A DNA stretch of 64,000 nucleotides from Spirochaetales bacterium. Lineage in GTDB: Bacteria > Spirochaetota > Leptospiria > Leptospirales > Leptonemataceae. The stretch covers positions 1,612,001 through 1,676,000 of the forward strand of contig JABTUL010000001.1 in assembly GCA_015075425.1 (NCBI GenBank), written 5' to 3'. Both the position numbers and the translations under genes were made by a program. How positions within the stretch are numbered: position 1 is the stretch's first letter; each line of letters starts with the position of its first letter. The notes below the pieces were generated by a model. That model was not told where the DNA came from. It saw nothing but the letters and a program-made list of their open reading frames with translations, and did no database searches. Positions 1 to 64,000 of this stretch are shown here, in pieces.

Positions 1-124
1 GTCCGCTCGCTCTTTTGTATGCCCGCGATAGCAACAGAGTCTGGCTGAAAAGAAAGACTGTGAGCACGAGTGCGGTCAGAAGAACTGGGCTGGACAGCAA
101 TGATAAGTTGAAGCGACCTGGCAC
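1..124 (-). CDS. Possible N-terminal fragment of a membrane protein (runs off the window)
   Basis: On the minus strand a frame opens with GTG at 124-122 and stays open to the window edge. It encodes a short polar stretch followed by a strongly hydrophobic segment (LLTALVLTVFLF) typical of a membrane helix or signal anchor. An AGGA-like sequence lies 12 bases upstream of the GTG, which is longer than ideal. It would be transcribed divergently from the O-antigen ligase at 148. A plus-strand frame is also open from the edge to 162, so the reading is uncertain; the membrane-like composition is the only reason to prefer this strand. Product unknown. Confidence 0.35.
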   Translation of the reverse strand, partial: MPGRFNLSLLSSPVLLTALVLTVFLFSQTLLLSRAYKRASG

Positions 125-147
125 GGCAACATGTTTTCCTCAGGGTC

Positions 148-1527
148 ATGGCTGTAAATAATCAAAATCCCATAGGTCGCCTGGAAAAGGCAGGCATGGT
201 TCTGCTTTTTTTGGGTTTTCCGCTTTCCGTAAGTCTTTCCCAGCTGGGTCTCTTCATAACGGTTGTCTCCTGGCTTTATGGTTATGGAGCGGGCCGCCTT
301 TCTGTCATCAGCCGTTTGCCTGCCGCACTGTGGGCCGCTCTTTTGATTTATCTTTCTTTGTTTGGTTCTTTATTACTTGCCCTCGTCTCTTCTCCTGAGC
401 CCTGGCAAACGTTTGTCCGTGGCTTCAAAACCGAACAAAAAGATGTATTGTTGCTGTCGGCGGCCATCTGGGCTTACCACCGCAGCCAGGACAATTCCAG
501 CCGCCGGCTGATTCTGCGTTTTTTCCAGGCCAGTGCCTGGCTATTGCTTCTCAGCGGTTTTTTCAGTATTTTCAGCAAGTACCGATTCAGTAAAATTTTT
601 TATCACCTGCAGCATGGTTGGGAAGGTTCCGGGCTGGCCCGATTTCAGCATCATGCCGGAACCCTATTCAGCACGCCGGAATTTTCTTTGCATCTGTATA
701 TGCCCATCGGCTTTATGAATACGCATTTGACCTATGCGGCTCTGCTCAGTTTCTTTCTTTGTGCGTATATATTTCGCTTTCTAAATGTATTTCTCCGGCA
801 GCCTTCGCGGATACGCCATCAATCGGTATTTTTTAATTTTCTTTATCTCTTTCTCGGGTTTGTTGTCCTTTTGCTCAACAACGGTCGATCGGCCATGCTG
901 GGTTTGTTCGTCGCAGTCCTGATGGGACTGGTGTTTTTTACGGCCCGTCGCTGGAAAAAAAAGATACTCTGGCTTACCCTGCCGCTTCTGGCCGGCGCGA
1001 TGCTCCTTGGTGGACTTTTCTTCGTATCCGGTAAAATACATGATCGCCTGGAAAATCTGGTGCACTCTGCGCTGGGCGAAAGCAAGCATACGGATTACCA
1101 GAGGCTCTTTGTCTGGCAGATCGCTCTGGATATATGGCAGAACGACCCTTTGAGCGGAGCGGGGCCCGGCAACTTTGTACCGCGGGCCAATGAAGCTGTG
1201 GTTCGCTACAGTCAGGAGAAGCCGCGACTCTGGTATGCCTATCAGGTCATCCAGCGCGGTCATGCACACAATGATTTCTTGCATCTTCTGGCCATAGGTG
1301 GTCTTTGCGCGGCGGCCTTCTATCTGTTATTTTTTAGCAAGCTCCTGCATGCTTCTTTCCAGTGGCCCATCAGAGGATGGAAGTATGCGTGCTTTCGATT
1401 CAGTCCCCTGGTGCTCCTTTTTGCGGGTCTTTTGCAGTGCTATTTCCAGGACGATGAAACAGTGATGCCCTTTTTTTTGCTGACCGGCTTTTTGCTCGGT
1501 GCAACCACCCGCCAGCGAGAGACTTGA
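148..1527 (+). CDS. O-antigen ligase / Wzy-type polysaccharide polymerase family membrane protein
   Basis: This 459-residue polytopic inner-membrane protein has about ten hydrophobic segments and one long periplasmic loop, as in the WaaL/Wzy_C family that joins undecaprenyl-linked glycans to lipid A core or polymerises glycan repeats. The family signatures are visible: [10 protein letters not shown] in the centre, GAGPGNF near residue 340 and [15 protein letters not shown] near residue 370, where the histidine is the conserved functional residue of ligases. The ATG at 148 has no strong ribosome binding site. secA follows 55 bases downstream on the same strand. Family assignment is good; whether it is a ligase or a polymerase cannot be told from sequence. 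Confidence 0.8.
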
Positions 1528-1582
1528 GGCGCGGCGCTTCAAAAGTCATTTACGGCTGTCAGGATCGCCCCACTGTGGCAAT

Positions 1583-4387
1583 ATGCTGGACAAAGTCCTT
1601 AAGATCGTTTTTGGCTCCAAACACGAGCGTGACATCCGTCAACTCCGCCCCATCGTCGAAGAAATCAATGATCTGGAAAAAGCCTGTCAGGCCTTAAGCG
1701 ATGAAGAACTCTCCGCCTCCACTGCCTTTTTTCGCGAGCGGATCGCCAAAGGAGAAAGCCTGGAAGATCTTCTACCCGAGGCTTTTGCCCGGGTCCGGGA
1801 AGCATCGTGGCGGAGCCTCGGCATGCGCCACTTTAACGTCCAGCTGATCGGCGGGATGGTGCTCCACCAGGGAAAGATTGCGGAAATGAAAACAGGGGAA
1901 GGAAAGACCCTGACCTCGACTCTGGCCGTTTATCTGAATGCTCTTTCTGGAAAGGGTGTGCATGTCGTCACTGTAAACGATTATCTGGCCCGTCGTGATG
2001 CCCTGTGGATGAAACCAGTCTATACTGCTCTGGGCGCGAGTGTGGCCTATATCCAGCACGACATGCTACCGGAAGAAAGACGCCAGTCGTATCTGGCAGA
2101 TATTACCTACGGTACCAACAATGAGTTTGGTTTTGATTACTTACGTGATAATATGGTAACCGATTCCGAACTGCGTGTGCAGCGCGGTCACAATTATGCC
2201 ATTGTGGACGAGGTGGACAGCATACTTATTGACGAAGCGCGCACTCCGCTCATTATCAGTGGCCCGACCGATGAACGCACAGAGCTTTACGTCGTAGTGG
2301 ATCGGGCCATACGCCAGCTCCTGGACCTGGAAAAGAAAGCACCTCCTCCACCTCCCGTTGAAGTGGAACCTGGAAAGGAAGAACCTCATCTGATCCGCGG
2401 TTACTACTATGACGTGGATGAAAAATCCCGCAATGCTCTGCTTACAGAAGCGGGAATCCAGAAGATGGAAGAGCTGCTGCGCATAGAAAACCTGTTTGCT
2501 CCGGAGAATGTGGATCTGGTTGCTCATACCAATCAGGCATTGCGAGCCCATCTGATATTTCAAAATGAAGTGGACTATGTGGTTCAAAACGATGAAGTAT
2601 TGATCGTAGATGAGTTCACCGGGCGCCTCATGGAAGGCCGCCGCTACAGCGATGGGTTACACCAGGCCCTGGAAGCTAAAGAAAAAGTAGAAATCAAACG
2701 CGAAAGCCAGACTCTGGCGACGATTACCTTTCAGAACTATTTCCGCATGTACAGCAAGCTGGCCGGCATGACCGGAACGGCGGATACGGAAGCGGATGAG
2801 TTTAAGAAAATTTACAAACTGGAAGTTGTGGTTATCCCGACCAATGTGCAGGTGGCCCGGATTGATTATCCTGATAGAGTCTATCGCAGCGAAAGGGAAA
2901 AGTGGAATGCGATCATTGAGGAGATCAAAACCTGTCATCTGGAAGGCCAGCCCGTGCTTGTGGGGACCATTTCCGTCGAGAAATCGGAGTACCTCTCTTC
3001 ACTGCTCAAGAAATCAGGGATTCCTCACAACGTGCTCAATGCCAAGCAGCACGCCCGGGAAGCAGAAATTGTAGAAAATGCAGGAAAACCGGGGGCCGTT
3101 ACGGTAGCCACCAATATGGCCGGTCGCGGCACGGATATCGTTCTGGGCGGATATCCGCTTTATACCAGGGACATGGAGGCCCTGGAGGAAGAGAATTCGG
3201 ACGTGGTTACTTTCAAGGTCGCTTTACGGAAACGCGATTGGGAAGAAGCACAAAAGGCGGCCGCCCGCGCCGGAGGCCAGGCCGTTCAGGCGCGGTTGCG
3301 CGAAATCTATGATCGGGCCATGATCTGGAAAAAGAATCACGAGGAGGTCAAGGCCAGCGGCGGATTGCATATCCTTGGAACCGAGCGTCATGAGGCCCGG
3401 CGTATTGATAACCAGCTGCGCGGTCGTGCAGGTCGTCAGGGCGATCCGGGAAGCAGCCGTTTCTACCTGTCTATGGAAGACAATCTGATGCGCATCTTTG
3501 GCGGTGAGCGCGTAAAGAACTGGATGACGCGCCTGGGTATGGAAGAGGGCCAGGAGCTGGAAGCGCGCATGGTGGACCGGGCCATTGCCCGGGCACAAAA
3601 AAGGGTTGAGAATCACAACTTCGATATTCGTAAACATTTACTCGAATACGACGATGTGATGAACAAGCAACGCGAGTACATCTATAAAGAACGAAACTTT
3701 ATCCTGGATAACGAAAACGTTCAGGCCCACCTGTTTACCTGGATGCAGGAAGTGCTGGAACAGGAAATCCTGAACTACTGTCCGGACAAAGATCCTTCGC
3801 GCTGGGATACGGAGAGTTTACAGGAATACTTTCGTTCCTTGATCGGCACGGAGGTTCTTTTTGGCGCGGAGCGGTACAGCAAATCGGCCAATCCCCAGCT
3901 CGATCTTTTCAATGATATCTGGCAATCCTGTGAGCAAGCGTACCGTAAAAAGGCGGAGTCTGTCGGTCCAGAGAATCTGGCCTATGTTGAGCGGCGCATC
4001 GCACTGGATGTGATTGACGCTCGCTGGAAGGAGCATCTGTACTCCATGGACCATTTACGCGAAGGAATCTGGTCCATTTCCTATGCAGAGAAGAATCCCC
4101 TGGTCGAGTACAAGCTGGAGGGTTTTCGCCTTTTTGACGAAATGTCCTACAACATCAAGGCACAGATCACAGAGTTTCTCTTCCGTGTGCAAATTCAAGG
4201 GCCCGTGGACATGCAGCCGGCTGAACGAACCCGAGGCCGTGAGATTCACAATGAAATTGAAAGTTTCAGCGGCAGCGGAGGCATCCCGCTCCAGCATCAA
4301 GCGCGCGGACAGAGAGAAACAAAGCACAGCCAGTCCAGCGGCGGTGCTTCCCAAAAGAAAAAAACCAGACGGCAGCGACGATCTTAA
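1583..4387 (+). CDS. secA: Protein translocase ATPase SecA
   Basis: SecA is the cytoplasmic motor that drives unfolded preproteins through SecYEG. The 934-residue product shows Walker [12 protein letters not shown] near residue 105, the Walker B/DEAD region [16 protein letters not shown], the [10 protein letters not shown] motif, [18 protein letters not shown] and [14 protein letters not shown] of the second nucleotide-binding fold. The ATG at 1583 is chosen because the product then begins [17 protein letters not shown], the usual SecA N-terminus; the frame is open 84 bases further upstream with unrelated residues. A proline-rich insertion ([17 protein letters not shown]) lies in the variable region of the second nucleotide-binding fold. 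The C-terminus ends in a basic [10 protein letters not shown] tail and lacks the CxCxnCH zinc motif that binds SecB in proteobacteria. It converges with the nucleoside transporter gene, overlapping by 4 bases. Confidence 0.97.
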
Positions 4388-5685
4388 AGCATCAGGCCAG
4401 CGATGGTGGCCGTCAGAAAAGCGGCGAGTGAACCACCGATCACAGCGCGCAGTCCCAGCCGGGCCAGATCGGAGCGCCGGGAGGGTGCAATGCCGCCAAT
4501 CCCCCCGATTTGAATGGCGATGGAAGAAAAATTGGCAAAACCACAAATAGCGTAGGACAGGATGATGAGTGTGCGCCCGCTGAGTTGCTCCTGCATCTGG
4601 GCCATTGCGCCGTAGGCAATAATTTCATTGAGAACAATCTTTTTCCCGAGGATGATTCCGGCAAGGGCCGATTCGTGAGCGGGAATACCCATGGACCAGG
4701 CTATGGGATAGAACAACCAGCCAAAAATTAATTCGAGAGAAAGCTGCGGCGGGCCAGCCGAACGAAGCGCATCAGGAACCAGAAAGCCACCCCAATCGGC
4801 AAAGCCGATTTTGCCGCCGAGAAATACCAGGGTGTAGTTCGCCATAAAGATAAGGGCAATGAAAGCAAGGAGCATGGCCGCTACATTAAAGGCCAGAGTC
4901 AATCCTTCTCCCGCGCCGCGGGCAGCAGCCTCAATTACGTTCGCGTCTTGCTTCTCAATCGGGATTTCCACTCCACCCATCGTGCGCGGGGTCTCTGTTT
5001 CCGGAATCATAATTTTGGCGATGGCCAGAGCCGCGGGCGCGGACATAACCGATGCCGTCATGAGATGTCCGGCAATGTCCGGGATGCGATCATTGAGCAT
5101 GCCAACGTACGCGGCCATAATCCCGCCGGAGACCGTGGCCATCCCGCCCACCATGACCGTCATGAGTTCAGAAAGTGTCATATCTTTTACGTAAGGTCGA
5201 ATGAGTAAAGGCGCTTCTGTTTGACCCACAAATACATTGGCCGAGACAGACAGAGTCTCTGCTCCGCTGGTACCCATGAGCTTCTGCATGACGATCGCCA
5301 TGACTTTTACGACCCGCTGCATAATCCCCAGGTGATAGCCGATGGCCATCAGCGCGGAAAAAAAGATAATAGTAGGTAAAATTTGAAAAGCAAAAATGAC
5401 TGATCCGAAATCTTTGCTCGATGCCAGTGAGCCAAACACAAACACGGAACCGCTCTCCGTAAAAGAGAGGACTTTATTGAAGACGGCGCTGGCCAGTTGA
5501 AACAAAGGTTGCAGGACACCCGGTATTCCGAAGGCCGGAACCCCGAGTATCAACAGCGCAAAAACTACCTGCAGGGAGATTCCCCAGGCAACGACTTTCC
5601 AGCGGATGATCCGCCAGTTGCTTGAAAAAGCCAGAGCTATTCCGAGCATAATGAAGATACCGGCAAAGCTGATCAGTCGTTCCAT
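4384..5685 (-). CDS. nupC: Concentrative nucleoside transporter, NupC/CNT family
   Basis: A 433-residue inner-membrane carrier importing nucleosides with H+ or Na+. Family marks are the [13 protein letters not shown] motif, the [20 protein letters not shown] re-entrant region and the C-terminal [20 protein letters not shown] stretch, with about ten membrane segments and the normal CNT length. Its start lies 13 bases inside the end of the upstream sulfatase-like gene, so the two are probably co-transcribed and translationally coupled. Its stop overlaps the end of secA on the other strand by 4 bases, leaving no room for a separate terminator. Substrate (pyrimidine or purine) cannot be told. Confidence 0.93.
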
Positions 5686-7505
5686 GAGGCAAACTTCTTT
5701 TGCGGAAACGTTCTGTCAAGGCCGGAAGGCAGTTCTCTGGGAATCTTTGCCGGCCACAGTCTGTTTGTGGCTTCCAGACGGCGCAGTGCGCTGTAGATGG
5801 TGCTTAAATACTTTCCCAGGGATTCGACTCTGTCCGGATCATGGGCCGCACGGTTGGTGGGATCGAATGGCCGGGCAATCCGTAACAGGGAGTAGCGGTA
5901 TCTTTCCTCCTCAATCCAGGGCCAGAACAGGAGAATCTCCCGATCCCGGGCCAGTCCCAGCACCTGATGTCCGGACCCGCCTATGGTCAGAGCCGTTCCC
6001 TGGTAGTTGTTGCCGAGTAAAGAATCACCCAGGGCATGATGAAAAAAATCGCCGCCCAGAAGATCAAGTATGGTGGGCACAATATCGAGCTGCGAAGCCA
6101 CGGGCGGGGTCTGCCAGGGTATCGGCAGTCGGCCTGAGTGGACCAGACGGAAGAGCGGCACGGCTTTATCAGCAATGGGATCCAGGTTCTGATGTTCTGT
6201 GTGATCAGAGGTGAGAAGAATTTCCAGCGCCTCTCCCTTCAGTTCGCCCAGCAAATCGGCAAGGCACAGGTCCGTGGTGCGGACACTGTCCTCGTAGGGG
6301 TCAGTGGAAATATCTCCCTTTCCTGCGTAGGGGTGGTGTGAATTTACGCTAAAATAAAGGGCCAGAAAGGGCTTTCTGCTCTGTAACTTATCTTTAAGAT
6401 CTTTTTTCACTGAAACGATTGCTGCGCAATCCTCTGTAGCTTGTAGCTCATCGGGCCCCAGCACCTGGGTAAATCCCTGGCCGCTCAAAAAGCGGTCCAG
6501 ATGATCCAGCTCGATTCGTGCCGGATAGTAAAAAGAACTTTCTATGTGGCGTTCTTTTAATATATTTCCCAGACTTCCGTAGCGCGTCAGAGAATCGGCG
6601 CTGCGCAAAACAGATCGGTCATTGCGATCCAGAATGCCCGTTGTGATACTGAAAATACCATTGGCGCTGCGTCCACCGGCAGCCAGGGTAAAGGGCAGTC
6701 TTTCCCATTGCAGGTTTGAGAGTGCGGGCAGGTTGCGCTGCGCGCTCTGGGCTGATACGGACTCCAGAATGATCAAAAAGACGCTCCGTCCCGGCCCCCG
6801 CCCCGGGAGATAGCGCAGCAGCGGATAATCTGCATGCAACGGTAACGACCGCTCTTTGAGGAATTTCTGCCAGCTATCTTCATCCAGCGCTGTGGAGAAG
6901 TCCGGGCGATCAAGCAGGCTATGAGTTAGAACAAAAAAACCGTTGGTGGCAAGACCGGCGGGATTCTGCCCCAGAGCATCGGCCGGGCGCAGAACCCCGG
7001 CAGAGAAACCACCCCGCATACCAATGATCAGGAAAAGAGTAAGAATGGCGCTCCGGATCTGACGCGGTTTTCGCGGTTCCGGCAAACGCCGCAGTATCCA
7101 GGGAAGAAGGAAGAGAATGGCGCTTAAGAGCAGAAGTGTCCCCGCATCGCGCGCCACGAGTCCGGCGAATAAAGTCAGAGCTTCATCGCCATACTGGAGG
7201 GAAGCAAGTCCCGGGTAGCGACCGTTGTAGTACAATTCCAGGTTGCCAAGAAAGAGAATCACTGTAAATAGATATATAATAAAATTTTGCAATAAGCCGG
7301 TCATCCGTAACAGGAACCTGTTTTCGGTGAACAGGGAAAAAGCTGCCGGCAGGAGCAGCATGGATAGCGTGGAAAAATCGAATCTCAACAGGGAAGGCAG
7401 AAAGGTCCAGCTTATATTTTCGTTCCAGAGCAGGATCAGGGCGTGGATATGGGAGAAGATGAGAATCGACCAGGCGATGAGGGCATAAGAGAAAAAGCGC
7501 TTCAT
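5673..7505 (-). CDS. LtaS-like sulfatase/phosphoglycerol transferase membrane protein
   Basis: The 610-residue product starts with about five membrane helices and continues with an extracytoplasmic alkaline-phosphatase-fold domain of the LTA synthase / phosphoglycerol transferase group. Visible family marks are VFLIILESVSAQ (metal-binding strand), GGRSANGIFSITTGI (nucleophile region, with Ser or Thr where LtaS has Thr), FSVNSHHPY, LLTSDHTEH (normally GDHG) and SQLDIVPTILDLLGG. It probably transfers phosphoglycerol or a related group to an envelope glycan or lipid; the substrate is unknown. ATG 7505 is chosen because it begins MKRFFSYALIAWSI, a normal signal-anchor; the frame is open further upstream to 7682 but that runs into the divergent PfkB gene. 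It overlaps nupC by 13 bases. Confidence 0.82.
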   Translation of the reverse strand: MKRFFSYALIAWSILIFSHIHALILLWNENISWTFLPSLLRFDFSTLSMLLLPAAFSLFTENRFLLRMTGLLQNFIIYLFTVILFLGNLELYYNGRYPGLASLQYGDEALTLFAGLVARDAGTLLLLSAILFLLPWILRRLPEPRKPRQIRSAILTLFLIIGMRGGFSAGVLRPADALGQNPAGLATNGFFVLTHSLLDRPDFSTALDEDSWQKFLKERSLPLHADYPLLRYLPGRGPGRSVFLIILESVSAQSAQRNLPALSNLQWERLPFTLAAGGRSANGIFSITTGILDRNDRSVLRSADSLTRYGSLGNILKERHIESSFYYPARIELDHLDRFLSGQGFTQVLGPDELQATEDCAAIVSVKKDLKDKLQSRKPFLALYFSVNSHHPYAGKGDISTDPYEDSVRTTDLCLADLLGELKGEALEILLTSDHTEHQNLDPIADKAVPLFRLVHSGRLPIPWQTPPVASQLDIVPTILDLLGGDFFHHALGDSLLGNNYQGTALTIGGSGHQVLGLARDREILLFWPWIEEERYRYSLLRIARPFDPTNRAAHDPDRVESLGKYLSTIYSALRRLEATNRLWPAKIPRELPSGLDRTFPQKKFASWND

Positions 7506-7545
7506 TTTGCTTGTCAGTGCACGACTGTCAGAAAACAAAACTTCC

Positions 7546-8547
7546 GTGCAAGTAGAGAAGCAAAAAAAAGCTGTATTCGGAATTGGCAACGCTCTGGTGG
7601 ATACTCTGGCCTTTGTGTCTGATGATTTTATCCGCGAGCACGATTTAAGCAAGGCAAGCATGACCCTTGTGGATCCGGCCACGCAGGGCAGGCTTTTGAA
7701 TGCTCTGCAGCATCATGAGCTGGAATTGCGCAGCGGAGGATCTGCTGCCAATACCATGTTCGCCCTGGTGCGATCCGGTGGCTCTGCATTTTACACCGGG
7801 AAGGTTGCCCGGGACTCCAATGGAGAGTTTTACCGTGAAGATCTGCTCCGGGCAGGGATTCATTTTGACATACACCCGGCGGCTCCATCGGAAGGAAATA
7901 CGGGAACCTGCCTGGTCATGACCACTCCCGATGCTGAACGGACGATGTGTACCCATCTGGGGGTTTCGACTGCTCTTTCCGTAGGCGACGTCGATCTAAA
8001 TCGGCTGGCCCGCTCGCATATTGTCTATCTGGAGGGCTACCTCTGGGATGCAGACAGGCCGCGCGCAGCCTGTGAAGCGGCCATGGAGGCGGCACGTAGC
8101 AGCGGTGTGCAAATAGCGTACACATTCTCTGATTCCTTCTGCGTGGATCGCTTCCGTGACGACTATTCCCGAATTTTGAAAGACTACATAGATATCCTTT
8201 TCTGCAACGCTGCCGAATTAACCTCGTTTTTTCAAACAGATGATTTTTCTGCCGCTCTTTCTCTTCTCTCAACTAAAGCGCGGCTGGCTTTTGTCACCCA
8301 TGGTGCTGATGGCGCGTATGTCCTTGAGGCCGGCAGGATAGAGCATGTTGCCGGCTTTCCCGTCGATCCTCTGGACACCAATGGTGCCGGAGATGCTTTT
8401 GCCGGTGGTGTGCTCTATGCTCTCTGTGCCGGACACAGCGCTCCCCAGGCTGCCCGCTGGGGCAACTTCCTGGCAGGGAAAATCGTTCAGGTGCGCGGAC
8501 CACGCCTCGAGGAAGATGTGGCCCATCTGGTAGCTACGATCTTGTAG
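7546..8547 (+). CDS. PfkB-family carbohydrate/adenosine kinase
   Basis: A 333-residue ribokinase-fold enzyme. The N-terminal FGIGNALVDTLAFVSDDF, the substrate loop GGSAANT and the C-terminal DTNGAGDAFAGGVLYAL anion-hole and catalytic-Asp motif are those of PfkB kinases; the N-terminal form is most like bacterial adenosine-kinase-like members. It should phosphorylate a nucleoside or sugar with ATP. GTG 7546 is taken as start because it leaves eight residues before the first conserved strand; a TTG at 7507 in frame is an alternative and would make the 5' ends of this gene and the divergent sulfatase nearly touch. The stop codon abuts the ATG of the glycosyltransferase, so it heads a four-gene run. 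Exact substrate uncertain. Confidence 0.85.
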   Translation: MQVEKQKKAVFGIGNALVDTLAFVSDDFIREHDLSKASMTLVDPATQGRLLNALQHHELELRSGGSAANTMFALVRSGGSAFYTGKVARDSNGEFYREDLLRAGIHFDIHPAAPSEGNTGTCLVMTTPDAERTMCTHLGVSTALSVGDVDLNRLARSHIVYLEGYLWDADRPRAACEAAMEAARSSGVQIAYTFSDSFCVDRFRDDYSRILKDYIDILFCNAAELTSFFQTDDFSAALSLLSTKARLAFVTHGADGAYVLEAGRIEHVAGFPVDPLDTNGAGDAFAGGVLYALCAGHSAPQAARWGNFLAGKIVQVRGPRLEEDVAHLVATIL

Positions 8548-9639
8548 ATGCGCGTACTTCACCTGAGTACTTCAAGCAGCTGGCGTGGCGGAGAGCAACA
8601 GATTCTCTATCTGTGCCGCGGACTCCGTGAACTTGGACAGGATCAGCTGGTCGTCTGCCAGGACGGTTCCGATGCAGTGACTCGCTTTAAAAATGAAGGT
8701 ATAGTTGTCCGCGAGATTTCCATGCGTGGCGAGCTGGATTTTCTGGCTGCGTACCGGTTGTCCCGGGTGGCCCGCGAATTCGGGGCGAACCTCATTCATG
8801 CGCACACAGCGCGCGCGCACAGCCTGGGGCTATTATCTTCACTTTTTACACGTCTGCCGCTTTTTGTATCGCGGCGCGTGGATTTTCCCGCCCGGGGCAA
8901 CATCCTTTCCCGTTTGAAGTACCGGAGCCCGCGAGTGACGGTGTTTATTGCTATTTCGCAAAATGTAAGAAATATTTTAGTCAAGGATGGAATTGCACCG
9001 CAGCGTATTCGAGTGGCCTATTCGGGCATTGACCCCGATAGATTCCGGGATTTACCGGCAGCACGGGCTCTGCGAACACAGTACGGCCTAAAGAATCGGC
9101 TGGTCCTTGGCAATGTGGCAGCCCTTGTCGATCATAAGGATCAATCCACTTTACTCCGATCCCTCTGGCTGCTCAAACAGAGGACGGATGTGCCGCCCTT
9201 TACCTGCCTCATTGTTGGTTCCGGTGAGCGTGAACTGCGTCTTAAATCCCTGGCTTATGAAGAGTTGCAGCTGAGTGCAAGCGATGTTGTTTTCTGTGGC
9301 TTCCAAAAGGACATACTTCCTTATTTTGCCCTGTTCGACATTTTTGTCATGAGTTCCCGTGAGGAGGGCCTTGGAACCAGTGTTCTTGATGCCATGGCCA
9401 GCGGTTTGCCGGTGGTGAGTACAACAGGTGGAGGCCTGCCAGAAATGGTCGATGAAGGACAGGGTGGATTGCTTTCGGCTCCGGGTGATCCCGGCGCTCT
9501 GTGTGCCTCTCTTGCACGCATGCTCGGGGAAGCTGACCTGCGTGAGCGCTGTGGCCGCTACAACCAGAGCCGGGTCCGGGACTTTCATTTTCGACAAACG
9601 GCGAAGCAAACGCTGGAAATCTATAAGGAATTTTTATGA
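8548..9639 (+). CDS. Glycosyltransferase family 4 (GT-B fold)
   Basis: A 363-residue cytoplasmic GT-B enzyme. The N-terminal half begins VLHLSTSSSWRGGEQQ (the GG acceptor loop), AHTARAHSLG follows, and the C-terminal half carries VGSGERE, the nucleotide-sugar site EEGLGTSVLDAMASGLPVV (E-x7-E motif with the first Glu in SREEGL) and GGLPEMV. These place it among WaaG/RfaB-like transferases that build lipopolysaccharide core or capsule. ATG 8548 follows directly after the TAG of the PfkB kinase, and its stop overlaps the next ATG (ATGA). The context suggests envelope glycan assembly; donor and acceptor sugars are unknown. Confidence 0.9.
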   Translation: MRVLHLSTSSSWRGGEQQILYLCRGLRELGQDQLVVCQDGSDAVTRFKNEGIVVREISMRGELDFLAAYRLSRVAREFGANLIHAHTARAHSLGLLSSLFTRLPLFVSRRVDFPARGNILSRLKYRSPRVTVFIAISQNVRNILVKDGIAPQRIRVAYSGIDPDRFRDLPAARALRTQYGLKNRLVLGNVAALVDHKDQSTLLRSLWLLKQRTDVPPFTCLIVGSGERELRLKSLAYEELQLSASDVVFCGFQKDILPYFALFDIFVMSSREEGLGTSVLDAMASGLPVVSTTGGGLPEMVDEGQGGLLSAPGDPGALCASLARMLGEADLRERCGRYNQSRVRDFHFRQTAKQTLEIYKEFL

Positions 9640-10730
9640 ACTTTCGCGACTCTCTGCGCCGCCTGGGTCAAAAAATCCGCCGTTCCTCCGACACGCTTGC
9701 CTACCGTTCGCGGCAGGCCGGAGATCTCATGCTTTCTGTCCTCGAGCAGGGTGATGAAGCGCTGGAGAAAGCCTTTGAGCTGGCCCGGTTGCGAAAGGCG
9801 CCCGCACCCAGCGAGATGCCGGTTGATTTTGCTTTGCGTGACTCTCCACTGTTGCGCAAGGCTTATGAGACACTGGTGCCGGTTTCTCATGTGTTCCGCA
9901 TGGGACACCGGCACGATCGTGAATATCTGGAAGATTTCATGCCCATCAGCAATGATTCCTTCATTGGCCGTGGTTCTTATAAATTTGTTTATCACCTGCC
10001 CTGGCAGATGGTGGTAAAGGTATCCAAGGAAGTGCTGCCCTCTGATCCGTTGTTTGGTTCTCTTTTTCGGGAAGTGGATCGCGATCAGTCCCGTTTTCTC
10101 AAGCAGGAGGAGCGTGATCTGCAAGAATTTTTGGGTCGAAATCGACGACGCTACTATCGGGACCGATTACGCTTCAAATTCAACCGTCTGGGTCTTGAGC
10201 GTTACAGCTACTGGAAGGTGCGCGAAGCCCTGCCGGATCTGGTTTTGCCCACTCGTTTTTTTATGGGACTCCGCTGCCGGCATCGATTGTTCCGCACCGG
10301 GCATTACGAGAAAATCACACCGATGGACAGCCAGATCATGCTGATCGGTAAACATCTTAAAGAATTTGCCCGGGCAGCGCGTCCGTCGCGGCAGTCGCGA
10401 TTTATGAGCCGATTTGCCCCTCGTTTTGATTTCATGTTTGACACCCAGAGGTTCGGTCGGATCAAAAAAAAGGTTCTGCTTAAAATAACAGAGGATTTTA
10501 AGAACCTGATTCGCTACACAGAGCTACTGGCCAGTCGTGAAAAAATGATTCTGGACATTCATTCGGAAAACATCATTATCACGCTACCGGATTTTCAGCT
10601 GAAGATTTTTGACTTCCATTTGTTCGATGAGCATCTCTATGAACCATCACTTGTGCATGACCGGCCGGAAAAAGATCACATTGAATTGATCGAAAAATTT
10701 CTGGGTTCCCTTGAGAGCGATGGCGAGTGA
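9636..10730 (+). CDS. Kinase-fold protein, possibly lipopolysaccharide core kinase-like
   Basis: The 364-residue product has no recognised family but carries protein-kinase-fold hallmarks: a glycine-rich loop GRGSYKFVYHLP near residue 110 followed by VVKVSKE (candidate ATP-binding Lys), a catalytic-loop-like LDIHSENIII near residue 308 and a metal-binding KIFDFHLFD about 14 residues later. The same layout is found in the Kdo/WaaP and YrbL-type kinases that phosphorylate lipopolysaccharide core sugars. The N-terminal 80 residues and a central region rich in Arg, Phe and Tyr look specific to this protein. It overlaps the upstream glycosyltransferase (ATGA) and the downstream HAD gene (GTGA), so it is part of one translationally coupled unit. 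A small-molecule or sugar kinase is inferred, not shown. Confidence 0.6.
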   Translation: MNFRDSLRRLGQKIRRSSDTLAYRSRQAGDLMLSVLEQGDEALEKAFELARLRKAPAPSEMPVDFALRDSPLLRKAYETLVPVSHVFRMGHRHDREYLEDFMPISNDSFIGRGSYKFVYHLPWQMVVKVSKEVLPSDPLFGSLFREVDRDQSRFLKQEERDLQEFLGRNRRRYYRDRLRFKFNRLGLERYSYWKVREALPDLVLPTRFFMGLRCRHRLFRTGHYEKITPMDSQIMLIGKHLKEFARAARPSRQSRFMSRFAPRFDFMFDTQRFGRIKKKVLLKITEDFKNLIRYTELLASREKMILDIHSENIIITLPDFQLKIFDFHLFDEHLYEPSLVHDRPEKDHIELIEKFLGSLESDGE

Positions 10731-11452
10731 AACTCAGTCCAGACAAAATCCGGGCCATCCTTTTTGATATTGATGGCACCCTCTTTTCCAGCGAAAGTAT
10801 CATTCATGAAATCTACCAGCAGGAGTTCCGTCGCCACAGGAAACTCCATGGTGTGCCCGCTGAAATTCCTTCTCTCGAAAGTATTGTGGCGCAAATCGGC
10901 AAACCTGTTGTCGAAATCTTTGCCGCTCTGGCTCCGGATCTTGCCATCTCTGCCAGGCAGCAAATATCCGGGCGTATTTTGCGTGCACTGGTGCATGATA
11001 TAGAATCGGGGAAGGGTTTGCACTACCCGGGGGGACTTCTTACGGTCAGGACGCTGCATCAGGCGGGAATCAAGCTGCATGCAGCAAGCAACGGCAGAAA
11101 AGAGTACATTGAAGCGATCTTGCGCTCTGCCGGGATGGAAGGCTCCTTTGCCCCGATCCGGGCTGTCGATGGGTTGGAAATTCACAACAAAGATGAACTG
11201 GTCGCCACGATTCTAAGGGAAAACAACCTTCTTCCCGGGCAATGTCTTTTGATCGGGGATCGGGAAAGCGATCGCCAGGCGGCAGAGAAGAACCGGATTC
11301 CCTTCATAGCCTGTAGCTTTGGCCATGGCGACGCCCGTGAACACCGGGGAGCTGTCGCCGTACTCCGCGAGTTACCGGAACTTCTGGACCTGTTTGATTT
11401 ATCCGCACGGGCTGAATCTACCGGGCAAGATAGGCCGGAAGCTGTTCCATAG
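10727..11452 (+). CDS. HAD-superfamily phosphatase (phosphoglycolate phosphatase-like)
   Basis: A 241-residue haloacid dehalogenase hydrolase. Motif I ILFDIDGTLFSSE gives the nucleophile and acid Asp; motif II is HAASNGR; motif III is the Lys of NKDELVA; motif IV is LIGDRESDRQAAEKN. An alpha-helical cap lies between motifs I and II (subclass C1), as in Gph and PgmB. GTG 10727 overlaps the previous stop as GTGA. As the last gene of the PfkB / GT4 / kinase-like run it may remove phosphate from a sugar-phosphate intermediate. It overlaps the convergent helicase gene by 35 bases. Substrate unknown. Confidence 0.88.
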   Translation: MKLSPDKIRAILFDIDGTLFSSESIIHEIYQQEFRRHRKLHGVPAEIPSLESIVAQIGKPVVEIFAALAPDLAISARQQISGRILRALVHDIESGKGLHYPGGLLTVRTLHQAGIKLHAASNGRKEYIEAILRSAGMEGSFAPIRAVDGLEIHNKDELVATILRENNLLPGQCLLIGDRESDRQAAEKNRIPFIACSFGHGDAREHRGAVAVLRELPELLDLFDLSARAESTGQDRPEAVP

Positions 11453-12662
11453 AAATCTGCAGGTGATTTTCAAATAGTTTCATGATTTTGCTCTCTGTTG
11501 TGTCGTCACCGGGCGTCTCAGAAGCCAGTAGAATCAGGCGGTCTTCCGCTCTCGATGCTCCCACATAGGCAATGCGGATTTCTTCATCGGGCCGTTCCGG
11601 TTTGCGATTCCAGCCACCGGACAGGTCCAGTAAGACAACAGGGAACTCAAGGCCCTTCACACGGTGGATCGTACTTACGAGCTCCGGATCGCAACCAGCA
11701 TCAAGCCATAGCCGACGCTGGTAATTGCTGCGCACAAGAATCCTGACGTGGCTTTTGTTCTGGAGACTGTGAGCAACCATAGCCCTTTCTTCAAGGCAAA
11801 GTCGGACCACCGTTTTTTTGCTGCCGCGACCGCGAACACAGGCTACTTTCTTTCTGATCTGCCGACGAGACAGGGCAATGATTTTGCTTCCGGCCTCAAT
11901 GATCTCCTTTTTGCTGCGGTAGTTGCTGCCAAGCTTCAACTGCCGCGTACCTGGAAAGTAACGCTTAAAATTCAAGAAGGGCTCAACGGTTGCCCCGCGA
12001 AAACCGTAAATAGCCTGCCAGTCATCGCCCACCACAAAGAGCTGCTCAAAAATCATCTGTTGTAAAAATTCCAGTTGCAGTGGATCGGTATCCTGAAATT
12101 CATCCACCACAATCAAATCATAGGACCGGCGCAGTTCCGGCAATTCGGGCAGGTGTTGCAGAAGGAGGGCGGAAAGATCATCGAACTCAAAGCCGGGTAA
12201 GGTTCTCTTGTAACTGTAGAACGCATGATGCACCTGCATGCAGAGTGCGGGCAAGAGTCGGCGGAAGCTTCGCGGAAAACGGAGCAAAACGTCATAGGGA
12301 ATGCCCAGGGTTGCGCTTCCAGCCTCTTTCAGTCGCTCCCGAAAGAAGCGGTAGCGGATTTGCGGCGAGATGAGTTTTCCCGGTAAAAGCCGATGCCGGC
12401 GCAAATGCCTGTAGCAAAAAGAGTGGAAGGTGCTGATTTCCACTCCTGACCGGAGCTGTGGAGCCAGGCGGGAGCGCATTTCGGCCACTGCTTTCCGGGA
12501 AAAGGAGAGGGCCAGGATGCGCTGCGGGAGGATGCCTTCCCGGATCCTTTTTTCCAGAAGGCCGATCACCGTGCGGGTTTTACCGCTACCGGCCGCGGCG
12601 ATCACCTGACAGACCCGCTCCCGACAGGAAAGAATGGCACTTTGCGCGGCAGAAAAGGACAT
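11418..12662 (-). CDS. Compact UvrD/Rep-type (SF1A) helicase
   Basis: A 414-residue superfamily 1A helicase with every core motif present: Walker A AAAGSGKTRT (I), LSFSRKAVAEMRSRL (Ia), VVDEFQDTD (II), VVGDDWQAIYGFRGA (III), GSNYRSKKEI (IV), TIHRVKGLEFPVVLLD (V) and AYVGASRAEDRLIL (VI). Classical UvrD, Rep and PcrA are 650-750 residues, so the 1B and 2B insertions are drastically reduced here. Start: ATG 12662 gives MSFSAAQSAIL; a GTG 15 bases upstream is the alternative; neither has a clear ribosome binding site. It diverges from fliD and overlaps the HAD gene at its 3' end. A complete PcrA-type helicase is encoded elsewhere in the window (35972), so this one is presumably specialised. Confidence 0.85.
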   Translation of the reverse strand: MSFSAAQSAILSCRERVCQVIAAAGSGKTRTVIGLLEKRIREGILPQRILALSFSRKAVAEMRSRLAPQLRSGVEISTFHSFCYRHLRRHRLLPGKLISPQIRYRFFRERLKEAGSATLGIPYDVLLRFPRSFRRLLPALCMQVHHAFYSYKRTLPGFEFDDLSALLLQHLPELPELRRSYDLIVVDEFQDTDPLQLEFLQQMIFEQLFVVGDDWQAIYGFRGATVEPFLNFKRYFPGTRQLKLGSNYRSKKEIIEAGSKIIALSRRQIRKKVACVRGRGSKKTVVRLCLEERAMVAHSLQNKSHVRILVRSNYQRRLWLDAGCDPELVSTIHRVKGLEFPVVLLDLSGGWNRKPERPDEEIRIAYVGASRAEDRLILLASETPGDDTTESKIMKLFENHLQISMEQLPAYLAR

Positions 12663-12774
12663 ACAGAGCAATGTCACCGGGAAGGCTTCTGTTGCGCCCG
12701 CGGCCGGTTTTTTTCATTCTGCACTCATGATTCTTCATTTCTGCCCGATGCTTACCCTAACACCGGAGGAGTCT

Positions 12775-14736
12775 ATGCCCGCACCCCCTGTCTGGATGAA
12801 TTCATCCGGAATGGATATCCAGGGAACCATCCAGAAACTGATGGAACTCGAACGCCAGCCGGCCAAAAGGCTGGAGATGGATAATGAAATGAATTCCGTC
12901 ATGATCCGCGCCTGGGAAGAGGTCCACAAGCGTAGCCGCACTTTGCAGGATAAAAGTCGCGACCTGTACTCCTTCAGCGGTCCCTTTGCCTTACGGTCCG
13001 TCACCTCGAGCCAGCCCGGCGCCATCAGCGGAGAAGCGACCAGCAACGCCCAGGCCGGTAATCAGAATGTAGAGGTTTTGAGTCTGGCCAGTAAACATCA
13101 GGTTCATTCCAGTCCCGTAGCCAATGATCTGGTGCTGCCGGCCGGTAGCCTGAGCATCGGTGCCGGATCTGACACCCGTAACTTTCGTTTTCCCGGCGGA
13201 ACTCTGCGTGATTTGCACGCCCTGATCAATGCAGAAGCCAATCTCCCCTTTGAAATCAGTCGAACGGGAATTGATGGCGATCGATCCATGATTTCTTTGC
13301 GGTCCAATCAAAGTGGCCTGGTCGGTAGTCTCACCTTTGCTGACCCCGATGGCATCTTACAGAAAATTGGCCTGCTGGGTTCGGGCTCCGGGCAGGACAG
13401 GGCCCGCCAGGCAGCATCGCTCAAAGGCTTGCGCGAAAGGGAACGGCGCGGCGGTAGCCACAAAGTTGAGGGCAATAGCATCTTCCTGGAAGATGAAGTG
13501 AATGTAGCTCTGGAACGTGAATTCCCGGCTCTGGCTGTGCTCCATTTCAAAACGGAACTCAAGAAAAAAGAAGGAAAGGAAATACCCGTCGGACCGGATC
13601 TTAAAGAAACTATAGCGGGTGTCAGCCTCCCGAATGTGCATTTGAATCGGCGTGCCGGTAATAAGGTTGCGTCTTCTGTGGAAAAGGTGGCTTCCAGCAT
13701 CGTCATTGAATACAAAGATGGGGACCGGCCAGCCCGCGTTGAAGTGCCTTACCAACCGGGTGAGCAGAGTGTCCGGATCGGCGAACATACCGGAGGGAAA
13801 CCGGCCAGCGCTGTCGTATTCAACTCTCGTAGTGACGAAGAAATCCGCATCCAGAATATAGAAGAAAGTATGACCGGGCAGCCCACCGCAGGGCTCTCGC
13901 CGCAGCACGTGGGCACACCGGCCCAGGACGCTCGTTTGAAGGTAAATGGCGTGGAAATCACGCGTTCTCAGAATGAGAAAATCACGGATATCATGGAGGG
14001 AGTTAGCCTGAATTTACACCAGACGACCCAGGGGCCGGTACAGCTCAAAATTGATATCAATTCCGATGATATCTTAAAGAAAATCAATGACTGGATTGCC
14101 GCCTACAATGATCTGATGAAATTCTTGCGGGAAAATTCCACTGTGGATGTAAAGTCCGCCCAGAAGATGGCAGAAACAGAAGGTAAGAATCCGGATAAAG
14201 TGGCCGCTGGAGTATTTGCAACGGATGCCACGGTGCGGCAGCTTTCCAATACGCTGAGGTCGGTGATATCCGATGCTTACCCGGCTCGGTACAAACCGGC
14301 CTATAAATTGCTTGCGGATATAGGAATCAGCACGGGCGCCCCCGGTGCCACTTTCTCCGATATCCAGTACGGGTATTTGATACTCGACGAAGACCGCCTG
14401 CGACAGGCACTGGAAGCGTCTCCGGAGGCCGTCAAAGAGCTTTTTGCCCAGGATTCCAATTCTGATACGCGCCTGGATCATGGCGCTGCCTACAAGATGC
14501 GAGAATCGCTCGATCCCTACACCCGTATGGCTCGCGGCATTATTCCCGGTCGAATTGATCTCATCAAAGCACAGTCGCGCAGCAATACCGATCGCATTGC
14601 CCGGATTGAAGCCGGTGTGCAGGCCAAAGAATCCAGTTTGCGCGACAGGTTTGGACGAATGGAAAGCGCCATAGGAAAAAGCAAAGCAACAAGTAACTAT
14701 TTGAAAAATCAGATGCGACAGGGTGGGCAGGATTGA
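12775..14736 (+). CDS. fliD: Flagellar cap / hook-associated protein 2 FliD
   Basis: FliD caps the growing flagellar filament and folds flagellin subunits; in spirochaetes the filament is periplasmic. The 653-residue product opens with the FliD_N region (SSGMDIQGTIQKLMELERQP, the motif that begins FliD proteins), has a central domain, and ends with FliD_C features: INDWIAAYNDLMKFLREN, GISTGAPGATFSD and a helical C-terminus. ATG 12775 is chosen because GGAGGA sits six bases upstream; an in-frame opening to 12634 adds only low-complexity residues and overlaps the divergent helicase. At 653 residues it is longer than enterobacterial FliD (about 470), as expected for spirochaetes. It overlaps the next gene by one base (TGATG). 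Confidence 0.92.
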   Translation: MPAPPVWMNSSGMDIQGTIQKLMELERQPAKRLEMDNEMNSVMIRAWEEVHKRSRTLQDKSRDLYSFSGPFALRSVTSSQPGAISGEATSNAQAGNQNVEVLSLASKHQVHSSPVANDLVLPAGSLSIGAGSDTRNFRFPGGTLRDLHALINAEANLPFEISRTGIDGDRSMISLRSNQSGLVGSLTFADPDGILQKIGLLGSGSGQDRARQAASLKGLRERERRGGSHKVEGNSIFLEDEVNVALEREFPALAVLHFKTELKKKEGKEIPVGPDLKETIAGVSLPNVHLNRRAGNKVASSVEKVASSIVIEYKDGDRPARVEVPYQPGEQSVRIGEHTGGKPASAVVFNSRSDEEIRIQNIEESMTGQPTAGLSPQHVGTPAQDARLKVNGVEITRSQNEKITDIMEGVSLNLHQTTQGPVQLKIDINSDDILKKINDWIAAYNDLMKFLRENSTVDVKSAQKMAETEGKNPDKVAAGVFATDATVRQLSNTLRSVISDAYPARYKPAYKLLADIGISTGAPGATFSDIQYGYLILDEDRLRQALEASPEAVKELFAQDSNSDTRLDHGAAYKMRESLDPYTRMARGIIPGRIDLIKAQSRSNTDRIARIEAGVQAKESSLRDRFGRMESAIGKSKATSNYLKNQMRQGGQD

Positions 14737-15719
14737 TGGAAATCTTAATCAATGACCAGAAACTTGACGTGACCTTCGGTGAAGAGAAGAATCTGGACGA
14801 AGTGTACCGCGGTGTGGAACGCTGGCTGGGTGAACACGGCCGCCACATCCTTGACTTCCGGATAGACGGTAAACCAATCCGTAGAGAGACGCTTGCTCAT
14901 TACGATCTGGCCCACACCGGTCTTTTGGAAATCATTGCTGGCGATACCCAGGATATGCTGCTTTCGAGTCTCGTGGAGCTGGACCATTACGTGGACAAAA
15001 TCGGCTCGTATCTTTTTGATAGAACAGAGATATCTCTGTCTGCGACGGACCTGGAACAACTGCAGGAAGGTCTGCTCAGCATCGAGGATGTGCTGGAGTC
15101 GGCCCGCCGCATTCTGGGCATTGATCTGAGCCGCTCCGGGCACGCAGAGAAATCCATGAAAGAAGTGCAAAAGCGACTGAAGGAGCTTTTGCATAACCAG
15201 GATGCCGATTTTCGCGATGAATTTCTGGAAAATCTGCGGGATTTGAAGAGTTTTCTGATGCGCCTCATCGGGCAGCTGCGGGCCATGCGGGCCACACCCG
15301 AGTCTCTTCTTGAAGAGCTCGATACATTTTACCAGGACCTGCCGACCATCCAGCAAGCTTTTGCCAATGTGAATGCCCAGTTCAATCGCGGACAGGATAT
15401 TACGGCTCTGGAAGAACTGGATCTGGCGTCTGAAAGGCTCGATCATGTGCTGGCTCACCTCAACGCCCTGGATTATCATCTGAGCGGTCGCGGTGTACCG
15501 CTCGCGGCCCTTTCTTTGAAGGGTAAGACCTTCCGCCAGAAGATTGATGATCTCAGCGGACTTCTGGAGGAGCTTTCTTCCGCTTTCCTGGAGGGCGACC
15601 TTGTGGCCGTCGGTGACATTCTGGAGTATGAACTGGGCTCAGAGCTGGAAGAGCTGCGGCCTTATCTGACAGAAATTCGTCCATTATTTGTTGCCAGCCT
15701 GGTAGCGGCGCAGAGCTAA
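14736..15719 (+). CDS. Unknown protein coupled to fliD
   Basis: The 327-residue product was not recognised. The first 65 residues (EILINDQKLDVTFGEEKNLD onward) alternate hydrophobic and polar residues like a small beta-grasp fold, and the rest is predicted helical and acidic with many Leu-Glu-Glu-Leu stretches, probably coiled coil or helical bundle. There is no signal peptide or membrane segment. Its ATG overlaps the fliD stop by one base, so expression must be coupled to FliD; a chaperone, export or regulatory role for the filament cap is a reasonable guess only. The regulator gene at 15726 follows after six bases. Confidence 0.75.
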   Translation: MEILINDQKLDVTFGEEKNLDEVYRGVERWLGEHGRHILDFRIDGKPIRRETLAHYDLAHTGLLEIIAGDTQDMLLSSLVELDHYVDKIGSYLFDRTEISLSATDLEQLQEGLLSIEDVLESARRILGIDLSRSGHAEKSMKEVQKRLKELLHNQDADFRDEFLENLRDLKSFLMRLIGQLRAMRATPESLLEELDTFYQDLPTIQQAFANVNAQFNRGQDITALEELDLASERLDHVLAHLNALDYHLSGRGVPLAALSLKGKTFRQKIDDLSGLLEELSSAFLEGDLVAVGDILEYELGSELEELRPYLTEIRPLFVASLVAAQS

Positions 15720-15725
15720 GGGCGT

Positions 15726-16721
15726 GTGCCCTTTGCTCTGACTCGAATTCTTTCCTTTTTTTACCAGCACAACAGCTCTCTACTGGCAATCACGGATGAT
15801 AGAGACGAATTGCAGGGCTTCCTGTCGCGGGATCGGCTGGATCCGGTCCTTGCTGACCTGGAACGAGCCCGGGCGCTCCATGAGCGCATCCCCCGCCAGC
15901 TCCTGCTGCGGCCGCCTTTTGCAGCTGCCTTTCTTTCCCGGCTTTCGAATTTTTCAGAGATCCCGGTAGTAACAGAGGCAGCGGAGGGAAGGGAGCCCTG
16001 GGATCAGCTCAAGCTCTTCGAACAGGTTACCCGCAGCCAGAAACAGGACCATCAGGAGCCAGGTCTTTCGCCGGAAAAATCGGCAGAACTCCGTGAAGGG
16101 CATGACCAGTTTTTAACACGAACGATTCTTTCCGGATTCCCCGATGCCCTTTTTGCGGCGCGACTCGATGGCAGTACCCTGTTTTTCAATCAAGCCTTCG
16201 ATGACAGGGTCATCGGTCAGGTACTGTTCAAGAAATCTTTGCGGCTTGTGGAAGAATACTTTCGTGAACTGACCCGGGAGGAGCTCGCCCGGGCATACGA
16301 GCGTTCTCCGCGTGTGGAAAAACTGGAGATCTATGCCGACGAACTGGGGATGCTTCTGCAAATCAGTCAGCTGGTCGAAAAGGATCACTTGATCGGCTAC
16401 CTGTACATTCTGCGGCCCATGGATCGTGAAGCCCTGGCCGGGACCCTGGAACTCTTCTACCGCAAAAAAGGCCTGGAAACCATGCTTGATGAAATGGAAT
16501 CTTCGCGAATCCTGTCAGCACTTCGGGGTAATGAAAACAATATCTCCCATGCAGCCACAGAACTCAAAATCAAGCGGACCACTCTACAGAACAAAATGAA
16601 GCGCCTGAATCTGGCAGAGAAGTACGGTTACAAACAAACAGGCCCGGTGCCCCGGAAGAAAAAAACCCAGCGAAAGGGTCCGGTCAAGAATCGTCCGCAG
16701 CGAAAAAAAAACAAAGCTTGA
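15726..16721 (+). CDS. PAS-like / Fis-type helix-turn-helix regulator without AAA+ domain
   Basis: The 331-residue protein ends with a Fis/NtrC-type helix-turn-helix (NISHAATELKIKRTTLQNKM, near residues 276-296) followed by a very basic tail (RKKKTQRKGP and similar). Residues about 125-235 read as a PAS-like sensor (SGFPDALFAARLDGSTLFFN, then GYLYILRPMD). The AAA+ sigma-54 activation domain that normally separates these parts is absent, so it is unlikely to be a canonical sigma-54 activator. Start is GTG 15726 with a weak AAGGG upstream. The position just after fliD and its partner suggests control of motility or envelope genes; this is inference. Confidence 0.7.
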   Translation: MPFALTRILSFFYQHNSSLLAITDDRDELQGFLSRDRLDPVLADLERARALHERIPRQLLLRPPFAAAFLSRLSNFSEIPVVTEAAEGREPWDQLKLFEQVTRSQKQDHQEPGLSPEKSAELREGHDQFLTRTILSGFPDALFAARLDGSTLFFNQAFDDRVIGQVLFKKSLRLVEEYFRELTREELARAYERSPRVEKLEIYADELGMLLQISQLVEKDHLIGYLYILRPMDREALAGTLELFYRKKGLETMLDEMESSRILSALRGNENNISHAATELKIKRTTLQNKMKRLNLAEKYGYKQTGPVPRKKKTQRKGPVKNRPQRKKNKA

Positions 16722-16768
16722 TCTGTCGGGCCGCATTGTTTCCGCTGGCTTAGATCTGGAGGCACGTT

Positions 16769-17977
16769 TTGGGTAAGAATAAAACTCTGGTAATGGTTCT
16801 GGCCGGACTGGCCGTTCTCCTGTTGGTTGTTGTGGTTGTTGTACTTACCGGCGGCGGCGAGTCACAGGAAGACCGGGAAATGCTCAGCCAACGGGAATAC
16901 CGTGGTCCATCCGGGCAGGATGGCCCCCTGGAATTATCTTCAGAGGACATCGCAGATGAACTTGAGCGCTATCAGAAGTGGGCACAGTACCCTCCCTTTG
17001 CCCGTCCCCTTCATTCCGGCCAGGTCGATCTTCTGGATCCTTACGACCCGACCCGGCCTCCGGTGGGTGTGATTGTGAGTCCTGCCGCTGGCTGCGAGAA
17101 AACGGAAGATGGATTGCCGCGCTGCACCCAGAAGGCCGTGTTCAGTGATGTGAAATGTGACCTGACTCCACAGTCGGCCATCTCGCTCGGTAAGGGTGAT
17201 TTTCGCATAGAGCTGCGCTGCTTTAATAACGAAGGCAATGTGCCCGTGTCGGATCTGAAAGTGCGGATCTACCGCAATCTGTTCAGGCAGGATATACCTT
17301 CTCTGCCCCCCGTGGCCGTCGGGGATACCGGCAGCGATGGGGACAGCAAAGCCGGCGATATGGTCTATACCATCCTTGTGCGCCCGACGGAAAGGGACTG
17401 GGGCATGATGTATGCAGAAATCGATGCCATGGTCAAAGGGCACAAGCACAACCAGCGGGCCGCCTGGTTTTCCACACCTCACAAAGTTCTGGAATTTCGG
17501 TCCGGCATTCGCGATAACCTGGACAACGGACATCTGGTGGTCAGCGTTCCGGTGCAGGTGATAAAGCCAGGGTTCTACCATATTGATGCTAATCTGGTGC
17601 AGGACAACCCGGAAAAGACCCCCGTTGCCTACGTATCCTTTGAAGGGGAACTGGAAGCCGGAGCCCAGACGGTGAATCTGCAGTTCTGGGGCAAAATCAT
17701 CAAAGACAAGGGTCTGGATGGACCTTATCTTGTGAGCCAGTTGCGGGCTAAAAGAAATAACGAACCCATTACACCCGCCATGCTCAAAAGAATGCATGAT
17801 GCCGGCCAGGAAATCCCGGAGCCCAACTACACCGAACCGCTTGAGGAATATGCCGGAATGACGGAAGAATACCGCACCCAGTCCTATCAGGCGCGGAATT
17901 TCAGCAATGCTGAGTGGGATTCACCGGAAAAGCAGGGCCGGATTGACATGCTCCGGCAAGCCCTTAAAGAAGAGTGA
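16769..17977 (+). CDS. Membrane-anchored extracytoplasmic protein of unknown function
   Basis: The 402-residue product starts at TTG 16769, supported by GGAGG six bases upstream. After three polar residues there is one very hydrophobic helix (LAGLAVLLLVVVVVVL), probably an uncleaved anchor, and then an extracytoplasmic domain. Cysteines at CEKTEDGLPRC, VKCDLTP and ELRCFNN could form disulfides. Two beta-rich regions (DFRIELRCFNNEGNVPVSDL and HLVVSVPVQVIKPGFYHIDA) look like immunoglobulin-type sandwiches. No enzyme motif is visible. A hairpin followed by a T-run sits 20 bases past the stop, so it ends this transcription unit. Confidence 0.75.
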   Translation: MGKNKTLVMVLAGLAVLLLVVVVVVLTGGGESQEDREMLSQREYRGPSGQDGPLELSSEDIADELERYQKWAQYPPFARPLHSGQVDLLDPYDPTRPPVGVIVSPAAGCEKTEDGLPRCTQKAVFSDVKCDLTPQSAISLGKGDFRIELRCFNNEGNVPVSDLKVRIYRNLFRQDIPSLPPVAVGDTGSDGDSKAGDMVYTILVRPTERDWGMMYAEIDAMVKGHKHNQRAAWFSTPHKVLEFRSGIRDNLDNGHLVVSVPVQVIKPGFYHIDANLVQDNPEKTPVAYVSFEGELEAGAQTVNLQFWGKIIKDKGLDGPYLVSQLRAKRNNEPITPAMLKRMHDAGQEIPEPNYTEPLEEYAGMTEEYRTQSYQARNFSNAEWDSPEKQGRIDMLRQALKEE

Positions 17978-17996
17978 AGGGCGACGGGCCGGATTG

Positions 17997-18027
17997 CACA
18001 GCCTCGCCCGCTGTGAAGTTTTTTTTT
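17997..18027 (+). terminator. Probable intrinsic terminator
   Basis: CACAGC at 17997 pairs with GCTGTG at 18010-18015 across a seven-base loop, followed after three bases by a run of nine T (18019-18027). It lies between the membrane-anchored protein and the independent promoter of the secreted hydrolase. A competing pairing of GGGCGA (17979) with TCGCCC (18004) is possible. Confidence 0.55.
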
Positions 18028-18035
18028 AGAAGCAC

Positions 18036-18065
18036 TTGACAGAAACTTTTGTTCTGGCATGTTAC
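18036..18065 (+). promoter_or_regulatory. Candidate sigma-70 promoter of the secreted hydrolase
   Basis: A perfect -35 hexamer TTGACA (18036-18041) is followed after 18 bases by TGTTAC (18060-18065), a poor -10 (3 of 6 matches). It lies just after a terminator-like hairpin and about 27 bases before the gene's start codon, which fits an independent promoter with a short leader. Confidence 0.45.
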
Positions 18066-18091
18066 GTCCAGAAAAACTAAAGGAGAATTTC

Positions 18092-18946
18092 ATGCGTAAA
18101 ATTCTGATGGCAGTAGCCATTGCAACCCTCTTCTCCACATCGGTTTCGGCAGTTACCTACAGACTGTTCGTTCATGGCCGTTCGGGGGATAACCACTGCA
18201 CCACCATTTCTGGAACCGGAAGTGCAACAGCAGATCATAAGAACTATTGGGGCGGAACCGTTACGGGCCTGTCCAACGTTCGCTACATTGGCTTTGATGG
18301 CACACAGTCAGGCGGAGCTTACAGCTGGAATACTTGCGGGGCACAACGCCAGCTTTACAACGCTCTGAACACATTCTGCCGCACCGGTAACAATTGTGAG
18401 ATTTACACTCATTCAACGGGTGGTCTGGTGGCCTCTCGTTTTCTGCGCTACTACAGCCCGGCATCCTATGGCTGGAACATCCTGCGCGTTCAACTGATGG
18501 CGAATGCTTCAGGCGGTTCGGAACTGGCAGATTTTTCCACTTCTTATCTGGGATGGTTAGGATTTGACACGATGGGTGGACAACTGGATCAGTCGGTCAG
18601 CACTTCTGGAGCAAGATCCTGGGACCACAACAGCGCTAACGGACTGACTCTGTACACAACATCCGGTGAAGGCACAGATTATCTGTATGCTACCAGCCCG
18701 CTGTTGCCGGCTAAAGACGATGGCGTTCTGGCCAATCACAGTCTTTGCAACGTGAACAAAGTCTCTGCCGTTGATGTAAGCTGCACCCGTGGTAACGCTA
18801 CCCTGCGTGAAAGCTATGCTTGTGGATTCCTCTGGCTTTCTACCTGCTATCGCTATCACTATCGCTGGACACCGTACTATACTGTCTATCAGGGCGGTGG
18901 CGGCTGGTCGCACAGGGATGCTAAGAAAGACTATAACCGTCGATAA
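18092..18946 (+). CDS. Secreted alpha/beta-hydrolase-like protein
   Basis: The 284-residue product starts at ATG 18092 with AAGGAG nine bases upstream and has a classic cleavable signal peptide (MRKILMAVAIATLFSTSVSA). The mature part has a lipase layout: an oxyanion-hole-like LFVHGRSGDN at its start and a nucleophile elbow THSTGGLVASRF near residue 105, where HSTGG replaces the usual GHSxGG. Candidate acid and base residues (KDDGVL and ANHSLC near residue 215) lie in the right order. Eight or more cysteines suggest disulfides, as expected outside the cytoplasm. It stands alone between a promoter and a strong terminator, suggesting separate expression. Family membership is inferred from these motifs; substrate unknown. 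Confidence 0.65.
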   Translation: MRKILMAVAIATLFSTSVSAVTYRLFVHGRSGDNHCTTISGTGSATADHKNYWGGTVTGLSNVRYIGFDGTQSGGAYSWNTCGAQRQLYNALNTFCRTGNNCEIYTHSTGGLVASRFLRYYSPASYGWNILRVQLMANASGGSELADFSTSYLGWLGFDTMGGQLDQSVSTSGARSWDHNSANGLTLYTTSGEGTDYLYATSPLLPAKDDGVLANHSLCNVNKVSAVDVSCTRGNATLRESYACGFLWLSTCYRYHYRWTPYYTVYQGGGGWSHRDAKKDYNRR

Positions 18947-18973
18947 TTTCCGGACAACCCTGTCCATCACCCA

Positions 18974-19006
18974 AAAAGGCCAGCAAATGCTGGCCTTTTG
19001 CTTTTT
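18974..19006 (+). terminator. Strong intrinsic terminator after the secreted hydrolase
   Basis: A near-perfect hairpin (AAAAGGCCAGCA paired with TGCTGGCCTTTT, 18974-18999) is followed by GCTTTTT. It can act in both directions to some degree because the stem is flanked by A-run and T-run. It is the clearest terminator in the window. Confidence 0.85.
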
Positions 19007-19091
19007 ATGATCAAATACCGGGACCCCATTTATGGTTGCCAGTTTGCCACTCTCCCGGAGAAATAGGTAGGAATTTACCAACCGAGGTGCT

Positions 19092-21803
19092 ATGATACTG
19101 TCCGGCGACAACGCCCATTTACTTGAAGATCTTTATGAGCGCTATACCTCAGAGCCTGGTGGGCTGAGCACTGAGTGGAAGATTTTCTTTGAAAATCTGG
19201 AGCGTGGCAGCAACGGTTTTTCACCGCTCAAGAGTCCCGCCCGGACAGCCTCACCTAAGGAAATCGGTGTTCAGATGCTCATTGAAGCCTACCGGAGGCA
19301 GGGGCATCTGGCTGCGGACCTGGATCCACTGGGCATGGCTCCACGGACCCGGGAACTGCTGGATCTTTCGCTTTATGGACTTTCCCCGTCTGATTTTGAA
19401 AGCACATTTGATTCCCAGATCCAGGATCTGGGTGTTACGACACTCAGAAAAATAATAGATTTCCTTGAAGAGACGTATTGCAGCACAATAGCTTCAGAGC
19501 ATTTTTACCTGCGCAGCAATGAACAGCGAAATTGGCTTCAGGATCGCATGGAGAGCCTGGCCAGCCGCAAGGCGTTTGATGCGGGGCTCAAGCTCCGCAT
19601 TTTTGAAAAGGTCTACCAGGCCCATTATTTTGAAAAATTCCTGGCCCAGAAGTATGTGGGCAAAAAGCGATTTTCTCTGGAAGGTGGAGAAACCTTTGCG
19701 GCTTTGATGGACATGGTCGTCGAGGAAGCCGGAGCGCATCAGATGGATGGCCTGGTGATTGGCATGGCCCATCGTGGCCGCCTGAATATGCTGGTCAATG
19801 TACTCGAAAAACCGGCTGGACTGATCTTTGCGGAGTTTGACGAGAATTTTGATCCGGATTCCCTCGATTATGCGGACGTGAAGTATCATCTGGGTTTTAG
19901 CAATCAGAGAATGACCAGAGCGGGTAAGGAGGTTCATCTCTCCCTCGCTTTCAATCCCAGCCATCTGGAGGCTGTCGATCCCGTGATTCTGGGCTCTGTG
20001 CGGGCACGTCAGGAGATGTGGAAAGATGTCGAGCGGCGCAAATGGATGCCCGTTATGGTGCACGGGGATGCTGCCTTTGTGGGCCAGGGCGTTGTGGCTG
20101 AATCGTTGAATTTGATGAGCCTGCCGGCGCACACCGTGGGCGGAACATTACATGTAATTATAAATAATCAGATCGGTTTTACGACACTGCCTTCTGAGTC
20201 TCGCAGCACCCATTATTGCACCGACCTGGCCAAGGGTTTTCAGCTCCCCATCTTTCACGCCAATGCCGACGATCCCGAGGCAGTTGTCCGCGTGGTAAAG
20301 ATGGCCCTTGAATTCCGGCAGAAGTTTTTGTGCGACGTGGTACTGGATATGGTTTGCTATCGAAGGCTGGGCCACAACGAGACCGATGAACCGGCCTTTA
20401 CTCAGCCACAAATGTATGAATTGATTCGTAAACACCCGCCCACTGCAGACCTGTACGAAGCTCGGCTGCGCAAAGATCCAGACATATCCGGGGAAGACAT
20501 AGAATTTATCAAAAACGGAGTGGAGCAGGGTCTGGAAGACTCCTTCCGTCGGGCAAAAGATAAAAATATGCGAATGTCTGTCGATACCATGAATGGTGTC
20601 TGGAGCATGTTTACCCGGGAAAGTCTGGATTCCCAGCCGCAGACCAGCCTCCTTGCCGACCAGATGTCCCGCATAATCCAGTCCCTGACGACCGTGCCCG
20701 AGGGTTTTACCCCGCATCCCAAACTGGTGCGCCTGCTTTCGCAGCGGGCAGCAATGTTTGAAGGCAAACAGCCCATTGATTGGGGTCTTGCTGAGGCTCT
20801 GGCTTTTGGTTCCATTCTGGAAAATGGACTCAACATACGCCTGACCGGACAGGATTCCCAGCGAGGCACATTTTCGCATCGACATGCTGTTCTGGTAGAT
20901 GTGAATGATGGCAGAAAGCATGTATCGCTTAACCATATCTCCGAAAACCAGGGTCACTTACAAGTATGGAATTCTGCGCTCTCTGAATACGCTGTCCTTG
21001 GTTTTGAGTACGGGTATTCGCTGGCCGATCCGCGATCTCTGGTAGTCTGGGAGGCGCAATTTGGCGATTTTGCCAATGGGGCACAGATTATTATAGATCA
21101 ATTTATTACTTCTTCTGAGGTGAAATGGCATCGCATGAGTGGCCTTGTGATGCTTTTGCCTCACGGTTATGAAGGGCAGGGGCCGGAACATTCCAGTGCG
21201 CGATTGGAGCGATTTTTGCAACTATGCGCTCACGATAACATTCAAGTCTGCAACTGTACTACACCGGCGCAATACTTTCATCTCCTGCGCCGTCAGATTC
21301 TGCGCAGTTATCGCAAACCTTTGATCATCATGTCCCCCAAAAGTCTTCTGCGCCTTCCGGAGGCCGGTTCCAATCTCGAAGATCTCAGTCTGGGTATTTT
21401 TAGGGAGGTTCTTCATGATCGCACCATTACTGATCCCCGCAAAGTGAAGCGCCTGGTATTCTGCTCCGGAAAGATCTATTACGATCTGCTTTCTTCCCGC
21501 AAAGAGAAGGGAATGGAAGAAAAGGTAGCGCTATTACGAATGGAGCAGCTGTATCCTTTTCCCGCGCAAGAAGTGGATGAAGTCCTGGCCCTTTACGACA
21601 AAGCAACAGAGCTTTACTGGGTACAGGAAGAACCGGAAAACCAGGGTGGTGCCTGGTTCATTGCTCTCCATTTATTTGCACGAATCAAGGAAAGGGTGAA
21701 GACCACCACGGTGGCCCGCCCTCTATCGGCCAGTCCTGCAGCCGGGATGATGAAAGTTCACAAAAGGGAGCTGGAGGATCTGATGCGCCGAACCTTCGCC
21801 TAA
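19092..21803 (+). CDS. sucA: 2-oxoglutarate dehydrogenase E1 component
   Basis: SucA is the thiamin-diphosphate-dependent E1 subunit that decarboxylates 2-oxoglutarate in the TCA cycle. The 903-residue product has the expected N-terminus ([17 protein letters not shown]), [15 protein letters not shown], the thiamin-binding [19 protein letters not shown] ... [35 protein letters not shown] in the second half and the [20 protein letters not shown] motif. ATG 19092 is preceded by GAGGTG. Length is normal. No sucB or lpd follows; instead it overlaps a convergent membrane gene by 4 bases, so E2 and E3 are encoded elsewhere. Confidence 0.96.
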
Positions 21804-22195
21804 GCATGGTGGATCATCGCCCCGGCATGGGCGGCCCAGGCGCAGAGGGCCAGCTGGACAAGGGATGCAAAAAGAAGGGCATAGAGGGCCAGGCGTCGCG
21901 GGCCAAGTAACGTACCTCCCAGGGTAAAGAGAGCAAAGAAGAAATAGAGTTCCATTCTTTCCTGGTGTACTGCAATACTTGCGGAAAATTCTTCTGCGAG
22001 CAGCTCCCGCGCCATTTCTCCGGACAACATGGACAGGTAGATGAAAATTATATGCACAAACTGGTACAGGGCCATGGTTCGGGCAAATCGGGGATGGTTC
22101 CGGGAAATCCAGATATGGATGGTCATGAAAAGGGGCATCATCAGGGCCATCGAAATCGGAAGGTGAACGATAAAAGCGTGTGGAAAAGCTGCCAT
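21800..22195 (-). CDS. Small four-helix membrane protein (DUF2231-like)
   Basis: The 131-residue product has four hydrophobic segments with a histidine-containing start ([20 protein letters not shown]) that is characteristic of DUF2231-type proteins, thought to bind haem or take part in membrane redox. Histidines recur in helices two and three ([17 protein letters not shown]) and at the C-terminus (HAGAMIHHA). It overlaps the end of sucA by 4 bases and diverges from the HEAT-repeat gene. Function is not established. Confidence 0.7.
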
Positions 22196-22237
22196 AAAAC
22201 GATTGACGCAAAGAGGAGTTGGCCACCGGTTTGCGCT

Positions 22238-22717
22238 ATGAAATTAAAATCGAATCTTACAATCATCCTGTTGCATGTCCTTCTGGCAACTGCAATCTAT
22301 GCGGAGAAGAGTTCCGACGATTATATTGCTGATCTCAAATCGGAAGATATGAATGTCCAGATCACGGCTGCGCGCAAGCTGGGTGCTGGTAAAGTGGAAA
22401 AGGCCCTGCCGGACCTGACAGCACTGTTGGGCTCGCCCTCCGTTGATGTCCAGGTGGCTGCAGCAACGGCTATTGGTGCGATTGGAAAAAAGGGTGCGGG
22501 AAGTGATGAACTGCTGGCTCTGGCCGCCGGAACCAAAAGCGCCCTGGTAAAGTACGCTGCCTATGTCGCTCTGGCCAATACTGTCGATAAAGAGAAAACC
22601 GCCGCCTTCCAGGAAGCTCTGGGCAAGGAAATGGCATCGAATGATGCCCTGCTCAAAGATCTGGCCGGCAAGCTCAAGAAAGAAGAAAAGAAAGCCAAAG
22701 AAAGCGACCAGGGTTAG
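22238..22717 (+). CDS. Secreted HEAT-repeat protein
   Basis: A 159-residue protein with a signal peptide (LTIILLHVLLATAIYA) followed by two to three HEAT-type helical repeats (ITAARKLGAGKVEKALPDL, VQVAAATAIGAIGKKGAGSD, ALVKYAAYVALANTVDKEKT). The C-terminus is a Lys/Glu-rich helix. Such proteins act as periplasmic binding scaffolds. ATG 22238 has no good ribosome binding site. Its stop TAG shares a base with the GTG of the adenylyltransferase gene, so the two are coupled although a functional link is not obvious. Confidence 0.75.
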   Translation: MKLKSNLTIILLHVLLATAIYAEKSSDDYIADLKSEDMNVQITAARKLGAGKVEKALPDLTALLGSPSVDVQVAAATAIGAIGKKGAGSDELLALAAGTKSALVKYAAYVALANTVDKEKTAAFQEALGKEMASNDALLKDLAGKLKKEEKKAKESDQG

Positions 22718-23526
22718 TGCTGGGGAAGCAGGAGGTCACCCGCTATTCGCGGAACATCCTGCTTCCTGAAATCGGGAGGGCAGGGCAGGACCGCCTGAAA
22801 CAGTCCAAAGTAGTGGTGCTGGGTGCGGGCGGTCTCGGATCGCCTGTTCTGCTGTATCTTGCGGCCGCAGGGGTGGGCAGTATCCGGATCATCGATGCGG
22901 ACCTGCTGGACCTGTCGAATCTGCAAAGGCAGATCCTTTATCGTTCAGCGGATCTGGGCAAACCCAAAGCCCTGCTGGCAATGGAAGCGCTCACCGCTCT
23001 CAATCCTCTGGTTCATGTAGAAGCCATTCAGGAACGTTTCCACGCCGGTATTGCCAGAAATCTGATCTCTGGCGCTGATCTCATCATTGAAGGATTCGAT
23101 AACTTTCCGGGAAAATTTTTGGCCAACGACTCGGCCATCCTTTCCGGTATTTCTCTTATTTCCGGGGGTATACTGCGTTTTAGAGCCCAGGTTCAGGGAA
23201 TCAAACCAGGCGAATCGGCCTGCCTGAGATGCCTTTACTATGAGCAACCAGAGCCCGAATGGGTCCCTTCCTGCTCGGAGGCCGGCGTGATTGGCGCTCT
23301 GGCCGGACTGGCCGGGGCCCTGATGGCTGCTGAAGCCATCAAAGTCCTCTGTGGCACTGCGGAGTCGATTCTCGGAAAGCTGGTCGAATTTGAACTGAAA
23401 GAAACCCGTATGCGGACTCGCCGGCTCAAGCGTCGGCAAAACTGCGCCATCTGTGGCGACACACCGACTATTGGCGACCTGGAGGAAAGTCGCTACGCTG
23501 TGAACGAGTCCTGCTTGTTACCATAA
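22717..23526 (+). CDS. MoeB/ThiF/HesA-family adenylyltransferase
   Basis: A 269-residue E1-like enzyme that would adenylate the C-terminal glycine of a ThiS- or MoaD-type sulfur carrier. Visible are YSRNILLPEIG at the N-terminus, the ATP-binding VVLGAGGLGSPVLLYLAAAG, DADLLDLSNLQRQ with the catalytic Asp and Arg, the zinc pair CLRC (and CAIC near the C-terminus), and PSCSEAGV with the conserved active-site Cys. No rhodanese domain is fused, unlike many MoeB proteins. GTG 22717 overlaps the HEAT-repeat stop. Whether it serves molybdopterin, thiamin or another pathway cannot be told here. Confidence 0.88.
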   Translation: MLGKQEVTRYSRNILLPEIGRAGQDRLKQSKVVVLGAGGLGSPVLLYLAAAGVGSIRIIDADLLDLSNLQRQILYRSADLGKPKALLAMEALTALNPLVHVEAIQERFHAGIARNLISGADLIIEGFDNFPGKFLANDSAILSGISLISGGILRFRAQVQGIKPGESACLRCLYYEQPEPEWVPSCSEAGVIGALAGLAGALMAAEAIKVLCGTAESILGKLVEFELKETRMRTRRLKRRQNCAICGDTPTIGDLEESRYAVNESCLLP

Positions 23527-23528
23527 TT

Positions 23529-24305
23529 TCACCACAGGTCGCTATTCTGTGCAAAAGAATTGCGCCAGTCGGCCGTTCCGTCCGGATCCAGTTGAGCGAT
23601 GGCCAGACCTTCCTCCCTCTCCAATCGGTCAAGGATCTGGCCCTTTGCATCGTAGATTCGACTATGGCCGGCCGCATCAATGCTCCCGCACATCCCGGTG
23701 GCATTGGCCAGAAGCAACGGCGTCTGCGACTCTATGCTTCGGGCCTGGCTTAATGCCTGCATGTGTTCCTCCCGGACCCGGGGCCAGAGTGCGGGGACAA
23801 GAAAAAGATCCACCGGGGGCTCACGCCGGAAAACAGGCGGAAAACGCAGATCAAAGCAGGTGGCAAGGCCGATGCGCCAGCCAGCCCACTCAATCGTCAC
23901 GAGCCTACCTCCAAAAGTTAAGTGCCGATCTTCATCCAGGGCCCCGATGAGGTGGATTTTATCATACCAGCCCGGGACATCACCACTATCGGAAATGAAA
24001 AAGCTCCGATTCCAGAACGCGCCTCCTTCCTTCCAGAGGAGTGGCAAAAGACAGGCCTTCCCGGTTTTTTTGCACAATGCAGAAATGGCGGCAAGCAGCT
24101 TGACGTTCGACACGGCAATGGACCCAAGATTTGCGTAATCAAAACCACTTGAGCAGCTTTCTGGAAAAACGATCAGATCGAGCTCATCGAGACCAAAGGC
24201 ATGAGAGAGCCAGCTTTCATTGGCCGCCGGATCGCCCAGGACAATACGATGCTGCACGGCAGCGGCCCGGATCGGCTTTTTTTTCTTGTGAGTGTAATTG
24301 CCCAT
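23529..24305 (-). CDS. Nitrilase-superfamily carbon-nitrogen hydrolase
   Basis: A 258-residue amidase with the Glu-Lys-Cys triad in place: Glu in LIVFPESCSSG, Lys in WYDKIHLIG and Cys in GLATCFDLRFP. These forms are closest to omega-amidase (YafV/Nit2) type members, which hydrolyse 2-oxoglutaramate or 2-oxosuccinamate. ATG 24305 begins a lysine-rich leader. It converges with the MoeB/ThiF gene, with two bases between the stops. Substrate is inferred only from family similarity. Confidence 0.88.
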   Translation of the reverse strand: MGNYTHKKKKPIRAAAVQHRIVLGDPAANESWLSHAFGLDELDLIVFPESCSSGFDYANLGSIAVSNVKLLAAISALCKKTGKACLLPLLWKEGGAFWNRSFFISDSGDVPGWYDKIHLIGALDEDRHLTFGGRLVTIEWAGWRIGLATCFDLRFPPVFRREPPVDLFLVPALWPRVREEHMQALSQARSIESQTPLLLANATGMCGSIDAAGHSRIYDAKGQILDRLEREEGLAIAQLDPDGTADWRNSFAQNSDLW

Positions 24306-24362
24306 CAGAGTATGACCTGCTTATCCACTCAGAAAAAGCCAAAGGACGGTAGCAAGAGATTT

Positions 24363-24560
24363 ATGTTTTCCGGTGATCTTGAAGATGATTTAGAAGATGA
24401 ACTGGGAGGCTGGGATGAGCAGGAAGATGACATGGTTGATAGCAGTTTTGTCTGCGAAGACTGCGATTACCGTTGGGACGGGGCGGCTCTTGCAGAAGAG
24501 CTGGACATGGGTCAGCTTGTGTGTCCTATGTGCGGTAGCGTCAACGTAACCCAGCTCTGA
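24363..24560 (+). CDS. Small acidic zinc-ribbon protein
   Basis: A 65-residue protein with an acidic N-terminal half (GDLEDDLEDELGGWDEQEDD) and a four-cysteine zinc ribbon CEDCDYRWDG ... CPMCGS. Such small ribbons are often protein- or RNA-binding accessory factors. ATG 24363 is chosen as the first Met after a region antisense to the nitrilase gene; the ribosome binding site is weak. It precedes the LapA-like gene by 12 bases and probably shares its transcript. No family assignment. Confidence 0.65.
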   Translation: MFSGDLEDDLEDELGGWDEQEDDMVDSSFVCEDCDYRWDGAALAEELDMGQLVCPMCGSVNVTQL

Positions 24561-24572
24561 GGAGGCACTGCG

Positions 24573-24797
24573 ATGCCCGTTCGGATCAGCCTCTTTCTTT
24601 TTGGAATCATAGTGCTGCTGCTTCTGGTTCTGGGCAATCCCGAAAGAGTTGTCATCCAGTTCCTTTTCTGGCGCACCAGCTATGAACTTTATCAGGTTAT
24701 CATCGGCAGTGCGGCTCTGGGTGCAGTTTTAGCTCTCTTGTTTCATTCGCATTTTAATTATCTGAAACGATTACGGAAACGGTTTTTTGGCTCTTGA
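24573..24797 (+). CDS. LapA (DUF1049)-like small membrane protein
   Basis: A 74-residue protein with two membrane helices separated by VVIQFLFWRTSYELYQV and a basic end (FNYLKRLRKRFFGS), the layout of LapA/YciS proteins that help lipopolysaccharide assembly control at the inner membrane in E. coli. GAGGAGG lies nine bases before ATG 24573. The stop overlaps the TTG start of the methyltransferase (TTGA). Confidence 0.75.
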   Translation: MPVRISLFLFGIIVLLLLVLGNPERVVIQFLFWRTSYELYQVIIGSAALGAVLALLFHSHFNYLKRLRKRFFGS

Positions 24798-25360
24798 AGC
24801 TGTTTGTGCAGCAGGGTCGCTTCCGCAATCGCAGCATCTCTATACCACCAGCAGTAAAAGGCCATCTCGAGTTTACTCCCGCCCGCATTAAGGAAGCGAT
24901 ATTTCAGATTGTGTTTGCGCGGACTGGCGGTCGCATCGGTGAATACGCTTTCTTTGATTTGTGCGCCGGGTCAGGCCAGATGGCCTGGGAGGCACTGAGC
25001 CGTGGATTCAGGGAGGTGCACGTCAATGAACTGGACTCCCAACGATTCCGCTTTCTGACCCAGGAAAAAGAGAATTACACACCCGGTCAGGTGATACTTT
25101 CGCGACGCAGTTGGAGCCGCATGGCAGACCCGATCGTGCAGGCAATGCCAGCCGTGGTATTTCTGGACTTACCCTATAGTTTCTGGAAAGATAAGGAAAC
25201 GACAGAAGCTCTGGACAGATTCATTGGCTCCCTGGCGAATCGGCAACGACTGATCCTTATACTGCAATCGCCCCTGGCCGAAATCCCATCGCAGTACGTT
25301 TTTTCCGCCCGCGCCTACGGGAACCACTTTGTCCTGATTCTGGAGGACGGCGGCCGGTAA
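24794..25360 (+). CDS. rsmD: RsmD-type 16S rRNA (guanine-N2) methyltransferase
   Basis: A 188-residue SAM-dependent methyltransferase. GRFRNRSI at the start, the SAM loop FFDLCAGSGQMAWEALSRG and HVNELD are those of RsmD, which methylates G966 of 16S rRNA. The catalytic NPPY/DPPY motif reads LDLPYSFWKD here, with Leu replacing the first Pro, an unusual change. TTG 24794 is used as start because it overlaps the preceding stop as TTGA and gives the right N-terminus. Confidence in the family is good; activity with DLPY is uncertain. Confidence 0.82.
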   Translation: MKLFVQQGRFRNRSISIPPAVKGHLEFTPARIKEAIFQIVFARTGGRIGEYAFFDLCAGSGQMAWEALSRGFREVHVNELDSQRFRFLTQEKENYTPGQVILSRRSWSRMADPIVQAMPAVVFLDLPYSFWKDKETTEALDRFIGSLANRQRLILILQSPLAEIPSQYVFSARAYGNHFVLILEDGGR

Positions 25361-25389
25361 TTCCTCAAAGGGAAGGCACCCTTAATGTT

Positions 25390-25599
25390 TCAGGAGGCGC
25401 GTTGCAACCAGCCCGCAGCGATTTTGCGATTTTCACTGAACCAGTCGCGCATGCGGTCCATAAAGGTCGTATCAATCCGGTAACGCCAGTCGATTAAAAG
25501 TTTGTACAGAAACTTTACTATGATCTCAAAAGTGGAAACAATCAGAGCCACAAAAAAGGTGATGAAAATCCAGATGGTAGCAATAATGAATTTCAGCAT
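25390..25599 (-). CDS. Small membrane protein of unknown function
   Basis: A 69-residue protein from ATG 25599 with one long hydrophobic segment (FIIATIWIFITFFVALIVS) and an amphipathic, tryptophan-containing tail (WRYRIDTTFMDRMRDWFSEN). The frame is open to a TTG at 25641, which is an alternative start. No clear ribosome binding site. It lies between rsmD and tRNA-Asp. Function not recognised. Confidence 0.5.
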   Translation of the reverse strand: MLKFIIATIWIFITFFVALIVSTFEIIVKFLYKLLIDWRYRIDTTFMDRMRDWFSENRKIAAGWLQRAS

Positions 25600-25717
25600 A
25601 GATTCAGGTTTTCCGGCCTCCCTTGAAACAGGCAAGCGCAAAAAGATCTGATATGTGAGTCCGGTCGCGGAGTTTGGTTTGACGGCCAGAGGGCCCTGAA
25701 AAAGCCTAACTTGAGCA

Positions 25718-25791
25718 GGGGTAGTAGCTCAGCTGGTTAGAGTGTCGGTCTGTCACACCGAAGGTCGCGGGTTCAAGTCCCGTCTGCCCCG
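25718..25791 (+). tRNA. tRNA-Asp (anticodon GTC)
   Basis: A 74-base cloverleaf: acceptor GGGGTAG pairs with CTGCCCC (one G-T wobble), D-arm GCTC..GAGT, anticodon stem CGGTC/CACCG region around loop CTGTCAC (anticodon GTC), variable AGGTC and T-arm GCGGGTTCAAGTCCCGT. The discriminator base is G as expected for Asp. The 3' CCA is not encoded. An ORF on the opposite strand runs 19 bases into its 3' end. It marks the left edge of the accessory region. Confidence 0.95.
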
Positions 25792-26123
25792 AAGTTTCCA
25801 CCCAGTGCAGCTTCTCGCGGCGGTCTAACCGATGTCGCGCCTTCAAGTCCCGTCTGTGAAAGCTCCAGGGCCCGCTCATAGCTTACAAGGCGACGGATCA
25901 GGCTGTTGTAGCGAGCATGCGCGTCATCGCCGTGGAAACGAGTAAGCAGCCAATACAGCCGGGATTCTGGATGATCGGTGCCGGCCTTCGACTGAATGGC
26001 AAATCCCAACCGGTTCAAACGCGGCGCCCCAATCTCCAGGAGCAGTGACTCAATGGTTTCTTGACCGCTTTCCAGATCCGCAAGTCCCTTTGAGATGAAT
26101 TCTTCTCCTGGCAGTTCGGTCAT
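25773..26123 (-). CDS. Unknown helical protein paired with a nucleotidyltransferase
   Basis: A 116-residue product beginning at ATG 26123, which overlaps the stop of the upstream nucleotidyltransferase (ATGA). The first about 90 residues look like a genuine helical, soluble protein (LESGQETIESLLLEIGAPRL, YWLLTRFHGDDAHARYNSLI). The last about 27 residues are read from the antisense of the tRNA fragment and tRNA-Asp, so the natural C-terminus may have been lost when the tRNA-like sequence was joined here. It has no recognised motif; no HEPN RxxxxH is seen. Together the two genes look like an accessory module. Confidence 0.5.
   Translation of the reverse strand: MTELPGEEFISKGLADLESGQETIESLLLEIGAPRLNRLGFAIQSKAGTDHPESRLYWLLTRFHGDDAHARYNSLIRRLVSYERALELSQTGLEGATSVRPPREAALGGNFGADGT
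25821..25856 (+). repeat. Degenerate partial duplicate of tRNA-Asp 3' half
   Basis: Thirty bases past the tRNA, CGGTCT followed by a 4-base-shorter stretch, then GTCGCG, two changed bases and TTCAAGTCCCGTCTG (25842-25856) repeats the tRNA from its anticodon stem through its T-arm (25746-25786). The last 15 bases are identical to the tRNA. The copy lacks the acceptor end. This is what an attachment-site duplication or a decayed tandem tRNA would leave. Confidence 0.75.
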
Positions 26124-26647
26124 GAAGATTTTCCCAGAATTTCCTTTAACTTATTTTCGAGACTCTTTGCTTCCAATGCCGGAAAGCGAATCAGATCATC
26201 TTTGATCCGGGCGAACAACTCGATAAGGACGTCCGGTACCACAAGTCCGGTTGCCAGCATTTGCCGGACATCCAATAGATCTTTGTTGTGGCTGCGCTCA
26301 ATTTTTGCAAGGGCCTGGGAGTAGAAATCATAGTGAAAGAAATCAATGCTGCCACATCTTTCTATAAAAATGCTCCGATCCTGCCAGCCGGGCAGGGGAG
26401 GCAGGAATTGGTCCGGGGCAGCCAGTTCAATATTGACCTGAAATTTCTCTTTGATAATTCGAATAGCTTCAAAAACACCGGCTGGTTCCGGATCCAGTTT
26501 CAAATCCAGATCGATTGTGCTGTCACGCCAACCTTCCAGCAAGGCTGATGCGCCGCCAACCAGGTAAACCTTTCCTGGGCCTCTGGCCCGCTGACCCAGC
26601 TCTGTGATCAACTCTTGCAGCCTTTTTTTTGTAAGCTCCTGGCGCAT
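26120..26647 (-). CDS. DUF6036-like nucleotidyltransferase
   Basis: A 175-residue protein with a minimal nucleotidyltransferase signature: YLVGGASALLEGWRDSTIDLDLKL, that is a GG loop followed by a (S/T)xDxD metal-binding pair, and a third acidic strand GSIDFFHYD. It resembles the chromosomal nucleotidyltransferases of the DUF6036 group, some of which are found in toxin-antitoxin-like pairs. A C-terminal helical region follows. It overlaps the 116-residue partner gene by 4 bases in an ATGA arrangement. Enzymatic role not shown; family named from motif similarity only. Confidence 0.65.
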   Translation of the reverse strand: MRQELTKKRLQELITELGQRARGPGKVYLVGGASALLEGWRDSTIDLDLKLDPEPAGVFEAIRIIKEKFQVNIELAAPDQFLPPLPGWQDRSIFIERCGSIDFFHYDFYSQALAKIERSHNKDLLDVRQMLATGLVVPDVLIELFARIKDDLIRFPALEAKSLENKLKEILGKSS

Positions 26648-26771
26648 TCTGCAACTGCTGCTCTGGAGAGTTACGCAGCAAAGCTTTTAAAAGGTAAATC
26701 GGAAGAAAACGGAAAAACGGCAACCAGTCGCTTGGCGATGTGCTTTCAGGTACAATTCTAATGAGGCAACA

Positions 26772-26808
26772 GGGGTATCTCAGAAGTACCTTTTCTGATG
26801 AGGCAATA
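26772..26808 (+). repeat. 37-bp direct repeat, copy 1
   Basis: GGGGTATCTCAGAAGTACCT and the following 17 bases (ending GGCAATA) are identical to 28258-28294. Weaker similarity continues for about 33 bases to the right (CTAAGA..ACTATGTC against ATAAGA..ATTATGTC). An internal inverted pair TCAGAA / TTCTGA could form a small hairpin. The perfect identity without codon-pattern changes suggests a DNA element rather than a conserved protein. Confidence 0.8.
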
Positions 26809-26940
26809 GTGACTGCCGCTAAGAGCCACTATGTCCCCTTTTTCGGTGGACCCGGAGCGGACAGGTAGGCAGCAAGTTCCTAGAAGATGAAAATGGGCCG
26901 GTGGGACTCGGAAAACGGAACTATGATTCGCGAATATTGC

Positions 26941-26985
26941 CGGCAAGGGCCCTCCCTGATCGGAAGGCCTTGCCTTCTTTTTTTT
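26941..26985 (+). terminator. Intrinsic terminator in the accessory region
   Basis: GGCAAGGGCC..CTCC pairs with GGAAG..GCCTTGCC across CTGATC, followed by TTCTTTTTTTT. It insulates the short ORF and repeat locus at 27.03-27.85 kb from anything upstream on the plus strand. No complete plus-strand gene ends just before it, which again suggests loss of a gene here. Confidence 0.7.
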
Positions 26986-27029
26986 CATCCCGGTTGATTT
27001 TTTTCCTTGCCCGCCGGTGAGGAGGTGCT

Positions 27030-27095
27030 ATGAAACCTGCATGGACTTGCGGGTTATACGCCATTGGGGCCGGGTTTGCGCGGCCAAAATTTTAA
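27030..27095 (+). CDS. Short 21-codon ORF with strong ribosome binding site (truncated gene start?)
   Basis: TGAGGAGGTG lies two to three bases before ATG 27030, the strongest ribosome binding site in this region. The product (MKPAWTCGLYAIGAGFARPK plus one residue) stops at TAA 27093-27095, inside the first copy of the 26-bp repeat. It looks like the beginning of a gene whose body was replaced by repeat sequence, or a leader peptide for the tail-collar gene downstream. Confidence 0.4.
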   Translation: MKPAWTCGLYAIGAGFARPKF

Positions 27096-27110
27096 GGGGC
27101 TCGCAATCCG
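27085..27110 (+). repeat. 26-bp direct repeat, copy 1
   Basis: CAAAATTTTAAGGGGCTCGC followed by AATCCG matches 27856-27881 with one difference (C to T). The similarity weakly continues with a run of G and T on the right. The two copies bracket the 8-bp array and the tail-collar gene. Confidence 0.8.
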
Positions 27111-27125
27111 GGGGTTTTTTGCCGT

Positions 27126-27315
27126 GAATCAGAGAATCAGAGAATCAGAGAATCAGAGAATCAGAGAATCAGAGAATCAGAGAATCAGAGAATCAGAGAA
27201 TCAGAGAATCAGAGAATCAGAGAATCAGAGAATCAGAGAATCAGAGAATCAGAGAATCAGAGAATCAGAGAATCAGAGAATCAGAGAATCAGAGAATCAG
27301 AGAATCAGAGAATCA
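27126..27315 (+). repeat. Tandem array of 23.75 copies of the 8-bp unit GAATCAGA
   Basis: From 27126 the unit GAATCAGA repeats without a single error for 190 bases. Because 8 is not a multiple of 3, all three frames are open in the array, each reading a permutation of ESENQRIR, and each gained or lost unit shifts the downstream frame. A frame open from TTG 27064 or GTG 27124 currently leaves the array out of frame and hits TAA at 27322. One extra unit, or two fewer, would join it to the tail-collar frame. Confidence 0.95.
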
Positions 27316-27358
27316 AATAGGTAAATATTTCTTAAAGGGCGCCGCCTTTGCGGGCGGG

Positions 27359-27847
27359 ATGTCTGCCTTCTTGGCCCTGGGCATTCTGGTGGCCCAGACA
27401 ATCAATACCTTTAGTTCCGGGGAAAGCGTTTCTTCCAGCAGGATCAACCAGAATTTCCAGATGGTGGCCCCCCCGGGCCTGGTGGCTGCCTTCATGCTGA
27501 CTTCCTGCCCGTCGGGTTGGATTGCCGCGGACGGCAGCAATGGCACGCCCGACTTGCGGGGCCGATTCATGCGGGGCCTTGATGATATGGGAACGGGAGC
27601 TGCCGGCAATGATCCGGATGGCGTGCGGGCCGTTGGAGCTGCTCAGGCGGATGCCTTTGCAAACCATAATCACAATACCGCGTATGACTACCAACGGTTT
27701 GTTGGCGGCGCAGGCAATGGGGCCGCTATCATTGCAATCTTCGGTGCCGTGGATGGGTCGGCCACTTTAACAATGAACAATACCGGTGGCAATGAAACTC
27801 GGCCCAAAAATGTGGCCCTGATTTTCTGCATGCGTAAGGATACTTGA
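27359..27847 (+). CDS. Secreted phage tail-collar-domain protein, probably phase-variable
   Basis: From ATG 27359 the product is 162 residues: a signal-like hydrophobic start (MSAFLALGILVAQT), a short linker, then a tail-collar domain (SCPSGWIAADGSNGTPDLRG, RFMRGLDDM, and the closing ETRPKNVALIFCMRK typical of the family). Upstream of this Met the frame continues back through GKYFLKGAAFAGG, which supplies the basic N-region a signal peptide needs, and into the 8-bp array, where it has no ATG, GTG or TTG. The natural start therefore seems to have been lost to, or controlled by, the repeat. Tail-collar proteins of this kind are found in phage fibres and as bacterial surface proteins. Current expression state is uncertain. 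Confidence 0.7.
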   Translation: MSAFLALGILVAQTINTFSSGESVSSSRINQNFQMVAPPGLVAAFMLTSCPSGWIAADGSNGTPDLRGRFMRGLDDMGTGAAGNDPDGVRAVGAAQADAFANHNHNTAYDYQRFVGGAGNGAAIIAIFGAVDGSATLTMNNTGGNETRPKNVALIFCMRKDT

Positions 27848-27855
27848 CCGCCATT

Positions 27856-27881
27856 CAAAATTTTAAGGGGCTTGCAATCCG
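27856..27881 (+). repeat. 26-bp direct repeat, copy 2
   Basis: CAAAATTTTAAGGGGCTTGC followed by AATCCG, nine bases after the tail-collar stop. Recombination with copy 1 at 27085 would remove both the 8-bp array and the tail-collar gene (771 bases). Confidence 0.8.
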
Positions 27882-27967
27882 CCGGTTTTGTAGCGGAAAT
27901 GACTCGAATTGACTCACCAGAAAAGTGCCTGAAAATCTCCCTGCGCCTGCCCGGGCTGCAAGAGGAT

Positions 27968-28243
27968 TCAAGCTTCCTTTTTCTCACGCAGTTGCCAGAC
28001 CTTCTCAAGGTCGGCCCGATACGAATATTCCTTTAGCTTTTCCATGAAGGGATTCGCATAGCCCGGGTCATGCAGCCTGCGACGGGCCGGCTCTTTGTGA
28101 TAGACAGTTTTTGGAGCGCGTTCGCGAGCTTTATTCAGCTTTTTCCTTGGACGCGGCTGGATGGAGAGTATCAATTCCTCTTGAATGGTATCTATTTCCC
28201 GGCGCAAAAATGCAGGGTTCAACTCTGAGTAAGTCGCCTTCAA
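27968..28243 (-). CDS. Charged protein of unknown function, possible fragment
   Basis: A 91-residue frame starting at TTG 28243, very rich in Lys, Arg and Glu (RKKLNKARERAPKTVYHKEP, MEKLKEYSYRADLEKVWQL). It has no good ribosome binding site. The same frame is open upstream across the 37-bp repeat and reaches the TAA that ends the split zinc-ribbon gene, so it may be the tail of a longer gene interrupted by a stop at 28316. No family recognised. Confidence 0.4.
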   Translation of the reverse strand: MKATYSELNPAFLRREIDTIQEELILSIQPRPRKKLNKARERAPKTVYHKEPARRRLHDPGYANPFMEKLKEYSYRADLEKVWQLREKKEA

Positions 28244-28257
28244 TTGTTTTTTCGTTT

Positions 28258-28294
28258 GGGGTATCTCAGAAGTACCTTTTCTGATGAGGCAATA
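28258..28294 (+). repeat. 37-bp direct repeat, copy 2
   Basis: Identical to 26772-26808, 1,486 bases away in the same orientation. It lies just downstream (in the minus-strand sense) of the zinc-ribbon gene's stop and brackets, with copy 1, the whole tail-collar locus. Confidence 0.8.
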
Positions 28295-28315
28295 TGCTAC
28301 TTCCGATAAGAACGA

Positions 28316-28772
28316 TTATGTCACTTTGAGCACAGAGGTGGCTTGAATAAACCGGCGGATCCGATTGATGTTGCGAAGCGTTTTTTTGTAATACGGCATA
28401 CCTCTTTTCCTTTTGCAGACTTTCTCCTGATGATATTCTGTGCAGCGGCAGGATTTGTTAGTGCACGTATAATATGCACGATGAATTCCAATAACACCAG
28501 TTCGGCCCAGATTTAGTTTGCGCTCTCGAGTTCCCTGGAATTTCTGCGGGCTTCCGCATTCAGGACATTTTTTTTTCGCCGGCCTTCAGGCCCGGTCCTA
28601 TTTTTCCCAGAATCTTCAGCAGAACTTCAGGGTGGTCTACATGGTGACGGATCATCCAATCCTGAATTTCCGCCAGGTTTGGAGCCGTCCGGTCCGGGTG
28701 TTCCTCCCCCTTCCGGAGACTTTCCTTGAAACGCTCTCCCAACTCCTCGATTTCCGCATCTGTGAAAAACAT
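28316..28772 (-). pseudogene. Zinc-ribbon protein split by a frameshift at an A9 tract
   Basis: ATG 28772 has AGGGGG seven bases upstream and begins a helical domain (MFFTDAEIEELGERFKESL) that ends at a TGA (28560) just after nine A (minus strand; T9 at 28568-28576). Removing one A joins it in frame to a CPECG ... CTNKSCRC zinc ribbon (containing RTGVIGIHRAYYTC) and a basic end, stopping at 28316, 151 residues in all. The ribbon with RAYYTC resembles the N-terminal region of ISKra4-like transposases. Either the gene is broken, the base count is wrong, or RNA-polymerase slippage on the A9 tract restores the frame. The assignment as a mobile-element remnant is inference. Confidence 0.6.
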
Positions 28773-29117
28773 CAGCACCCCCTGCAATTACAGGGAAGCT
28801 TGGGCCAGACGGCCGCCGGTACCAGCACTTTTTCCTACGATTGGCGGGTGCGCCCGTCCTCCGACGCCAATATTGGAATTGTCACCAATCCGCCAGGTGT
28901 TTTATGTTACGAGTCCGCCCGGTTTGGACCAGGTTAACCGAACCACCACATAGGTTGTTTTGTTGGGCTGGCGGTGAGCTGCATGAGCTTTCAGGCCCTG
29001 TACTGAACCTGCGAGAATTTCAACTTCCATTATCCTTTTTTAGAATTGCTCTCAGCGCCTCCTTTTCATGTCAGTCCAGCAACGAAGAGGAAGGGATTCC
29101 TGGATGGAGAATCACAG
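28773..29117. other. Gap between split zinc-ribbon gene and GT39-like gene
   Basis: No complete gene. On the plus strand a frame ending at 28937 has a protein-like last part (STFSYDWRVRPSSDANIGIV) that may be the C-terminal scrap of a lost surface protein, but its upstream part is antisense to the zinc-ribbon gene. The rest (28940-29100) shows no repeat or hairpin that I can see and presumably holds the promoter of the gene at 29118. Confidence 0.4.
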
Positions 29118-30782
29118 TTGAATCGGTTTTACTCAAGAATGGCATTCGTTTCTGCAATCGCAATTGGTCTGCTCATTCTCCTGACGCACAGCGATTACGG
29201 CATGACCTGGGATGAAGAGGTGCAGAAAACCTACGGAAATCTGATTCTGGCATACTTCGGAAGTGGTTTTGCGAACAAATTTGCCATGGACTACCTCGAT
29301 CTAAAATTCTACGGCGGTGCCTTCGAACTTCTTGTACAGCTGGTTACCTACTGGCTGGTCCCACTGACGGGGGCTGACCTGTTCGATGTCAGACACCTTC
29401 TCAATGCTCTAACCGGATTCACCGCAGTTTTTTTCGCCTATCGGTCGGTTCGATTGGTAGCCTCAGGCCGAGCAGCCTTCGCTGCCGCCTTCTTACTCAT
29501 AACTATGCCGCGATTCTGGGGTCACAGCTTCAACAACCCCAAAGATATCCCTTTTGCGGCGGCTTACAGCCTTGCCATCTTTGCGATAATTCGGTTTGTC
29601 CTGGAATTTCCAGCACCATCCCGGAAGGCGGCCGTGCAGCTCGGGCTAATGATCGGTCTGGCTATGGCGGTGCGAGTCGGTGGCTTGATCCTGTGGGCTG
29701 TGCTCGCGCTGGCCTGGCTGCTACAATGGGCCGCCCGTGGCGGACGTCCGGTTCAATTCCTGACCTTGCGCAATTTCTCCCGGATGAGTCTCGCCTTTGG
29801 CGTTGCCTGGTTGACAATGATCCTTCCCTGGCCCTACGCCCAGGCAGACCCTTTCTTTCGACCCCTTGAAACTCTACAGCTCATGTCCCATTTTGCCTGG
29901 ACGCAGACCGTCCTGTTTGATGGCCAAATGATGCCCGCTCCTGACTTACCGTCGACATATTTGCCGGTCTGGTTTGCCATAACTTTGCCTGATCACTTTC
30001 TGGTGCTATTTTTGGGGGCGATTTTGATCATCGCGCTCGGACGCCTGTGTCGCCGGGATGGCCGGCATCAGGAAAGCGTGGAGGACGGCGAAGCTCCGCC
30101 GCGATTTCCGGCAGCCACATTTTTCTTTCTGGCTGCAGTCCTCCCTGTCCTGATCGCTATCGTTCTCGATAGCGTTGTCTATGATGGGATGCGACACTTT
30201 CTGTTCGTTCTGCCACTCTTGAGTATGGGGGCGGCTCTCTTAGTGGATCGAGCCCTGGAGCAAAAGGCTCGCTGGCTGGTCACCGGTTGGATTGCGGTCT
30301 CGGTTGGTTCCTTTGCCCTTGTTTTTCTGGATATGGTTCAATTGCATCCCTATCAGGCGATATATTTCAATCGATCAACAATAGGTGGTCTGGCCGGCGC
30401 CGCTGGCCGGTTTGAAACTGACTACTGGGGGAATTCCTATCGCGCGGCGGCCCATTGGGTCAGTCAGCACTATCCGGCTGGCACGGCCGTGTCCACTTGC
30501 GGCGCCGAGGCTCAAGTGGACTACTACCTCAACCATTCTGAGTACATGGCTCGAGAACAGATACTGACCGATATCCTCTGGGGTCGGCGACCCGCGGTAG
30601 ACCTCGTTCCACTGCTCCAGAAGGGAGAAAATCGGCAGGGAAAGTATCCCATTGTCAAGACGGGGGCGAAACTCTTTCTCGCAACGACCCGATTCCATTG
30701 CCATTTAAGCCAGCCCGGCGAAGTTGTTTACAAAGTTATGGCCCAAAACGTGGAATTGTTGCGGGTCGTTCAAGTGAGATGA
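29118..30782 (+). CDS. GT39-like integral-membrane glycosyltransferase
   Basis: The product (554 residues from TTG 29118, which has GGAGA seven bases upstream; ATG 29139 is an alternative) has about ten membrane helices. The first periplasmic loop carries TWDEEVQ, an acidic pair at the place of the catalytic Asp in ArnT/PMT-type GT-C transferases, and PRFWGHSFNNPKDIPFAAA follows in a conserved loop. The C-terminal periplasmic domain (SQHYPAGTAVSTCGAEAQVD) is like that of related dolichyl- or undecaprenyl-phosphate-sugar transferases. It should move a sugar from a lipid carrier to an envelope acceptor. It is the right-hand gene of the accessory region. Donor and acceptor unknown. Confidence 0.75.
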   Translation: MNRFYSRMAFVSAIAIGLLILLTHSDYGMTWDEEVQKTYGNLILAYFGSGFANKFAMDYLDLKFYGGAFELLVQLVTYWLVPLTGADLFDVRHLLNALTGFTAVFFAYRSVRLVASGRAAFAAAFLLITMPRFWGHSFNNPKDIPFAAAYSLAIFAIIRFVLEFPAPSRKAAVQLGLMIGLAMAVRVGGLILWAVLALAWLLQWAARGGRPVQFLTLRNFSRMSLAFGVAWLTMILPWPYAQADPFFRPLETLQLMSHFAWTQTVLFDGQMMPAPDLPSTYLPVWFAITLPDHFLVLFLGAILIIALGRLCRRDGRHQESVEDGEAPPRFPAATFFFLAAVLPVLIAIVLDSVVYDGMRHFLFVLPLLSMGAALLVDRALEQKARWLVTGWIAVSVGSFALVFLDMVQLHPYQAIYFNRSTIGGLAGAAGRFETDYWGNSYRAAAHWVSQHYPAGTAVSTCGAEAQVDYYLNHSEYMAREQILTDILWGRRPAVDLVPLLQKGENRQGKYPIVKTGAKLFLATTRFHCHLSQPGEVVYKVMAQNVELLRVVQVR

Positions 30783-30831
30783 AAGGCCTCCGTCGCCGAG
30801 TCAAGTATAAAGCAATGGAGAGTAATGAGTT

Positions 30832-31629
30832 TCATGTCACTTTGAACAATCGGAACAACGCTTCCCAGAATGGGCCTTGAACAATCCCGGATCGGGCAAA
30901 CTTCTTCACCATCACCTGAGCTGCTGCGGCGACGGTCTTTAGCTGTCCATTCAGGGCACGACAATTCAGGATAGCCTCTCGCAGAGCCAGGTCCGACGAA
31001 GTCCAGGCCAGAGTTTTCCCGTGCAGTGCCGTAACCAGGAAAGCCATGCTCGTTAATTCCCGCAGAGGAATGTGCAAAGCGATTTTCTGGTAATGTCGGA
31101 ATGGAACCAGCATCGACTGCTCTACAGTCGCTTCTCCCCGGATGCGAAAATGACGCAACGGCTGACCCGAACTTTTCATGATCTGTAGCTCCTCCCGGTT
31201 TTCTTTGTTTTGTAGAGCGGGCCATGCAGAGAGGCACAGTGCGATTTGCCCGGTTGGTTCTACTTTGCTCACCACCACTATCACTTCACTTTCCAGCACA
31301 TGGCTTTTCTGATACTCAAGCCTCCTTTCCGGGGGAGCAAAGCGGGACTGGATGTTGTTTAACCGACCCTTCCAGCCCTCTTCAGCAACAGCCAGTGCTA
31401 CAGTTGAATTACCCGAAGCCAGAGTTTCGCAGGCGGCGGGGAAAAGCTGGCGCAAGACAAACAAAGGAACATTGTAGGTAATGAGATCCTGGAGAACGTC
31501 GGCCAGGTTTTTGGTCCGCTGGACTTCAGCAAACAGTCGAATGTGCAATTCCCTCTCGGAAAAACCCAGCAAATCGGAAATTTTATAAATCAAATGCCTG
31601 GTGTGCTCCCCGGGTGCTGCATTTTTCAT
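30832..31629 (-). CDS. Unknown soluble protein
   Basis: A 265-residue product starting at ATG 31629 (a TTG lies just before it). It begins with a helical domain (ISDLLGFSERELHIRLFAEV) and has mixed alpha/beta segments afterwards (SEVIVVVSKVEPTGQIALCL, LRHFRIRGEATVEQSMLVPF). There is no signal peptide or membrane helix. It overlaps the end of the upstream secreted-protein gene by 47 bases, so the pair is one transcript. No family recognised. Confidence 0.6.
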   Translation of the reverse strand: MKNAAPGEHTRHLIYKISDLLGFSERELHIRLFAEVQRTKNLADVLQDLITYNVPLFVLRQLFPAACETLASGNSTVALAVAEEGWKGRLNNIQSRFAPPERRLEYQKSHVLESEVIVVVSKVEPTGQIALCLSAWPALQNKENREELQIMKSSGQPLRHFRIRGEATVEQSMLVPFRHYQKIALHIPLRELTSMAFLVTALHGKTLAWTSSDLALREAILNCRALNGQLKTVAAAAQVMVKKFARSGIVQGPFWEALFRLFKVT

Positions 31630-32065
31630 CAAGAGTTTCCAGCGCCTGTCGAACGACCGACGCCAGATCCGTCAGGCCGCCGCAAAGATATTCGGCTGGC
31701 CCGCTACTTTCAAAAAAGATCTTGCGGCGGCTCTTACCGGTTAAGAATTCCAGATAGCGTTGCGGTCGGTCGTGGATGGTGGTATGCAGAGCACCTTCAG
31801 GCCCGGCGCAGATCTTCAGTTTACGGGCAAAGTTATCCGGCAGCTTTTGCGGCGCCTGGGCCATACAGCGCACCCCGCCTTCCGTATGAGAGTAATTTAC
31901 AGAGCGGCCCATTTCCAGGCGGTAAGAATAGGATTCTCCTGGCCTTGTGTAGCCGGATTGGGCCACAACAACGAGTGTATCGAATGAAAGATTCTGTCCA
32001 CTCTGGCACCTGCCGGCAGAGGAAAGAGCAATACAAAAAAGCAGCAGTCTGAAGCTACGGGCCAT
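31583..32065 (-). CDS. Secreted protein of unknown function
   Basis: A 160-residue product from ATG 32065, chosen because AGGA lies seven bases upstream and the product then begins with a signal peptide (MARSFRLLLFCIALSSAGRC), possibly with a lipobox-like GRC end. The mature part has four further cysteines (VRCMAQ, KICAGP, YLCGG, EKCST). The frame is open upstream to 32158, but that would include the parS site. Function not recognised. Confidence 0.65.
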   Translation of the reverse strand: MARSFRLLLFCIALSSAGRCQSGQNLSFDTLVVVAQSGYTRPGESYSYRLEMGRSVNYSHTEGGVRCMAQAPQKLPDNFARKLKICAGPEGALHTTIHDRPQRYLEFLTGKSRRKIFFESSGPAEYLCGGLTDLASVVRQALETLDEKCSTRGAHQAFDL

Positions 32066-32137
32066 CAGGATTTCCTGGCGTGCCCGGCGATGCGGGTCAA
32101 TCGAAATTCCGCAAGGCCCGTAACCCGGAAGAAAATC

Positions 32138-32153
32138 TGTTTCACGTGAAACT
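32138..32153. promoter_or_regulatory. parS: parS site (ParB-binding centromere sequence)
   Basis: TGTTTCACGTGAAACT matches the widespread chromosomal parS consensus TGTTTCACGTGAAACA at 15 of 16 positions, including the full 14-base palindrome GTTTCACGTGAAAC. It sits in the intergenic space between the divergent secreted-protein gene and lepA. In bacteria generally parS sites cluster around the replication origin and load ParB and SMC. No parA or parB lies in the window. I found only this one near-perfect copy. Confidence 0.85.
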
Positions 32154-32271
32154 TGCATTTTTTTAATAATGAGACATAATCCCGGGCTTGTTCCCCGTCT
32201 TTCAGGGAGAATCAGCCAACCGATAAAATTGGTTTGTCAGGGTATCTGTGCTCACCAGCATGCCCGGTCCC

Positions 32272-34071
32272 ATGGAGCAGGCCTTTATCCGCAACTTTTC
32301 CATCATCGCTCACATCGATCACGGAAAATCCACCCTGGCCGACCGGCTGTTGGAAATCGCCCGGGTTACCAATGAACGCACTAAAAAGGCCCAGATTCTC
32401 GACACGATGGACATCGAAAGGGAACGCGGAATTACGATTAAGTCGAATTCGGCATCTTTCGTCTATCGCAGCAAGAATGGTTCCGATTATCTTTTCAACC
32501 TCATCGATACTCCCGGCCATGTTGATTTTACCTATGAAGTGTCCAGGTCGCTGGCTGCCTGCGAAGGCGTGCTGCTCATAGTTGATGCAACCCAGGGAGT
32601 TGAAGCCCAGACCCTTGCCAATTTTTACCTCGCCCTCGAGAATGAGCTGGCGATCATTCCGGTAATCAACAAAATGGATCTGCCTGCTGCGGATTTACCG
32701 CGCACCCGCCACTTAATCGAAGAAACCCTGGGTCTTGATGGATCGGAAGCGCTGGCCATCAGCGCAAAAACCGGTGAAAATGTCCCTGATATTCTGGAAG
32801 CAATTGTGGAGCGCATCCCCCCACCTGGCGGAGACCTCAAGGCCCCCTGCCGTGCCCTGATCTATGATTCCTACTATGATTCTTACTCAGGCGCGGTAAT
32901 GAAGGTGCGCATGTTTGATGGTACACTCCATCCAGGAGATCGCATCAAACTCATGAGTTCTGAACTGGAGGCGACCATCACGGAACTCGGATACATGGCT
33001 CTGGTCCGTCTGCCTCAGAAAAATCTGGCTGCTGGCGAAGTGGGCTACATCGTGGCGGGTATCAAATCCATTGAGCTGACCCGTGTGGGTGACACGGTAA
33101 CCGGGGCCCATCGGCAGGCAGCGCAGGCCCTGCCCGGCTACCAGGAAGCCAAGCCGATGGTCTTCTCCGGACTGTACCCGGTAGCCGGTGATGATTATAA
33201 CGATCTTAAAGATGCCATGCAGAAGTTGAAGCTCAACGATGCAGCTTTAATCTATGAGCAGGAAAGTTCAGCAGCGCTGGGGTTTGGTTTTCGCGTGGGA
33301 TACCTGGGACTGTTGCATATGGAAGTGGTGCAGGAACGTCTGGAGCGCGAATTTGGCCTGGATTTGATTACCACGGCACCATCGGTCAAATACCGGATCA
33401 CAGATACGAAGGGAATTCTCCGGGAAATAGACAATCCGGCGGACTGGCCCAATCCTTCTACCATCCAGACCATGGAAGAGCCCTTTGTGAGGGTTACCAT
33501 CCTTTCCCCCGGGGAATATCTGGGCAACATCATCAGTCTATTGCAAGAGAAGCGGGCGGTTCAGGAGAATCTTTTGTATCTATCGGACGGCAAAGTGCAG
33601 CTTATCTACAGCATGCCTCTGGCAGAAATGATATTTGAATTTTTTGATCGTCTTAAGTCCTGTTCTCGTGGATATGCTTCGCTTGACTACGAATGGACGG
33701 ACTATCAGGTATCGGAACTGGCCAAGGTAGAAATTCTGGTCAACGCCGAGCCCGTCGATGCTCTGGCCATGATCGTGCATCGAGCCCATGCGCGCGAACG
33801 TGGAAAGGTATTGATTGAAAAGTTAAAGGATTTAATTCCGCGTCACCAGTTTCAGATTCCGCTGCAGGCGGCCATTGGATCCAATATCGTTGCCAGAGAA
33901 AACATTTCTGCTTTGCGTAAAAATGTTACGGCCAAATGCTACGGCGGAGATATCAGCCGGAAAAGAAAACTGCTGGAAAAGCAGAAAGAAGGTAAAAAGC
34001 GAATGAAGCAGATCGGCTCGGTAACCATCCCTCAGGAGGCTTTCCTCGCTGTTCTTAAATCCAAAGAGTAA
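32272..34071 (+). CDS. lepA: Elongation factor 4 (LepA)
   Basis: LepA is a ribosome-binding GTPase that back-translocates stalled ribosomes or aids 30S assembly. The 599-residue product has G1 [15 protein letters not shown]2 [11 protein letters not shown]3 [12 protein letters not shown]4 NKMDLP and the LepA-specific C-terminal domain ([37 protein letters not shown]). ATG 32272 is chosen because [16 protein letters not shown] gives the usual start; GTG 32248 and ATG 32260 upstream are possible. A Shine-Dalgarno-like AGGAGG for the next gene lies inside its 3' end. Confidence 0.96.
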
Positions 34072-34840
34072 CATCATCTTATTTGTTGTTTTTATTTACT
34101 GCATTCCCGACCATTCCATCAAGCAGGTACGGCGCAGTCAGGAAATCGGTTACGAAATCCACGGTTATGAGAACGAGGAGAGCCTGCGCGCAGAACGTAT
34201 GGTGTCCGGGGTGCGCCTGGTTATCCATTTGCCGGCAGAAAAGTCCTTCGCGGAGCGGATCGGAGAAACTTTGCGCATCCCTGAAATCTCTGTCGTCGAA
34301 CTGTACCTGGAGAATACTTCTGCATCCCCGGTTTTTCTGCGGGAATATCCCTTTCTCATTTCCAGCCCGGGGAAGCCGATCAAACCCTTTGCGGCGCGGG
34401 AATACTATCGGCTATTCTGTCCCGTCCAGAGCGGCTGTCTGCCCTACCCGGCCTTCGGCTGGATGAAGATTCCTCTGTCGCGGCCGCCATGGCCTTTCTG
34501 GCAGAGCCGCATTCGCAGGCCGGATACCAGGTCGGCCGCTGAATGGCAGGAATACCTGGACACACTGGCCCTTGTGGAAGATGAGGTCAGGGAAAGCTAT
34601 GAGTTATTGCCGGGCCATTCGGCCATGGGTCGCTTTGCCTTCCCCAGGCTTTATTCCGGGCAGTACATCCTGAAAATACCGGGGATGCCGGATTTTACCT
34701 TTGAACAAAAAAGCATCAAGCGCTACAGCAAACCGAATTCCGCAGAAGTTAAGCAAAAACTCAAAGAGGACGATGCCTGGTTCAAAAAAGAAGAACGACG
34801 ACTTAAAGAAAGCCATCGAGCCCTCAGGACAAAGAAGTAA
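34049..34840 (+). CDS. Probable lipoprotein with non-AUG start overlapping lepA
   Basis: A frame of 263 codons is open from 34025 to 34840. The first ATG is at 34199, but protein-like sequence extends well upstream ([20 protein letters not shown]) and includes a signal-like segment ([11 protein letters not shown]) ending in a cysteine that fits the loose spirochaetal lipobox. No ATG, GTG or TTG is available for this part; CTG 34049 lies nine bases after AGGAGG (34034-34039) and is the best candidate. It overlaps lepA by 23 bases and the convergent NamZ-like gene by 17. If CTG is not used, a 213-residue cytoplasmic product from 34199 is the fallback. No family recognised. Confidence 0.5.
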
Positions 34841-35966
34841 TTTTGTAGCGGCGCGATTCGTTTCTCCAGGCATTTTGCGTGCTTTCAAGATACGATTGGA
34901 CCTCCGCAAGCGCGACCCGGCCGGCCAGAAAGCTAAGTAACAATTCGTCACCCACCAGAATCTCTATCGCCGGGCGTTCCGATACGAATTCATAGGGTCC
35001 CTGGCGCCAGGCGAACTCAGGGTAGTTCTCTCTGACAAAGCGAATCATTTGTAAAGAATGAAGTAGCGAATGGTACTGTCCGGAAAAGGGAATGATCTGA
35101 AATCCCTGGCAGATTTCATCCTTAAATTTGTGGAAGGAAGGTTGAAACAGCAGCGGGCGCAGCGCACTCGCCGGAGCCCCAGGAAAGGAATGTTCGAAAG
35201 GTCGTAAAAACGGAGCACCAAAAAATTCAAATGGACGCGTTGTTCCCCGGCCCTCGCTTAAGTTCGTGGCTTCCAGCAGACATTGCCCGCTGTATACCTG
35301 TGCCGTCTCTATGGAGGGAAAATTGGGAGAAGGAGGAATGAAAGTCTGGCCGGCCGCAAAAATGGAACAACGGAATTCATGCTCGATTCTGTGCTGGTAG
35401 AAGAGAATGAGCTCGGCAAGGCGCAAACCATGCCGGTGCGGCAGGCCGGGAAAACCCACAAAAGATTCGTAAGCGGCAGGCAGCGGACTCCCTTCTATGC
35501 CGGGGCCAGCGGGATTTTTCCGGTCCATAACAAATAGCTCTATACCCGGACGATGTTTTTTCAGAGCCCGGAGCAGGTAGGCAGCCGTTGTAGCAAAAGT
35601 GTAGTAACGAGCGCCCACATCCTGTAAGTCTATGATTAGCGCATCAAGATCGGTCAGGTGCTCTGCTGCCGGTTCCAGGGTTTTCGCATCGGTCCCGTAA
35701 AGAGATACCACTTCAATGCCGGGGAGAAACGAATACACGCGGGTATCATCAAGGCCCACCTGATCCTGCAATTCTGAAAAAAGTCCATGCTCTGGCACAA
35801 ACAATCGCTTGAGGTTTTTCCATTCCTGGAAGAGATACCTGCCCGTTTCTGGCCGAAAACAAACCTGATTGGTCAAAAGCCCCAGCCGGCCCTCGCACAG
35901 GGAAGGATCGCGGGCTTCCTGCAGCGTTTCCTTTCGCACTATCACTTTACCCGCACCGGCCCTCAA
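34824..35966 (-). CDS. DUF1343 / NamZ-like exo-beta-N-acetylmuramidase
   Basis: A 380-residue protein of the DUF1343 family, whose studied member NamZ releases terminal N-acetylmuramic acid from peptidoglycan fragments. Family marks are GLLTNQVCF, LFVPEHGLFSELQDQVG, LIIDLQDVGARYYTF with the catalytic-region acids, MDRKNPAGPGIEGSPL, FIPPSPNFPS and NLSEGRGTTRPFEFFGAP. Start is TTG 35966 (GGGAG nine bases upstream); GTG 35945 is an alternative. There is no signal peptide, so it may be cytoplasmic and act in wall recycling. Its start lies five bases from that of the divergent helicase gene. Confidence 0.88.
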   Translation of the reverse strand: MRAGAGKVIVRKETLQEARDPSLCEGRLGLLTNQVCFRPETGRYLFQEWKNLKRLFVPEHGLFSELQDQVGLDDTRVYSFLPGIEVVSLYGTDAKTLEPAAEHLTDLDALIIDLQDVGARYYTFATTAAYLLRALKKHRPGIELFVMDRKNPAGPGIEGSPLPAAYESFVGFPGLPHRHGLRLAELILFYQHRIEHEFRCSIFAAGQTFIPPSPNFPSIETAQVYSGQCLLEATNLSEGRGTTRPFEFFGAPFLRPFEHSFPGAPASALRPLLFQPSFHKFKDEICQGFQIIPFSGQYHSLLHSLQMIRFVRENYPEFAWRQGPYEFVSERPAIEILVGDELLLSFLAGRVALAEVQSYLESTQNAWRNESRRYKITSLS

Positions 35967-35971
35967 AAATT

Positions 35972-38008
35972 ATGTCTCCCACTGTGGAGAAACTCAATCC
36001 GGAACAGAATACGGCTGTCAATCATCTCCACGGGCCGTTGCTCATCTTTGCGGCTGCCGGCACGGGCAAAACCCGGGTTATCACCCATCGTATTCAAAAA
36101 TTGATCCAGGCCGGAATACCACCGGGTGCCATCGTGGCTGTTACCTTTACCAACAAGGCAGCGCGGGAAATGCGCGACCGCCTGGGCAAGCTATTGCCTG
36201 GCAAGAACGGGCGCAGGCAGTCCGGGCGGGGGATGGTCCTTGCCACCTTTCATTCGCTGGGAAATCGGATTTTGCGTGATCACATTTGCGAACTGGGCTA
36301 TCACCTGCCCTACTCCATTTTTTCTGCCGACGATTCTCTTTCCCTTTTAGCGGAAATCTACACAGAAAAGAAGATGACTCTGGAGAACTTGAAAGAAGAT
36401 CGCATACAAACGTTAATTTCCTTCTATAAGAACAGCGAGGAACCACGGGAAACTTTTGCGGAAAAACAAACGCGAGTTCCTGCCGATTTTTTTCTGGAAG
36501 TTCTCACTGCCTATGAAGAAAAATTGAAATACCTGAATGCGGTGGATTTTGACGATCTTATCCGCCTGCCCGTCCGTTTGCTCCGCGATTTCCCGGGAAT
36601 ACTCCAGGGTTACCGCAAACGCTGGTCGCATTTCCTGGTGGATGAATTCCAGGATACCAATCCGATACAGTATAACTTCATTAAGACCCTGAGCGCAGAC
36701 AAAAAAAATATCTGTGTTGTGGGCGATGATGATCAGTCCATCTATGCCTGGCGGGGGGCGGATCTTAATATTATTCTTGGATTTCATCGCGACTACCCGG
36801 AGGCACAGGTCGTGAAACTTGAGCGCAACTACCGTTCTACCGCTCGCATTCTTGAGGCGGCAAGCCATGTCATTGCAAATAACGTGGAAAGAGCTCCCAA
36901 AGTTCTGAAGGCAACGGGACTGGCCGGAGAACTGATCAAACTTTACGCCGCCCCGGATGAAGTCCAGGAAGCGATCTATGTATCGGATACCATCAAGACG
37001 TCTTTGATTCGCCGCAGAAGAAAACCGGAAGATTTTGCCATCCTGTTCCGGACCAATTTCCAGTCCCGACTTTTCGAGCAAGAGCTGCGAAAGCGCAATA
37101 TACCGCTCCACGTTGTTGGAGGGTATAAATTCTTTGAGCGCCGCGAAATCCGCGATCTCATTGCTTATTTGCGACTTCTGGCCAATCCCCGTGACGAACT
37201 GAGTTTGCTGCGTATCATCAATCGACCGGTGCGGGGCATTGGTGAAAAGACGATTGCGCGTATGCAGAGTTTGCGTGAGGGTGAAACTTCCCGATCGCTT
37301 TTTGATTCACTCGCTCTCATCGTCTCCGAGCCAGGCCTTTTGCCAGGACTGAAAAAAGAAGCCATGGCAGAGCTTGTGGAATTTTTGAACCTGATAGAAG
37401 AGGAAAGGAAAAACTTCACTAAAAATAAAGTAAGTGCATCCATACAGGGCCTGATCAAGAGACTGGATTTCCGGCGCCAGTTCCTTCGCGATGGCGATGA
37501 AGAAAGTGCTGTGCGGGCCCGCGAACTCAATTTACAGGAACTGGTCAATATGGCTGCCTACATGGAGCAGGATGCCCAGGGAGAGGAAGTCAGCCTCTTT
37601 GATTTTCTGGGGCGGATCAGCCTGCTCACTGCCGATGACGATGATGCACCCGGAGGACGGGTGCAGTTGATTACGGTGCACCAATCCAAGGGTCTGGAGT
37701 TTCCTGTAGTATTTGTGGCGGGCCTTGAGGAAGGGACCTTTCCCTCACGCAGAAGTGTTGAGGAGAGTGAAGCCGGTCTCGCCGAAGAGCGCCGGCTGTT
37801 TTATGTGGCCCTGACTCGTGCCCGGGAGGATCTCTATCTGTCCTATTGTCTTAGCCGCCGACGTGCCGGTGCTCTTGTGGAATGCGAGGTGGGCAGGCTT
37901 CTTTCAGAAGTACCGACCCATCTGCTGGACGTCATCCATGCGGAAGGTTCAGAGGAAAGCCCCCCGCTTTCTCTCGCAGATCGGCTTTCCGCCAGCCGAC
38001 TCGATTAG
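35972..38008 (+). CDS. pcrA: ATP-dependent DNA helicase, UvrD/PcrA/Rep family
   Basis: The 678-residue superfamily 1A helicase has motif Q/I LNPEQNTAV ... AAAGTGKTRVI, Ia TFTNKAAREMRDRL, II LVDEFQDTN, III VVGDDDQSIYAWRGA, IV ERNYRSTARIL, V TVHQSKGLEFPVVFV and VI YVALTRAREDLYL. It has the normal domain sizes, so it is the housekeeping repair/replication-restart helicase (PcrA- or Rep-like; the exact orthologue is uncertain). ATG 35972; the ribosome binding site is not obvious and the divergent NamZ-like gene starts almost at the same place, so promoters must overlap coding sequence. Confidence 0.93.
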   Translation: MSPTVEKLNPEQNTAVNHLHGPLLIFAAAGTGKTRVITHRIQKLIQAGIPPGAIVAVTFTNKAAREMRDRLGKLLPGKNGRRQSGRGMVLATFHSLGNRILRDHICELGYHLPYSIFSADDSLSLLAEIYTEKKMTLENLKEDRIQTLISFYKNSEEPRETFAEKQTRVPADFFLEVLTAYEEKLKYLNAVDFDDLIRLPVRLLRDFPGILQGYRKRWSHFLVDEFQDTNPIQYNFIKTLSADKKNICVVGDDDQSIYAWRGADLNIILGFHRDYPEAQVVKLERNYRSTARILEAASHVIANNVERAPKVLKATGLAGELIKLYAAPDEVQEAIYVSDTIKTSLIRRRRKPEDFAILFRTNFQSRLFEQELRKRNIPLHVVGGYKFFERREIRDLIAYLRLLANPRDELSLLRIINRPVRGIGEKTIARMQSLREGETSRSLFDSLALIVSEPGLLPGLKKEAMAELVEFLNLIEEERKNFTKNKVSASIQGLIKRLDFRRQFLRDGDEESAVRARELNLQELVNMAAYMEQDAQGEEVSLFDFLGRISLLTADDDDAPGGRVQLITVHQSKGLEFPVVFVAGLEEGTFPSRRSVEESEAGLAEERRLFYVALTRAREDLYLSYCLSRRRAGALVECEVGRLLSEVPTHLLDVIHAEGSEESPPLSLADRLSASRLD

Positions 38009-38043
38009 CCTTTACTTCCTGCGGGGTGGTGATAGACTTGCTC

Positions 38044-38382
38044 ATGATCATGCTTGCCCTGACGGCCCTCTGCAGTTCCCTTTTGACTGCCCTGATTTTT
38101 TTCCTGGGATATAAACTGTATTTAAAAAAGGAGATTGAGGCGGATCTGGATCGACTGGTTGTTCGGGCGCGCGAGGAAATCAGATCGGGTCTCCTGGAAG
38201 CCGGTCGGGAACTTCTGCCGGAACTACGCACGGAAGTGGCTGACGGTTTTAAGGATGCCATGTCTTCAGCGGTAAAAGGAGAAATTTTGAGTAAATCTGC
38301 TCAGGACGTGGCGCGGACGGGAAGTGAAATCGTTGAAAACAGTCTGGCCATGATCTTTGGTTTGAAAAAGCCTCAGGGTTGA
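38044..38382 (+). CDS. Small membrane-anchored protein of unknown function
   Basis: A 112-residue product from ATG 38044 with one N-terminal membrane helix (MIMLALTALCSSLLTALIFF) and a long charged, probably coiled-coil tail (YLKKEIEADLDRLVVRAREE). GGTGGTGA lies about ten bases upstream. It follows the helicase by 35 bases and overlaps the convergent secreted-protein gene by 10 bases. Function not recognised. Confidence 0.65.
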   Translation: MIMLALTALCSSLLTALIFFLGYKLYLKKEIEADLDRLVVRAREEIRSGLLEAGRELLPELRTEVADGFKDAMSSAVKGEILSKSAQDVARTGSEIVENSLAMIFGLKKPQG

Positions 38383-39359
38383 GGAACGGGCGTTGCGGGC
38401 TCTTCCGTATAACGGCGCGATTCTTCGGCTTTCATAGCTTCAATTTCTGCTTGCGAGAATCGTTCAGGATCCGGTGTGACCGGCGGGATGACGCGACGGG
38501 CGTAACGCTCATCAGCCTTGAGTGAAGCAACAAGTTCCGTCCACACGCTGCGCCGATCTGAAATAATCAGACTGTAGTTGTCCTGGTGAACTTCCAGAGT
38601 ACGCAAAAGCACGGGATTGCCGTCGCGGGTGACCTTAAAGCTACCAGGGACCAGTTGCCGCCCCACCATATTGACCAGCATGTTCTTTACCTTTTCATAG
38701 TTACTCTGGCGAAAAACATCTCCCTCCTGGGCGGCTTTCATATCGTCGAGAGTTACCACCTGGAACTGGGCTTTCTCTGATGGTGGCAGACGAGCTTCGA
38801 TCAGGGCCAGTACGGCAAAGCGACGGGCGCGACGAATTCGTTTGATTCCGTCCGTGTAAAACTGCAGCTGATTGGAGTGCAGCGTGGGCTTGATATTAAA
38901 ACCGCGTTGATGGAATTGCCTGGACGTTTCCAGATCGCGATAGCCCAACTGTAAAAGATGCCGGGCCGTTCGATCGCGCGTGCGCACGATCATGGGAGCC
39001 GCCTCCTCAAGCATGACCCACGTTTCCGAAATGTAATTTTCCAGAAGCCTGCGATATACGGCCTGCAGAATGTTCTGGGATTCTTTCAGATCTTTATAGG
39101 TTCTTGAATAATCGGCCTGTAAATACCACAGATGACTGTTGAAATCCAGCCGCAAGGCTTCACTGAATTTGTCGCGGATTTCCGTCTTGAGAGCATTATC
39201 GCCGCTTTCCATCTCCGTAAGATTGGTAATGGCTATATCAATAAAACTGATGGCCGTGCGATTGTCCCTGAGCATCCGTCCCATGTTGGTGAAATCGGGT
39301 GAAACGGCCAGCAGAGGCTGAAAGCAAAGAAAAAGCAGTGAGAGGTAGCGCGGGCGCAT
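38373..39359 (-). CDS. Secreted helical protein of unknown function
   Basis: A 328-residue product with a signal peptide (MRPRYLSLLFLCFQPLLA) and a mostly helical mature part rich in Arg and Asp/Glu (LRLDFNSHLWYLQADYSRTY, VMLEEAAPMIVRTRDRTARH), ending in a proline-rich tail (EEPATPVPQP). The helix-rich central part could be TPR-like. It lies 53 bases downstream of lysA on the same strand and may be co-transcribed. No family recognised. Confidence 0.7.
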   Translation of the reverse strand: MRPRYLSLLFLCFQPLLAVSPDFTNMGRMLRDNRTAISFIDIAITNLTEMESGDNALKTEIRDKFSEALRLDFNSHLWYLQADYSRTYKDLKESQNILQAVYRRLLENYISETWVMLEEAAPMIVRTRDRTARHLLQLGYRDLETSRQFHQRGFNIKPTLHSNQLQFYTDGIKRIRRARRFAVLALIEARLPPSEKAQFQVVTLDDMKAAQEGDVFRQSNYEKVKNMLVNMVGRQLVPGSFKVTRDGNPVLLRTLEVHQDNYSLIISDRRSVWTELVASLKADERYARRVIPPVTPDPERFSQAEIEAMKAEESRRYTEEPATPVPQP

Positions 39360-39412
39360 GGCTTCAATGCAAATATCGGCTGCCGGGCCGGCAAGCTCAA
39401 CACAATCAGCAG

Positions 39413-40747
39413 CTATCCGGGGCCGCAGCGCAGCTCGGGCCCGAGCAGATCTTCAAAGGTTTCCCTCTGGCGGATCAGCCGGTAATTGGGCCCATCGATC
39501 AGGACTTCAGCCGGCCGCAGTCTGGAGTTATAATTGGAGGACATGGCAAAGCCATACGCTCCGGCAGAAAGGAGAGCCAGAAGATCGCCGCTATCCACGG
39601 CCGGTAAAAGCCGATCCCGGGCTAAAAAATCCCCGGATTCACAGACCGGACCCACAAGGTCCGCCCTGAGTTCTTCTTTCACTTCCCGCACGGCCAAGAT
39701 ACGGTGTTCTGCCTGGTAGAGGGCCGGGCGCAACAGGTCATTCATGGCCGCGTCGCAGATGATGAAATCTTTTTTGCCATTGGTTTTGCGGTAGAGTACC
39801 CGGGTGAGAAGGACGCCGGCATTGCCACAGATGCTTCTGCCTGGCTCAACAATCCACTTTAACCCGCCGCGTAGAACCGGGCGCAAGGACTCGATAAAAG
39901 AAGCGGGATGAGGGGATAACTTTTCATCGTAGGAAATACCAAGGCCGCCCCCAGCGTCCAGATATTTGACGGAAAGATCCAGTTCAGCACGGAGCCGGTC
40001 GGCCAGGGCCAGTATCCGTTCGGCAGCGGCCAGGTGAGCGCTACCGGAGAGGATTTGCGAGCCAATGTGAAAGCCGATGGCCACCGGTTCCAGATGCGGA
40101 CTTTCGCTGGCGAATCGGTACAGAGAGAGCACCTCTGCTGCGGGAACGCCGAATTTGTGGCTGCCAAGGCCGGTAGCAATGTAGGGATGCGTATCTGCGG
40201 CAATGTCCGGGTTTACACGCACGCTGATGCGGGCCACGCGCCCTTCCACTCGGGCCACCTCTTCCAGCATCTTGAGTTCCGCAGCCGATTCAATGACCAG
40301 AAAGCGCAGATCGGCCTGCAAAGCAGCCTGCATTTCTTGTTTTGTTTTGCCCACTCCTGAAAATACAATTTGACTCCCGGTGAAGCCTGCGGCCTGGGCA
40401 CGCCTGAGTTCTCCCAGAGAGACGATATCCGCACCGGCACCGGCTTCTTGAATCAGCCGCAATATCCAGATGTTGGAGCAGGCTTTGACCGCAAAAAAGA
40501 CTTCGCCATCCTCACCCAGAGCGTTCTGATAGCTCGCAAGCGCTGATAGAATGTAGGGACCGCTGTACACGTAGAGCGGGGTTCCAAACTCACCGGCAAG
40601 CTCGCTAAGATCCACCTGCTCAAAACGAAGGCCCTCTGCCCCGTAGGATAATGGCAGCGCCGGAAATTGCTGCAGTGCTATTGCCCCCGGAGGCCTTTTT
40701 GCCGATGGGTTAATCATGCCGATTTCCGTTTTTTTTCGCAGCACCAT
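39413..40747 (-). CDS. lysA: Diaminopimelate decarboxylase
   Basis: A 444-residue fold-III PLP enzyme that makes L-lysine from meso-diaminopimelate. PLP Lys lies in FFAVKACSNIWILRL, the glycine loop in GGGLGISYDEK, the phosphate loop in EPGRSICGNAG and the active-site Cys in CESGDFLARDR. ATG 40747 has AAGGA eight bases upstream and is preferred; ATG 40717 gives a shorter start. The 5' end overlaps, in opposite orientation, the start of the coiled-coil protein at 40746 (the two ATGs share CATG). Together with lysS at 46 kb it reflects lysine supply and use, but the genes are separate. Confidence 0.94.
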   Translation of the reverse strand: MVLRKKTEIGMINPSAKRPPGAIALQQFPALPLSYGAEGLRFEQVDLSELAGEFGTPLYVYSGPYILSALASYQNALGEDGEVFFAVKACSNIWILRLIQEAGAGADIVSLGELRRAQAAGFTGSQIVFSGVGKTKQEMQAALQADLRFLVIESAAELKMLEEVARVEGRVARISVRVNPDIAADTHPYIATGLGSHKFGVPAAEVLSLYRFASESPHLEPVAIGFHIGSQILSGSAHLAAAERILALADRLRAELDLSVKYLDAGGGLGISYDEKLSPHPASFIESLRPVLRGGLKWIVEPGRSICGNAGVLLTRVLYRKTNGKKDFIICDAAMNDLLRPALYQAEHRILAVREVKEELRADLVGPVCESGDFLARDRLLPAVDSGDLLALLSAGAYGFAMSSNYNSRLRPAEVLIDGPNYRLIRQRETFEDLLGPELRCGPG

Positions 40748-41579
40748 GCGGGCATTCCTTTTCCTATGCGCTTTCCTGCCCGCCTTGCTTATGGCCGAAG
40801 AAAACTCAAGGGAAGATTTTTTTGGCCAGTCTCTGCCGGATCGAGTCTACGACAGCGCCTTCCCGGAGGACTCCTCAGCGATCAAAGCAGAGGCTCCGGA
40901 TGCCTGGGAAGAAAAAGAGATTCTGGATATTTTTCCCGAACTTCGGGTGCTTGATGAAATCAGTCAGAAAAAATCCCTGGAACGTCTGGGTCGTGCCCGT
41001 GAAAAATACAACGCTTCTGTTTTGCTACTCGGGCGAGCCAAAAGTGAGGCCGAAGAGGCCCGGGCTGCAGCAGAATTGCAGAGTTTTCAGTGGGAATGGC
41101 AAAAGAAGGAGCATGAAGCGCGCCAGAAGGCCGAAGAAAACCGCCTCCTGGGGCGGGCACGGCAGGAAGCCCTGCACCTGTTAACTTCCGCCATGCAGGA
41201 AATCGACCTGGTAAAAAACCCGGCCCAGAAGGCCTCTGCAGCTCTGCTCGATCTAAAATCCGGTGTTTATAGAAAGTATATACAGTTGCAATTTGCCAGC
41301 CGCAATCTCAAACCGGCCATCCCGGTCCTTGAGGCCTATCTATCTCTTTCACCCGAGCATGCCGCCGAAAGTGAACCGCATCGTCTGCTGGCCGCAGCCT
41401 TTCGCGTGCAGGAAATCAATGCCAGGCGCATGCGCAATCGTAAGGAAGAGCTGGTTTACAAGCAACGCAAACACACCCACCTCCTGAAATATGCAGAACT
41501 GGCCTATGGAACCTCCTCCAGCCAGTATGCTGCCCTGTCCGCCCAGGCGGCCCGTGATTTAACCGAAGTCCTTCCCTGA
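40746..41579 (+). CDS. Secreted coiled-coil / helical-repeat protein
   Basis: A 277-residue product from ATG 40746 with a signal peptide (MRAFLFLCAFLPALLMA); ATG 40716 in frame would add ten residues. The mature part starts with an acidic linker, then a long coiled-coil region (residues about 80-140; SLERLGRAREKYNASVLLLG and KSEAEEARAAAELQSFQW) and TPR-like helix pairs (YIQLQFASRNLKPAIPVLEA, YLSLSPEHAAESEPHRLLAA). The combination is reminiscent of leptospiral periplasmic-flagellum sheath/coiling proteins (FcpA type), but I could not confirm this by comparison. It overlaps the lysA start on the other strand. Confidence 0.65.
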   Translation: MRAFLFLCAFLPALLMAEENSREDFFGQSLPDRVYDSAFPEDSSAIKAEAPDAWEEKEILDIFPELRVLDEISQKKSLERLGRAREKYNASVLLLGRAKSEAEEARAAAELQSFQWEWQKKEHEARQKAEENRLLGRARQEALHLLTSAMQEIDLVKNPAQKASAALLDLKSGVYRKYIQLQFASRNLKPAIPVLEAYLSLSPEHAAESEPHRLLAAAFRVQEINARRMRNRKEELVYKQRKHTHLLKYAELAYGTSSSQYAALSAQAARDLTEVLP

Positions 41580-41710
41580 AAAAAAGGCTGCACTCCTGGG
41601 CTCATTTTTTTAGCTAAATTCGATTGACACTTTCTGGTCGGCTCCGAAGTACACACCCCGCCCGGGAAGAAGTGACATAATCCGGGGAGCAGAAGCACAG
41701 GAAGCAAGCC

Positions 41711-44700
41711 ATGGAATTGAGCAGAAACTACACAAAAGACGGTCAAGAAGTCCGCGAGCAGATCGCCTGGGCCTCGCGCCAGTCCCGGATCGTGAATCCC
41801 GATGGTCGTGTTGTCTTTGAGATGAAGAATATCGCCGTACCCGAGCAGTATTCCCAGGTCGCCGTTGATATTTTAGCGCAAAAATACTTTCGCAAAGCCG
41901 GTGTGCCGCTTCACACCATGCCCGTTCCCGAAGAGGGAATTCCCCACTGGCTGTGGCGTCGCGTTCCCGATAAGTCGCAGGAGAATCAGAGCCAGGTCGG
42001 TGAAACGTCAGCGCACCAGGTATACCATCGCCTGGCCGGTTGCTGGACTTACTGGGGAGTAAAACAGGGCCTCTTTTCCGCTGAGGGAGCACGCATCTTT
42101 TACGACGAACTCTACTATATGTTAGCCATGCAGATATGTGCTCCCAATTCGCCGCAGTGGTTCAATACCGGCCTCTTCTGGGCTTACGGAATCGATGGCC
42201 CGGGCCAGGGTCACTATTACTATGATGAAGCGGCCGGTGGCATTGTCAGTTCCACCTCAGCTTACGAGCGACCGCAGCCGCACGCCTGCTTCATTCAATC
42301 GGTTGCGGATGACCTGGTCAATGAAGGGGGCATCATGGATCTCTGGGTGCGTGAGGCCCGTCTCTTCAAATACGGATCGGGAACAGGAACAAACTTTTCG
42401 CGTCTGCGCGCGGAGGGGGAGCAGCTTTCCGGTGGTGGCAAAAGTTCGGGACTCATGAGCTTTCTTAAAATCGGTGATCGCGCAGCCGGAGCAATCAAGT
42501 CCGGGGGCACAACGCGGCGGGCGGCAAAAATGGTCTGTCTGGATATGGACCACCCGGACATAGAAGAGTTTATCAACTGGAAGGTTGTGGAAGAGCAAAA
42601 AGTCGCAGCACTGGTCACCGGTTCCAGGATCATGAAAGAAAATCTACAAACTTTGATCGATACCGTTGCCTCTTCAGGGAGTGAATCGACTGAAGTGCAG
42701 GCGCAGCTGCGGCGGGCCCGTGAAGCGCGCATTCCAGAAAGCTACATTCTTCGGGTTATGGAGCTTGCCCGTCAGGGGCAGGTGAATATCGCTCTCGACG
42801 AATTTGATACGGACTGGCAATCGCCGGCATACCAGACCGTTTCCGGGCAGAATTCCAACAATTCCGTGCGGGTGACCCATGATTTCATGCAGGCAGTGGA
42901 GCAAAATAGTGACTGGCACCTGTATTTGCGCAGCGATAAATACGATGCGCGCGGTCGGGAAAAGCCCCGGCCCTGGAAAGCCGCACGCACCCTGCCCGCT
43001 CGAAAACTGTGGGATGCTGTTACCTACAGCGCCTGGGCCAGTGCTGATCCGGGATTGCAGTTCGATACCACGATCAATGAATGGCATACCTGCCCGGAGG
43101 GAGGGCGCATCAATGCTTCCAATCCCTGCTCGGAGTATATGTTTCTTGATGATACGGCCTGCAATCTGGCCTCTTTGAATCTCATTAAATTCTTAAAAAA
43201 TGAAGAATTCGATGTTCCCTCTTTTCGCCATGCCACCCGTCTGTGGACCATGGTTCTTGAAATTTCTGTTGGCATGGCGCAGTATCCTTCGCGACCGATT
43301 GCGGAACTGTCTTACCGCTACCGGACTCTGGGCCTGGGATATGCCAATTTAGGATCAGCCCTCATGGTTCAGGGTATTCCCTACGATTCAGACCTGGGAC
43401 GTAGCATTGCCGGTGCCATTACCTGCATTATGCATATGCATGCCTACGCAACAAGCGCGGAGATGGCCGCGGACGTGGGTCCTTTTGCTGAGTATGAAAA
43501 AAATAAACAGCATATGCTCCGGGTAATTCGCAACCACAGAAATGCCGCGACAGGGAAAGAACCCCCCTATGACGGCCTGAGCATCAAACCACGCGAGCTT
43601 GATCCCCGGCTCACTCCATCTCCCCTGTTTGCAGCGGCCAACCAGGATGCTGATCGGGCGCTGGAACTCGGAGAGCGATACGGATTCCGCAATGCTCAGG
43701 TGACCGTTATTGCTCCAACGGGCACCATCGGCCTGGTTATGGATTGCGACACAACAGGAATTGAGCCCGATTTTTCTCTGGTGAAGTATAAGAAGCTTGC
43801 CGGCGGCGGGTATTTTAAGATTATCAATCAATCGATTCCGCCTGCTCTGCAAAAACTCGGTTACAGTGAGGAACAGATCAAGGATATCATTGCCTACACT
43901 CGCGGCCACGGCACCCTGTGCGGCGCTCCGTCCATCAATCCGGAAAGTTTACAAAAATTGGGTTTTACGCAGGAGATACTCGAAAAAATAGAAGAGGCTA
44001 TACCTTTTGCTTTTGATATCAATTTTGTTTTCACCAGGCATACCCTGGGTGACGATTTTCTAAAGGATACACTGGGCCTGGCTCAAGAAATGAATCGGCC
44101 AGAGTTTGCTCTTCTGCCTGCTCTCGGTTTTTCTCGTGAAGAAATCCAGGCAGCCAATGACTTTGTGGCCGGAACCATGACCATTGAGGGAGCCCCTCAT
44201 TTGCGTGAGGAGCACTACGCTGTTTTTGATTGTGCCAATCGTTGTGGGCGCTACGGAAAACGGTTCCTCAGTGCCGATGCCCATATCCAGATGATGGCGG
44301 CAGCTCAGCCCTTTTTGTCCGGCGCCATATCCAAAACTATCAACCTGCCTCAGGAAGCCACGCTCGCCGATGTGGAAAAAGCATACCAGAATTCCTGGAA
44401 ATTGATGCTCAAAGCCATTGCATTGTATCGAGATGGATCCAAGCTTTCCCAGCCACTCAGCAGCATTTCCGATAATGCCATGGAGACTGCGACGGAGAAA
44501 ATTGAGGCTGTGGCAGAAAGGATTGTGTATCAGTATGTAAAAGAGCGCCGCCGCTTACCGGACCGCCGCTCCGGTTACACGCAGAAAGCCATTGTCGGTG
44601 GCCATAAAATATATTTAAGAACAGGCGAATACGAAGACGGTCAACTGGGTGAAATTTTCCTGGATATGCACAAAGAGGGTGCTGCCTTCCGATCACTCAT

Positions 44701-45217
44701 GAATGCTTTTGCCATCGCCATATCACTCGGGTTGCAGCACGGTGTGCCGCTGGAAGAATTCGTGGAAGCTTTTGTGTTTACCCGATTCCAGCCCAACGGA
44801 CCGGTAACCGGAAATCCACATATCAAAATGTCTACTTCGGTCATCGACTATGTTTTTCGGGAGCTGGCGATCAGCTATCTGGGCCGCACAGACCTGGCTC
44901 AGGTTGCACCGGATGATCTGCGCGATGATGAAATGGCAGACCCCTCTAAAAAAAACTATAAATCTATTCAAGATAGCGAGCCAGATATTACCCGGATAGT
45001 GGATCAAACCCTGGAAGCAGCGCAAAAGAGTGTGCAGCTATCCAGAAGAGCAGAAATCAGGGAGCAGGCAGAGCTTACGGTCCAGGTCAAGGCACGGGTA
45101 GCGCGCCTGCAGGGTTACGAAGGTGATGCCTGCCCTGAGTGCGGCCAGTTTACTCTGGTCCGGAATGGTTCCTGCTTGAAGTGCAATAGCTGCGGCGCCA
45201 CTACGGGCTGCAGTTAA
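41711..45217 (+). CDS. nrdJ: Adenosylcobalamin-dependent (class II) ribonucleotide reductase
   Basis: The 1168-residue enzyme reduces ribonucleotides to deoxyribonucleotides using a cobalamin radical, without a separate beta subunit. Visible are the substrate-site [14 protein letters not shown], the ATP/specificity region [39 protein letters not shown], the catalytic-loop region [20 protein letters not shown], and a C-terminal zinc-binding tail CPECG ... [13 protein letters not shown] lies six bases before ATG 41711. The 131-base leader contains TTGACA at 41624 but no good -10 and no sequence I recognise as a cobalamin riboswitch. It is the only ribonucleotide reductase in the window. Confidence 0.96.
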
Positions 45218-45285
45218 GACCGTTTCCACTCTCCATTCCGGTGTCGGGCGCTAAGTGGCAAAGTAGAATCGAGAAGGGGTTGCTC

Positions 45286-46836
45286 TCAGCCTTCCAGCTT
45301 CTCCGGCCTCATGAGCGGAAAAAGAATCGTATCGCGAATGCTATGCTGATTGGTGAGAAGCATGACCAGACGATCAATGCCAATGCCCATGCCTCCGGCA
45401 GGTGGCATGCCGTATTCCAGAGCCCGGATATAGTCTTGATCCATGTAACCACCCTCCCCTTTACCGCTCTCTCTTTCCTGGACTTGAGAGAGAAAACGCT
45501 CCCTTTGATCAATCGGATCATTGAGTTCACTGAATGCGTTGCCAATTTCCCGGGCCGCAACGTAGGGTTCGAATCGCTCCACAAAATCGGGGTTAGCCTT
45601 TTCGCGCTTTGCCAGGGGAGAAATCTCGGCCGGAAAGCGGGTGATGAGCACCGGTTGGATGAGCTTGTCTTCTACAAGAGCATCGAAAAAGAATTCGGCC
45701 ATTTTCCAGATGGATGAGCAACTGTCCAGGTCTTCCTTCTTCAGTCCTTTCTTCAGGCCCATGGCTTTCAATTCTTCCGGATCAGAATCTGCGCTGATTT
45801 TTATCCCGGCATACCGCTCAATGGCCGCAAGGTATTCCAGTCGCTCCCAGCGGCTGAAATCCAGCGTATTATCTTCATACTCAATCTGCAGGCTGCCGCA
45901 GGCCATCTCTACAATAGATTTGATCATTTCTTCAAAAATCTGCATCATACTGGCCCAGTCACCGTAGGCTTCGTACAGTTCGAGCATGGTGAATTCGGGA
46001 TTGTGTTTGTAACTGATTCCTTCGTTGCGGAAGTTTCGATTGATTTCGTACACCCGGCCAAAACCACCAACAAGAAGTCTCTTGAGGTACAGTTCGGGTG
46101 CGATGCGCAGGTAGAGGTCAAGGTCCAGGGCATTGTGGTGGGTGACAAATGGGCGGGCACTCGCGCCGCCAGGGATAACCTGCATCATGGGCGTCTCCAC
46201 TTCAACAAACCCCCGTGCATTCAAAAATTCTCGAATTCCGGTTATGATTCGCGACCGCATCAAAAAGACCTGTTTTACGGCCGGGTTGACCATCAAATCG
46301 ACGTAGCGCATTCTGTAGCGCTGTTCTTTGTCGGCAAATGCATCAAAAATTTTACCTTCACTTTCTTTAACAACCGGTGGCGGTCGCAAGGCTTTGGCAA
46401 GTAGCGTCAGACTTTTTAATCGTAAGGAAGGTTGCCCGGTTTTTGTGGTGAACCGTGTCCCGGAAAATCCCACAATGTCACCCAGGTCCAGATCAAGAAA
46501 AAGGGCGAACAATTCCGGATCATCAGCTTCTCTGGCGTAGATCTGAGCACGCCCGGATTCGTCCTCCACGTCCATGAAGCCAGCTTTGCCCATGAGTCGT
46601 TTGCTCTTAACGCGGCCGGCCATGGTCCGTTCTTCTCCATCAGGTGTAAGTGGCAGTTCTTCGCAGAGATGTCCGCGAGAGAACGAAAGCGAATAGGGGT
46701 TCCGGCCCTCCCTGCACATACGCTCCCATTTACGGAGGCGATTCTCATAGAGATCTGCCGTCTCTGCGACCGCCTCCTCATCTGATGCCGTGGGCTTCGC
46801 TTCTGGAAGCTTTACGTCTTTTTTCTTCTGAGCCAT
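45286..46836 (-). CDS. lysS: Lysyl-tRNA synthetase (class II)
   Basis: A 516-residue class IIb synthetase with an N-terminal OB-fold anticodon domain (GRVKSKRLMGKAGFMDVEDE), motif 2 FRNEGISYKHNPEFTMLE, and motif 3 GGMGIGIDRLVML. The GGASARPFVTHHN and GGFGRVYEINRNF segments are typical for LysRS. ATG 46836 is chosen because GGAGG lies six bases upstream; the frame is open to 46875. The N-terminus carries a lysine-rich extension (MAQKKKDVKLPEAK). It diverges from the M23 peptidase gene. Confidence 0.96.
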   Translation of the reverse strand: MAQKKKDVKLPEAKPTASDEEAVAETADLYENRLRKWERMCREGRNPYSLSFSRGHLCEELPLTPDGEERTMAGRVKSKRLMGKAGFMDVEDESGRAQIYAREADDPELFALFLDLDLGDIVGFSGTRFTTKTGQPSLRLKSLTLLAKALRPPPVVKESEGKIFDAFADKEQRYRMRYVDLMVNPAVKQVFLMRSRIITGIREFLNARGFVEVETPMMQVIPGGASARPFVTHHNALDLDLYLRIAPELYLKRLLVGGFGRVYEINRNFRNEGISYKHNPEFTMLELYEAYGDWASMMQIFEEMIKSIVEMACGSLQIEYEDNTLDFSRWERLEYLAAIERYAGIKISADSDPEELKAMGLKKGLKKEDLDSCSSIWKMAEFFFDALVEDKLIQPVLITRFPAEISPLAKREKANPDFVERFEPYVAAREIGNAFSELNDPIDQRERFLSQVQERESGKGEGGYMDQDYIRALEYGMPPAGGMGIGIDRLVMLLTNQHSIRDTILFPLMRPEKLEG

Positions 46837-46889
46837 GATCGCCTCCGTATTGGATTGACCGGGTGCTGACCACAAATTTGCTGAATTTC

Positions 46890-47924
46890 ATGCAGGACAG
46901 AACTTCTTTCTCTGCCTGGCAGGAAAAACTGGATCGTTCTTTACAGGACGTACGCCTGAAAGGGCGCGAACGCCTGACAATTATGGTGATCCCTCACGGT
47001 CATGAACGGATCGTGAGCCTGCATCTGAACTGGTATCTGGTCGTGTTTCTTCTGGGCCTCATTCTGGCTTCGGCTATTTTTGCCGTCCTTCTCTTCTATA
47101 CGGAGCAGGAAGAAATTGCCGAGCGTGCCCGGCTGGAAGCGGTATACGGCCAGAATTTTCGCACCCAACATGAAGCCGGCCAGCACCTCCGGGAATTGAT
47201 TGTCAGATTGCAACTTTTACAAGAAAAGTGGTCGATTGCTGGGAACATGCAGGACGTCCCCCGCGAATCGCTTGCCCTCTTTCTCGATGAAGATGCGTTG
47301 CATGAACAATTCCAGGAAACGCTGAGTCGCCGCCTGGCCGAAGAGCGCAGCCTGGATCCTGCCTTCCAGTTTATCCCCACGATTGAGCGGATAAAGGAAG
47401 CGGTATTTTACGTGGAAAACAGCCAGCGGGCGCTATCTGAGATGCCGCTCCTGCTAACCAGGCCCGGTATAATCACCCACCTGCCCTTTGGTCGTCCCGT
47501 AGTATGGCAGGCAGAAATGCGTGATTCGTCAGCCTTTGGCTTGCGCATGAATCCTTTTGGTGGCGCGGCTTTTGACTTCCATACCGGCTACGACATTACT
47601 TCCCGACACGGTACGCTGATTCATGCCACGGCAAGCGGTCGAGTCAAGACTGCGGCTTACAGCGGAAGTGGCTACGGCAATTATGTGATCATCGATCATG
47701 GATTTGAAATGTATTCATTGTATGCCCACATGGCCCGGATCTTTGTCGCCCCCGGCGATGAGGTCAGACGTGGAACAGAGCTCGGTACCATGGGGGCGAC
47801 AGGAAATGTGACCGGGGTTCACCTTCATTACGAAATCATGCTCGGCGAAGAACGCCGCATTGATCCCTTGCCATTCATTTGCGCTCTGGACCGGCTGAGT
47901 CCGGCCTGCAGTAACAGGACATAG
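46890..47924 (+). CDS. M23 (LytM) family peptidoglycan endopeptidase-like membrane protein
   Basis: A 344-residue product from ATG 46890 (GTG 46863 is an alternative). After a cytoplasmic start there is one membrane helix ([20 protein letters not shown]), a coiled-coil region and a C-terminal LytM domain with both zinc motifs: [11 protein letters not shown] (H-x3-D) and GVHLHYEI (HxH), plus [14 protein letters not shown] and YSLYAHM. It would cleave peptide cross-links in the periplasm or regulate amidases; both motifs are intact, so it is probably active. carB begins one base after its stop, so they form an operon. Confidence 0.9.
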
Positions 47925-47925
47925 T

Positions 47926-50900
47926 ATGCCAAAGAGAACAGACATAAAATCCATTTTAATACCAGGATCCGGACCCATAGTAATCGGTCAGGCCTGCGAA
48001 TTTGATTATTCTGGAACCCAGGCATGCAAAGCCCTCCGTAAAGAAGGTTACCGGACCATTCTTGTGAATTCCAATCCAGCAACGATCATGACGGATCCTT
48101 CTCTTGCTGATGCTACTTATATTGAACCGCTTACTCCTGAGATTCTGGAAGAGATCATAAAGAAAGAAAGACCGGATGCTATTCTCCCGACAGTGGGTGG
48201 TCAGACAGCCCTGAATTTGACCATGGATCTGCACAATCGCGGAATACTTGAGAAATATGATATTCAATTGCTCGGGGCCAGTATCGCCGCTATCCGTAAA
48301 GCAGAGGATCGCAGTGAATTCAAAAAGGCCATGATAAGTATCGGTCTGAACGTTCCCGCTTCGGCACTCTGCAATGACCTCAAAAGTGCGGAAGACTTTT
48401 GTAATGAAATCGGGCTGCCGCTCATTATCAGGCCTTCTTTCACTCTGGGCGGCACAGGGGGTGGCGTGGCCACAACCAGAGAAGAATTTGAGAGTATTGC
48501 CCGAAGCGGTCTTGATGCCTCACCGATCACTCAGATTCTGGTGGAGCAGAGTATTGCCGGGTGGAAAGAATACGAGCTGGAAGTGATGCGGGATCTGGCT
48601 GACAATGTGGTAATCATATGCTCTATAGAAAATTTAGATCCCATGGGAATTCATACTGGCGATAGTATTACGGTCGCGCCGCAGCAGACGCTCAGTGACA
48701 TGGAATACCAGACCATGCGGGATGCGGCTCTGGCTATCATTCGTGAGATCGGCGTGGCTACAGGTGGTTCAAACATCCAGTTCGGCGTGAATCCTGATAC
48801 CGGAGAGATGGTGGTCATTGAAATGAATCCCCGGGTTTCACGATCCTCCGCTCTGGCCAGTAAAGCAACGGGCTTTCCCATAGCTAAAATTGCTGCGCTG
48901 CTGGCCGTTGGATACACACTGGATGAGATTCCTAACGATATCACCCGGGTCACCCCGGCAAGTTTTGAGCCCACCATTGATTATGTTGTAACAAAGATTC
49001 CTCGTTTCAATTTTGAAAAATTCCCCGGTTCAAGTCCGGTTTTGGGCAGTGCCATGCGTTCGGTGGGAGAGGTCATGAGCATTGGTCGAACCTTCAAGGA
49101 ATCCTTTCAAAAGGCCCTGCGCTCCCTGGAAACGGATCGGGCTGGCCTCGGCGTTGATGGAAATCTGGCCGAACTCATTGAGGTGGAGCAGCTGCGAAAA
49201 AACGGGGAACTGATGCAGACACTCAGGAAGGAACTCCCGCCAGGGAGTCCGGAGCGAATCTTTCGCGTGAAACAGGCCTTAAGCGAGGGCCTGAGTGTAG
49301 AAGAAGTGTATGATTTGAGCCGAATCGATCGCTGGTTTCTCCATCAATTTACCGATCTGATTGCCGCGGAAAAAAGTTACCGGCCTGGAAAGCTGGATCA
49401 GGTAGAAATTCTCCGGGATTACAAGCGATTGGGCTATTCAGATCGCCAGCTCGCCTTTCTGGAGCATCGTACGGAACTTATGCAAAGGGCCAGGGACGCT
49501 GAAGATATTTATGCATTTCGCAAAGAAGCTCTGGAGATTCTGCGCGACGCTGAGAAGAGAATTCGCGCCCTGCGCTACCATGGCGGTATCCGGCCCGTCT
49601 ATAAAAAGGTCGATACATGTGGCGGCGAATTTGAAGCGCACACACCGTATCTGTATTCGGCCTATGAAGAGGAAGATGAAAGTGTGGTGCGTCAGGAAAA
49701 AAAAATCATGATCCTGGGCGGTGGCCCCAATCGCATCGGTCAGGGAATTGAATTCGATTATTGTTGCTGCCATGCGGCTTTTGCTCTCAAAGAAATGGGG
49801 ATTACATCCATCATGGTGAATTCCAATCCGGAAACTGTTTCTACCGATTACGATACATCTGATAAACTTTATTTTGAACCGCTGACGGTGGAGGATGTTC
49901 TGCACATTTGTGAAAACGAAAAACCAGCCGGCATTATCGTCCAGTTTGGCGGTCAAACACCACTCAAACTGGCCCATGCTCTGGAGGAGGCCGGATATCC
50001 CATCATTGGCACGTCTACAGATTCGATTGATCGCGCAGAGGACCGTGATCGATTCGCAGCAATGTTACAGAGGCTCGACCTTTCTCAGCCGCGTAATGGA
50101 ATTGCTCGTACGGCAGAGGAAGCTCTGTCTGTGGCTCGAACCATCGGCTATCCCTGCCTGGTCCGGCCCAGTTATGTGCTCGGTGGCAGAGCGATGGCCA
50201 TTGTCCATGACGATGAAATCCTGCTGGATTTCATGCGCAAAGCAGCGGCTATCAATCCTGAACATCCGGTATTGATTGACCAATTTCTGGAAAATGCCAT
50301 TGAAATCGATGTGGATGCCCTTTGCGATGGCAATGAAGTTTTCGTCGCCGGAATCATGCAACATATAGAGGAAGCCGGTATCCATTCCGGGGACTCAGCT
50401 TGCATTTTGCCGCCTGTCGATCTGGGACCTGAATTGGTGAGGGAAATTGAAACGGCCACGCGAGCCCTGGCTCTGGATCTTCAGGTGATCGGACTTTTAA
50501 ATATCCAGTATGCCATTCAACAGGGTCGGCTCTATGTGATCGAAGTCAATCCGCGTGCCAGCCGGACGGTTCCTTTTGTGAGCAAGGCTACGGGAAATCC
50601 ACTGGCAAGGCTGGCCACCCGCCTCATGCTTGGAGAGAAGCTTAAAGATCTCAAACCTTTTAGAATCCAGGGTAACACTGTGGCGGTAAAGGAAGCCGTG
50701 TTGCCTTTTTCGCGATTCCCGGGATCAGATATTATACTCGGACCGGAAATGAAATCGACCGGTGAGGTGATGGGCGTGGCACCAACGGCTGGCCTTGCCT
50801 ACTACAAGGCTCTCATTGCTGCTGGAGAACGACTTCCACAGACGGGTGGAGTGTTTTTCAGTGTGAATGATCAAGCAAAACAACTACTGCTGGAGGAAGC

Positions 50901-51246
50901 ACGATCTTTAAGTCAAATGGGCTACAGTCTGTATGCAACCAGCGGTACGGCGGACCTTTTGCTCAGCGCTGGACTTACCGTCAATGTGCTGAGTAAAATG
51001 CGCGAAAGGACACACCCCAACCCGCTGGATGAAATGAAAAACGGCACGATCAAAATGATCATTAATATTCCCTCAAGTAATGCGACCCGGGACGATGCCT
51101 TTGTGATTCGGCAGGAAGCGATCAAACAAAAGATTCTCTGCATAACCACGGTTGCAGGTACAGCGGCTCTTGTGCGCGGACTGCGCGAACTCAAAAATCA
51201 GGCCGTTTCCGTGCTCAGCCTGCAAGAGATGCATGGGAATTCATGA
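47926..51246 (+). CDS. carB: Carbamoyl-phosphate synthase large subunit
   Basis: The 1106-residue CarB makes carbamoyl phosphate for arginine and pyrimidines. Two homologous ATP-grasp halves are visible: first [20 protein letters not shown] with [18 protein letters not shown], second [20 protein letters not shown] with [34 protein letters not shown] and [16 protein letters not shown] are the paired active-site loops. The C-terminal 130 residues form the MGS-like allosteric domain ([18 protein letters not shown]). Length is normal for bacterial CarB (about 1070-1100). carA is not adjacent. It follows the M23 gene by one base and overlaps the convergent TPR gene by 6 bases. Confidence 0.97.
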
Positions 51247-51903
51247 TTCGGATTCCAGGCGTGCGATTTCGCGCAAGTGATCCAGAATAAGAGTATTGTC
51301 AGGTGCGAAGCGCAGCGCTTTTTCAAAAGCCGCGCGGGCAGCGGCATGCTGCCCCTGTTTGTAAAGATAAACACCCAGAGAGTCCAGGTAGGCAGCACTT
51401 GTCGGAGAAAGAGTGATCGCTTTCTTGAGATGAGATCCAGCCCGTGCCAGATCACTGGCTGTTCCCCGTCTGGATAGCAAATATCCCAGAGAATTGCGTG
51501 CATTGGCATCATCCGGCATAAGGGAAAGAATCTGCTCGGCAACCTTAATCGCCTCGTCGATCTGGCCCAGTTTTTCGAGAACAAAGACATGCATGTTCAA
51601 AAGTCGCGTATCATACTGCGAACGGGGCAAGCGTTCCGTTAATTCAGCAAGGGCCTGGGCGTATCGCTGCATCTGGATCAGGCAGAGAATGCGCAACAAA
51701 GCGGCACTTCCTTCTTCAATGTAATCGGGGAATCGGTTCTTTAATGTTTCTAAATATTCCAGAGATTGTTCGTAATTGGCCAGAAGATAAAAACATATTC
51801 CCAGCTCATGCAGCTCCACTGGTCCTTCTGACCGTGACGCAAGCATGTGCTTCAGGGTCAGAATACGTTCGATTAATAGAGCATCGGTTCTATTTTGCGC
51901 CAC
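51241..51903 (-). CDS. TPR-repeat protein
   Basis: A 220-residue protein of about five tetratricopeptide repeats ([60 protein letters not shown] among others) without a signal peptide. GTG 51903 lies 31 bases inside the 3' end of surE, so translation is coupled to it. It probably scaffolds protein complexes; partner unknown. Confidence 0.75.
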
Positions 51904-52616
51904 TCTTCCAGCTCATTGCGATCGGCATTGTCAAGTCCCAGCGGAGTGATTGTCGCATAACCCCTTTCAAAGTAATCAAAATCTGTACCGGCATGGGTCC
52001 AGTAACCCGGTGGCGTTTCATTGAGTACCAGGATTTCTTCGGTCTCATTTTTTTCAATTGTTCTATAGGCATCAAAATAAGAGCGACGTCCAGGGGGGAC
52101 CGCTTTAAACCCGCGGAGGGGAACGGTTGACGGTAAATTGATGCTGTAACATATGCCCGGTCTCAGACGGCGCCAGTGCTGCGATAAAAATAGCGAGAGT
52201 TCCCGGGCCACCAGACTGAAATCCGCGAATTTATCACGTATATCTGTGCTCGCAGCCACGGCCCGAACCCGGTGAATGGCCGCATGGCGTGCTGCTCCCA
52301 CTGTTCCGCTATAATGGATATCTTCCCCCATATTGATTCCATGATTGATTCCACTCACAACAAGATCAAAAACCGGGAACCGACCGCTGAAAAGCGCAAC
52401 ATTAACGCAATCAGCGGGAAATCCGTTAATGGTGTAATGATTCTTTTGAACCTGGATGAGCCGCAGCGTATCACGCAAGCTGAAGGCCTGCGAGGTTGCA
52501 CTTCTCTCCCTGTCCGGAGCTATCACCCAGACTTCACCGAGCCCCCTGAGTTCAGCTTCGAGTGACTGGCAACCACGCGAGGAAAGTCCATCGTCGTTGG
52601 TGATCAGGATGCGCAT
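51873..52616 (-). CDS. surE: 5'/3'-nucleotidase SurE
   Basis: A 247-residue survival protein E. The metal-binding NDDGL at the start (ILITNDDGLSSRGCQSLEA), APDRERSATSQAFSLR, the conserved FPADCVNVAL and the SGINHGINMGEDIHYSGTVG motif are all present. It dephosphorylates nucleoside monophosphates in a metal-dependent way. It lies three bases after the Yip1-like gene's stop and overlaps the TPR gene, in the sppA operon. Confidence 0.94.
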   Translation of the reverse strand: MRILITNDDGLSSRGCQSLEAELRGLGEVWVIAPDRERSATSQAFSLRDTLRLIQVQKNHYTINGFPADCVNVALFSGRFPVFDLVVSGINHGINMGEDIHYSGTVGAARHAAIHRVRAVAASTDIRDKFADFSLVARELSLFLSQHWRRLRPGICYSINLPSTVPLRGFKAVPPGRRSYFDAYRTIEKNETEEILVLNETPPGYWTHAGTDFDYFERGYATITPLGLDNADRNELEEWRKIEPMLY

Positions 52617-52619
52617 GAT

Positions 52620-53192
52620 TCAGGCCAGAAGTTGCATCAGAAAACCGGAGGCAAAAAGAAAAGGAAAGGAAATCACAAGCAAAAGTGAAAAGAAGGCCTG
52701 GCGGATCACCAGGCGCAAGCTCTGCTCCTGCTGGTACTGAAAGAATACTATAACATTTGCGAGGCTCCAGAAAAATAGCAAACCTGTAAGCAAAGGAAAA
52801 AGCCAGGGAAGCAGGAAGAAATGAGCCAGTAAAGCAGCAGGAGTGCTAAAGCAGAGCGGCAGGGCTGAGTGGATGGCTGCCTGGATAGTTATTTCTAATC
52901 TTGCTGCGTCCAGTCCGGATCTTCCGGCAAGGAAGGTCAGAACCAGAGAAAACAGAACCAGAAAAATAAACAGCAGGGCACCATGTAAAAAAAGGCCGGC
53001 AAGAAGCATGGCGGACCAGGGGCCGCCCGTGGACACAATGAGTCGCCCTACTGTTAATGACAGGCTGATGAAAAAGAGAGAAATAAAACTGTAGCGGCGG
53101 GCTTCCGGTAGCCGGGCCAGAAATCCGGTGAGTTCACCGGGCGCCTGGAGGCTGATGTATACGATCTCAATATACAAAAGTAAACGATTCAT
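52620..53192 (-). CDS. Five-helix membrane protein (Yip1-like)
   Basis: A 190-residue protein with five hydrophobic segments and a layout (ISLSLTVGRLIVS, FLVLFSLVLTFLAG, then paired helices) like bacterial Yip1-domain proteins, whose role is unknown. ATG 53192 overlaps the sppA stop (ATGA). The Yip1 assignment rests on topology and a few small-residue motifs and is tentative. Confidence 0.5.
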   Translation of the reverse strand: MNRLLLYIEIVYISLQAPGELTGFLARLPEARRYSFISLFFISLSLTVGRLIVSTGGPWSAMLLAGLFLHGALLFIFLVLFSLVLTFLAGRSGLDAARLEITIQAAIHSALPLCFSTPAALLAHFFLLPWLFPLLTGLLFFWSLANVIVFFQYQQEQSLRLVIRQAFFSLLLVISFPFLFASGFLMQLLA

Positions 53193-54163
53193 GGGGACAG
53201 TGCCGGAAAGTACAATGGAATGGCTGCCGGGTACAGGTACAGAAATTGTCCCCCGGGTAAGGAGGGCACGGTCTGCCTGGCAGAGAAAGGCAGCCGCGAC
53301 AGAATGCCCTGCCAGGGACTTTCCTCGATTTCCAGCAGCGGCAATTCTTCTGTAGTATGGAGCATCTCGCGCAGGGCAAGTAGTGCCGCATCCTTATTTC
53401 CTGTATCGGTTATCAATTGCTCGAGGCGCGCCTGCCGGCCTGAATAAACACGGGCTTCAGCCCAGCCTTCCACCGTACGCAATGTCTGCCCCCGCCCATC
53501 AGCGACATCTTCCAGAAACTGCCTCTGGGCATCTTCCCCAACCCGCTGCATCATCTCCAGCTCTTCCGGGGTCATGGAACGAAAGGGATAGGAAGCATCT
53601 TTGAAGCGCCCGGTCTTGATGACCTGGACTTTCACTCCATACTGCGCCATCAGTCCGGATAGATCCGGGTGCAGGCTGATGACTCCAATTGAACCCACCA
53701 GGCTGGATTCGTGGGCAAAGATCCGGTCGGCGGCCGCTGCAATGTAATAACCACCGCTGGCCGCGATTTCCGGTATGTAGGCAATAACCGGTCTGGTCTT
53801 ACGCAATCGGCGCACTTCATCGTAAATGAGCTTGGTTGCACCTACGCTGCCTCCAGGACTGTTGATTTCCAGCAGCACAGCCCGCACCGACGGATGCCTG
53901 GCCTGCTCCAGTTGATGGACAATCTTACGTGCCCCGCTGCGGAAAGCGGGACTCGACTGGCCCATCTCAATCGGTCCGTCGATTTTAATGTAGGCAATTC
54001 CCGGCTTGCTTCCGGAGAACCAGACACTGCCAGGCGGCCGAATCTCACTTCCTGAGCGGCCACTGACGGCCACGATTCCCACGATATTGGCGCTCAAGGC
54101 CAGTACGAGTGCAAGTGCCACGAGAAGGCGGGATCGGTCCATAGGTTCATTTTCGTCCGTCAC
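53189..54163 (-). CDS. sppA: Signal peptide peptidase SppA (36K type)
   Basis: A 324-residue membrane-anchored serine protease that degrades cleaved signal peptides. After one N-terminal helix it has EINSPGGSVGATKLIYDEVR, the nucleophile region IAASGGYYIAAAADRIFA, GSIGVISLHPDLSGLMAQYG, KTGRFKDASYPFRSMTPEE with the catalytic Lys context and WAEARVYSGRQA. GTG 54163 starts MTDENEP; ATG 54142 is an alternative. It is the first gene of the minus-strand sppA / Yip1-like / surE / TPR operon. Confidence 0.93.
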   Translation of the reverse strand: MTDENEPMDRSRLLVALALVLALSANIVGIVAVSGRSGSEIRPPGSVWFSGSKPGIAYIKIDGPIEMGQSSPAFRSGARKIVHQLEQARHPSVRAVLLEINSPGGSVGATKLIYDEVRRLRKTRPVIAYIPEIAASGGYYIAAAADRIFAHESSLVGSIGVISLHPDLSGLMAQYGVKVQVIKTGRFKDASYPFRSMTPEELEMMQRVGEDAQRQFLEDVADGRGQTLRTVEGWAEARVYSGRQARLEQLITDTGNKDAALLALREMLHTTEELPLLEIEESPWQGILSRLPFSARQTVPSLPGGQFLYLYPAAIPLYFPALSP

Positions 54164-54310
54164 GGCCTCCCGGTAGCCTGTCCCCCTGTTTTTCTTGCTC
54201 TTTTTTGTAGAAAGGCATAACTTTTATCCGTAGTTTGTTCGTCCCGCCGCCGATACTATTGACAGGATCGACAGGATGAGGCAGATGTTCTCCTGGCGAC
54301 ATAAAATAGC

Positions 54311-54796
54311 ATGGTGGGACAAATGAACGTAACCGGAAAGATGCTTCTGAGTTCAGCAGAAACAATACTGCGCGGCCGGCCCCAGGCGCAGCAAACGGGT
54401 AACCCGCCCGGCCCCCCGCAAGCAACAGATATGGTGACGGCGCAGGGCAGCGCAATGCAAAATCGCATGCATGAATTGTCAAGCCGCCTGAAGCAAACAC
54501 AGGCCGATTATACCCGAGAGCAGATGCGCCTTTCTTACCTGAAAAATGGTCAGCTGGATCGTTCTATCGCCATCCAGGATCAGCCTTTGTTTCTACCCGA
54601 AGAGGTTCCGGGGCCGGAACTGCAGGATAAAGTCGAGGCTCATCTGGAAAACCTGCTGCATACGTTGCGCAGTGTTCAGGTAGAGATGGAAAATCTGTCA
54701 GCCCTGAACTTTCGATCGGCCGACGGAATCCGGATGACAGGCCAGGATTATCGTTCCATCGATCCAGCGCGTGTTGCTCAACTCACCCGCTCCTGA
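54311..54796 (+). CDS. Unknown helical protein
   Basis: A 161-residue product from ATG 54311 (ATG 54323 is possible, with GGTGGG close upstream). The first 50 residues are Gln/Pro/Gly-rich and probably disordered; then comes a coiled-coil-like region (MHELSSRLKQTQADYTREQM) and a second helix (KVEAHLENLLHTLRSVQVEM). No signal peptide. It overlaps the YggS gene by 26 bases. No family recognised. Confidence 0.6.
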   Translation: MVGQMNVTGKMLLSSAETILRGRPQAQQTGNPPGPPQATDMVTAQGSAMQNRMHELSSRLKQTQADYTREQMRLSYLKNGQLDRSIAIQDQPLFLPEEVPGPELQDKVEAHLENLLHTLRSVQVEMENLSALNFRSADGIRMTGQDYRSIDPARVAQLTRS

Positions 54797-55463
54797 TATT
54801 AAAGCAAACTACGAGCGTCTGAAGGCGCTTCTTGCCGCGCACGGAAAATCCGCTGTACGCATCATAGCTGTAAGCAAAACCCGCAGCGCCGCAGAAATGA
54901 ACCTGTTGTATGATCTGGGGCAACGCGAATTCGGTGAAAATCGTTTGCAGGAGGGTCGACAGAAGTTCTCTTTTCTAAACGGTCCAGTGATCCTGCACCA
55001 TATCGGTCCTTTGCAGAAATCCGGCGTCCGACTCATACCCGGCTGTTTCCAGTACGTCCAGGGAATTTCGCGAATGGATGTTCTGGAAAATCTCGCCCGC
55101 GCAGCCCTGCGTTTTGCTGATGGACAAAAGGACAGCCGCTTCATTCCCATTCATTACCTGATTCAAGTCGATCTGACGGGAGAAGAAAGTAAGCTTGGAG
55201 GCATGCGGGAGGAGGAACTTTTTTCCCTTCCAGGCTTTGTGGAAAATCAGGCCTTGATTTTCTCCGGTTTCATGACCATGGGCCCGTCTGACGGTGATCC
55301 AGTGCAGACAAGGGAAGTATTTCATCGCCTGCGAGAAATCCGAAATAAGTTATTGCCAGCGGGTGAATTGAGTATGGGGATGTCTTCTGATCTGGAAATC
55401 GCTCTGGAGGAAGGTGCTACCATGATACGTCCGGGCAGCATGCTTTTTGGAGCCCGAAGTTGA
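54771..55463 (+). CDS. YggS/PLPBP-family pyridoxal-phosphate homeostasis protein
   Basis: A 230-residue PLP-binding TIM-barrel-like protein. PLP Lys lies in IIAVSKTRSAAEMNLLYD; FGENRLQEG, HHIGPLQKS, the SMGMSSDLEIALEEGATMIR motif and GSMLFGARS complete the signature. These proteins buffer PLP and have no known catalysis. GTG 54771 lies inside the preceding gene. The cyclic-nucleotide-binding gene starts two bases after its stop. Confidence 0.9.
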   Translation: MLLNSPAPDIKANYERLKALLAAHGKSAVRIIAVSKTRSAAEMNLLYDLGQREFGENRLQEGRQKFSFLNGPVILHHIGPLQKSGVRLIPGCFQYVQGISRMDVLENLARAALRFADGQKDSRFIPIHYLIQVDLTGEESKLGGMREEELFSLPGFVENQALIFSGFMTMGPSDGDPVQTREVFHRLREIRNKLLPAGELSMGMSSDLEIALEEGATMIRPGSMLFGARS

Positions 55464-55464
55464 C

Positions 55465-57936
55465 ATGGCACTGGAGCTAAAAGCCTCACAAAATACTAAA
55501 ATACCTGCCGGAAGTGAACTGCTTCGCAGTGGTAGCAGAGCAGAAATGCTGATCCTTTTGCACCAGGGGGAAGCCATGGTGCAGATGAACACATCCAGCG
55601 GACCCAAGCATGCCTACGGACTGGGTGCCAATAGCTGTCCGGGTTTTGCGCAGCTCATGATGCAGGATGTCTACCCCGGTACTGTGAAAGCCCGGACGGA
55701 TTGCATCATCTCCACGTTCCCCGTCAGAGGTAGCTTTCAGAATCTCATCATGGGCAAACTCAACGTGGGCATGATCGCCGCCCGCAGTCTGGCCCAAGAA
55801 GCCATGCAGAGTTACCAGACCATCAAAAGTTCTTCAGAATATCTGGCCGGTTTGCAGAAGGTCATTGATAATTTGAGTATCGTCTACTTTAGAGCAAATC
55901 CTCAGGCATTCAAACCCATCGACATGACCGCTGGAGACCTGGTGATTGACCCGGTACTGACTTCAGCGCGCTATATAGTAAATGAATACAAGGAAAATGG
56001 TGGCCAGATCCCCGATCCTTTTGCCATGGCCTTTCTGGAACAGGACAATTCCGGCCTCTTAAAGAAGATCTATGAATACGAGTCCGAATTCAATGCAGAG
56101 GAGTTTAATTTTTTACGGCGCTTGCTGGCTCTGCCGCTGGAACTACAGGGAAATATCTATAAAACGGATGTGCAGATTTTGCAGGGGCTCTGTCGGCGTC
56201 TCTCAGAAATTATTTTACAGAATGTCAAAGAAATTCTGCAGATTCAAGAGAGTATTGATGTAACCCTGGAGAATCTGGTGCAGGGCGAATTCTGTTACGT
56301 TGAGAAATACTTTTTGCTCAGTGACACTTTCGATGCTGGACTGGTGGATATGCCACTTTCGGAATTTCTGCTCATCATCAAAGCACTGGATCAGTCGGCC
56401 CGCAGCTTTCTTTCTCGCTATCAGCAGCTTTTTGGTCATGCCTTTCCAGACGTGACGGCTTCCATGCCGGGCTTAAAGGAATTCATTGCCCGCAATGAGG
56501 GCAGCCAGAAAGGCACCGAGTCCGCACCGCAGTCGGAGTTATTACTGGAAAGCGGTATTGATCCGGAAATGGTGAAAAACGAGCTTTCCGGTTCCGTGGC
56601 CAAGATTTTGAATTTTTCCGGTCTCCCGGCGGAGGAGGGTAAAAAGATCATGGCCGATCTAAAAAAACTGTCAGCCATGTCCAATCCGCTGGATTCCGGA
56701 GGGGATCCCCGCAAGGTCCGCCGGCAGATCACTGGGGTTTACTGGAAGATTTTTCAGGCCTGCTTTGCCCGTTACCGGGAAAAAAAAGGAGATGTTCCCG
56801 TCCCGGTCCGGATGATGCTACAATTTGGTTTTTTTGATGAAACGTTACTGGATACAGAACATCTGCTTGAGTTATATACCTTCAATGATCGCACCAGGTC
56901 GGGGCGCTATCCGGTGTACAACGCCCTGGAATGGCTCAATCAGGTAGCTTCCAAAAAGGAACTGCCCTCCATTGATGAGATGGGACAGACTTTCTTTGAA
57001 AAGTTAAAGATGGCCCATAAAGAGCTGGGCTGGAAACGCGAATCGGATGTGCCGGATGAATACGACAACTATGATGTTCGCGTGAAATACGAGACGGAGA
57101 ACTTTCTGGACACGAATGTTCGTTTGACCAGCGGTTCGCCGGCCACCGCATTTCCCATACTGACCCGTTACCAGATTACTCTGCCCCTTTCGCGGGCACT
57201 GGTAACCAGAGAAAAATTGGCAGAAGAACTCGATAAGATACTGGCCATCGATTTTTCTGCATTCCATCGGGAAGTTCTGGTCAATGATGAATCACAGGGC
57301 ATAATGAAAGAGTTTGTCCAGATGCAGGTGATACCCAATTTTATCATCGTTCCGTCGATAGGCAACAAAGTCATGATGTGGCAGGATCTGTCCGGCCGCA
57401 GTAAGAATTCCCGGGGAAGATTTTCCGTGCCCGTATTTGCCACAGCTGATCTCTTCGCACTATTACTGGATGCAGTGGGCGCGTTTCGCTGGGAACTTAC
57501 CAAATCGATCATGGGACCGGATTGGAACAACGTGTCCCAGTCCTCCATTACCGCCGATTATACGGATTATGTGCAATTTTTCAAGAAAAACCGGGACCTG
57601 TCTCAGGAGCAAAAGGAAAAGCTTGCAGTTGAGTTCAAAAGATTTCGTAACGATCGTGATCGTTTTGTGAATGATTACACCAACTGGATCAAGTTTGAAT
57701 CGGAAGGGATTCTCAAACTGAACAACAAGATCGTTCGGGGAGTGTTTTATCGTCATGTTCCCTTTGCCAAGAACATTCGTGATAAAGTGGCAACGCAGCC
57801 TGCCTATGCTGATTTACAGAACAGGTTTCGTAATATTCGCATGCGCAAGATCAAGGAACTGGAAGTGCGTTACCGCAAATTTGGCGAGAGCATCCCGGAT
57901 GTTTTACGTAACAATATGAATTTTTACAGCGTCTGA
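55465..57936 (+). CDS. Very large cyclic-nucleotide-binding-domain protein
   Basis: The 823-residue product starts MALELKASQNTKIPAG at ATG 55465, one base after the YggS stop. Its first about 115 residues look like a cyclic-nucleotide-binding (CRP-type) jelly roll: PAGSELLRSGSRAEMLILLH, QGEAMVQM and FPVRGSFQNLIMGKLNVG. The remaining 700 residues are mostly helical, acidic and without recognised domains, membrane helices or a DNA-binding region. The C-terminal 250 residues contain beta-strand segments (YQITLPLSRALVTREKLAEE, NFIIVPSIGNKVMMWQDLSG). The phosphate-cassette Arg is not obvious, so ligand binding is uncertain. I could not assign the main body to a family; it overlaps the convergent TPR gene by 13 bases. 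Confidence 0.7.
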   Translation: MALELKASQNTKIPAGSELLRSGSRAEMLILLHQGEAMVQMNTSSGPKHAYGLGANSCPGFAQLMMQDVYPGTVKARTDCIISTFPVRGSFQNLIMGKLNVGMIAARSLAQEAMQSYQTIKSSSEYLAGLQKVIDNLSIVYFRANPQAFKPIDMTAGDLVIDPVLTSARYIVNEYKENGGQIPDPFAMAFLEQDNSGLLKKIYEYESEFNAEEFNFLRRLLALPLELQGNIYKTDVQILQGLCRRLSEIILQNVKEILQIQESIDVTLENLVQGEFCYVEKYFLLSDTFDAGLVDMPLSEFLLIIKALDQSARSFLSRYQQLFGHAFPDVTASMPGLKEFIARNEGSQKGTESAPQSELLLESGIDPEMVKNELSGSVAKILNFSGLPAEEGKKIMADLKKLSAMSNPLDSGGDPRKVRRQITGVYWKIFQACFARYREKKGDVPVPVRMMLQFGFFDETLLDTEHLLELYTFNDRTRSGRYPVYNALEWLNQVASKKELPSIDEMGQTFFEKLKMAHKELGWKRESDVPDEYDNYDVRVKYETENFLDTNVRLTSGSPATAFPILTRYQITLPLSRALVTREKLAEELDKILAIDFSAFHREVLVNDESQGIMKEFVQMQVIPNFIIVPSIGNKVMMWQDLSGRSKNSRGRFSVPVFATADLFALLLDAVGAFRWELTKSIMGPDWNNVSQSSITADYTDYVQFFKKNRDLSQEQKEKLAVEFKRFRNDRDRFVNDYTNWIKFESEGILKLNNKIVRGVFYRHVPFAKNIRDKVATQPAYADLQNRFRNIRMRKIKELEVRYRKFGESIPDVLRNNMNFYSV

Positions 57937-58592
57937 AGGATATTCTGGATTTTTCGCCGCAGGCTACCCCGGGCCAGAAAATGTGCCTTTTTCAGAGTTG
58001 CCCGCGCCCGGGGTCGCTCGCCCAGGTCCAGCTGTATCTGTCCCAGATGGAAAAGACACAGGGCATCCGTGCGCAGGCTGCATGCTTTCTTTATCAGCTG
58101 GTGAGCCAGGGCCAGCTTTTGTGGATTTCCGGCTGCAAGTCGATACTCCAGGCTTCCCAGATTGTGCAGACTACTATCATGGTCCGCTTTGCGTGACAAT
58201 GAGCTTTCATACAGACCACGCGCTCCGTCGTAGTTGCCCTCCATTTCCGCAATCAGGGCTGCATTGTAGTATCCCAGGTGATGCTCGGGAGCGCATTCTA
58301 TCGCACGTTTGTATGACTTGCGGGCAAATCCATTCTGACCCAGATCTAATGCCAAGTTTCCGGCGTTGATCAAAGCCTGGAAGTGGCAAGGAGACTTTTT
58401 GATGACCTGCTCATATTCCAGGAATGCCTTTTCTTTGCGATTCATTTTATGCAGGATCAACGCTTTTTGATAGCGCAGGGATGTATTTGCCGGATCGGTT
58501 TTCAATTGCTGGCGGATTTTTCCCAGTAGAGCCAGATCATCGGCCATAAGAGACGCCGACAGGGTGAGAAAGAAAAGGCAGAGTCGCAGCAC
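57924..58592 (-). CDS. Secreted TPR-repeat protein
   Basis: A 222-residue protein with a signal peptide (MLRLCLFFLTLSASLMA) and four to five TPR units (ALINAGNLALDLGQNGFARK, YYNAALIAEMEGNYDGARGL, LFHLGQIQLDLGERPRARAT). GTG 58592 has no clear ribosome binding site. It follows the unknown 226-residue protein on the same strand after 24 bases. Likely a periplasmic scaffold. Confidence 0.7.
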   Translation of the reverse strand: MLRLCLFFLTLSASLMADDLALLGKIRQQLKTDPANTSLRYQKALILHKMNRKEKAFLEYEQVIKKSPCHFQALINAGNLALDLGQNGFARKSYKRAIECAPEHHLGYYNAALIAEMEGNYDGARGLYESSLSRKADHDSSLHNLGSLEYRLAAGNPQKLALAHQLIKKACSLRTDALCLFHLGQIQLDLGERPRARATLKKAHFLARGSLRRKIQNILQTL

Positions 58593-58616
58593 GATCTAAT
58601 GATCGGCAGGGAGGGT

Positions 58617-59297
58617 CTAAAACTCTTCTACAAAGTAAGGTTTGGTGTATTCCCTGATGATTTCCAGGATGAAACGACCCCAGCTTTTGGGATCCTGGCG
58701 GTCGATATGGACCTGCTTAAGCTTGGGAAAATAGGGCTGGGGTTTTTGGGTGCTATGGGTTATTTCCAGTGAGCGTATATAATGGTCCACTTTGCGGGCC
58801 CTGGCAAAATTGAGTTTTTCCATCTCAATTCGATCCGGCGGCAGGTAGCCCACGACGATGAGCTTGGGAAACAGGGCTTTTTTGAGAAGATTGAGAAAGT
58901 CTGCAAAAGAGTCTACTCTATCAATAAAACCTTCGTAAGCACCACCGCCCAGGTTCATAATCTGGGTAACTATATCCATGGATAGACTGATACCCTCCAT
59001 GCGAGACATGTCAGAAACGATAACGATCCCTTCATCGGGTTGGAATGTTTTGAGTAAATGATCTCCGGGATAATGACGTCGCAGTAGCTTGGCCTTTGAA
59101 ATGTCGATTTCTGTACTTTTCTGGATCAGAACACCCTGCCCCGGATCTGTCAGAGTTTCACGGCTCAGAATGTAGCGCTTTTTCAGCGCGGTCTGATTCA
59201 TATTGCGGAAGGCTTTAATTTTTTCTTCCAGCTCATCAAGTGTGGCCACACCGATTTTTAACGGGTTCTCTTTTTCGCGTTCTTTAGGTTCGCTCAT
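58617..59297 (-). CDS. Unknown soluble protein
   Basis: A 226-residue cytoplasmic protein with alternating strands and helices ([60 protein letters not shown]), which looks like an alpha/beta fold. ATG 59297. It lies seven bases after the small membrane protein gene on the same strand, so they form a small operon with the TPR gene. No family recognised. Confidence 0.65.
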
Positions 59298-59304
59298 ATA
59301 CTTA

Positions 59305-59577
59305 TCAGCGTGTTGAAATCATAATTACATAAACTGTCAAAAAAATATTCCAGAGCAAAAGCAAAAAGATAAGTGTCAGAATCCATGACATTCGGAACCG
59401 TAGAATGTCTGTCCGGCGTTTCAAACGCTCGATTTCGCCCTCAAGCCGCTCAAAAGCGGCACTGTTTTTGAGTTGCAGAAAACGTTCCAGGAGGACAGGA
59501 ATGAACTCTCCGATTGTCTGGGCCAGAGTATGCAGAAAATCCGCAGTTCGCTTCGCTTCTTGCTTTTCTTCTGGCAT
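59305..59577 (-). CDS. Small coiled-coil membrane protein
   Basis: A 90-residue protein with an N-terminal helical part, a coiled coil ([19 protein letters not shown]) and one C-terminal membrane helix ([20 protein letters not shown]), that is a tail-anchored layout. ATG 59577. The start region overlaps the opposite-strand lipoprotein gene by 48 bases. Function unknown. Confidence 0.6.
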
Positions 59578-60024
59578 GAAATCCCATTATGGAAGCAATC
59601 GCTGGCGCGCCACCATTATCTGATCCTGACGCTGGCTTTTGTTTCCTGTTATTCTCTGGAATTCATTCCCGGTCCGCACTATTCCGGTGGCCGTAGCCTT
59701 GAAGTTCTGTTTTTGAACGAGCCTCCCGCTCATTGCCCGTCAGTGGGCGAATTGCGCATCCAGTCCACCCATGATGATCTGCTCCGGGACCCGGCCTTCA
59801 TGTCATATTTGTTACAAAAAGCGGCGGACTGCGGTGCCCGCAGCGTATTTTTGATCGACCGATTTTCGCGCCAGACGGACCTTTTTACCAGTCAATCAGG
59901 CAGACACCAGAGCCAGACCATATCCGGTCACGTCCGGCTTTATCGATTCGGACTCTGTAAGAATCACACCTCTTCTTCTGATCGGGTTGTCCCGAGAAGC
60001 TCGTCCGGAATGTCTTCGATGTAG
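59530..60024 (+). CDS. Probable lipoprotein of unknown function
   Basis: A frame from ATG 59530 gives 164 residues. After a basic stretch there is a hydrophobic segment ending LILTLAFVSC, which fits a spirochaetal lipobox. The mature part has a conserved-looking core (SLEVLFLNEPPAHCPSVGEL, SYLLQKAADCGARSVFLIDR). The start is uncertain: TTG 59560 or a CTG at 59602 (with GGAAG upstream) would give a shorter signal peptide and avoid part of the overlap with the minus-strand gene. Its last 20 codons are antisense to the end of fliM, an unusually long 61-base convergent overlap. Confidence 0.5.
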   Translation: MQKIRSSLRFLLFFWHEIPLWKQSLARHHYLILTLAFVSCYSLEFIPGPHYSGGRSLEVLFLNEPPAHCPSVGELRIQSTHDDLLRDPAFMSYLLQKAADCGARSVFLIDRFSRQTDLFTSQSGRHQSQTISGHVRLYRFGLCKNHTSSSDRVVPRSSSGMSSM

Positions 60025-60995
60025 TCCCCGATTTGAATACAGATGCGGTTGCCGGATTTACCGGGCCGGCAGCGGAATTTCTTACGATCACCGACCTTGA
60101 TGGTCATATCGGAGCGAGTTGTCGTCTGTCCGAGTTTCACCACATCCCCAACCTTCAAAGATAGAACCTCTGCCAGCGGCAGCTCAACATCACCCACTTC
60201 AGCCCTCAGGGGGATCTCCACTTGATCCAGACGATCCTGAATGATGGCCCGGTTCTCATCCGATTCACCGCGCCTGATGGAGGAGTACCAGTACTGGGCT
60301 GAGAGTTTGGAAATGATCGGTTCGATGGTAATATAAGGAATACAAAGATTGGTCATTCCCTCCACATCGCCTACTTTTGTTTCCAGAGTGATCAGCACCA
60401 CCATGTCATTGGGCGGAACGATTTGTGCAAACTGCGGATTGGTTTCAATGGTGCCCAGCCGCGGACGCAAATCAATAACTGTGGACCAGGCCTCACGCAA
60501 GTTACCGAGTATCCGGACAATAATGCCTTCCATAACTGACATTTCAATATCTGACAGTTCCCGGGTTATTTTTGTGGGCTCACCCGGCCCTCCAAAGAGG
60601 CGGTCGATGATGGTATAAGTAATGGAAGGATCGATTTCAAGGACGCTGCTGCCCTTGAGCGGATCCATATTGATCACTGCGAGAGTAGTAGGATTGGGAA
60701 TGGAGCGGATGAATTCTTCGTAGGTAAGCTGATCCACAGATCCGACGTGTACGCTGACCAGTGCTCGAAGCTGAGCGGAGAGCGCGGTGGTAGTGAGCCG
60801 CGCGAATGTCTCATGCATCATTTGCAGGGTACGAATCTGGTCTTTAGAGAATTTATCCGGGCGACGAAAATCGTAGATTTTTACTTTCTTTTGTTCGCCA
60901 ACGGAGCTGCCGCCATAATCCTCTGCGTCTACCTCCCCTGCGGAAATAGCCGACAGCAGCGCATCAATTTCATCTTGCGATAGTATTTCAGTCAT
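59964..60995 (-). CDS. fliM: Flagellar motor switch protein FliM
   Basis: FliM is the C-ring subunit that binds CheY-P and switches rotation. The 343-residue product begins with the CheY-binding peptide LSQDEIDALLSAI, followed by the middle domain (YEEFIRSIPNPTTLAVINMD, GGPGEPTKITRELSDIEMSV) and the C-terminal SpoA/FliN-like domain (VELPLAEVLSLKVGDVVKLG). Its ATG overlaps the stop of the upstream secreted-protein gene by one base (TGATG), so expression is coupled. No fliN or other switch gene is adjacent, although fliM often lies with fliN. Confidence 0.96.
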   Translation of the reverse strand: MTEILSQDEIDALLSAISAGEVDAEDYGGSSVGEQKKVKIYDFRRPDKFSKDQIRTLQMMHETFARLTTTALSAQLRALVSVHVGSVDQLTYEEFIRSIPNPTTLAVINMDPLKGSSVLEIDPSITYTIIDRLFGGPGEPTKITRELSDIEMSVMEGIIVRILGNLREAWSTVIDLRPRLGTIETNPQFAQIVPPNDMVVLITLETKVGDVEGMTNLCIPYITIEPIISKLSAQYWYSSIRRGESDENRAIIQDRLDQVEIPLRAEVGDVELPLAEVLSLKVGDVVKLGQTTTRSDMTIKVGDRKKFRCRPGKSGNRICIQIGDYIEDIPDELLGTTRSEEEV

Positions 60996-61960
60996 CAGCG
61001 CACCACCCTGGCAGTCACATGTGTGATATTCCAGAACTCTTCTTTTTTTTCCAGCACATAATCGTAGCGATAACGCACGCGGTACCCATTTTTTTCACGC
61101 ATGGCCTCGACAGAAACGGTGGTGCGTCTTTCATCGGCCACGCCCGCAGCACTGCGCTGTGGATTTGATCCTGTTATTTTGAAATTACGCAGGTGATCGG
61201 AAGGCTCAGAACGAAGATAAGTTTGAAAGTCACGGATAACCGCTTCTCTTTCCCAGCGATCGGCCATGGCATAGCGACTGGCAAAGCGATCGTAGGCTGT
61301 TATGTACCGGGGGAAGTCAATATATTTGAAGTAGTGATCCCATTTTCCAAGCATCTCCGCCGATAGAAACAGGAATACGGTTTCTTCAGCGGTGATGCCG
61401 GGCCGGCTTGAAGGCGCTGTGACTCCTGAACGGTAGCGATCCTGTGGTGGCATCAGTCGCAGGGATACCGAATTGTCAGATCGGATAAAAAAAGTCTGCC
61501 GGTAATCCGGATAAAAGTAGGCGGTAATGCGATAGCGTTCGCCAGGTGCAAAGTCATAGAGGCCGGCAAGATTGATTTCCCGACTGAAAGTCTCCCCGGG
61601 TGATAGTATCATTTCTTTTATATGAGCACCCTGCGTGGAAACAATGTCCCGGGTCAGTTGATCGCGGGCAATGGTCTTTGGGCGGGTCGGAATTTCCCGC
61701 CCGTCCCGATCAAGAACCAGAAACGTGAAGGTATGCAGGCGAGTCGTGTCAGGGTAGAATCGAACATTCTGGTAGCCTTTATTGCGAATTTTCAGCACTA
61801 CATTTACCGGTTCATCGGTCGCAAAGACGGTGCCGGTGGTTACGATCTCAAAGGCAACATGACGCGTCCATTGCAGGGCGGGCATTCCGCGCATGTCGCG
61901 ACTCTCTGAAAAAAGGGCAACAGGAACACACAAAAGGGCCAGAAACCTCATATCTGACAT
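60995..61960 (-). CDS. Secreted protein with Ig-like domain, coupled to fliM
   Basis: A 321-residue product with a signal peptide (MRFLALLCVPVALFS; ATG 61960 or 61951). The N-terminal half reads as a beta-sandwich (VFATDEPVNVVLKIRNKGYQ, FSREINLAGLYDFAPGERYR), the C-terminal half is mixed with a long helix and a SnoaL- or NTF2-like end (REKNGYRVRYRYDYVLEKKE). It was not assigned to a family. The one-base overlap with fliM makes it a candidate periplasmic-flagellum or motor accessory protein, a guess from position only. Confidence 0.65.
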   Translation of the reverse strand: MSDMRFLALLCVPVALFSESRDMRGMPALQWTRHVAFEIVTTGTVFATDEPVNVVLKIRNKGYQNVRFYPDTTRLHTFTFLVLDRDGREIPTRPKTIARDQLTRDIVSTQGAHIKEMILSPGETFSREINLAGLYDFAPGERYRITAYFYPDYRQTFFIRSDNSVSLRLMPPQDRYRSGVTAPSSRPGITAEETVFLFLSAEMLGKWDHYFKYIDFPRYITAYDRFASRYAMADRWEREAVIRDFQTYLRSEPSDHLRNFKITGSNPQRSAAGVADERRTTVSVEAMREKNGYRVRYRYDYVLEKKEEFWNITHVTARVVR

Positions 61961-61990
61961 AATTATCGGTTAGTAGCCGCAAATTGCGGC

Positions 61991-63328
61991 TTATTTTTGG
62001 CAGATTTCCTGCCCCCGGAGTGTTGCCGAAGTACTGTCCGTAATCCGCACATCCACCTCCTTTCCGCCGAGGGTGGGCTCTTCACTCTCTGGTTTGAAAA
62101 CGCACATCTTACCCGTAGCCGTCCGGCCGGATTGCTCCAGAGCTGATCGCTTGCTCCTTCCTTCCACCAGAATCCGGTGCACCCGGCCCTGCTCCGCTGC
62201 ATTGTTCTGTTGACTGATGGCCGTCTGAAAGCGTATCAACCTTTCGAGTCGATCCTGCTTGATCTCGTCTGGCACGTCATCGGCCATTTTTTTGGCAGCA
62301 TACGTGCCCTGGCGCTCTGAATAGCGGTACATATAGGCCATATCAAATCTGATTTCCTCAAGCACCTGCAAAGTTTCCTGGAAGTCAGCTTCTGTCTCTG
62401 TGGGGAAGCCCACAATGACGTCCGTGGAAAGCCCGGGACCGGCAACAATGGAACGGATGGTCCGCACCAGGGAAAGGAACTCATCCCTGGAATAGTCCCG
62501 CTTCATCAGTCCGAGTACCCTGCTGGAACCGGCTTGCAGCGGCAGGTGGATCTGGGAGCAGAAGCGCTCTTCTGTGGCCATGAGTTCAAGCAAATGAACG
62601 GGAAAATCATGAGGGTGCGGCGATGTAAAGCGAATCCGGCGAATGTCCGTCTCGCTGAGAATTCGAGCAATCAGTCCACAGAAATCCAGACCCTCGCTGC
62701 GGTAGGAGTTGACGTTTTGCCCGAGAAGCAATACTTCTTTCACTCCCTGCGCTGTAAGCCGCTGGATTTCGCGAATGATGGACTCAGGAGAACTGCTACG
62801 TTCCCGTCCGCGGGTGTAGGGCACAACGCAGAAGGTGCAGAAATTGTCGCAGCCGCGCATGATGGAAACTGACGCGGTCACGCCTCCGGGGCTGACCATT
62901 CCGCCAGCGATGTCTTCATAGTTTTCCTGGGCGGAGAGTCGGGTATTTTTTGCCGGAGCATCCTTGCATTGTTCGATCAATTGCGGTAGCTGGCGATAGG
63001 CATCGGGGCCGGCAATGATGTCAATGGGTAGCCCCTGAGCCAGAAGATCATCGCTCAGATTCTGGGCCATACAACCCAGAATTCCGATCCGGGTATGGTT
63101 TCTCTCCCGGTAATGCCGCAAGGAATCCAGCCGACTGTAAATTTTCTCATGGGCTTTTTCCCTGACGGCGCAGGTATTGAGGAAAATGCAGCTGGCCTCT
63201 TCAATCCTGTCGGTTAGAGCATAGCCGGACTTCTCCAGAATCCGGCCGACGATTCCGGAATCATTCACATTCATCTGGCAACCGTAGGTTTCAATGTAAA
63301 CGCCTAACTTTTCAGTCGTCCCGGACAC
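61991..63328 (-). CDS. miaB: tRNA-2-methylthio-N6-dimethylallyladenosine synthase MiaB
   Basis: MiaB methylthiolates i6A37 of tRNA using two Fe-S clusters and SAM. The N-terminal cluster cysteines lie in YIETYGCQMN, LNTCAVREKA and GILGCMAQ; the radical-SAM CxxxCxxC is CDNFCTFCVVPYTRGRE; a TRAM domain closes the protein (GKMCVFKPESEEPTLGGKEV). GTG 63328 gives 445 residues with the usual start; ATG 63400 (469 residues) is possible but would place the start inside the opposite-strand gene. Neither has a good ribosome binding site. It diverges from the cysteine-rich gene. Confidence 0.92.
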   Translation of the reverse strand: MSGTTEKLGVYIETYGCQMNVNDSGIVGRILEKSGYALTDRIEEASCIFLNTCAVREKAHEKIYSRLDSLRHYRERNHTRIGILGCMAQNLSDDLLAQGLPIDIIAGPDAYRQLPQLIEQCKDAPAKNTRLSAQENYEDIAGGMVSPGGVTASVSIMRGCDNFCTFCVVPYTRGRERSSSPESIIREIQRLTAQGVKEVLLLGQNVNSYRSEGLDFCGLIARILSETDIRRIRFTSPHPHDFPVHLLELMATEERFCSQIHLPLQAGSSRVLGLMKRDYSRDEFLSLVRTIRSIVAGPGLSTDVIVGFPTETEADFQETLQVLEEIRFDMAYMYRYSERQGTYAAKKMADDVPDEIKQDRLERLIRFQTAISQQNNAAEQGRVHRILVEGRSKRSALEQSGRTATGKMCVFKPESEEPTLGGKEVDVRITDSTSATLRGQEICQK

Positions 63329-63394
63329 AGATGCAAGATTTTTGGATGCCCTGCCAGGCAAAACGAAAATCCTGCCGGCCGGAGACAATTTCCG

Positions 63395-63997
63395 ATGCAT
63401 CCAACAGATATATCCCGGCTGGTTGAACTTCTGGATGAGGACATCACTGCTTTTGACTGCGCACAGTTGTGTCGGGGTGCTGATGGGATGGCCTATTGCT
63501 GCAAAACACAGAATTTTGTGCCGGTTCTCTACAGGGAAGAGCAGACCTACTGGAATGAGCGAGGTGCCCACTGGCAAGAGTACCCCGTAACAGTCAAAGA
63601 AGAGGCAGCCCTGTCTGTCGGGCAGGTATTTTGTAGCTGTGCCCTTTCTACCTGTCAGCGCGACCTGCGCAGTTTGAGTTGCCGCACCTACCCGCTGGAA
63701 CCCTATTTTGGCTATTCGGGAGAATTCCTGGGGTTAACTTTTCTTGCGACGGCAAGTGAGGTGGACCGTGAAACAGGCCGCTTGCGGTGCCCCTTGAGTC
63801 GACAGTATCGCAGTATTCGCCAACAGTTCATCAATAAGACCACTCTTTTTTTTGATCAATTATTGGCTCTCCGCCCTGAGGAGAAGGAAGCCTATTTGCA
63901 GAGCAGCCGACGCCACCGTAAACGGCATCGGGAGTGCGGGATACAGATCATCGTTTTACGGCCGGATGATGCCGTCCTGGAAAAGATCAACCTGTGA
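63395..63997 (+). CDS. Cysteine-rich protein resembling YkgJ-type Fe-S/zinc cluster proteins
   Basis: The 200-residue product has at least nine cysteines, in groups CAQLCRGADGMAYCC and FCSCALSTC, followed by RSLSCRTYPLEPYF, which resembles the CxxYP part of the YkgJ/UPF0153 cluster-binding family. The C-terminus is basic (SSRRHRKRHREC). ATG 63395 is head-to-head with miaB. The role is unknown; a metal cluster is inferred from cysteine spacing. Confidence 0.6.
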   Translation: MHPTDISRLVELLDEDITAFDCAQLCRGADGMAYCCKTQNFVPVLYREEQTYWNERGAHWQEYPVTVKEEAALSVGQVFCSCALSTCQRDLRSLSCRTYPLEPYFGYSGEFLGLTFLATASEVDRETGRLRCPLSRQYRSIRQQFINKTTLFFDQLLALRPEEKEAYLQSSRRHRKRHRECGIQIIVLRPDDAVLEKINL

Positions 63998-64000
63998 GGC

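Follow-up and report, generated by a model that had tools for sequence, protein, structure and literature searches.

Genomes of the order Leptospirales encode a compact protein, hereafter KIN, that carries invariant kinase-type catalytic residues and lies outside every named family. Our tentative reading is that KIN represents a new family of compact atypical kinases, mainly partnering a GT4 glycosyltransferase on an envelope glycoconjugate, with a putative substrate. Within the genomes searched, the family is specific to this order.

KIN is the third of four same-strand open reading frames, in the order PfkB, GT4, KIN and HAD (7546-11452, + strand), in the 64,000-nucleotide stretch of DNA analysed here (the window). 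The genes and one neighbour are:

5673..7505, - strand: divergent membrane sulfatase-fold gene (Pfam Sulfatase 6.3e-13; 3lxq 1.2e-12)
7546..8547, + strand: PfkB-family kinase, 333 aa from GTG, with an in-frame TTG at 7507 as a possible alternative start
8548..9639, + strand: GT4 glycosyltransferase, 363 aa, matching Pfam Glyco_trans_1_4 and Glyco_transf_4
9636..10730, + strand: KIN, compact atypical kinase-fold protein, 364 aa, outside every named family
10727..11452, + strand: HAD-superfamily phosphatase, 241 aa, matching Pfam Hydrolase and HAD_2

The junction gaps are 0 bases for PfkB/GT4 (TAG followed directly by ATG), -4 for GT4/KIN (ATGA) and -4 for KIN/HAD (GTGA), so that the cluster of abutting and overlapping genes described in the first-pass annotation exists as claimed. 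The sulfatase-fold gene is a repeated neighbour of PfkB on the opposite strand, 40-2472 bases away in 11 genomes of the window's family, the window included.

A kinase-like catalytic core in KIN

KIN had been called otherwise unrecognised, and it is indeed without a Pfam, NCBIfam or PHROGs family, no Pfam match appearing at E values up to 1. A sequence search of the PDB with KIN alone gave zero matches, and a search with the family alignment returned 9 matches to PAS-domain proteins and one ribosomal protein at E 0.76-1.4, which we took as chance. A plasmid search found no match to KIN, and a viral contig search with the alignment gave 47 pattern matches and zero relatives.

Kinase motifs were nevertheless present and conserved across the family, as the first-pass annotation had read them from GRGSYKFVY, LDIHSENI and FDFH. 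The family alignment has 27 members, and residue counts run over 28 rows, one of which is a 70-residue fragment. The positions are:

9966..9992, + strand: glycine-rich loop GRGSYKFVY, KIN residues 111-119
10017..10019, + strand: Lys128, at the beta-3 ATP-binding lysine position, invariant in 27/27 rows and on a model strand (125-130)
10110..10112, + strand: Glu159, candidate alpha-C glutamate, invariant in 27/27 rows and on a model helix (157-167)
10551..10574, + strand: catalytic loop L-D-I-H-S-E-N-I with D307, H309 and N312, KIN residues 306-313
10608..10619, + strand: FDFH, the DFG position with His replacing Gly, KIN residues 325-328

Glycine-rich loop, beta-3 Lys, alpha-C Glu, catalytic Asp and Asn, and DFG Asp thus occur in the order expected of the kinase superfamily, Glu159 being assigned to the alpha-C position from its helix location. 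In the glycine-rich loop, which is preceded by an N-terminal part of about 100 residues, G111, G113 and V118 are invariant in all 27 covering rows, and the model places strands at 109-112 and 116-120. The catalytic loop follows the consensus L/Y/F-D-x-H-x-E-N throughout, its D, H, E and N being invariant in 28/28 rows (fragment included). At the DFG position D326 is invariant in 28/28 rows and H328 in 27/27; rows that cover all four residues read FDFH in 26 cases of 27 and FDYH in one. Only 35-48 residues follow the DFG Asp across the family.

The AlphaFold model of the window protein (pLDDT 81.0, pTM 0.79) places the catalytic positions on the expected secondary-structure elements, and a second KIN model has the same succession. 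Foldseek found nothing at E <= 0.001 for either model; its weak matches were mainly to kinases, with IucA/IucC-type synthetases and one SAICAR synthetase also among those listed. The VIA-align matches listed for both models were kinases, to judge by their titles, with best Z scores of 10.0 and 10.6, only moderately above the 7-8 said to be usual for the top hit of a model that has no clear match. For the first model the best VIA match listed was HopBF1 (Z 10.0, rmsd 4.2 over 169 residues, 11% identity), and Rio1 scored 9.4 over 184 residues. The top three for the second model were 6zxf chain z, which we take to be RIOK1 (Z 10.6 over 201 residues), 4jin, the Rio1 of A. fulgidus (10.3 over 204), and 8zdb, with RIOK3 in its title (10.3 over 191); 6zxf and 8zdb are both ribosomal-subunit entries. 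RAF kinases fell within 1 Z unit of RIO among the matches listed. In its predicted fold KIN appears similar to a two-lobed kinase whose tail beyond the DFG position is very short. The earlier view of the third protein as kinase-like is supported by the conserved residues and, more weakly, by the fold of these two models.

Among the nearest known likenesses, RIO kinases such as A. fulgidus Rio1 would share with KIN a compact atypical kinase fold, but sequence searches of solved structures give no credible match for KIN, which combines a D-x-H-x-x-N loop with D-F-H. HopBF1 and OspG, effectors of pathogens, are likewise small kinases (entries of 168-176 residues among the fold matches listed), whereas KIN is chromosomally encoded, conserved across an entire order and distant in sequence from HopBF1.

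The isoelectric point of KIN averages 9.3 over 26 sequences and is at least 9.5 in 27% of them, compared with 10% of 231 ORFs that reach 250 aa or more in the loci examined; over the N-terminal 50 residues the charge ranges from -5 to +9. An argument from these values for membrane binding was rejected, as the signals are too weak and variable.

Gene order across the Leptospirales

KIN is a single-copy gene carried by 27 of the 30 order genomes, and the 13 hits obtained from 149 sampled genomes of the phylum all lie inside the order. Gene order is far less constant. All four genes are contiguous in 5 of the 19 genomes that carry KIN in the window's family, so the arrangement is not unique to the source genome; GT4 and KIN adjoin in 10 of the 19, and HAD lies away from KIN in 6. 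The 4-base GT4/KIN overlap is repeated in 6 of the 10 genomes with adjoining genes, the window included, and exceeds chance. In the eight genomes of the sister family no two of the four genes adjoin (GT4-KIN linkage 0/8); KIN is there mostly downstream of recQ, and GT4 lies upstream of polA where inspected. Conservation of the four-gene order throughout the Leptospirales, which the first-pass annotation had named as a check, thus fails, and the neighbours of KIN and GT4 change with clade.

Two reduced genomes without KIN also lack GT4, yet keep PfkB and HAD; this joint absence may be one event, since the two genomes group together. In one of the two, PfkB and HAD stand side by side. Genome G021 (77% complete) has GT4 without KIN and G016 (87%) KIN without GT4, and these splits may reflect missing sequence.

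Two apparent links to lipopolysaccharide genes were set aside. A gene of the Kdo-transferase family lies near KIN in G014, but two ORFs intervene, one on the opposite strand, and no other genome has the pair close. HAD lies beside LpxC in four of the eight sister-family genomes, and only there, and the HAD relatives are at 35-40% identity.

A putative function with GT4

We tentatively propose that KIN belongs to the protein-kinase-like superfamily as a compact atypical kinase with an intact catalytic site, and that it would move phosphate from ATP onto a small molecule or glycan rather than onto proteins. This target is suggested by the D-x-H-x-x-N loop, in place of the D-x-K-x-x-N of most kinase-like loci in related genomes, and by the 35-48 residues after the DFG Asp. 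GT4, encoded just upstream, would be its closest working partner: GT4 may build, and KIN phosphorylate, an envelope glycoconjugate, either the lipopolysaccharide core or a glycolipid. By analogy, the labour could be split as between E. coli WaaG and WaaP, where a kinase-type enzyme is likewise encoded beside a glycosyltransferase and, in K-12, waaG overlaps waaP. GT4 passes the Pfam cut-offs for Glyco_trans_1_4 (7.8e-30; 104.4 bits, cut-off 27) and Glyco_transf_4 (4.1e-20; 72.9 bits, cut-off 28.5), reaches the curated NCBIfam cut-off in none of the best 25 of 40 matches, and shares 26% identity over 187 residues with E. coli WaaG, presumably itself a GT4 enzyme. PfkB, which resembles nucleoside kinases, and HAD are probably neighbours on the same transcript rather than obligatory steps of the pathway.

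That KIN is instead a protein or regulatory kinase, its adjacency to GT4 in one family being an accident of gene order, is unlikely. The sole Pfam matches with a kinase meaning are to Pkinase (PF00069), sub-threshold in 4 of 27 family members (best 0.0065, at 16.3 bits against a cut-off of 31.7) and covering the catalytic-loop region in two relatives. RAF and other protein kinases tie with RIO among the fold matches listed, RIO kinases act in ribosome assembly, which we counted in favour of this reading, and the neighbours of KIN differ between the two families. Against it, KIN lacks the Lys two residues after the catalytic Asp that marks Ser/Thr protein kinases (PF00069): the residue is His in 28/28 KIN rows, whereas of the 13 loops that a pattern search picked out in 30 kinase-like loci of the phylum, 11 have Lys. 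The residues past the DFG Asp are also too few for the substrate-binding half of the C-lobe of a conventional protein kinase.

A role of the cluster in the lipopolysaccharide core is possible. Against the envelope role proposed above, genome G010 keeps LpxC and a Kdo-transferase-family match with KIN absent, so KIN is dispensable for a minimal lipopolysaccharide. The narrower idea that KIN is the unrecognised inner-core (Kdo or heptose) kinase of leptospires, by independent invention or extreme divergence from WaaP/KdkA, we regard as quite unlikely. If the idea were true, phosphate on Kdo could be one reason why, according to published work, Kdo is hard to detect in leptospiral lipopolysaccharide.

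We consider it decidedly unlikely that KIN is a true member of WaaP/KdkA (PF06293) or YrbL (PF10707) diverged past easy recognition, WaaP and YrbL being the proteins with which a structural comparison had earlier been suggested. An excerpt of PMC6147952 places WaaP closest to RioK1 and gives D-L-H as its DFG equivalent; KIN has the same D-x-H pattern, DFH or DYH, in 27/27 covering rows. WaaY carries a D-x-H-x-x-N loop (S-G-D-P-H-R-G-N), and a single KIN sequence out of 26 reaches a score of 53 with WaaY (shuffled 95% point 46), though outside the motif register; on average KIN resembles WaaP, WaaY and YrbL no more closely than it does shuffled sequences. Profiles argue further against membership: neither PF06293 nor PF10707 matches any of the 27 KIN members at E <= 1, and hhalign probabilities are 0.1-0.2%. 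Where the genome search lists PF06293 matches, they fall away from KIN, many in frames of 900-2000 residues, and PF10707 was found in 0 of 149 genomes of the phylum, with the E. coli control detected. The E. coli WaaP loop, H-R-D-x-Y-x-x-H, is unlike that of KIN, the ~100-residue N-terminal part ahead of the glycine-rich loop also sets KIN apart from WaaP, and in E. coli YrbL, by our own reading, S replaces the catalytic D. WaaP is absent among the VIA matches listed for both models, which counts neither way, and these matches likewise do not decide on a putative C-terminal three-helix subdomain of the WaaP kind in KIN. A PF06293 match in the source genome, a candidate for a real lipopolysaccharide kinase, proved to be a different kinase-like protein with the loop H-G-N-I-E-P-S-H.

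It is improbable that KIN is a pseudokinase or scaffold. DFH replaces DFG and the fold scores are weak; however, one would expect a pseudokinase to have lost part of its catalytic residues, and Lys128, Glu159, Asp307, Asn312 and Asp326 are invariant in all covering rows, across two taxonomic families and down to 40% identity to the window protein.

Most improbable is the single pathway proposed by the first-pass annotation, in which PfkB activates a sugar, GT4 transfers it, KIN phosphorylates it and HAD trims it: the genes do abut or overlap and are contiguous in part of the window's family, but they are scattered in the sister family, HAD lies apart from KIN in 6 of 19 genomes, PfkB and HAD persist where GT4 and KIN are missing, and PfkB is adenosine-kinase-like. 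PfkB passes Pfam PF00294 (E 8.9e-49; 166.9 bits, cut-off 25.8) and falls short of the cut-off in each of the 22 NCBIfam families listed. With a query beginning at 7549, its top sequence matches among solved structures, 3ubo ('adenosine kinase', 1.1e-58) and 4e3a ('sugar kinase', 3.1e-58), span almost the whole protein, compared with 3.9e-16 for the best ribokinase. By sequence PfkB is nearest to bacterial adenosine kinases, and it is no obvious sugar activator. HAD passes Pfam Hydrolase (1.6e-17; 65 bits, cut-off 26.4), also matches HAD_2 (3.5e-17), and reaches the curated NCBIfam cut-off in none of the best 25 of 33 matches.

Literature searches on Leptospira lipopolysaccharide and core kinases, WaaP/KdkA/rfaP, had nothing on KIN among the matches listed, in a collection with few subscription journals. 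Pfam and NCBIfam would leave KIN unannotated, as no model matches it. An excerpt of a 2026 paper (PMC13111663) still calls the leptospiral lipopolysaccharide pathway poorly understood. Should KIN prove to phosphorylate a glycan of the envelope, it would close a gap in that pathway and offer an order-specific enzyme target; if not, KIN would still be an atypical kinase with a conserved, as yet putative function.

A four-gene unit with a family-less member

The first-pass annotation described four tightly joined open reading frames, and the reading frames and their junctions match that description. The features of this region are:

4384-5685, minus strand: NupC-type nucleoside transporter, one gene from the adenosine-kinase-like PfkB, with the sulfatase-fold gene between
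5673-7505, minus strand: membrane sulfatase-fold gene, divergent from PfkB, whose sole solved-structure match is 3lxq
7546-8547, plus strand: PfkB family kinase
8548-9639, plus strand: GT4 family glycosyltransferase
9636-10730, plus strand: 364-residue kinase-like protein (KIN)
10727-11452, plus strand: HAD family phosphatase
11418-12677, minus strand: short UvrD-like helicase (419 aa), convergent with HAD and overlapping its 3' end by 35 bases

PfkB starts at GTG 7546 in the window sequence, with an in-frame TTG upstream at 7507. Pfam assigned a family to each of PfkB, GT4 and HAD; profile searches with the window KIN protein returned no family in Pfam, NCBIfam or PHROGs. Against solved structures, PfkB reaches 1e-58 with adenosine kinases but 4e-16 at best with ribokinases, and the HAD protein is generic by NCBIfam. 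The GT4 protein is likewise generic; over 187 residues it is 26% identical to E. coli WaaG, a level that we take as ordinary for the fold. A GT4 relative with 46–47% identity lies outside the order in a genome of the same class (G039, L130:6140-7294, minus strand) that has no KIN match, possibly through horizontal transfer. Relatives of the sulfatase-fold gene (26–31% identity) lie close to PfkB, on the strand opposite to it, in ten further genomes of f1, the window's own family. A tblastn search of 27 fetched KIN loci at 1e-4 gave no relative of the NupC-type transporter.

Of 30 genomes sampled from the order, 27 carry a single-copy KIN relative, 40–63% identical to the window protein; we infer the order to be Leptospirales, with f1 Leptonema-like and the sister family f2 Leptospira-like. 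In one f2 genome (G029) the gene is divided between two contigs, and KIN was not found in G009 (0.9 Mb, 76% complete), G010 (2.2 Mb, 91%) or G021 (77%). Across a phylum sample, 13 of 149 genomes carry KIN, every one in the order's two families; no KIN was found in the remaining 136, among which at least one (G010) belongs to the order. The plasmid and viral collections searched held no KIN relative.

KIN as a candidate kinase

Ten residues are invariant in the alignment of 27 KIN proteins (G111, R112, G113, V118, K128, E159, D307, H309, N312 and D326, window numbering), and in the window protein's AlphaFold model (pLDDT 81.0, pTM 0.79) they sit on a strand-loop-strand, a strand, a helix, a strand-loop and a strand. 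A second model, of an f2 relative (81.6, 0.80), has the same succession of elements. The leading Foldseek rows for both models are for the most part protein kinases, and the lists also hold aminoglycoside phosphotransferases, IucA/IucC-type synthetases and a SAICAR synthetase; neither model had a match at E ≤0.001 (best 0.016 and 0.010). In VIA-align, the first model aligned with HopBF1 (Z 10.0, rmsd 4.2, 169 residues) and the second with Rio1, a chain of a RIOK3-titled entry and 6zxf chain z, presumably RIOK1 (Z 10.3–10.6, rmsd 4.7–5.2, 191–204 residues), with RAF kinases less than one Z unit from the RIO rows. Sub-threshold Pkinase matches were found in 4 of 27 members; two of these, among ten members searched singly, span residues 267–324 and 278–324, the catalytic-loop region. 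Motif invariance and motif order, together with a moderate fold match, point to KIN being a kinase.

The catalytic loop reads D-x-H-x-E-N in 28/28 rows and the DFG site D-F/Y-H in 27/27, whereas a pattern search of 30 kinase-like loci, several from outside the order, located 13 catalytic loops, of which 11 have lysine at D+2. Just 35–48 residues remain after D326 (27 rows). As judged from sequence, the D-x-H loop in place of the usual lysine and the short tail speak against its being a conventional protein kinase. At the DFG site KIN has D-x-H in common with WaaP, which has been reported to be most similar to RioK1 (PMC6147952). Sequence comparison did not link KIN to WaaP, WaaY or YrbL: searches of family members and of genomes gave no WaaP- or YrbL-family profile match to KIN, hhalign probabilities against the set were 0.1–0.2%, and mean local scores resembled those of shuffles. 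One of 26 KIN sequences exceeded the shuffled 95% point against WaaY, but out of motif register.

Gene order across the two families

The proposed four-gene order proved partly conserved, contiguous in 5 of 19 KIN-bearing f1 genomes (G000, G004, G006, G008, G011) and dispersed in the eight f2 genomes. Counting as neighbours same-strand genes with gaps below 600 bases and script-chosen start codons, PfkB and GT4 are neighbours in 18/18 f1 genomes in which both were found (14 measured directly; G014, G018, G020 and G021 from match coordinates), GT4 and KIN in 10 of 19 (six with a 4-base overlap), and KIN and HAD in 13 of 19. These counts are lower bounds because some contigs (G007, G018) break off within the cluster or next to it. 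On the KIN tree, genomes with KIN apart from GT4 form one group with modest support (80/84) and those keeping the pair occupy the remaining f1 branches, consistent with an ancestral PfkB-GT4-KIN-HAD order in f1 that later split.

By coordinates and flanks, no pair of the four genes is neighbouring in the eight f2 genomes, of which G029 gave no PfkB. KIN follows recQ in six of eight f2 genomes (recQ identity Pfam-confirmed for two), overlapping its 3' end by 8 bases at the chosen starts in L059, L060, L062, L064 and L066, with a 36-base gap in L056. GT4 lies directly upstream of polA in all four f2 genomes inspected (L137, L139, L141, L145; two checked by Pfam). The HAD relative adjoins lpxC in G026, G027 (L143:5629-7426), G028 and G029, and not in G022–G025.

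Neither KIN nor GT4 was found in the reduced genomes G009 and G010, which retain PfkB and HAD; in G010 these two adjoin each other and follow a gene for an acetolactate synthase small subunit. Because the two group together on the 19-row PfkB tree (99/95, long branches), the absence may be one event. GT4 and KIN can thus be absent jointly while PfkB and HAD stay, which fits a functional GT4-KIN pair; joint insertion of the two genes elsewhere, or chance loss of two adjoining genes, would also fit. Two genomes count against the pairing: GT4 occurs without KIN in G021, and KIN without GT4 in G016, both incomplete assemblies (77% and 87%). G010 retains LpxC and a Kdo-transferase-family match; neither was found in G009. 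A much weaker LpxC-family match (E 1e-18 to 6e-10) occurs in seven f1 genomes (G001:C28, G003:C29, G011:C9, G015:C30, G016:C51, G019:C122, G021:C39), five of which also have the main match.

A possible envelope role for GT4 and KIN

The suggestion that all four genes form a single pathway is only partly supported: the adenosine-kinase-like PfkB and the scattering in f2 weaken it, and its kinase component is backed by the invariant kinase positions of KIN and, less strongly, by the predicted fold. On the cytoplasmic side, GT4 would attach a sugar to an acceptor of the envelope, and KIN would then phosphorylate that sugar, or one adjoining, using ATP. The KIN reading frame overlaps that of GT4 in several genomes, paralleling the overlapping waaG-waaP pair of E. 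coli. The f1 pairing, the conservation of KIN and its intact active-site positions are observed; we infer the envelope location, reaction order and substrate. Reports on Kdo detection in Leptospira conflict, according to one account (PMC4628369), and we speculate that phosphorylated Kdo could be one contributor. What deserves to be carried forward is KIN, an order-specific protein outside the families of the libraries searched and, from its conserved motifs, apparently an active compact kinase.

Follow-up and report, generated by a model that had tools for sequence, protein, structure and literature searches.

Organization of the collar gene locus

The window, the whole 64-kb stretch of DNA analysed here, contains a gene for a tail-collar-domain protein whose 5' end is occupied by an error-free tandem array of GAATCAGA (23.75 copies, period 8, 190 bp, positions 27126–27315, forward strand). 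From GTG 27124 onward, the DNA reads GTGAATCA, 23 copies of GAGAATCA and then AATAGGTAAATATTTC; the array was apparently seeded by GTGAATCA. The sequence-only reading of the window had described the same 8-bp array at 23.75 copies, which was reproduced when recomputed, and had placed it immediately upstream of the collar gene. Our analysis instead places it within the 5' end of the gene, at codons 2–3 after GTG 27124. The features of the locus are as follows.

26974–27118, forward strand: dispersed intergenic repeat that has 84% identity with its copy at C1:172.6 kb; it holds TTG 27064 and ATG 27030, neither of which is kept in that copy
27110–27114, forward strand: GGGGG, a possible ribosome-binding site 9 nt before GTG 27124 (compare GGGGGA about 8 nt before the ATG of the paralogue L002)
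27124–27126, forward strand: GTG, the most likely start codon; with the array removed it gives MNQIGKYFLKG, collinear with the ATG starts of the repeat-free paralogues L003 and L004
27124–27324, forward strand: frame of the OFF product, with GTG, ESENQRIR repeats and the stop codon TAA 27322–27324; 66 aa
27311–27847, forward strand: collar-protein frame 3' of the array, with a hydrophobic signal or anchor segment, the FSSGESVSSSRINQNF motif, the tail-collar domain, a variable centre and the NETRPKNVALIFCMRK end
27359–27847, forward strand: ORF from an internal ATG, a rival downstream start; 162 aa, lacking the conserved N-terminal FLKGAAFAGG
27856–27889, forward strand: second partial copy of the same dispersed repeat, just after the gene, 91% identical over 34 nt

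The dispersed intergenic repeat family is specific to this genome and flanks the collar gene on both sides (26974–27118, 27856–27889, 26772–26836 and 28258–28322 in the window), with further copies in L009, L012 and L071, and it looks as if the collar gene had been placed between two partial repeat copies. Farther downstream, positions 28361–28520 and beyond match sequence in at least four further sampled loci (L066, L067, L072 and L150) at 94–100% identity. The copy in L066 adjoins a transposase-like ORF, and the segment is probably an insertion-sequence remnant.

Rarity of the array in the genome

A whole-genome pattern search identified the array at 27126–27315 as the only one of GAATCAGA in the 4.13-Mb assembly, and no second array like it lies within the window. 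Octanucleotide arrays of any sequence were counted in a 1.66-Mb sample, around 40% of the genome, that deliberately included the paralogue loci; two were found, both at collar gene starts (27126–27315 and L002). The other arrays of 4- to 12-bp units not divisible by three in this sample are short, such as CGCTG x3.2 and GCCG x4.5. At the same threshold, 2 Mb of simulated first-order Markov DNA yielded no perfect array with a period of at least 4. Elsewhere, perfect arrays of in-frame type (15-bp x12.9; 18-bp x3.5–4.4) occur at L132:7059–7252 and L095:5454–5681 and are candidates for protein repeats. A search for copy-number variants, with one genome per species, turned up in IMG/VR only about 9 copies of GAATCAGA in an intergenic stretch of a phage contig that is unrelated (IMGVR_UViG_3300034091_000019, L231:8240–8309).

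Poly-C/G tracts of at least 10 nt, likewise searched in the whole genome, are present at three places: C12 in the collar paralogue L005, an intergenic C10 (C1:679 kb), and G14 in an FkbM-type methyltransferase gene (L070:9858–10671, C1:58.9–59.7 kb). The last gene is broken by its tract, being OFF at 14 with its first part opening at 13 or 16, and from its sequence it is a candidate for another phase-variable locus. It has a second frameshift near the 3' end, which may reflect decay or an assembly error.

Start codon and upstream region

Entry into the array had been proposed from either TTG 27064 or GTG 27124. The two codons do share one frame, and only GTG 27124 remains credible, since TTG 27064 belongs to the dispersed intergenic repeat, whose best copy does not preserve it. 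ATG 27030, which is better spaced, was rejected as well: it belongs to the same repeat, is not conserved, and its frame stops after 21 codons. The array-free N-terminus from GTG 27124 lines up with MKQEIKKSFLKG and MKQELKKSFLKG of the repeat-free paralogues, and the array-free protein begins MNQIGKYFLKGAAFAGG, compared with MKQEIKKSFLKGAAFAGG in L003 and MKQELKKSFLKGAAFAGG in L004. With GTG 27124 as the start, the array therefore lies inside the gene. With its weak GGGGG box, GTG 27124 is not a strong start, and a promoter search upstream of the gene found no good promoter. The string TTTTGCCGTG, of which this GTG is part, is found again in a different copy of the dispersed repeat (L071), and thus GTG 27124 may derive from the repeat.

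Reading frames through the array

All unit numbers from 0 to 29 were translated; the one assembled genome has 23 inserted units. At 23 units, the frame from GTG 27124 stops at TAA 27322–27324, which is the OFF state. The ORF continues to 27847, the ON state, only when the unit number is a multiple of three (0, 3, ... 21, 24, 27), so that the gain of one unit or the loss of two opens the conserved collar ORF. The frame arithmetic of the sequence-only reading, with its end at TAA 27322 and fusion at one unit more or two fewer, is the same as that of our frame table. Because the array contains no stop codon and is open in every forward frame, it is the exit alone that sets ON or OFF. As assembled, the collar frame is blocked upstream by TGA 27125, and none of ATG, GTG and TTG occurs within the array; therefore, the internal ATG 27359 is the only remaining common start in the collar frame before the conserved region.

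The ON product carries a repeat-encoded N-terminal extension, (ESENQRIR)n, ahead of the signal segment. At 24 units it comprises about 64 residues, hydrophilic and neutral, compared with about 6–25 residues before FFKG in the relatives, and an extension of this length may hamper export.

Repeats in the paralogues and homologues

Eight matches to the collar family were found in the genome, five of them substantial (the window gene and L002–L005), while L006/L007 and L008 are fragments. Three of the five genes carry a frame-shifting repeat directly after the start codon, each of a different sequence, and all three, read from their best starts, are OFF in the assembly and ON after the gain of one unit or the loss of two. 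In L002 (C2:167.9 kb), ATGT is followed by CAGAGCAG x5.1, and the conserved FLKG region comes immediately after; the 5 units leave it OFF, and 3 or 6 would turn it ON. Reading this sequence directly, we found no ATG, GTG or TTG in the collar frame between the upstream stop and the array. In L005 (C2:787.9 kb), ATGAGGAGCT is followed by the C12 tract, which is OFF from that ATG, with C10 or C13 being ON. A weaker TTG farther upstream, in the end of the preceding gene, would be in the ON frame at C12. The L005 gene is cut short at the 3' end and is possibly a pseudogene.

The remaining two substantial members, L003 and L004 (C2:561 kb), are a tandem pair with plain starts and no frame-shifting repeat. 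Their first parts are nearly identical and their variable centres differ (L066:8974–10227), making them a possible source for recombination between paralogues. Collar homologues also occur in records named Leptospiraceae and Spirochaetia, which makes the assignment to Leptospirales in the sequence-only reading plausible. In the 12 homologues examined, which come from six other genomes in the same family and represent related genera, the starts are ordinary and no frame-shifting repeat is near them. Repeats in three of five own genes against none of these 12 homologues give p of about 0.015 by an approximate exact test that ignores relatedness. By a rough calculation, the chance that random placement would put three of five strong repeats within 30 nt of a collar start is far below one in a million.

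The collar protein and its gene context

The family is built from an N-terminal export-like segment and the conserved motifs FxxGxxxSxxxxNxNF, CPxGWxxADG, DLRGxFxRG, DAFQGHxH and ETRPxNVAL, the HxH of which resembles, we presume, the metal-binding histidines of T4 gp12. The centre between these motifs is highly variable, which fits the expectation for a binding tip. The designation of the product as a tail-collar-domain protein stands for the family, with Pfam Collar matched by 15 of 17 members and the C-terminal domain matching PHROGs tail collar fiber families (PHROGs 523 at 6e-16), and is weaker for the window protein itself, whose Pfam Collar match has an E value of 0.013 and falls below the gathering score. 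Furthermore, a profile match links the domain to solved phage short tail fibres, including T4 gp12. The AlphaFold2 monomer model of the protein is poor (pLDDT 47).

The downstream ORF of the window gene keeps the conserved residues of the family, and third-position changes dominate in comparison with L002 (0.66 vs 0.33); these two features indicate that the gene has not decayed. A charged and hydrophobic N-terminus, judged by eye, is conserved across the family, and the window protein is probably exported. As a putative hydrophobic export signal is combined with a C-terminal domain like the receptor-binding tip of short tail fibres, the product is probably an adhesin or a ligand-binding surface protein.

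No tail-gene cluster was found among the ORFs around the three paralogue loci or in the immediate surroundings of the window gene. A phage origin was considered and rejected, the nearest phage proteins being only about 30–38% identical. In the relatives, the gene preceding the collar homologue encodes a putative lipoprotein with a weak, sub-threshold ZU5-like match, and L005 is preceded by a DUF1554 lipoprotein gene; neither of these, nor any gene beside the three paralogue loci, is a phage structural gene.

A proposed switch and the alternatives

A long perfect tandem repeat whose unit is not a multiple of three thus lies inside coding sequence, and changes in unit number open and close a conserved ORF in the window gene and in its paralogues. 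We are fairly confident that the locus is a translational phase-variation switch, controlling an export-bound tail-collar protein that belongs to a small paralogue set with three independently switchable members. Slipped-strand mispairing in the array would add or remove 8-bp units, and, because eight is not a multiple of three, each change would move ribosomes starting at GTG 27124 into another exit frame. One frame in three would yield the exported tail-collar protein, and the other two would stop a few codons past the array; the assembled genome would be OFF at 23 units and ON at 21 or 24. With three paralogues switching independently, a mixed population would be produced. Speaking against the switch, MutS is present in the genome and would damp mononucleotide slippage, but it has little effect on 8-bp units. 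From their sequences, the genes are best taken for a small contingency family that encodes exported adhesins resembling tail tips. The contingency-locus structure proposed in the sequence-only reading gains support from the two paralogues in which unrelated repeats occupy the corresponding position and obey the same frame rule, and from the 12 homologues without repeats.

A neutral origin of the array, as a microsatellite expansion in a silenced or dying gene whose switching is not selected, is in our view unlikely. The proximity of mobile-element remnants and dispersed repeats to the window gene would suit it, as would the fragments L006/L007 and L008, the truncation of L005 and the GAATCAGA array between genes of the phage contig, but it conflicts with an intact and conserved downstream ORF and with three unrelated repeats at the same codon positions of three paralogues in a sample of 1.66 Mb that holds only two octamer arrays. 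It is quite improbable that the collar protein is produced constitutively, from ATG 27359 or a further start downstream, with the array carried along passively in the 5' untranslated region. ATG 27359 does lie in frame, and its 162-aa ORF retains the hydrophobic stretch and the whole collar domain; however, it drops KxFLKGAAFAGG, which is common to all paralogues and corresponds to the positively charged signal-peptide portion in the relatives, it has no spaced ribosome-binding site, and it would not account for two other paralogues having repeats at this very position.

We attach very little probability to a role of the repeat in tuning protein length or mRNA translation, either through length-dependent export or through frameshifting that gives some full-length product at every unit number. 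As all forward frames are open, slippage of a ribosome where the array ends could bring it into the collar frame, but we noted neither a slippery heptamer nor a known frameshift signal at the array exit, and the unit sequences differ among the paralogues, which argues against a sequence-specific frameshift signal.

Comparison with known systems

The switching mechanism is well known, while the gene class and the lineage appear to be new and unreported in the open-licence literature searched. There we found no phase variation in Leptonema, no phase-variable simple-sequence-repeat locus of Leptospira by title or abstract, and nothing relevant by title on phase variation of collar proteins. The lineage may have independently acquired three different frame-shifting repeats, two of them octanucleotides and one a homopolymer, at matching codons in three domesticated tail-fibre-tip paralogues, giving a combinatorial ON/OFF surface repertoire that would be the first phase-variable cellular tail-collar family and the first such coding-sequence switch in this spirochaete branch, a proposal on which we are evenly divided. 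If true, it would widen the range of repeat-driven phase variation to include spirochaete relatives of Leptospira as well as stand-alone tail-fibre-tip proteins. Repeated independent gain of different repeats at the same paralogue site would be a strong sign of selection for switching, and such selection would imply a changing partner for the proteins, for example phages, predators, hosts or other microbes.

The proteins share the C-terminal collar domain, the DAFxxHxH motif and the E(T)RP..NVAL end with T4 gp12 and PHROGs 523 and 1800. Unlike phage short tail fibres, they are encoded by stand-alone cellular genes outside a tail-gene cluster, bear a putative export signal, and have about 30–35% identity to phage proteins. 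Among spirochaetes, the known case that we found is Treponema pallidum, which also has variable repeat tracts, the outer-membrane protein genes tprE/G/J, tp0126 and tprL being regulated by poly-G; its homopolymers lie mainly in promoters and alter transcription (PMC7864442), whereas the octamer here lies in coding sequence and would alter the frame. The closest precedent is tabA/tahA of Haemophilus influenzae biogroup aegyptius, a family of ten trimeric autotransporter adhesins in one genome (PMC3309571). Most of its members have simple sequence repeats that differ from gene to gene, in coding sequence or promoter, and some are out of frame in the assembly (PMC3309571). In contrast to the collar genes, tabA/tahA encode autotransporters with an outer-membrane barrel, carry mono-, di- or tetranucleotide repeats, and were compared between two strains of a human pathogen, and the octanucleotide of that organism, GCATCATC, is located in the hmw promoters (PMC3309571) and not, as here, in coding sequence.
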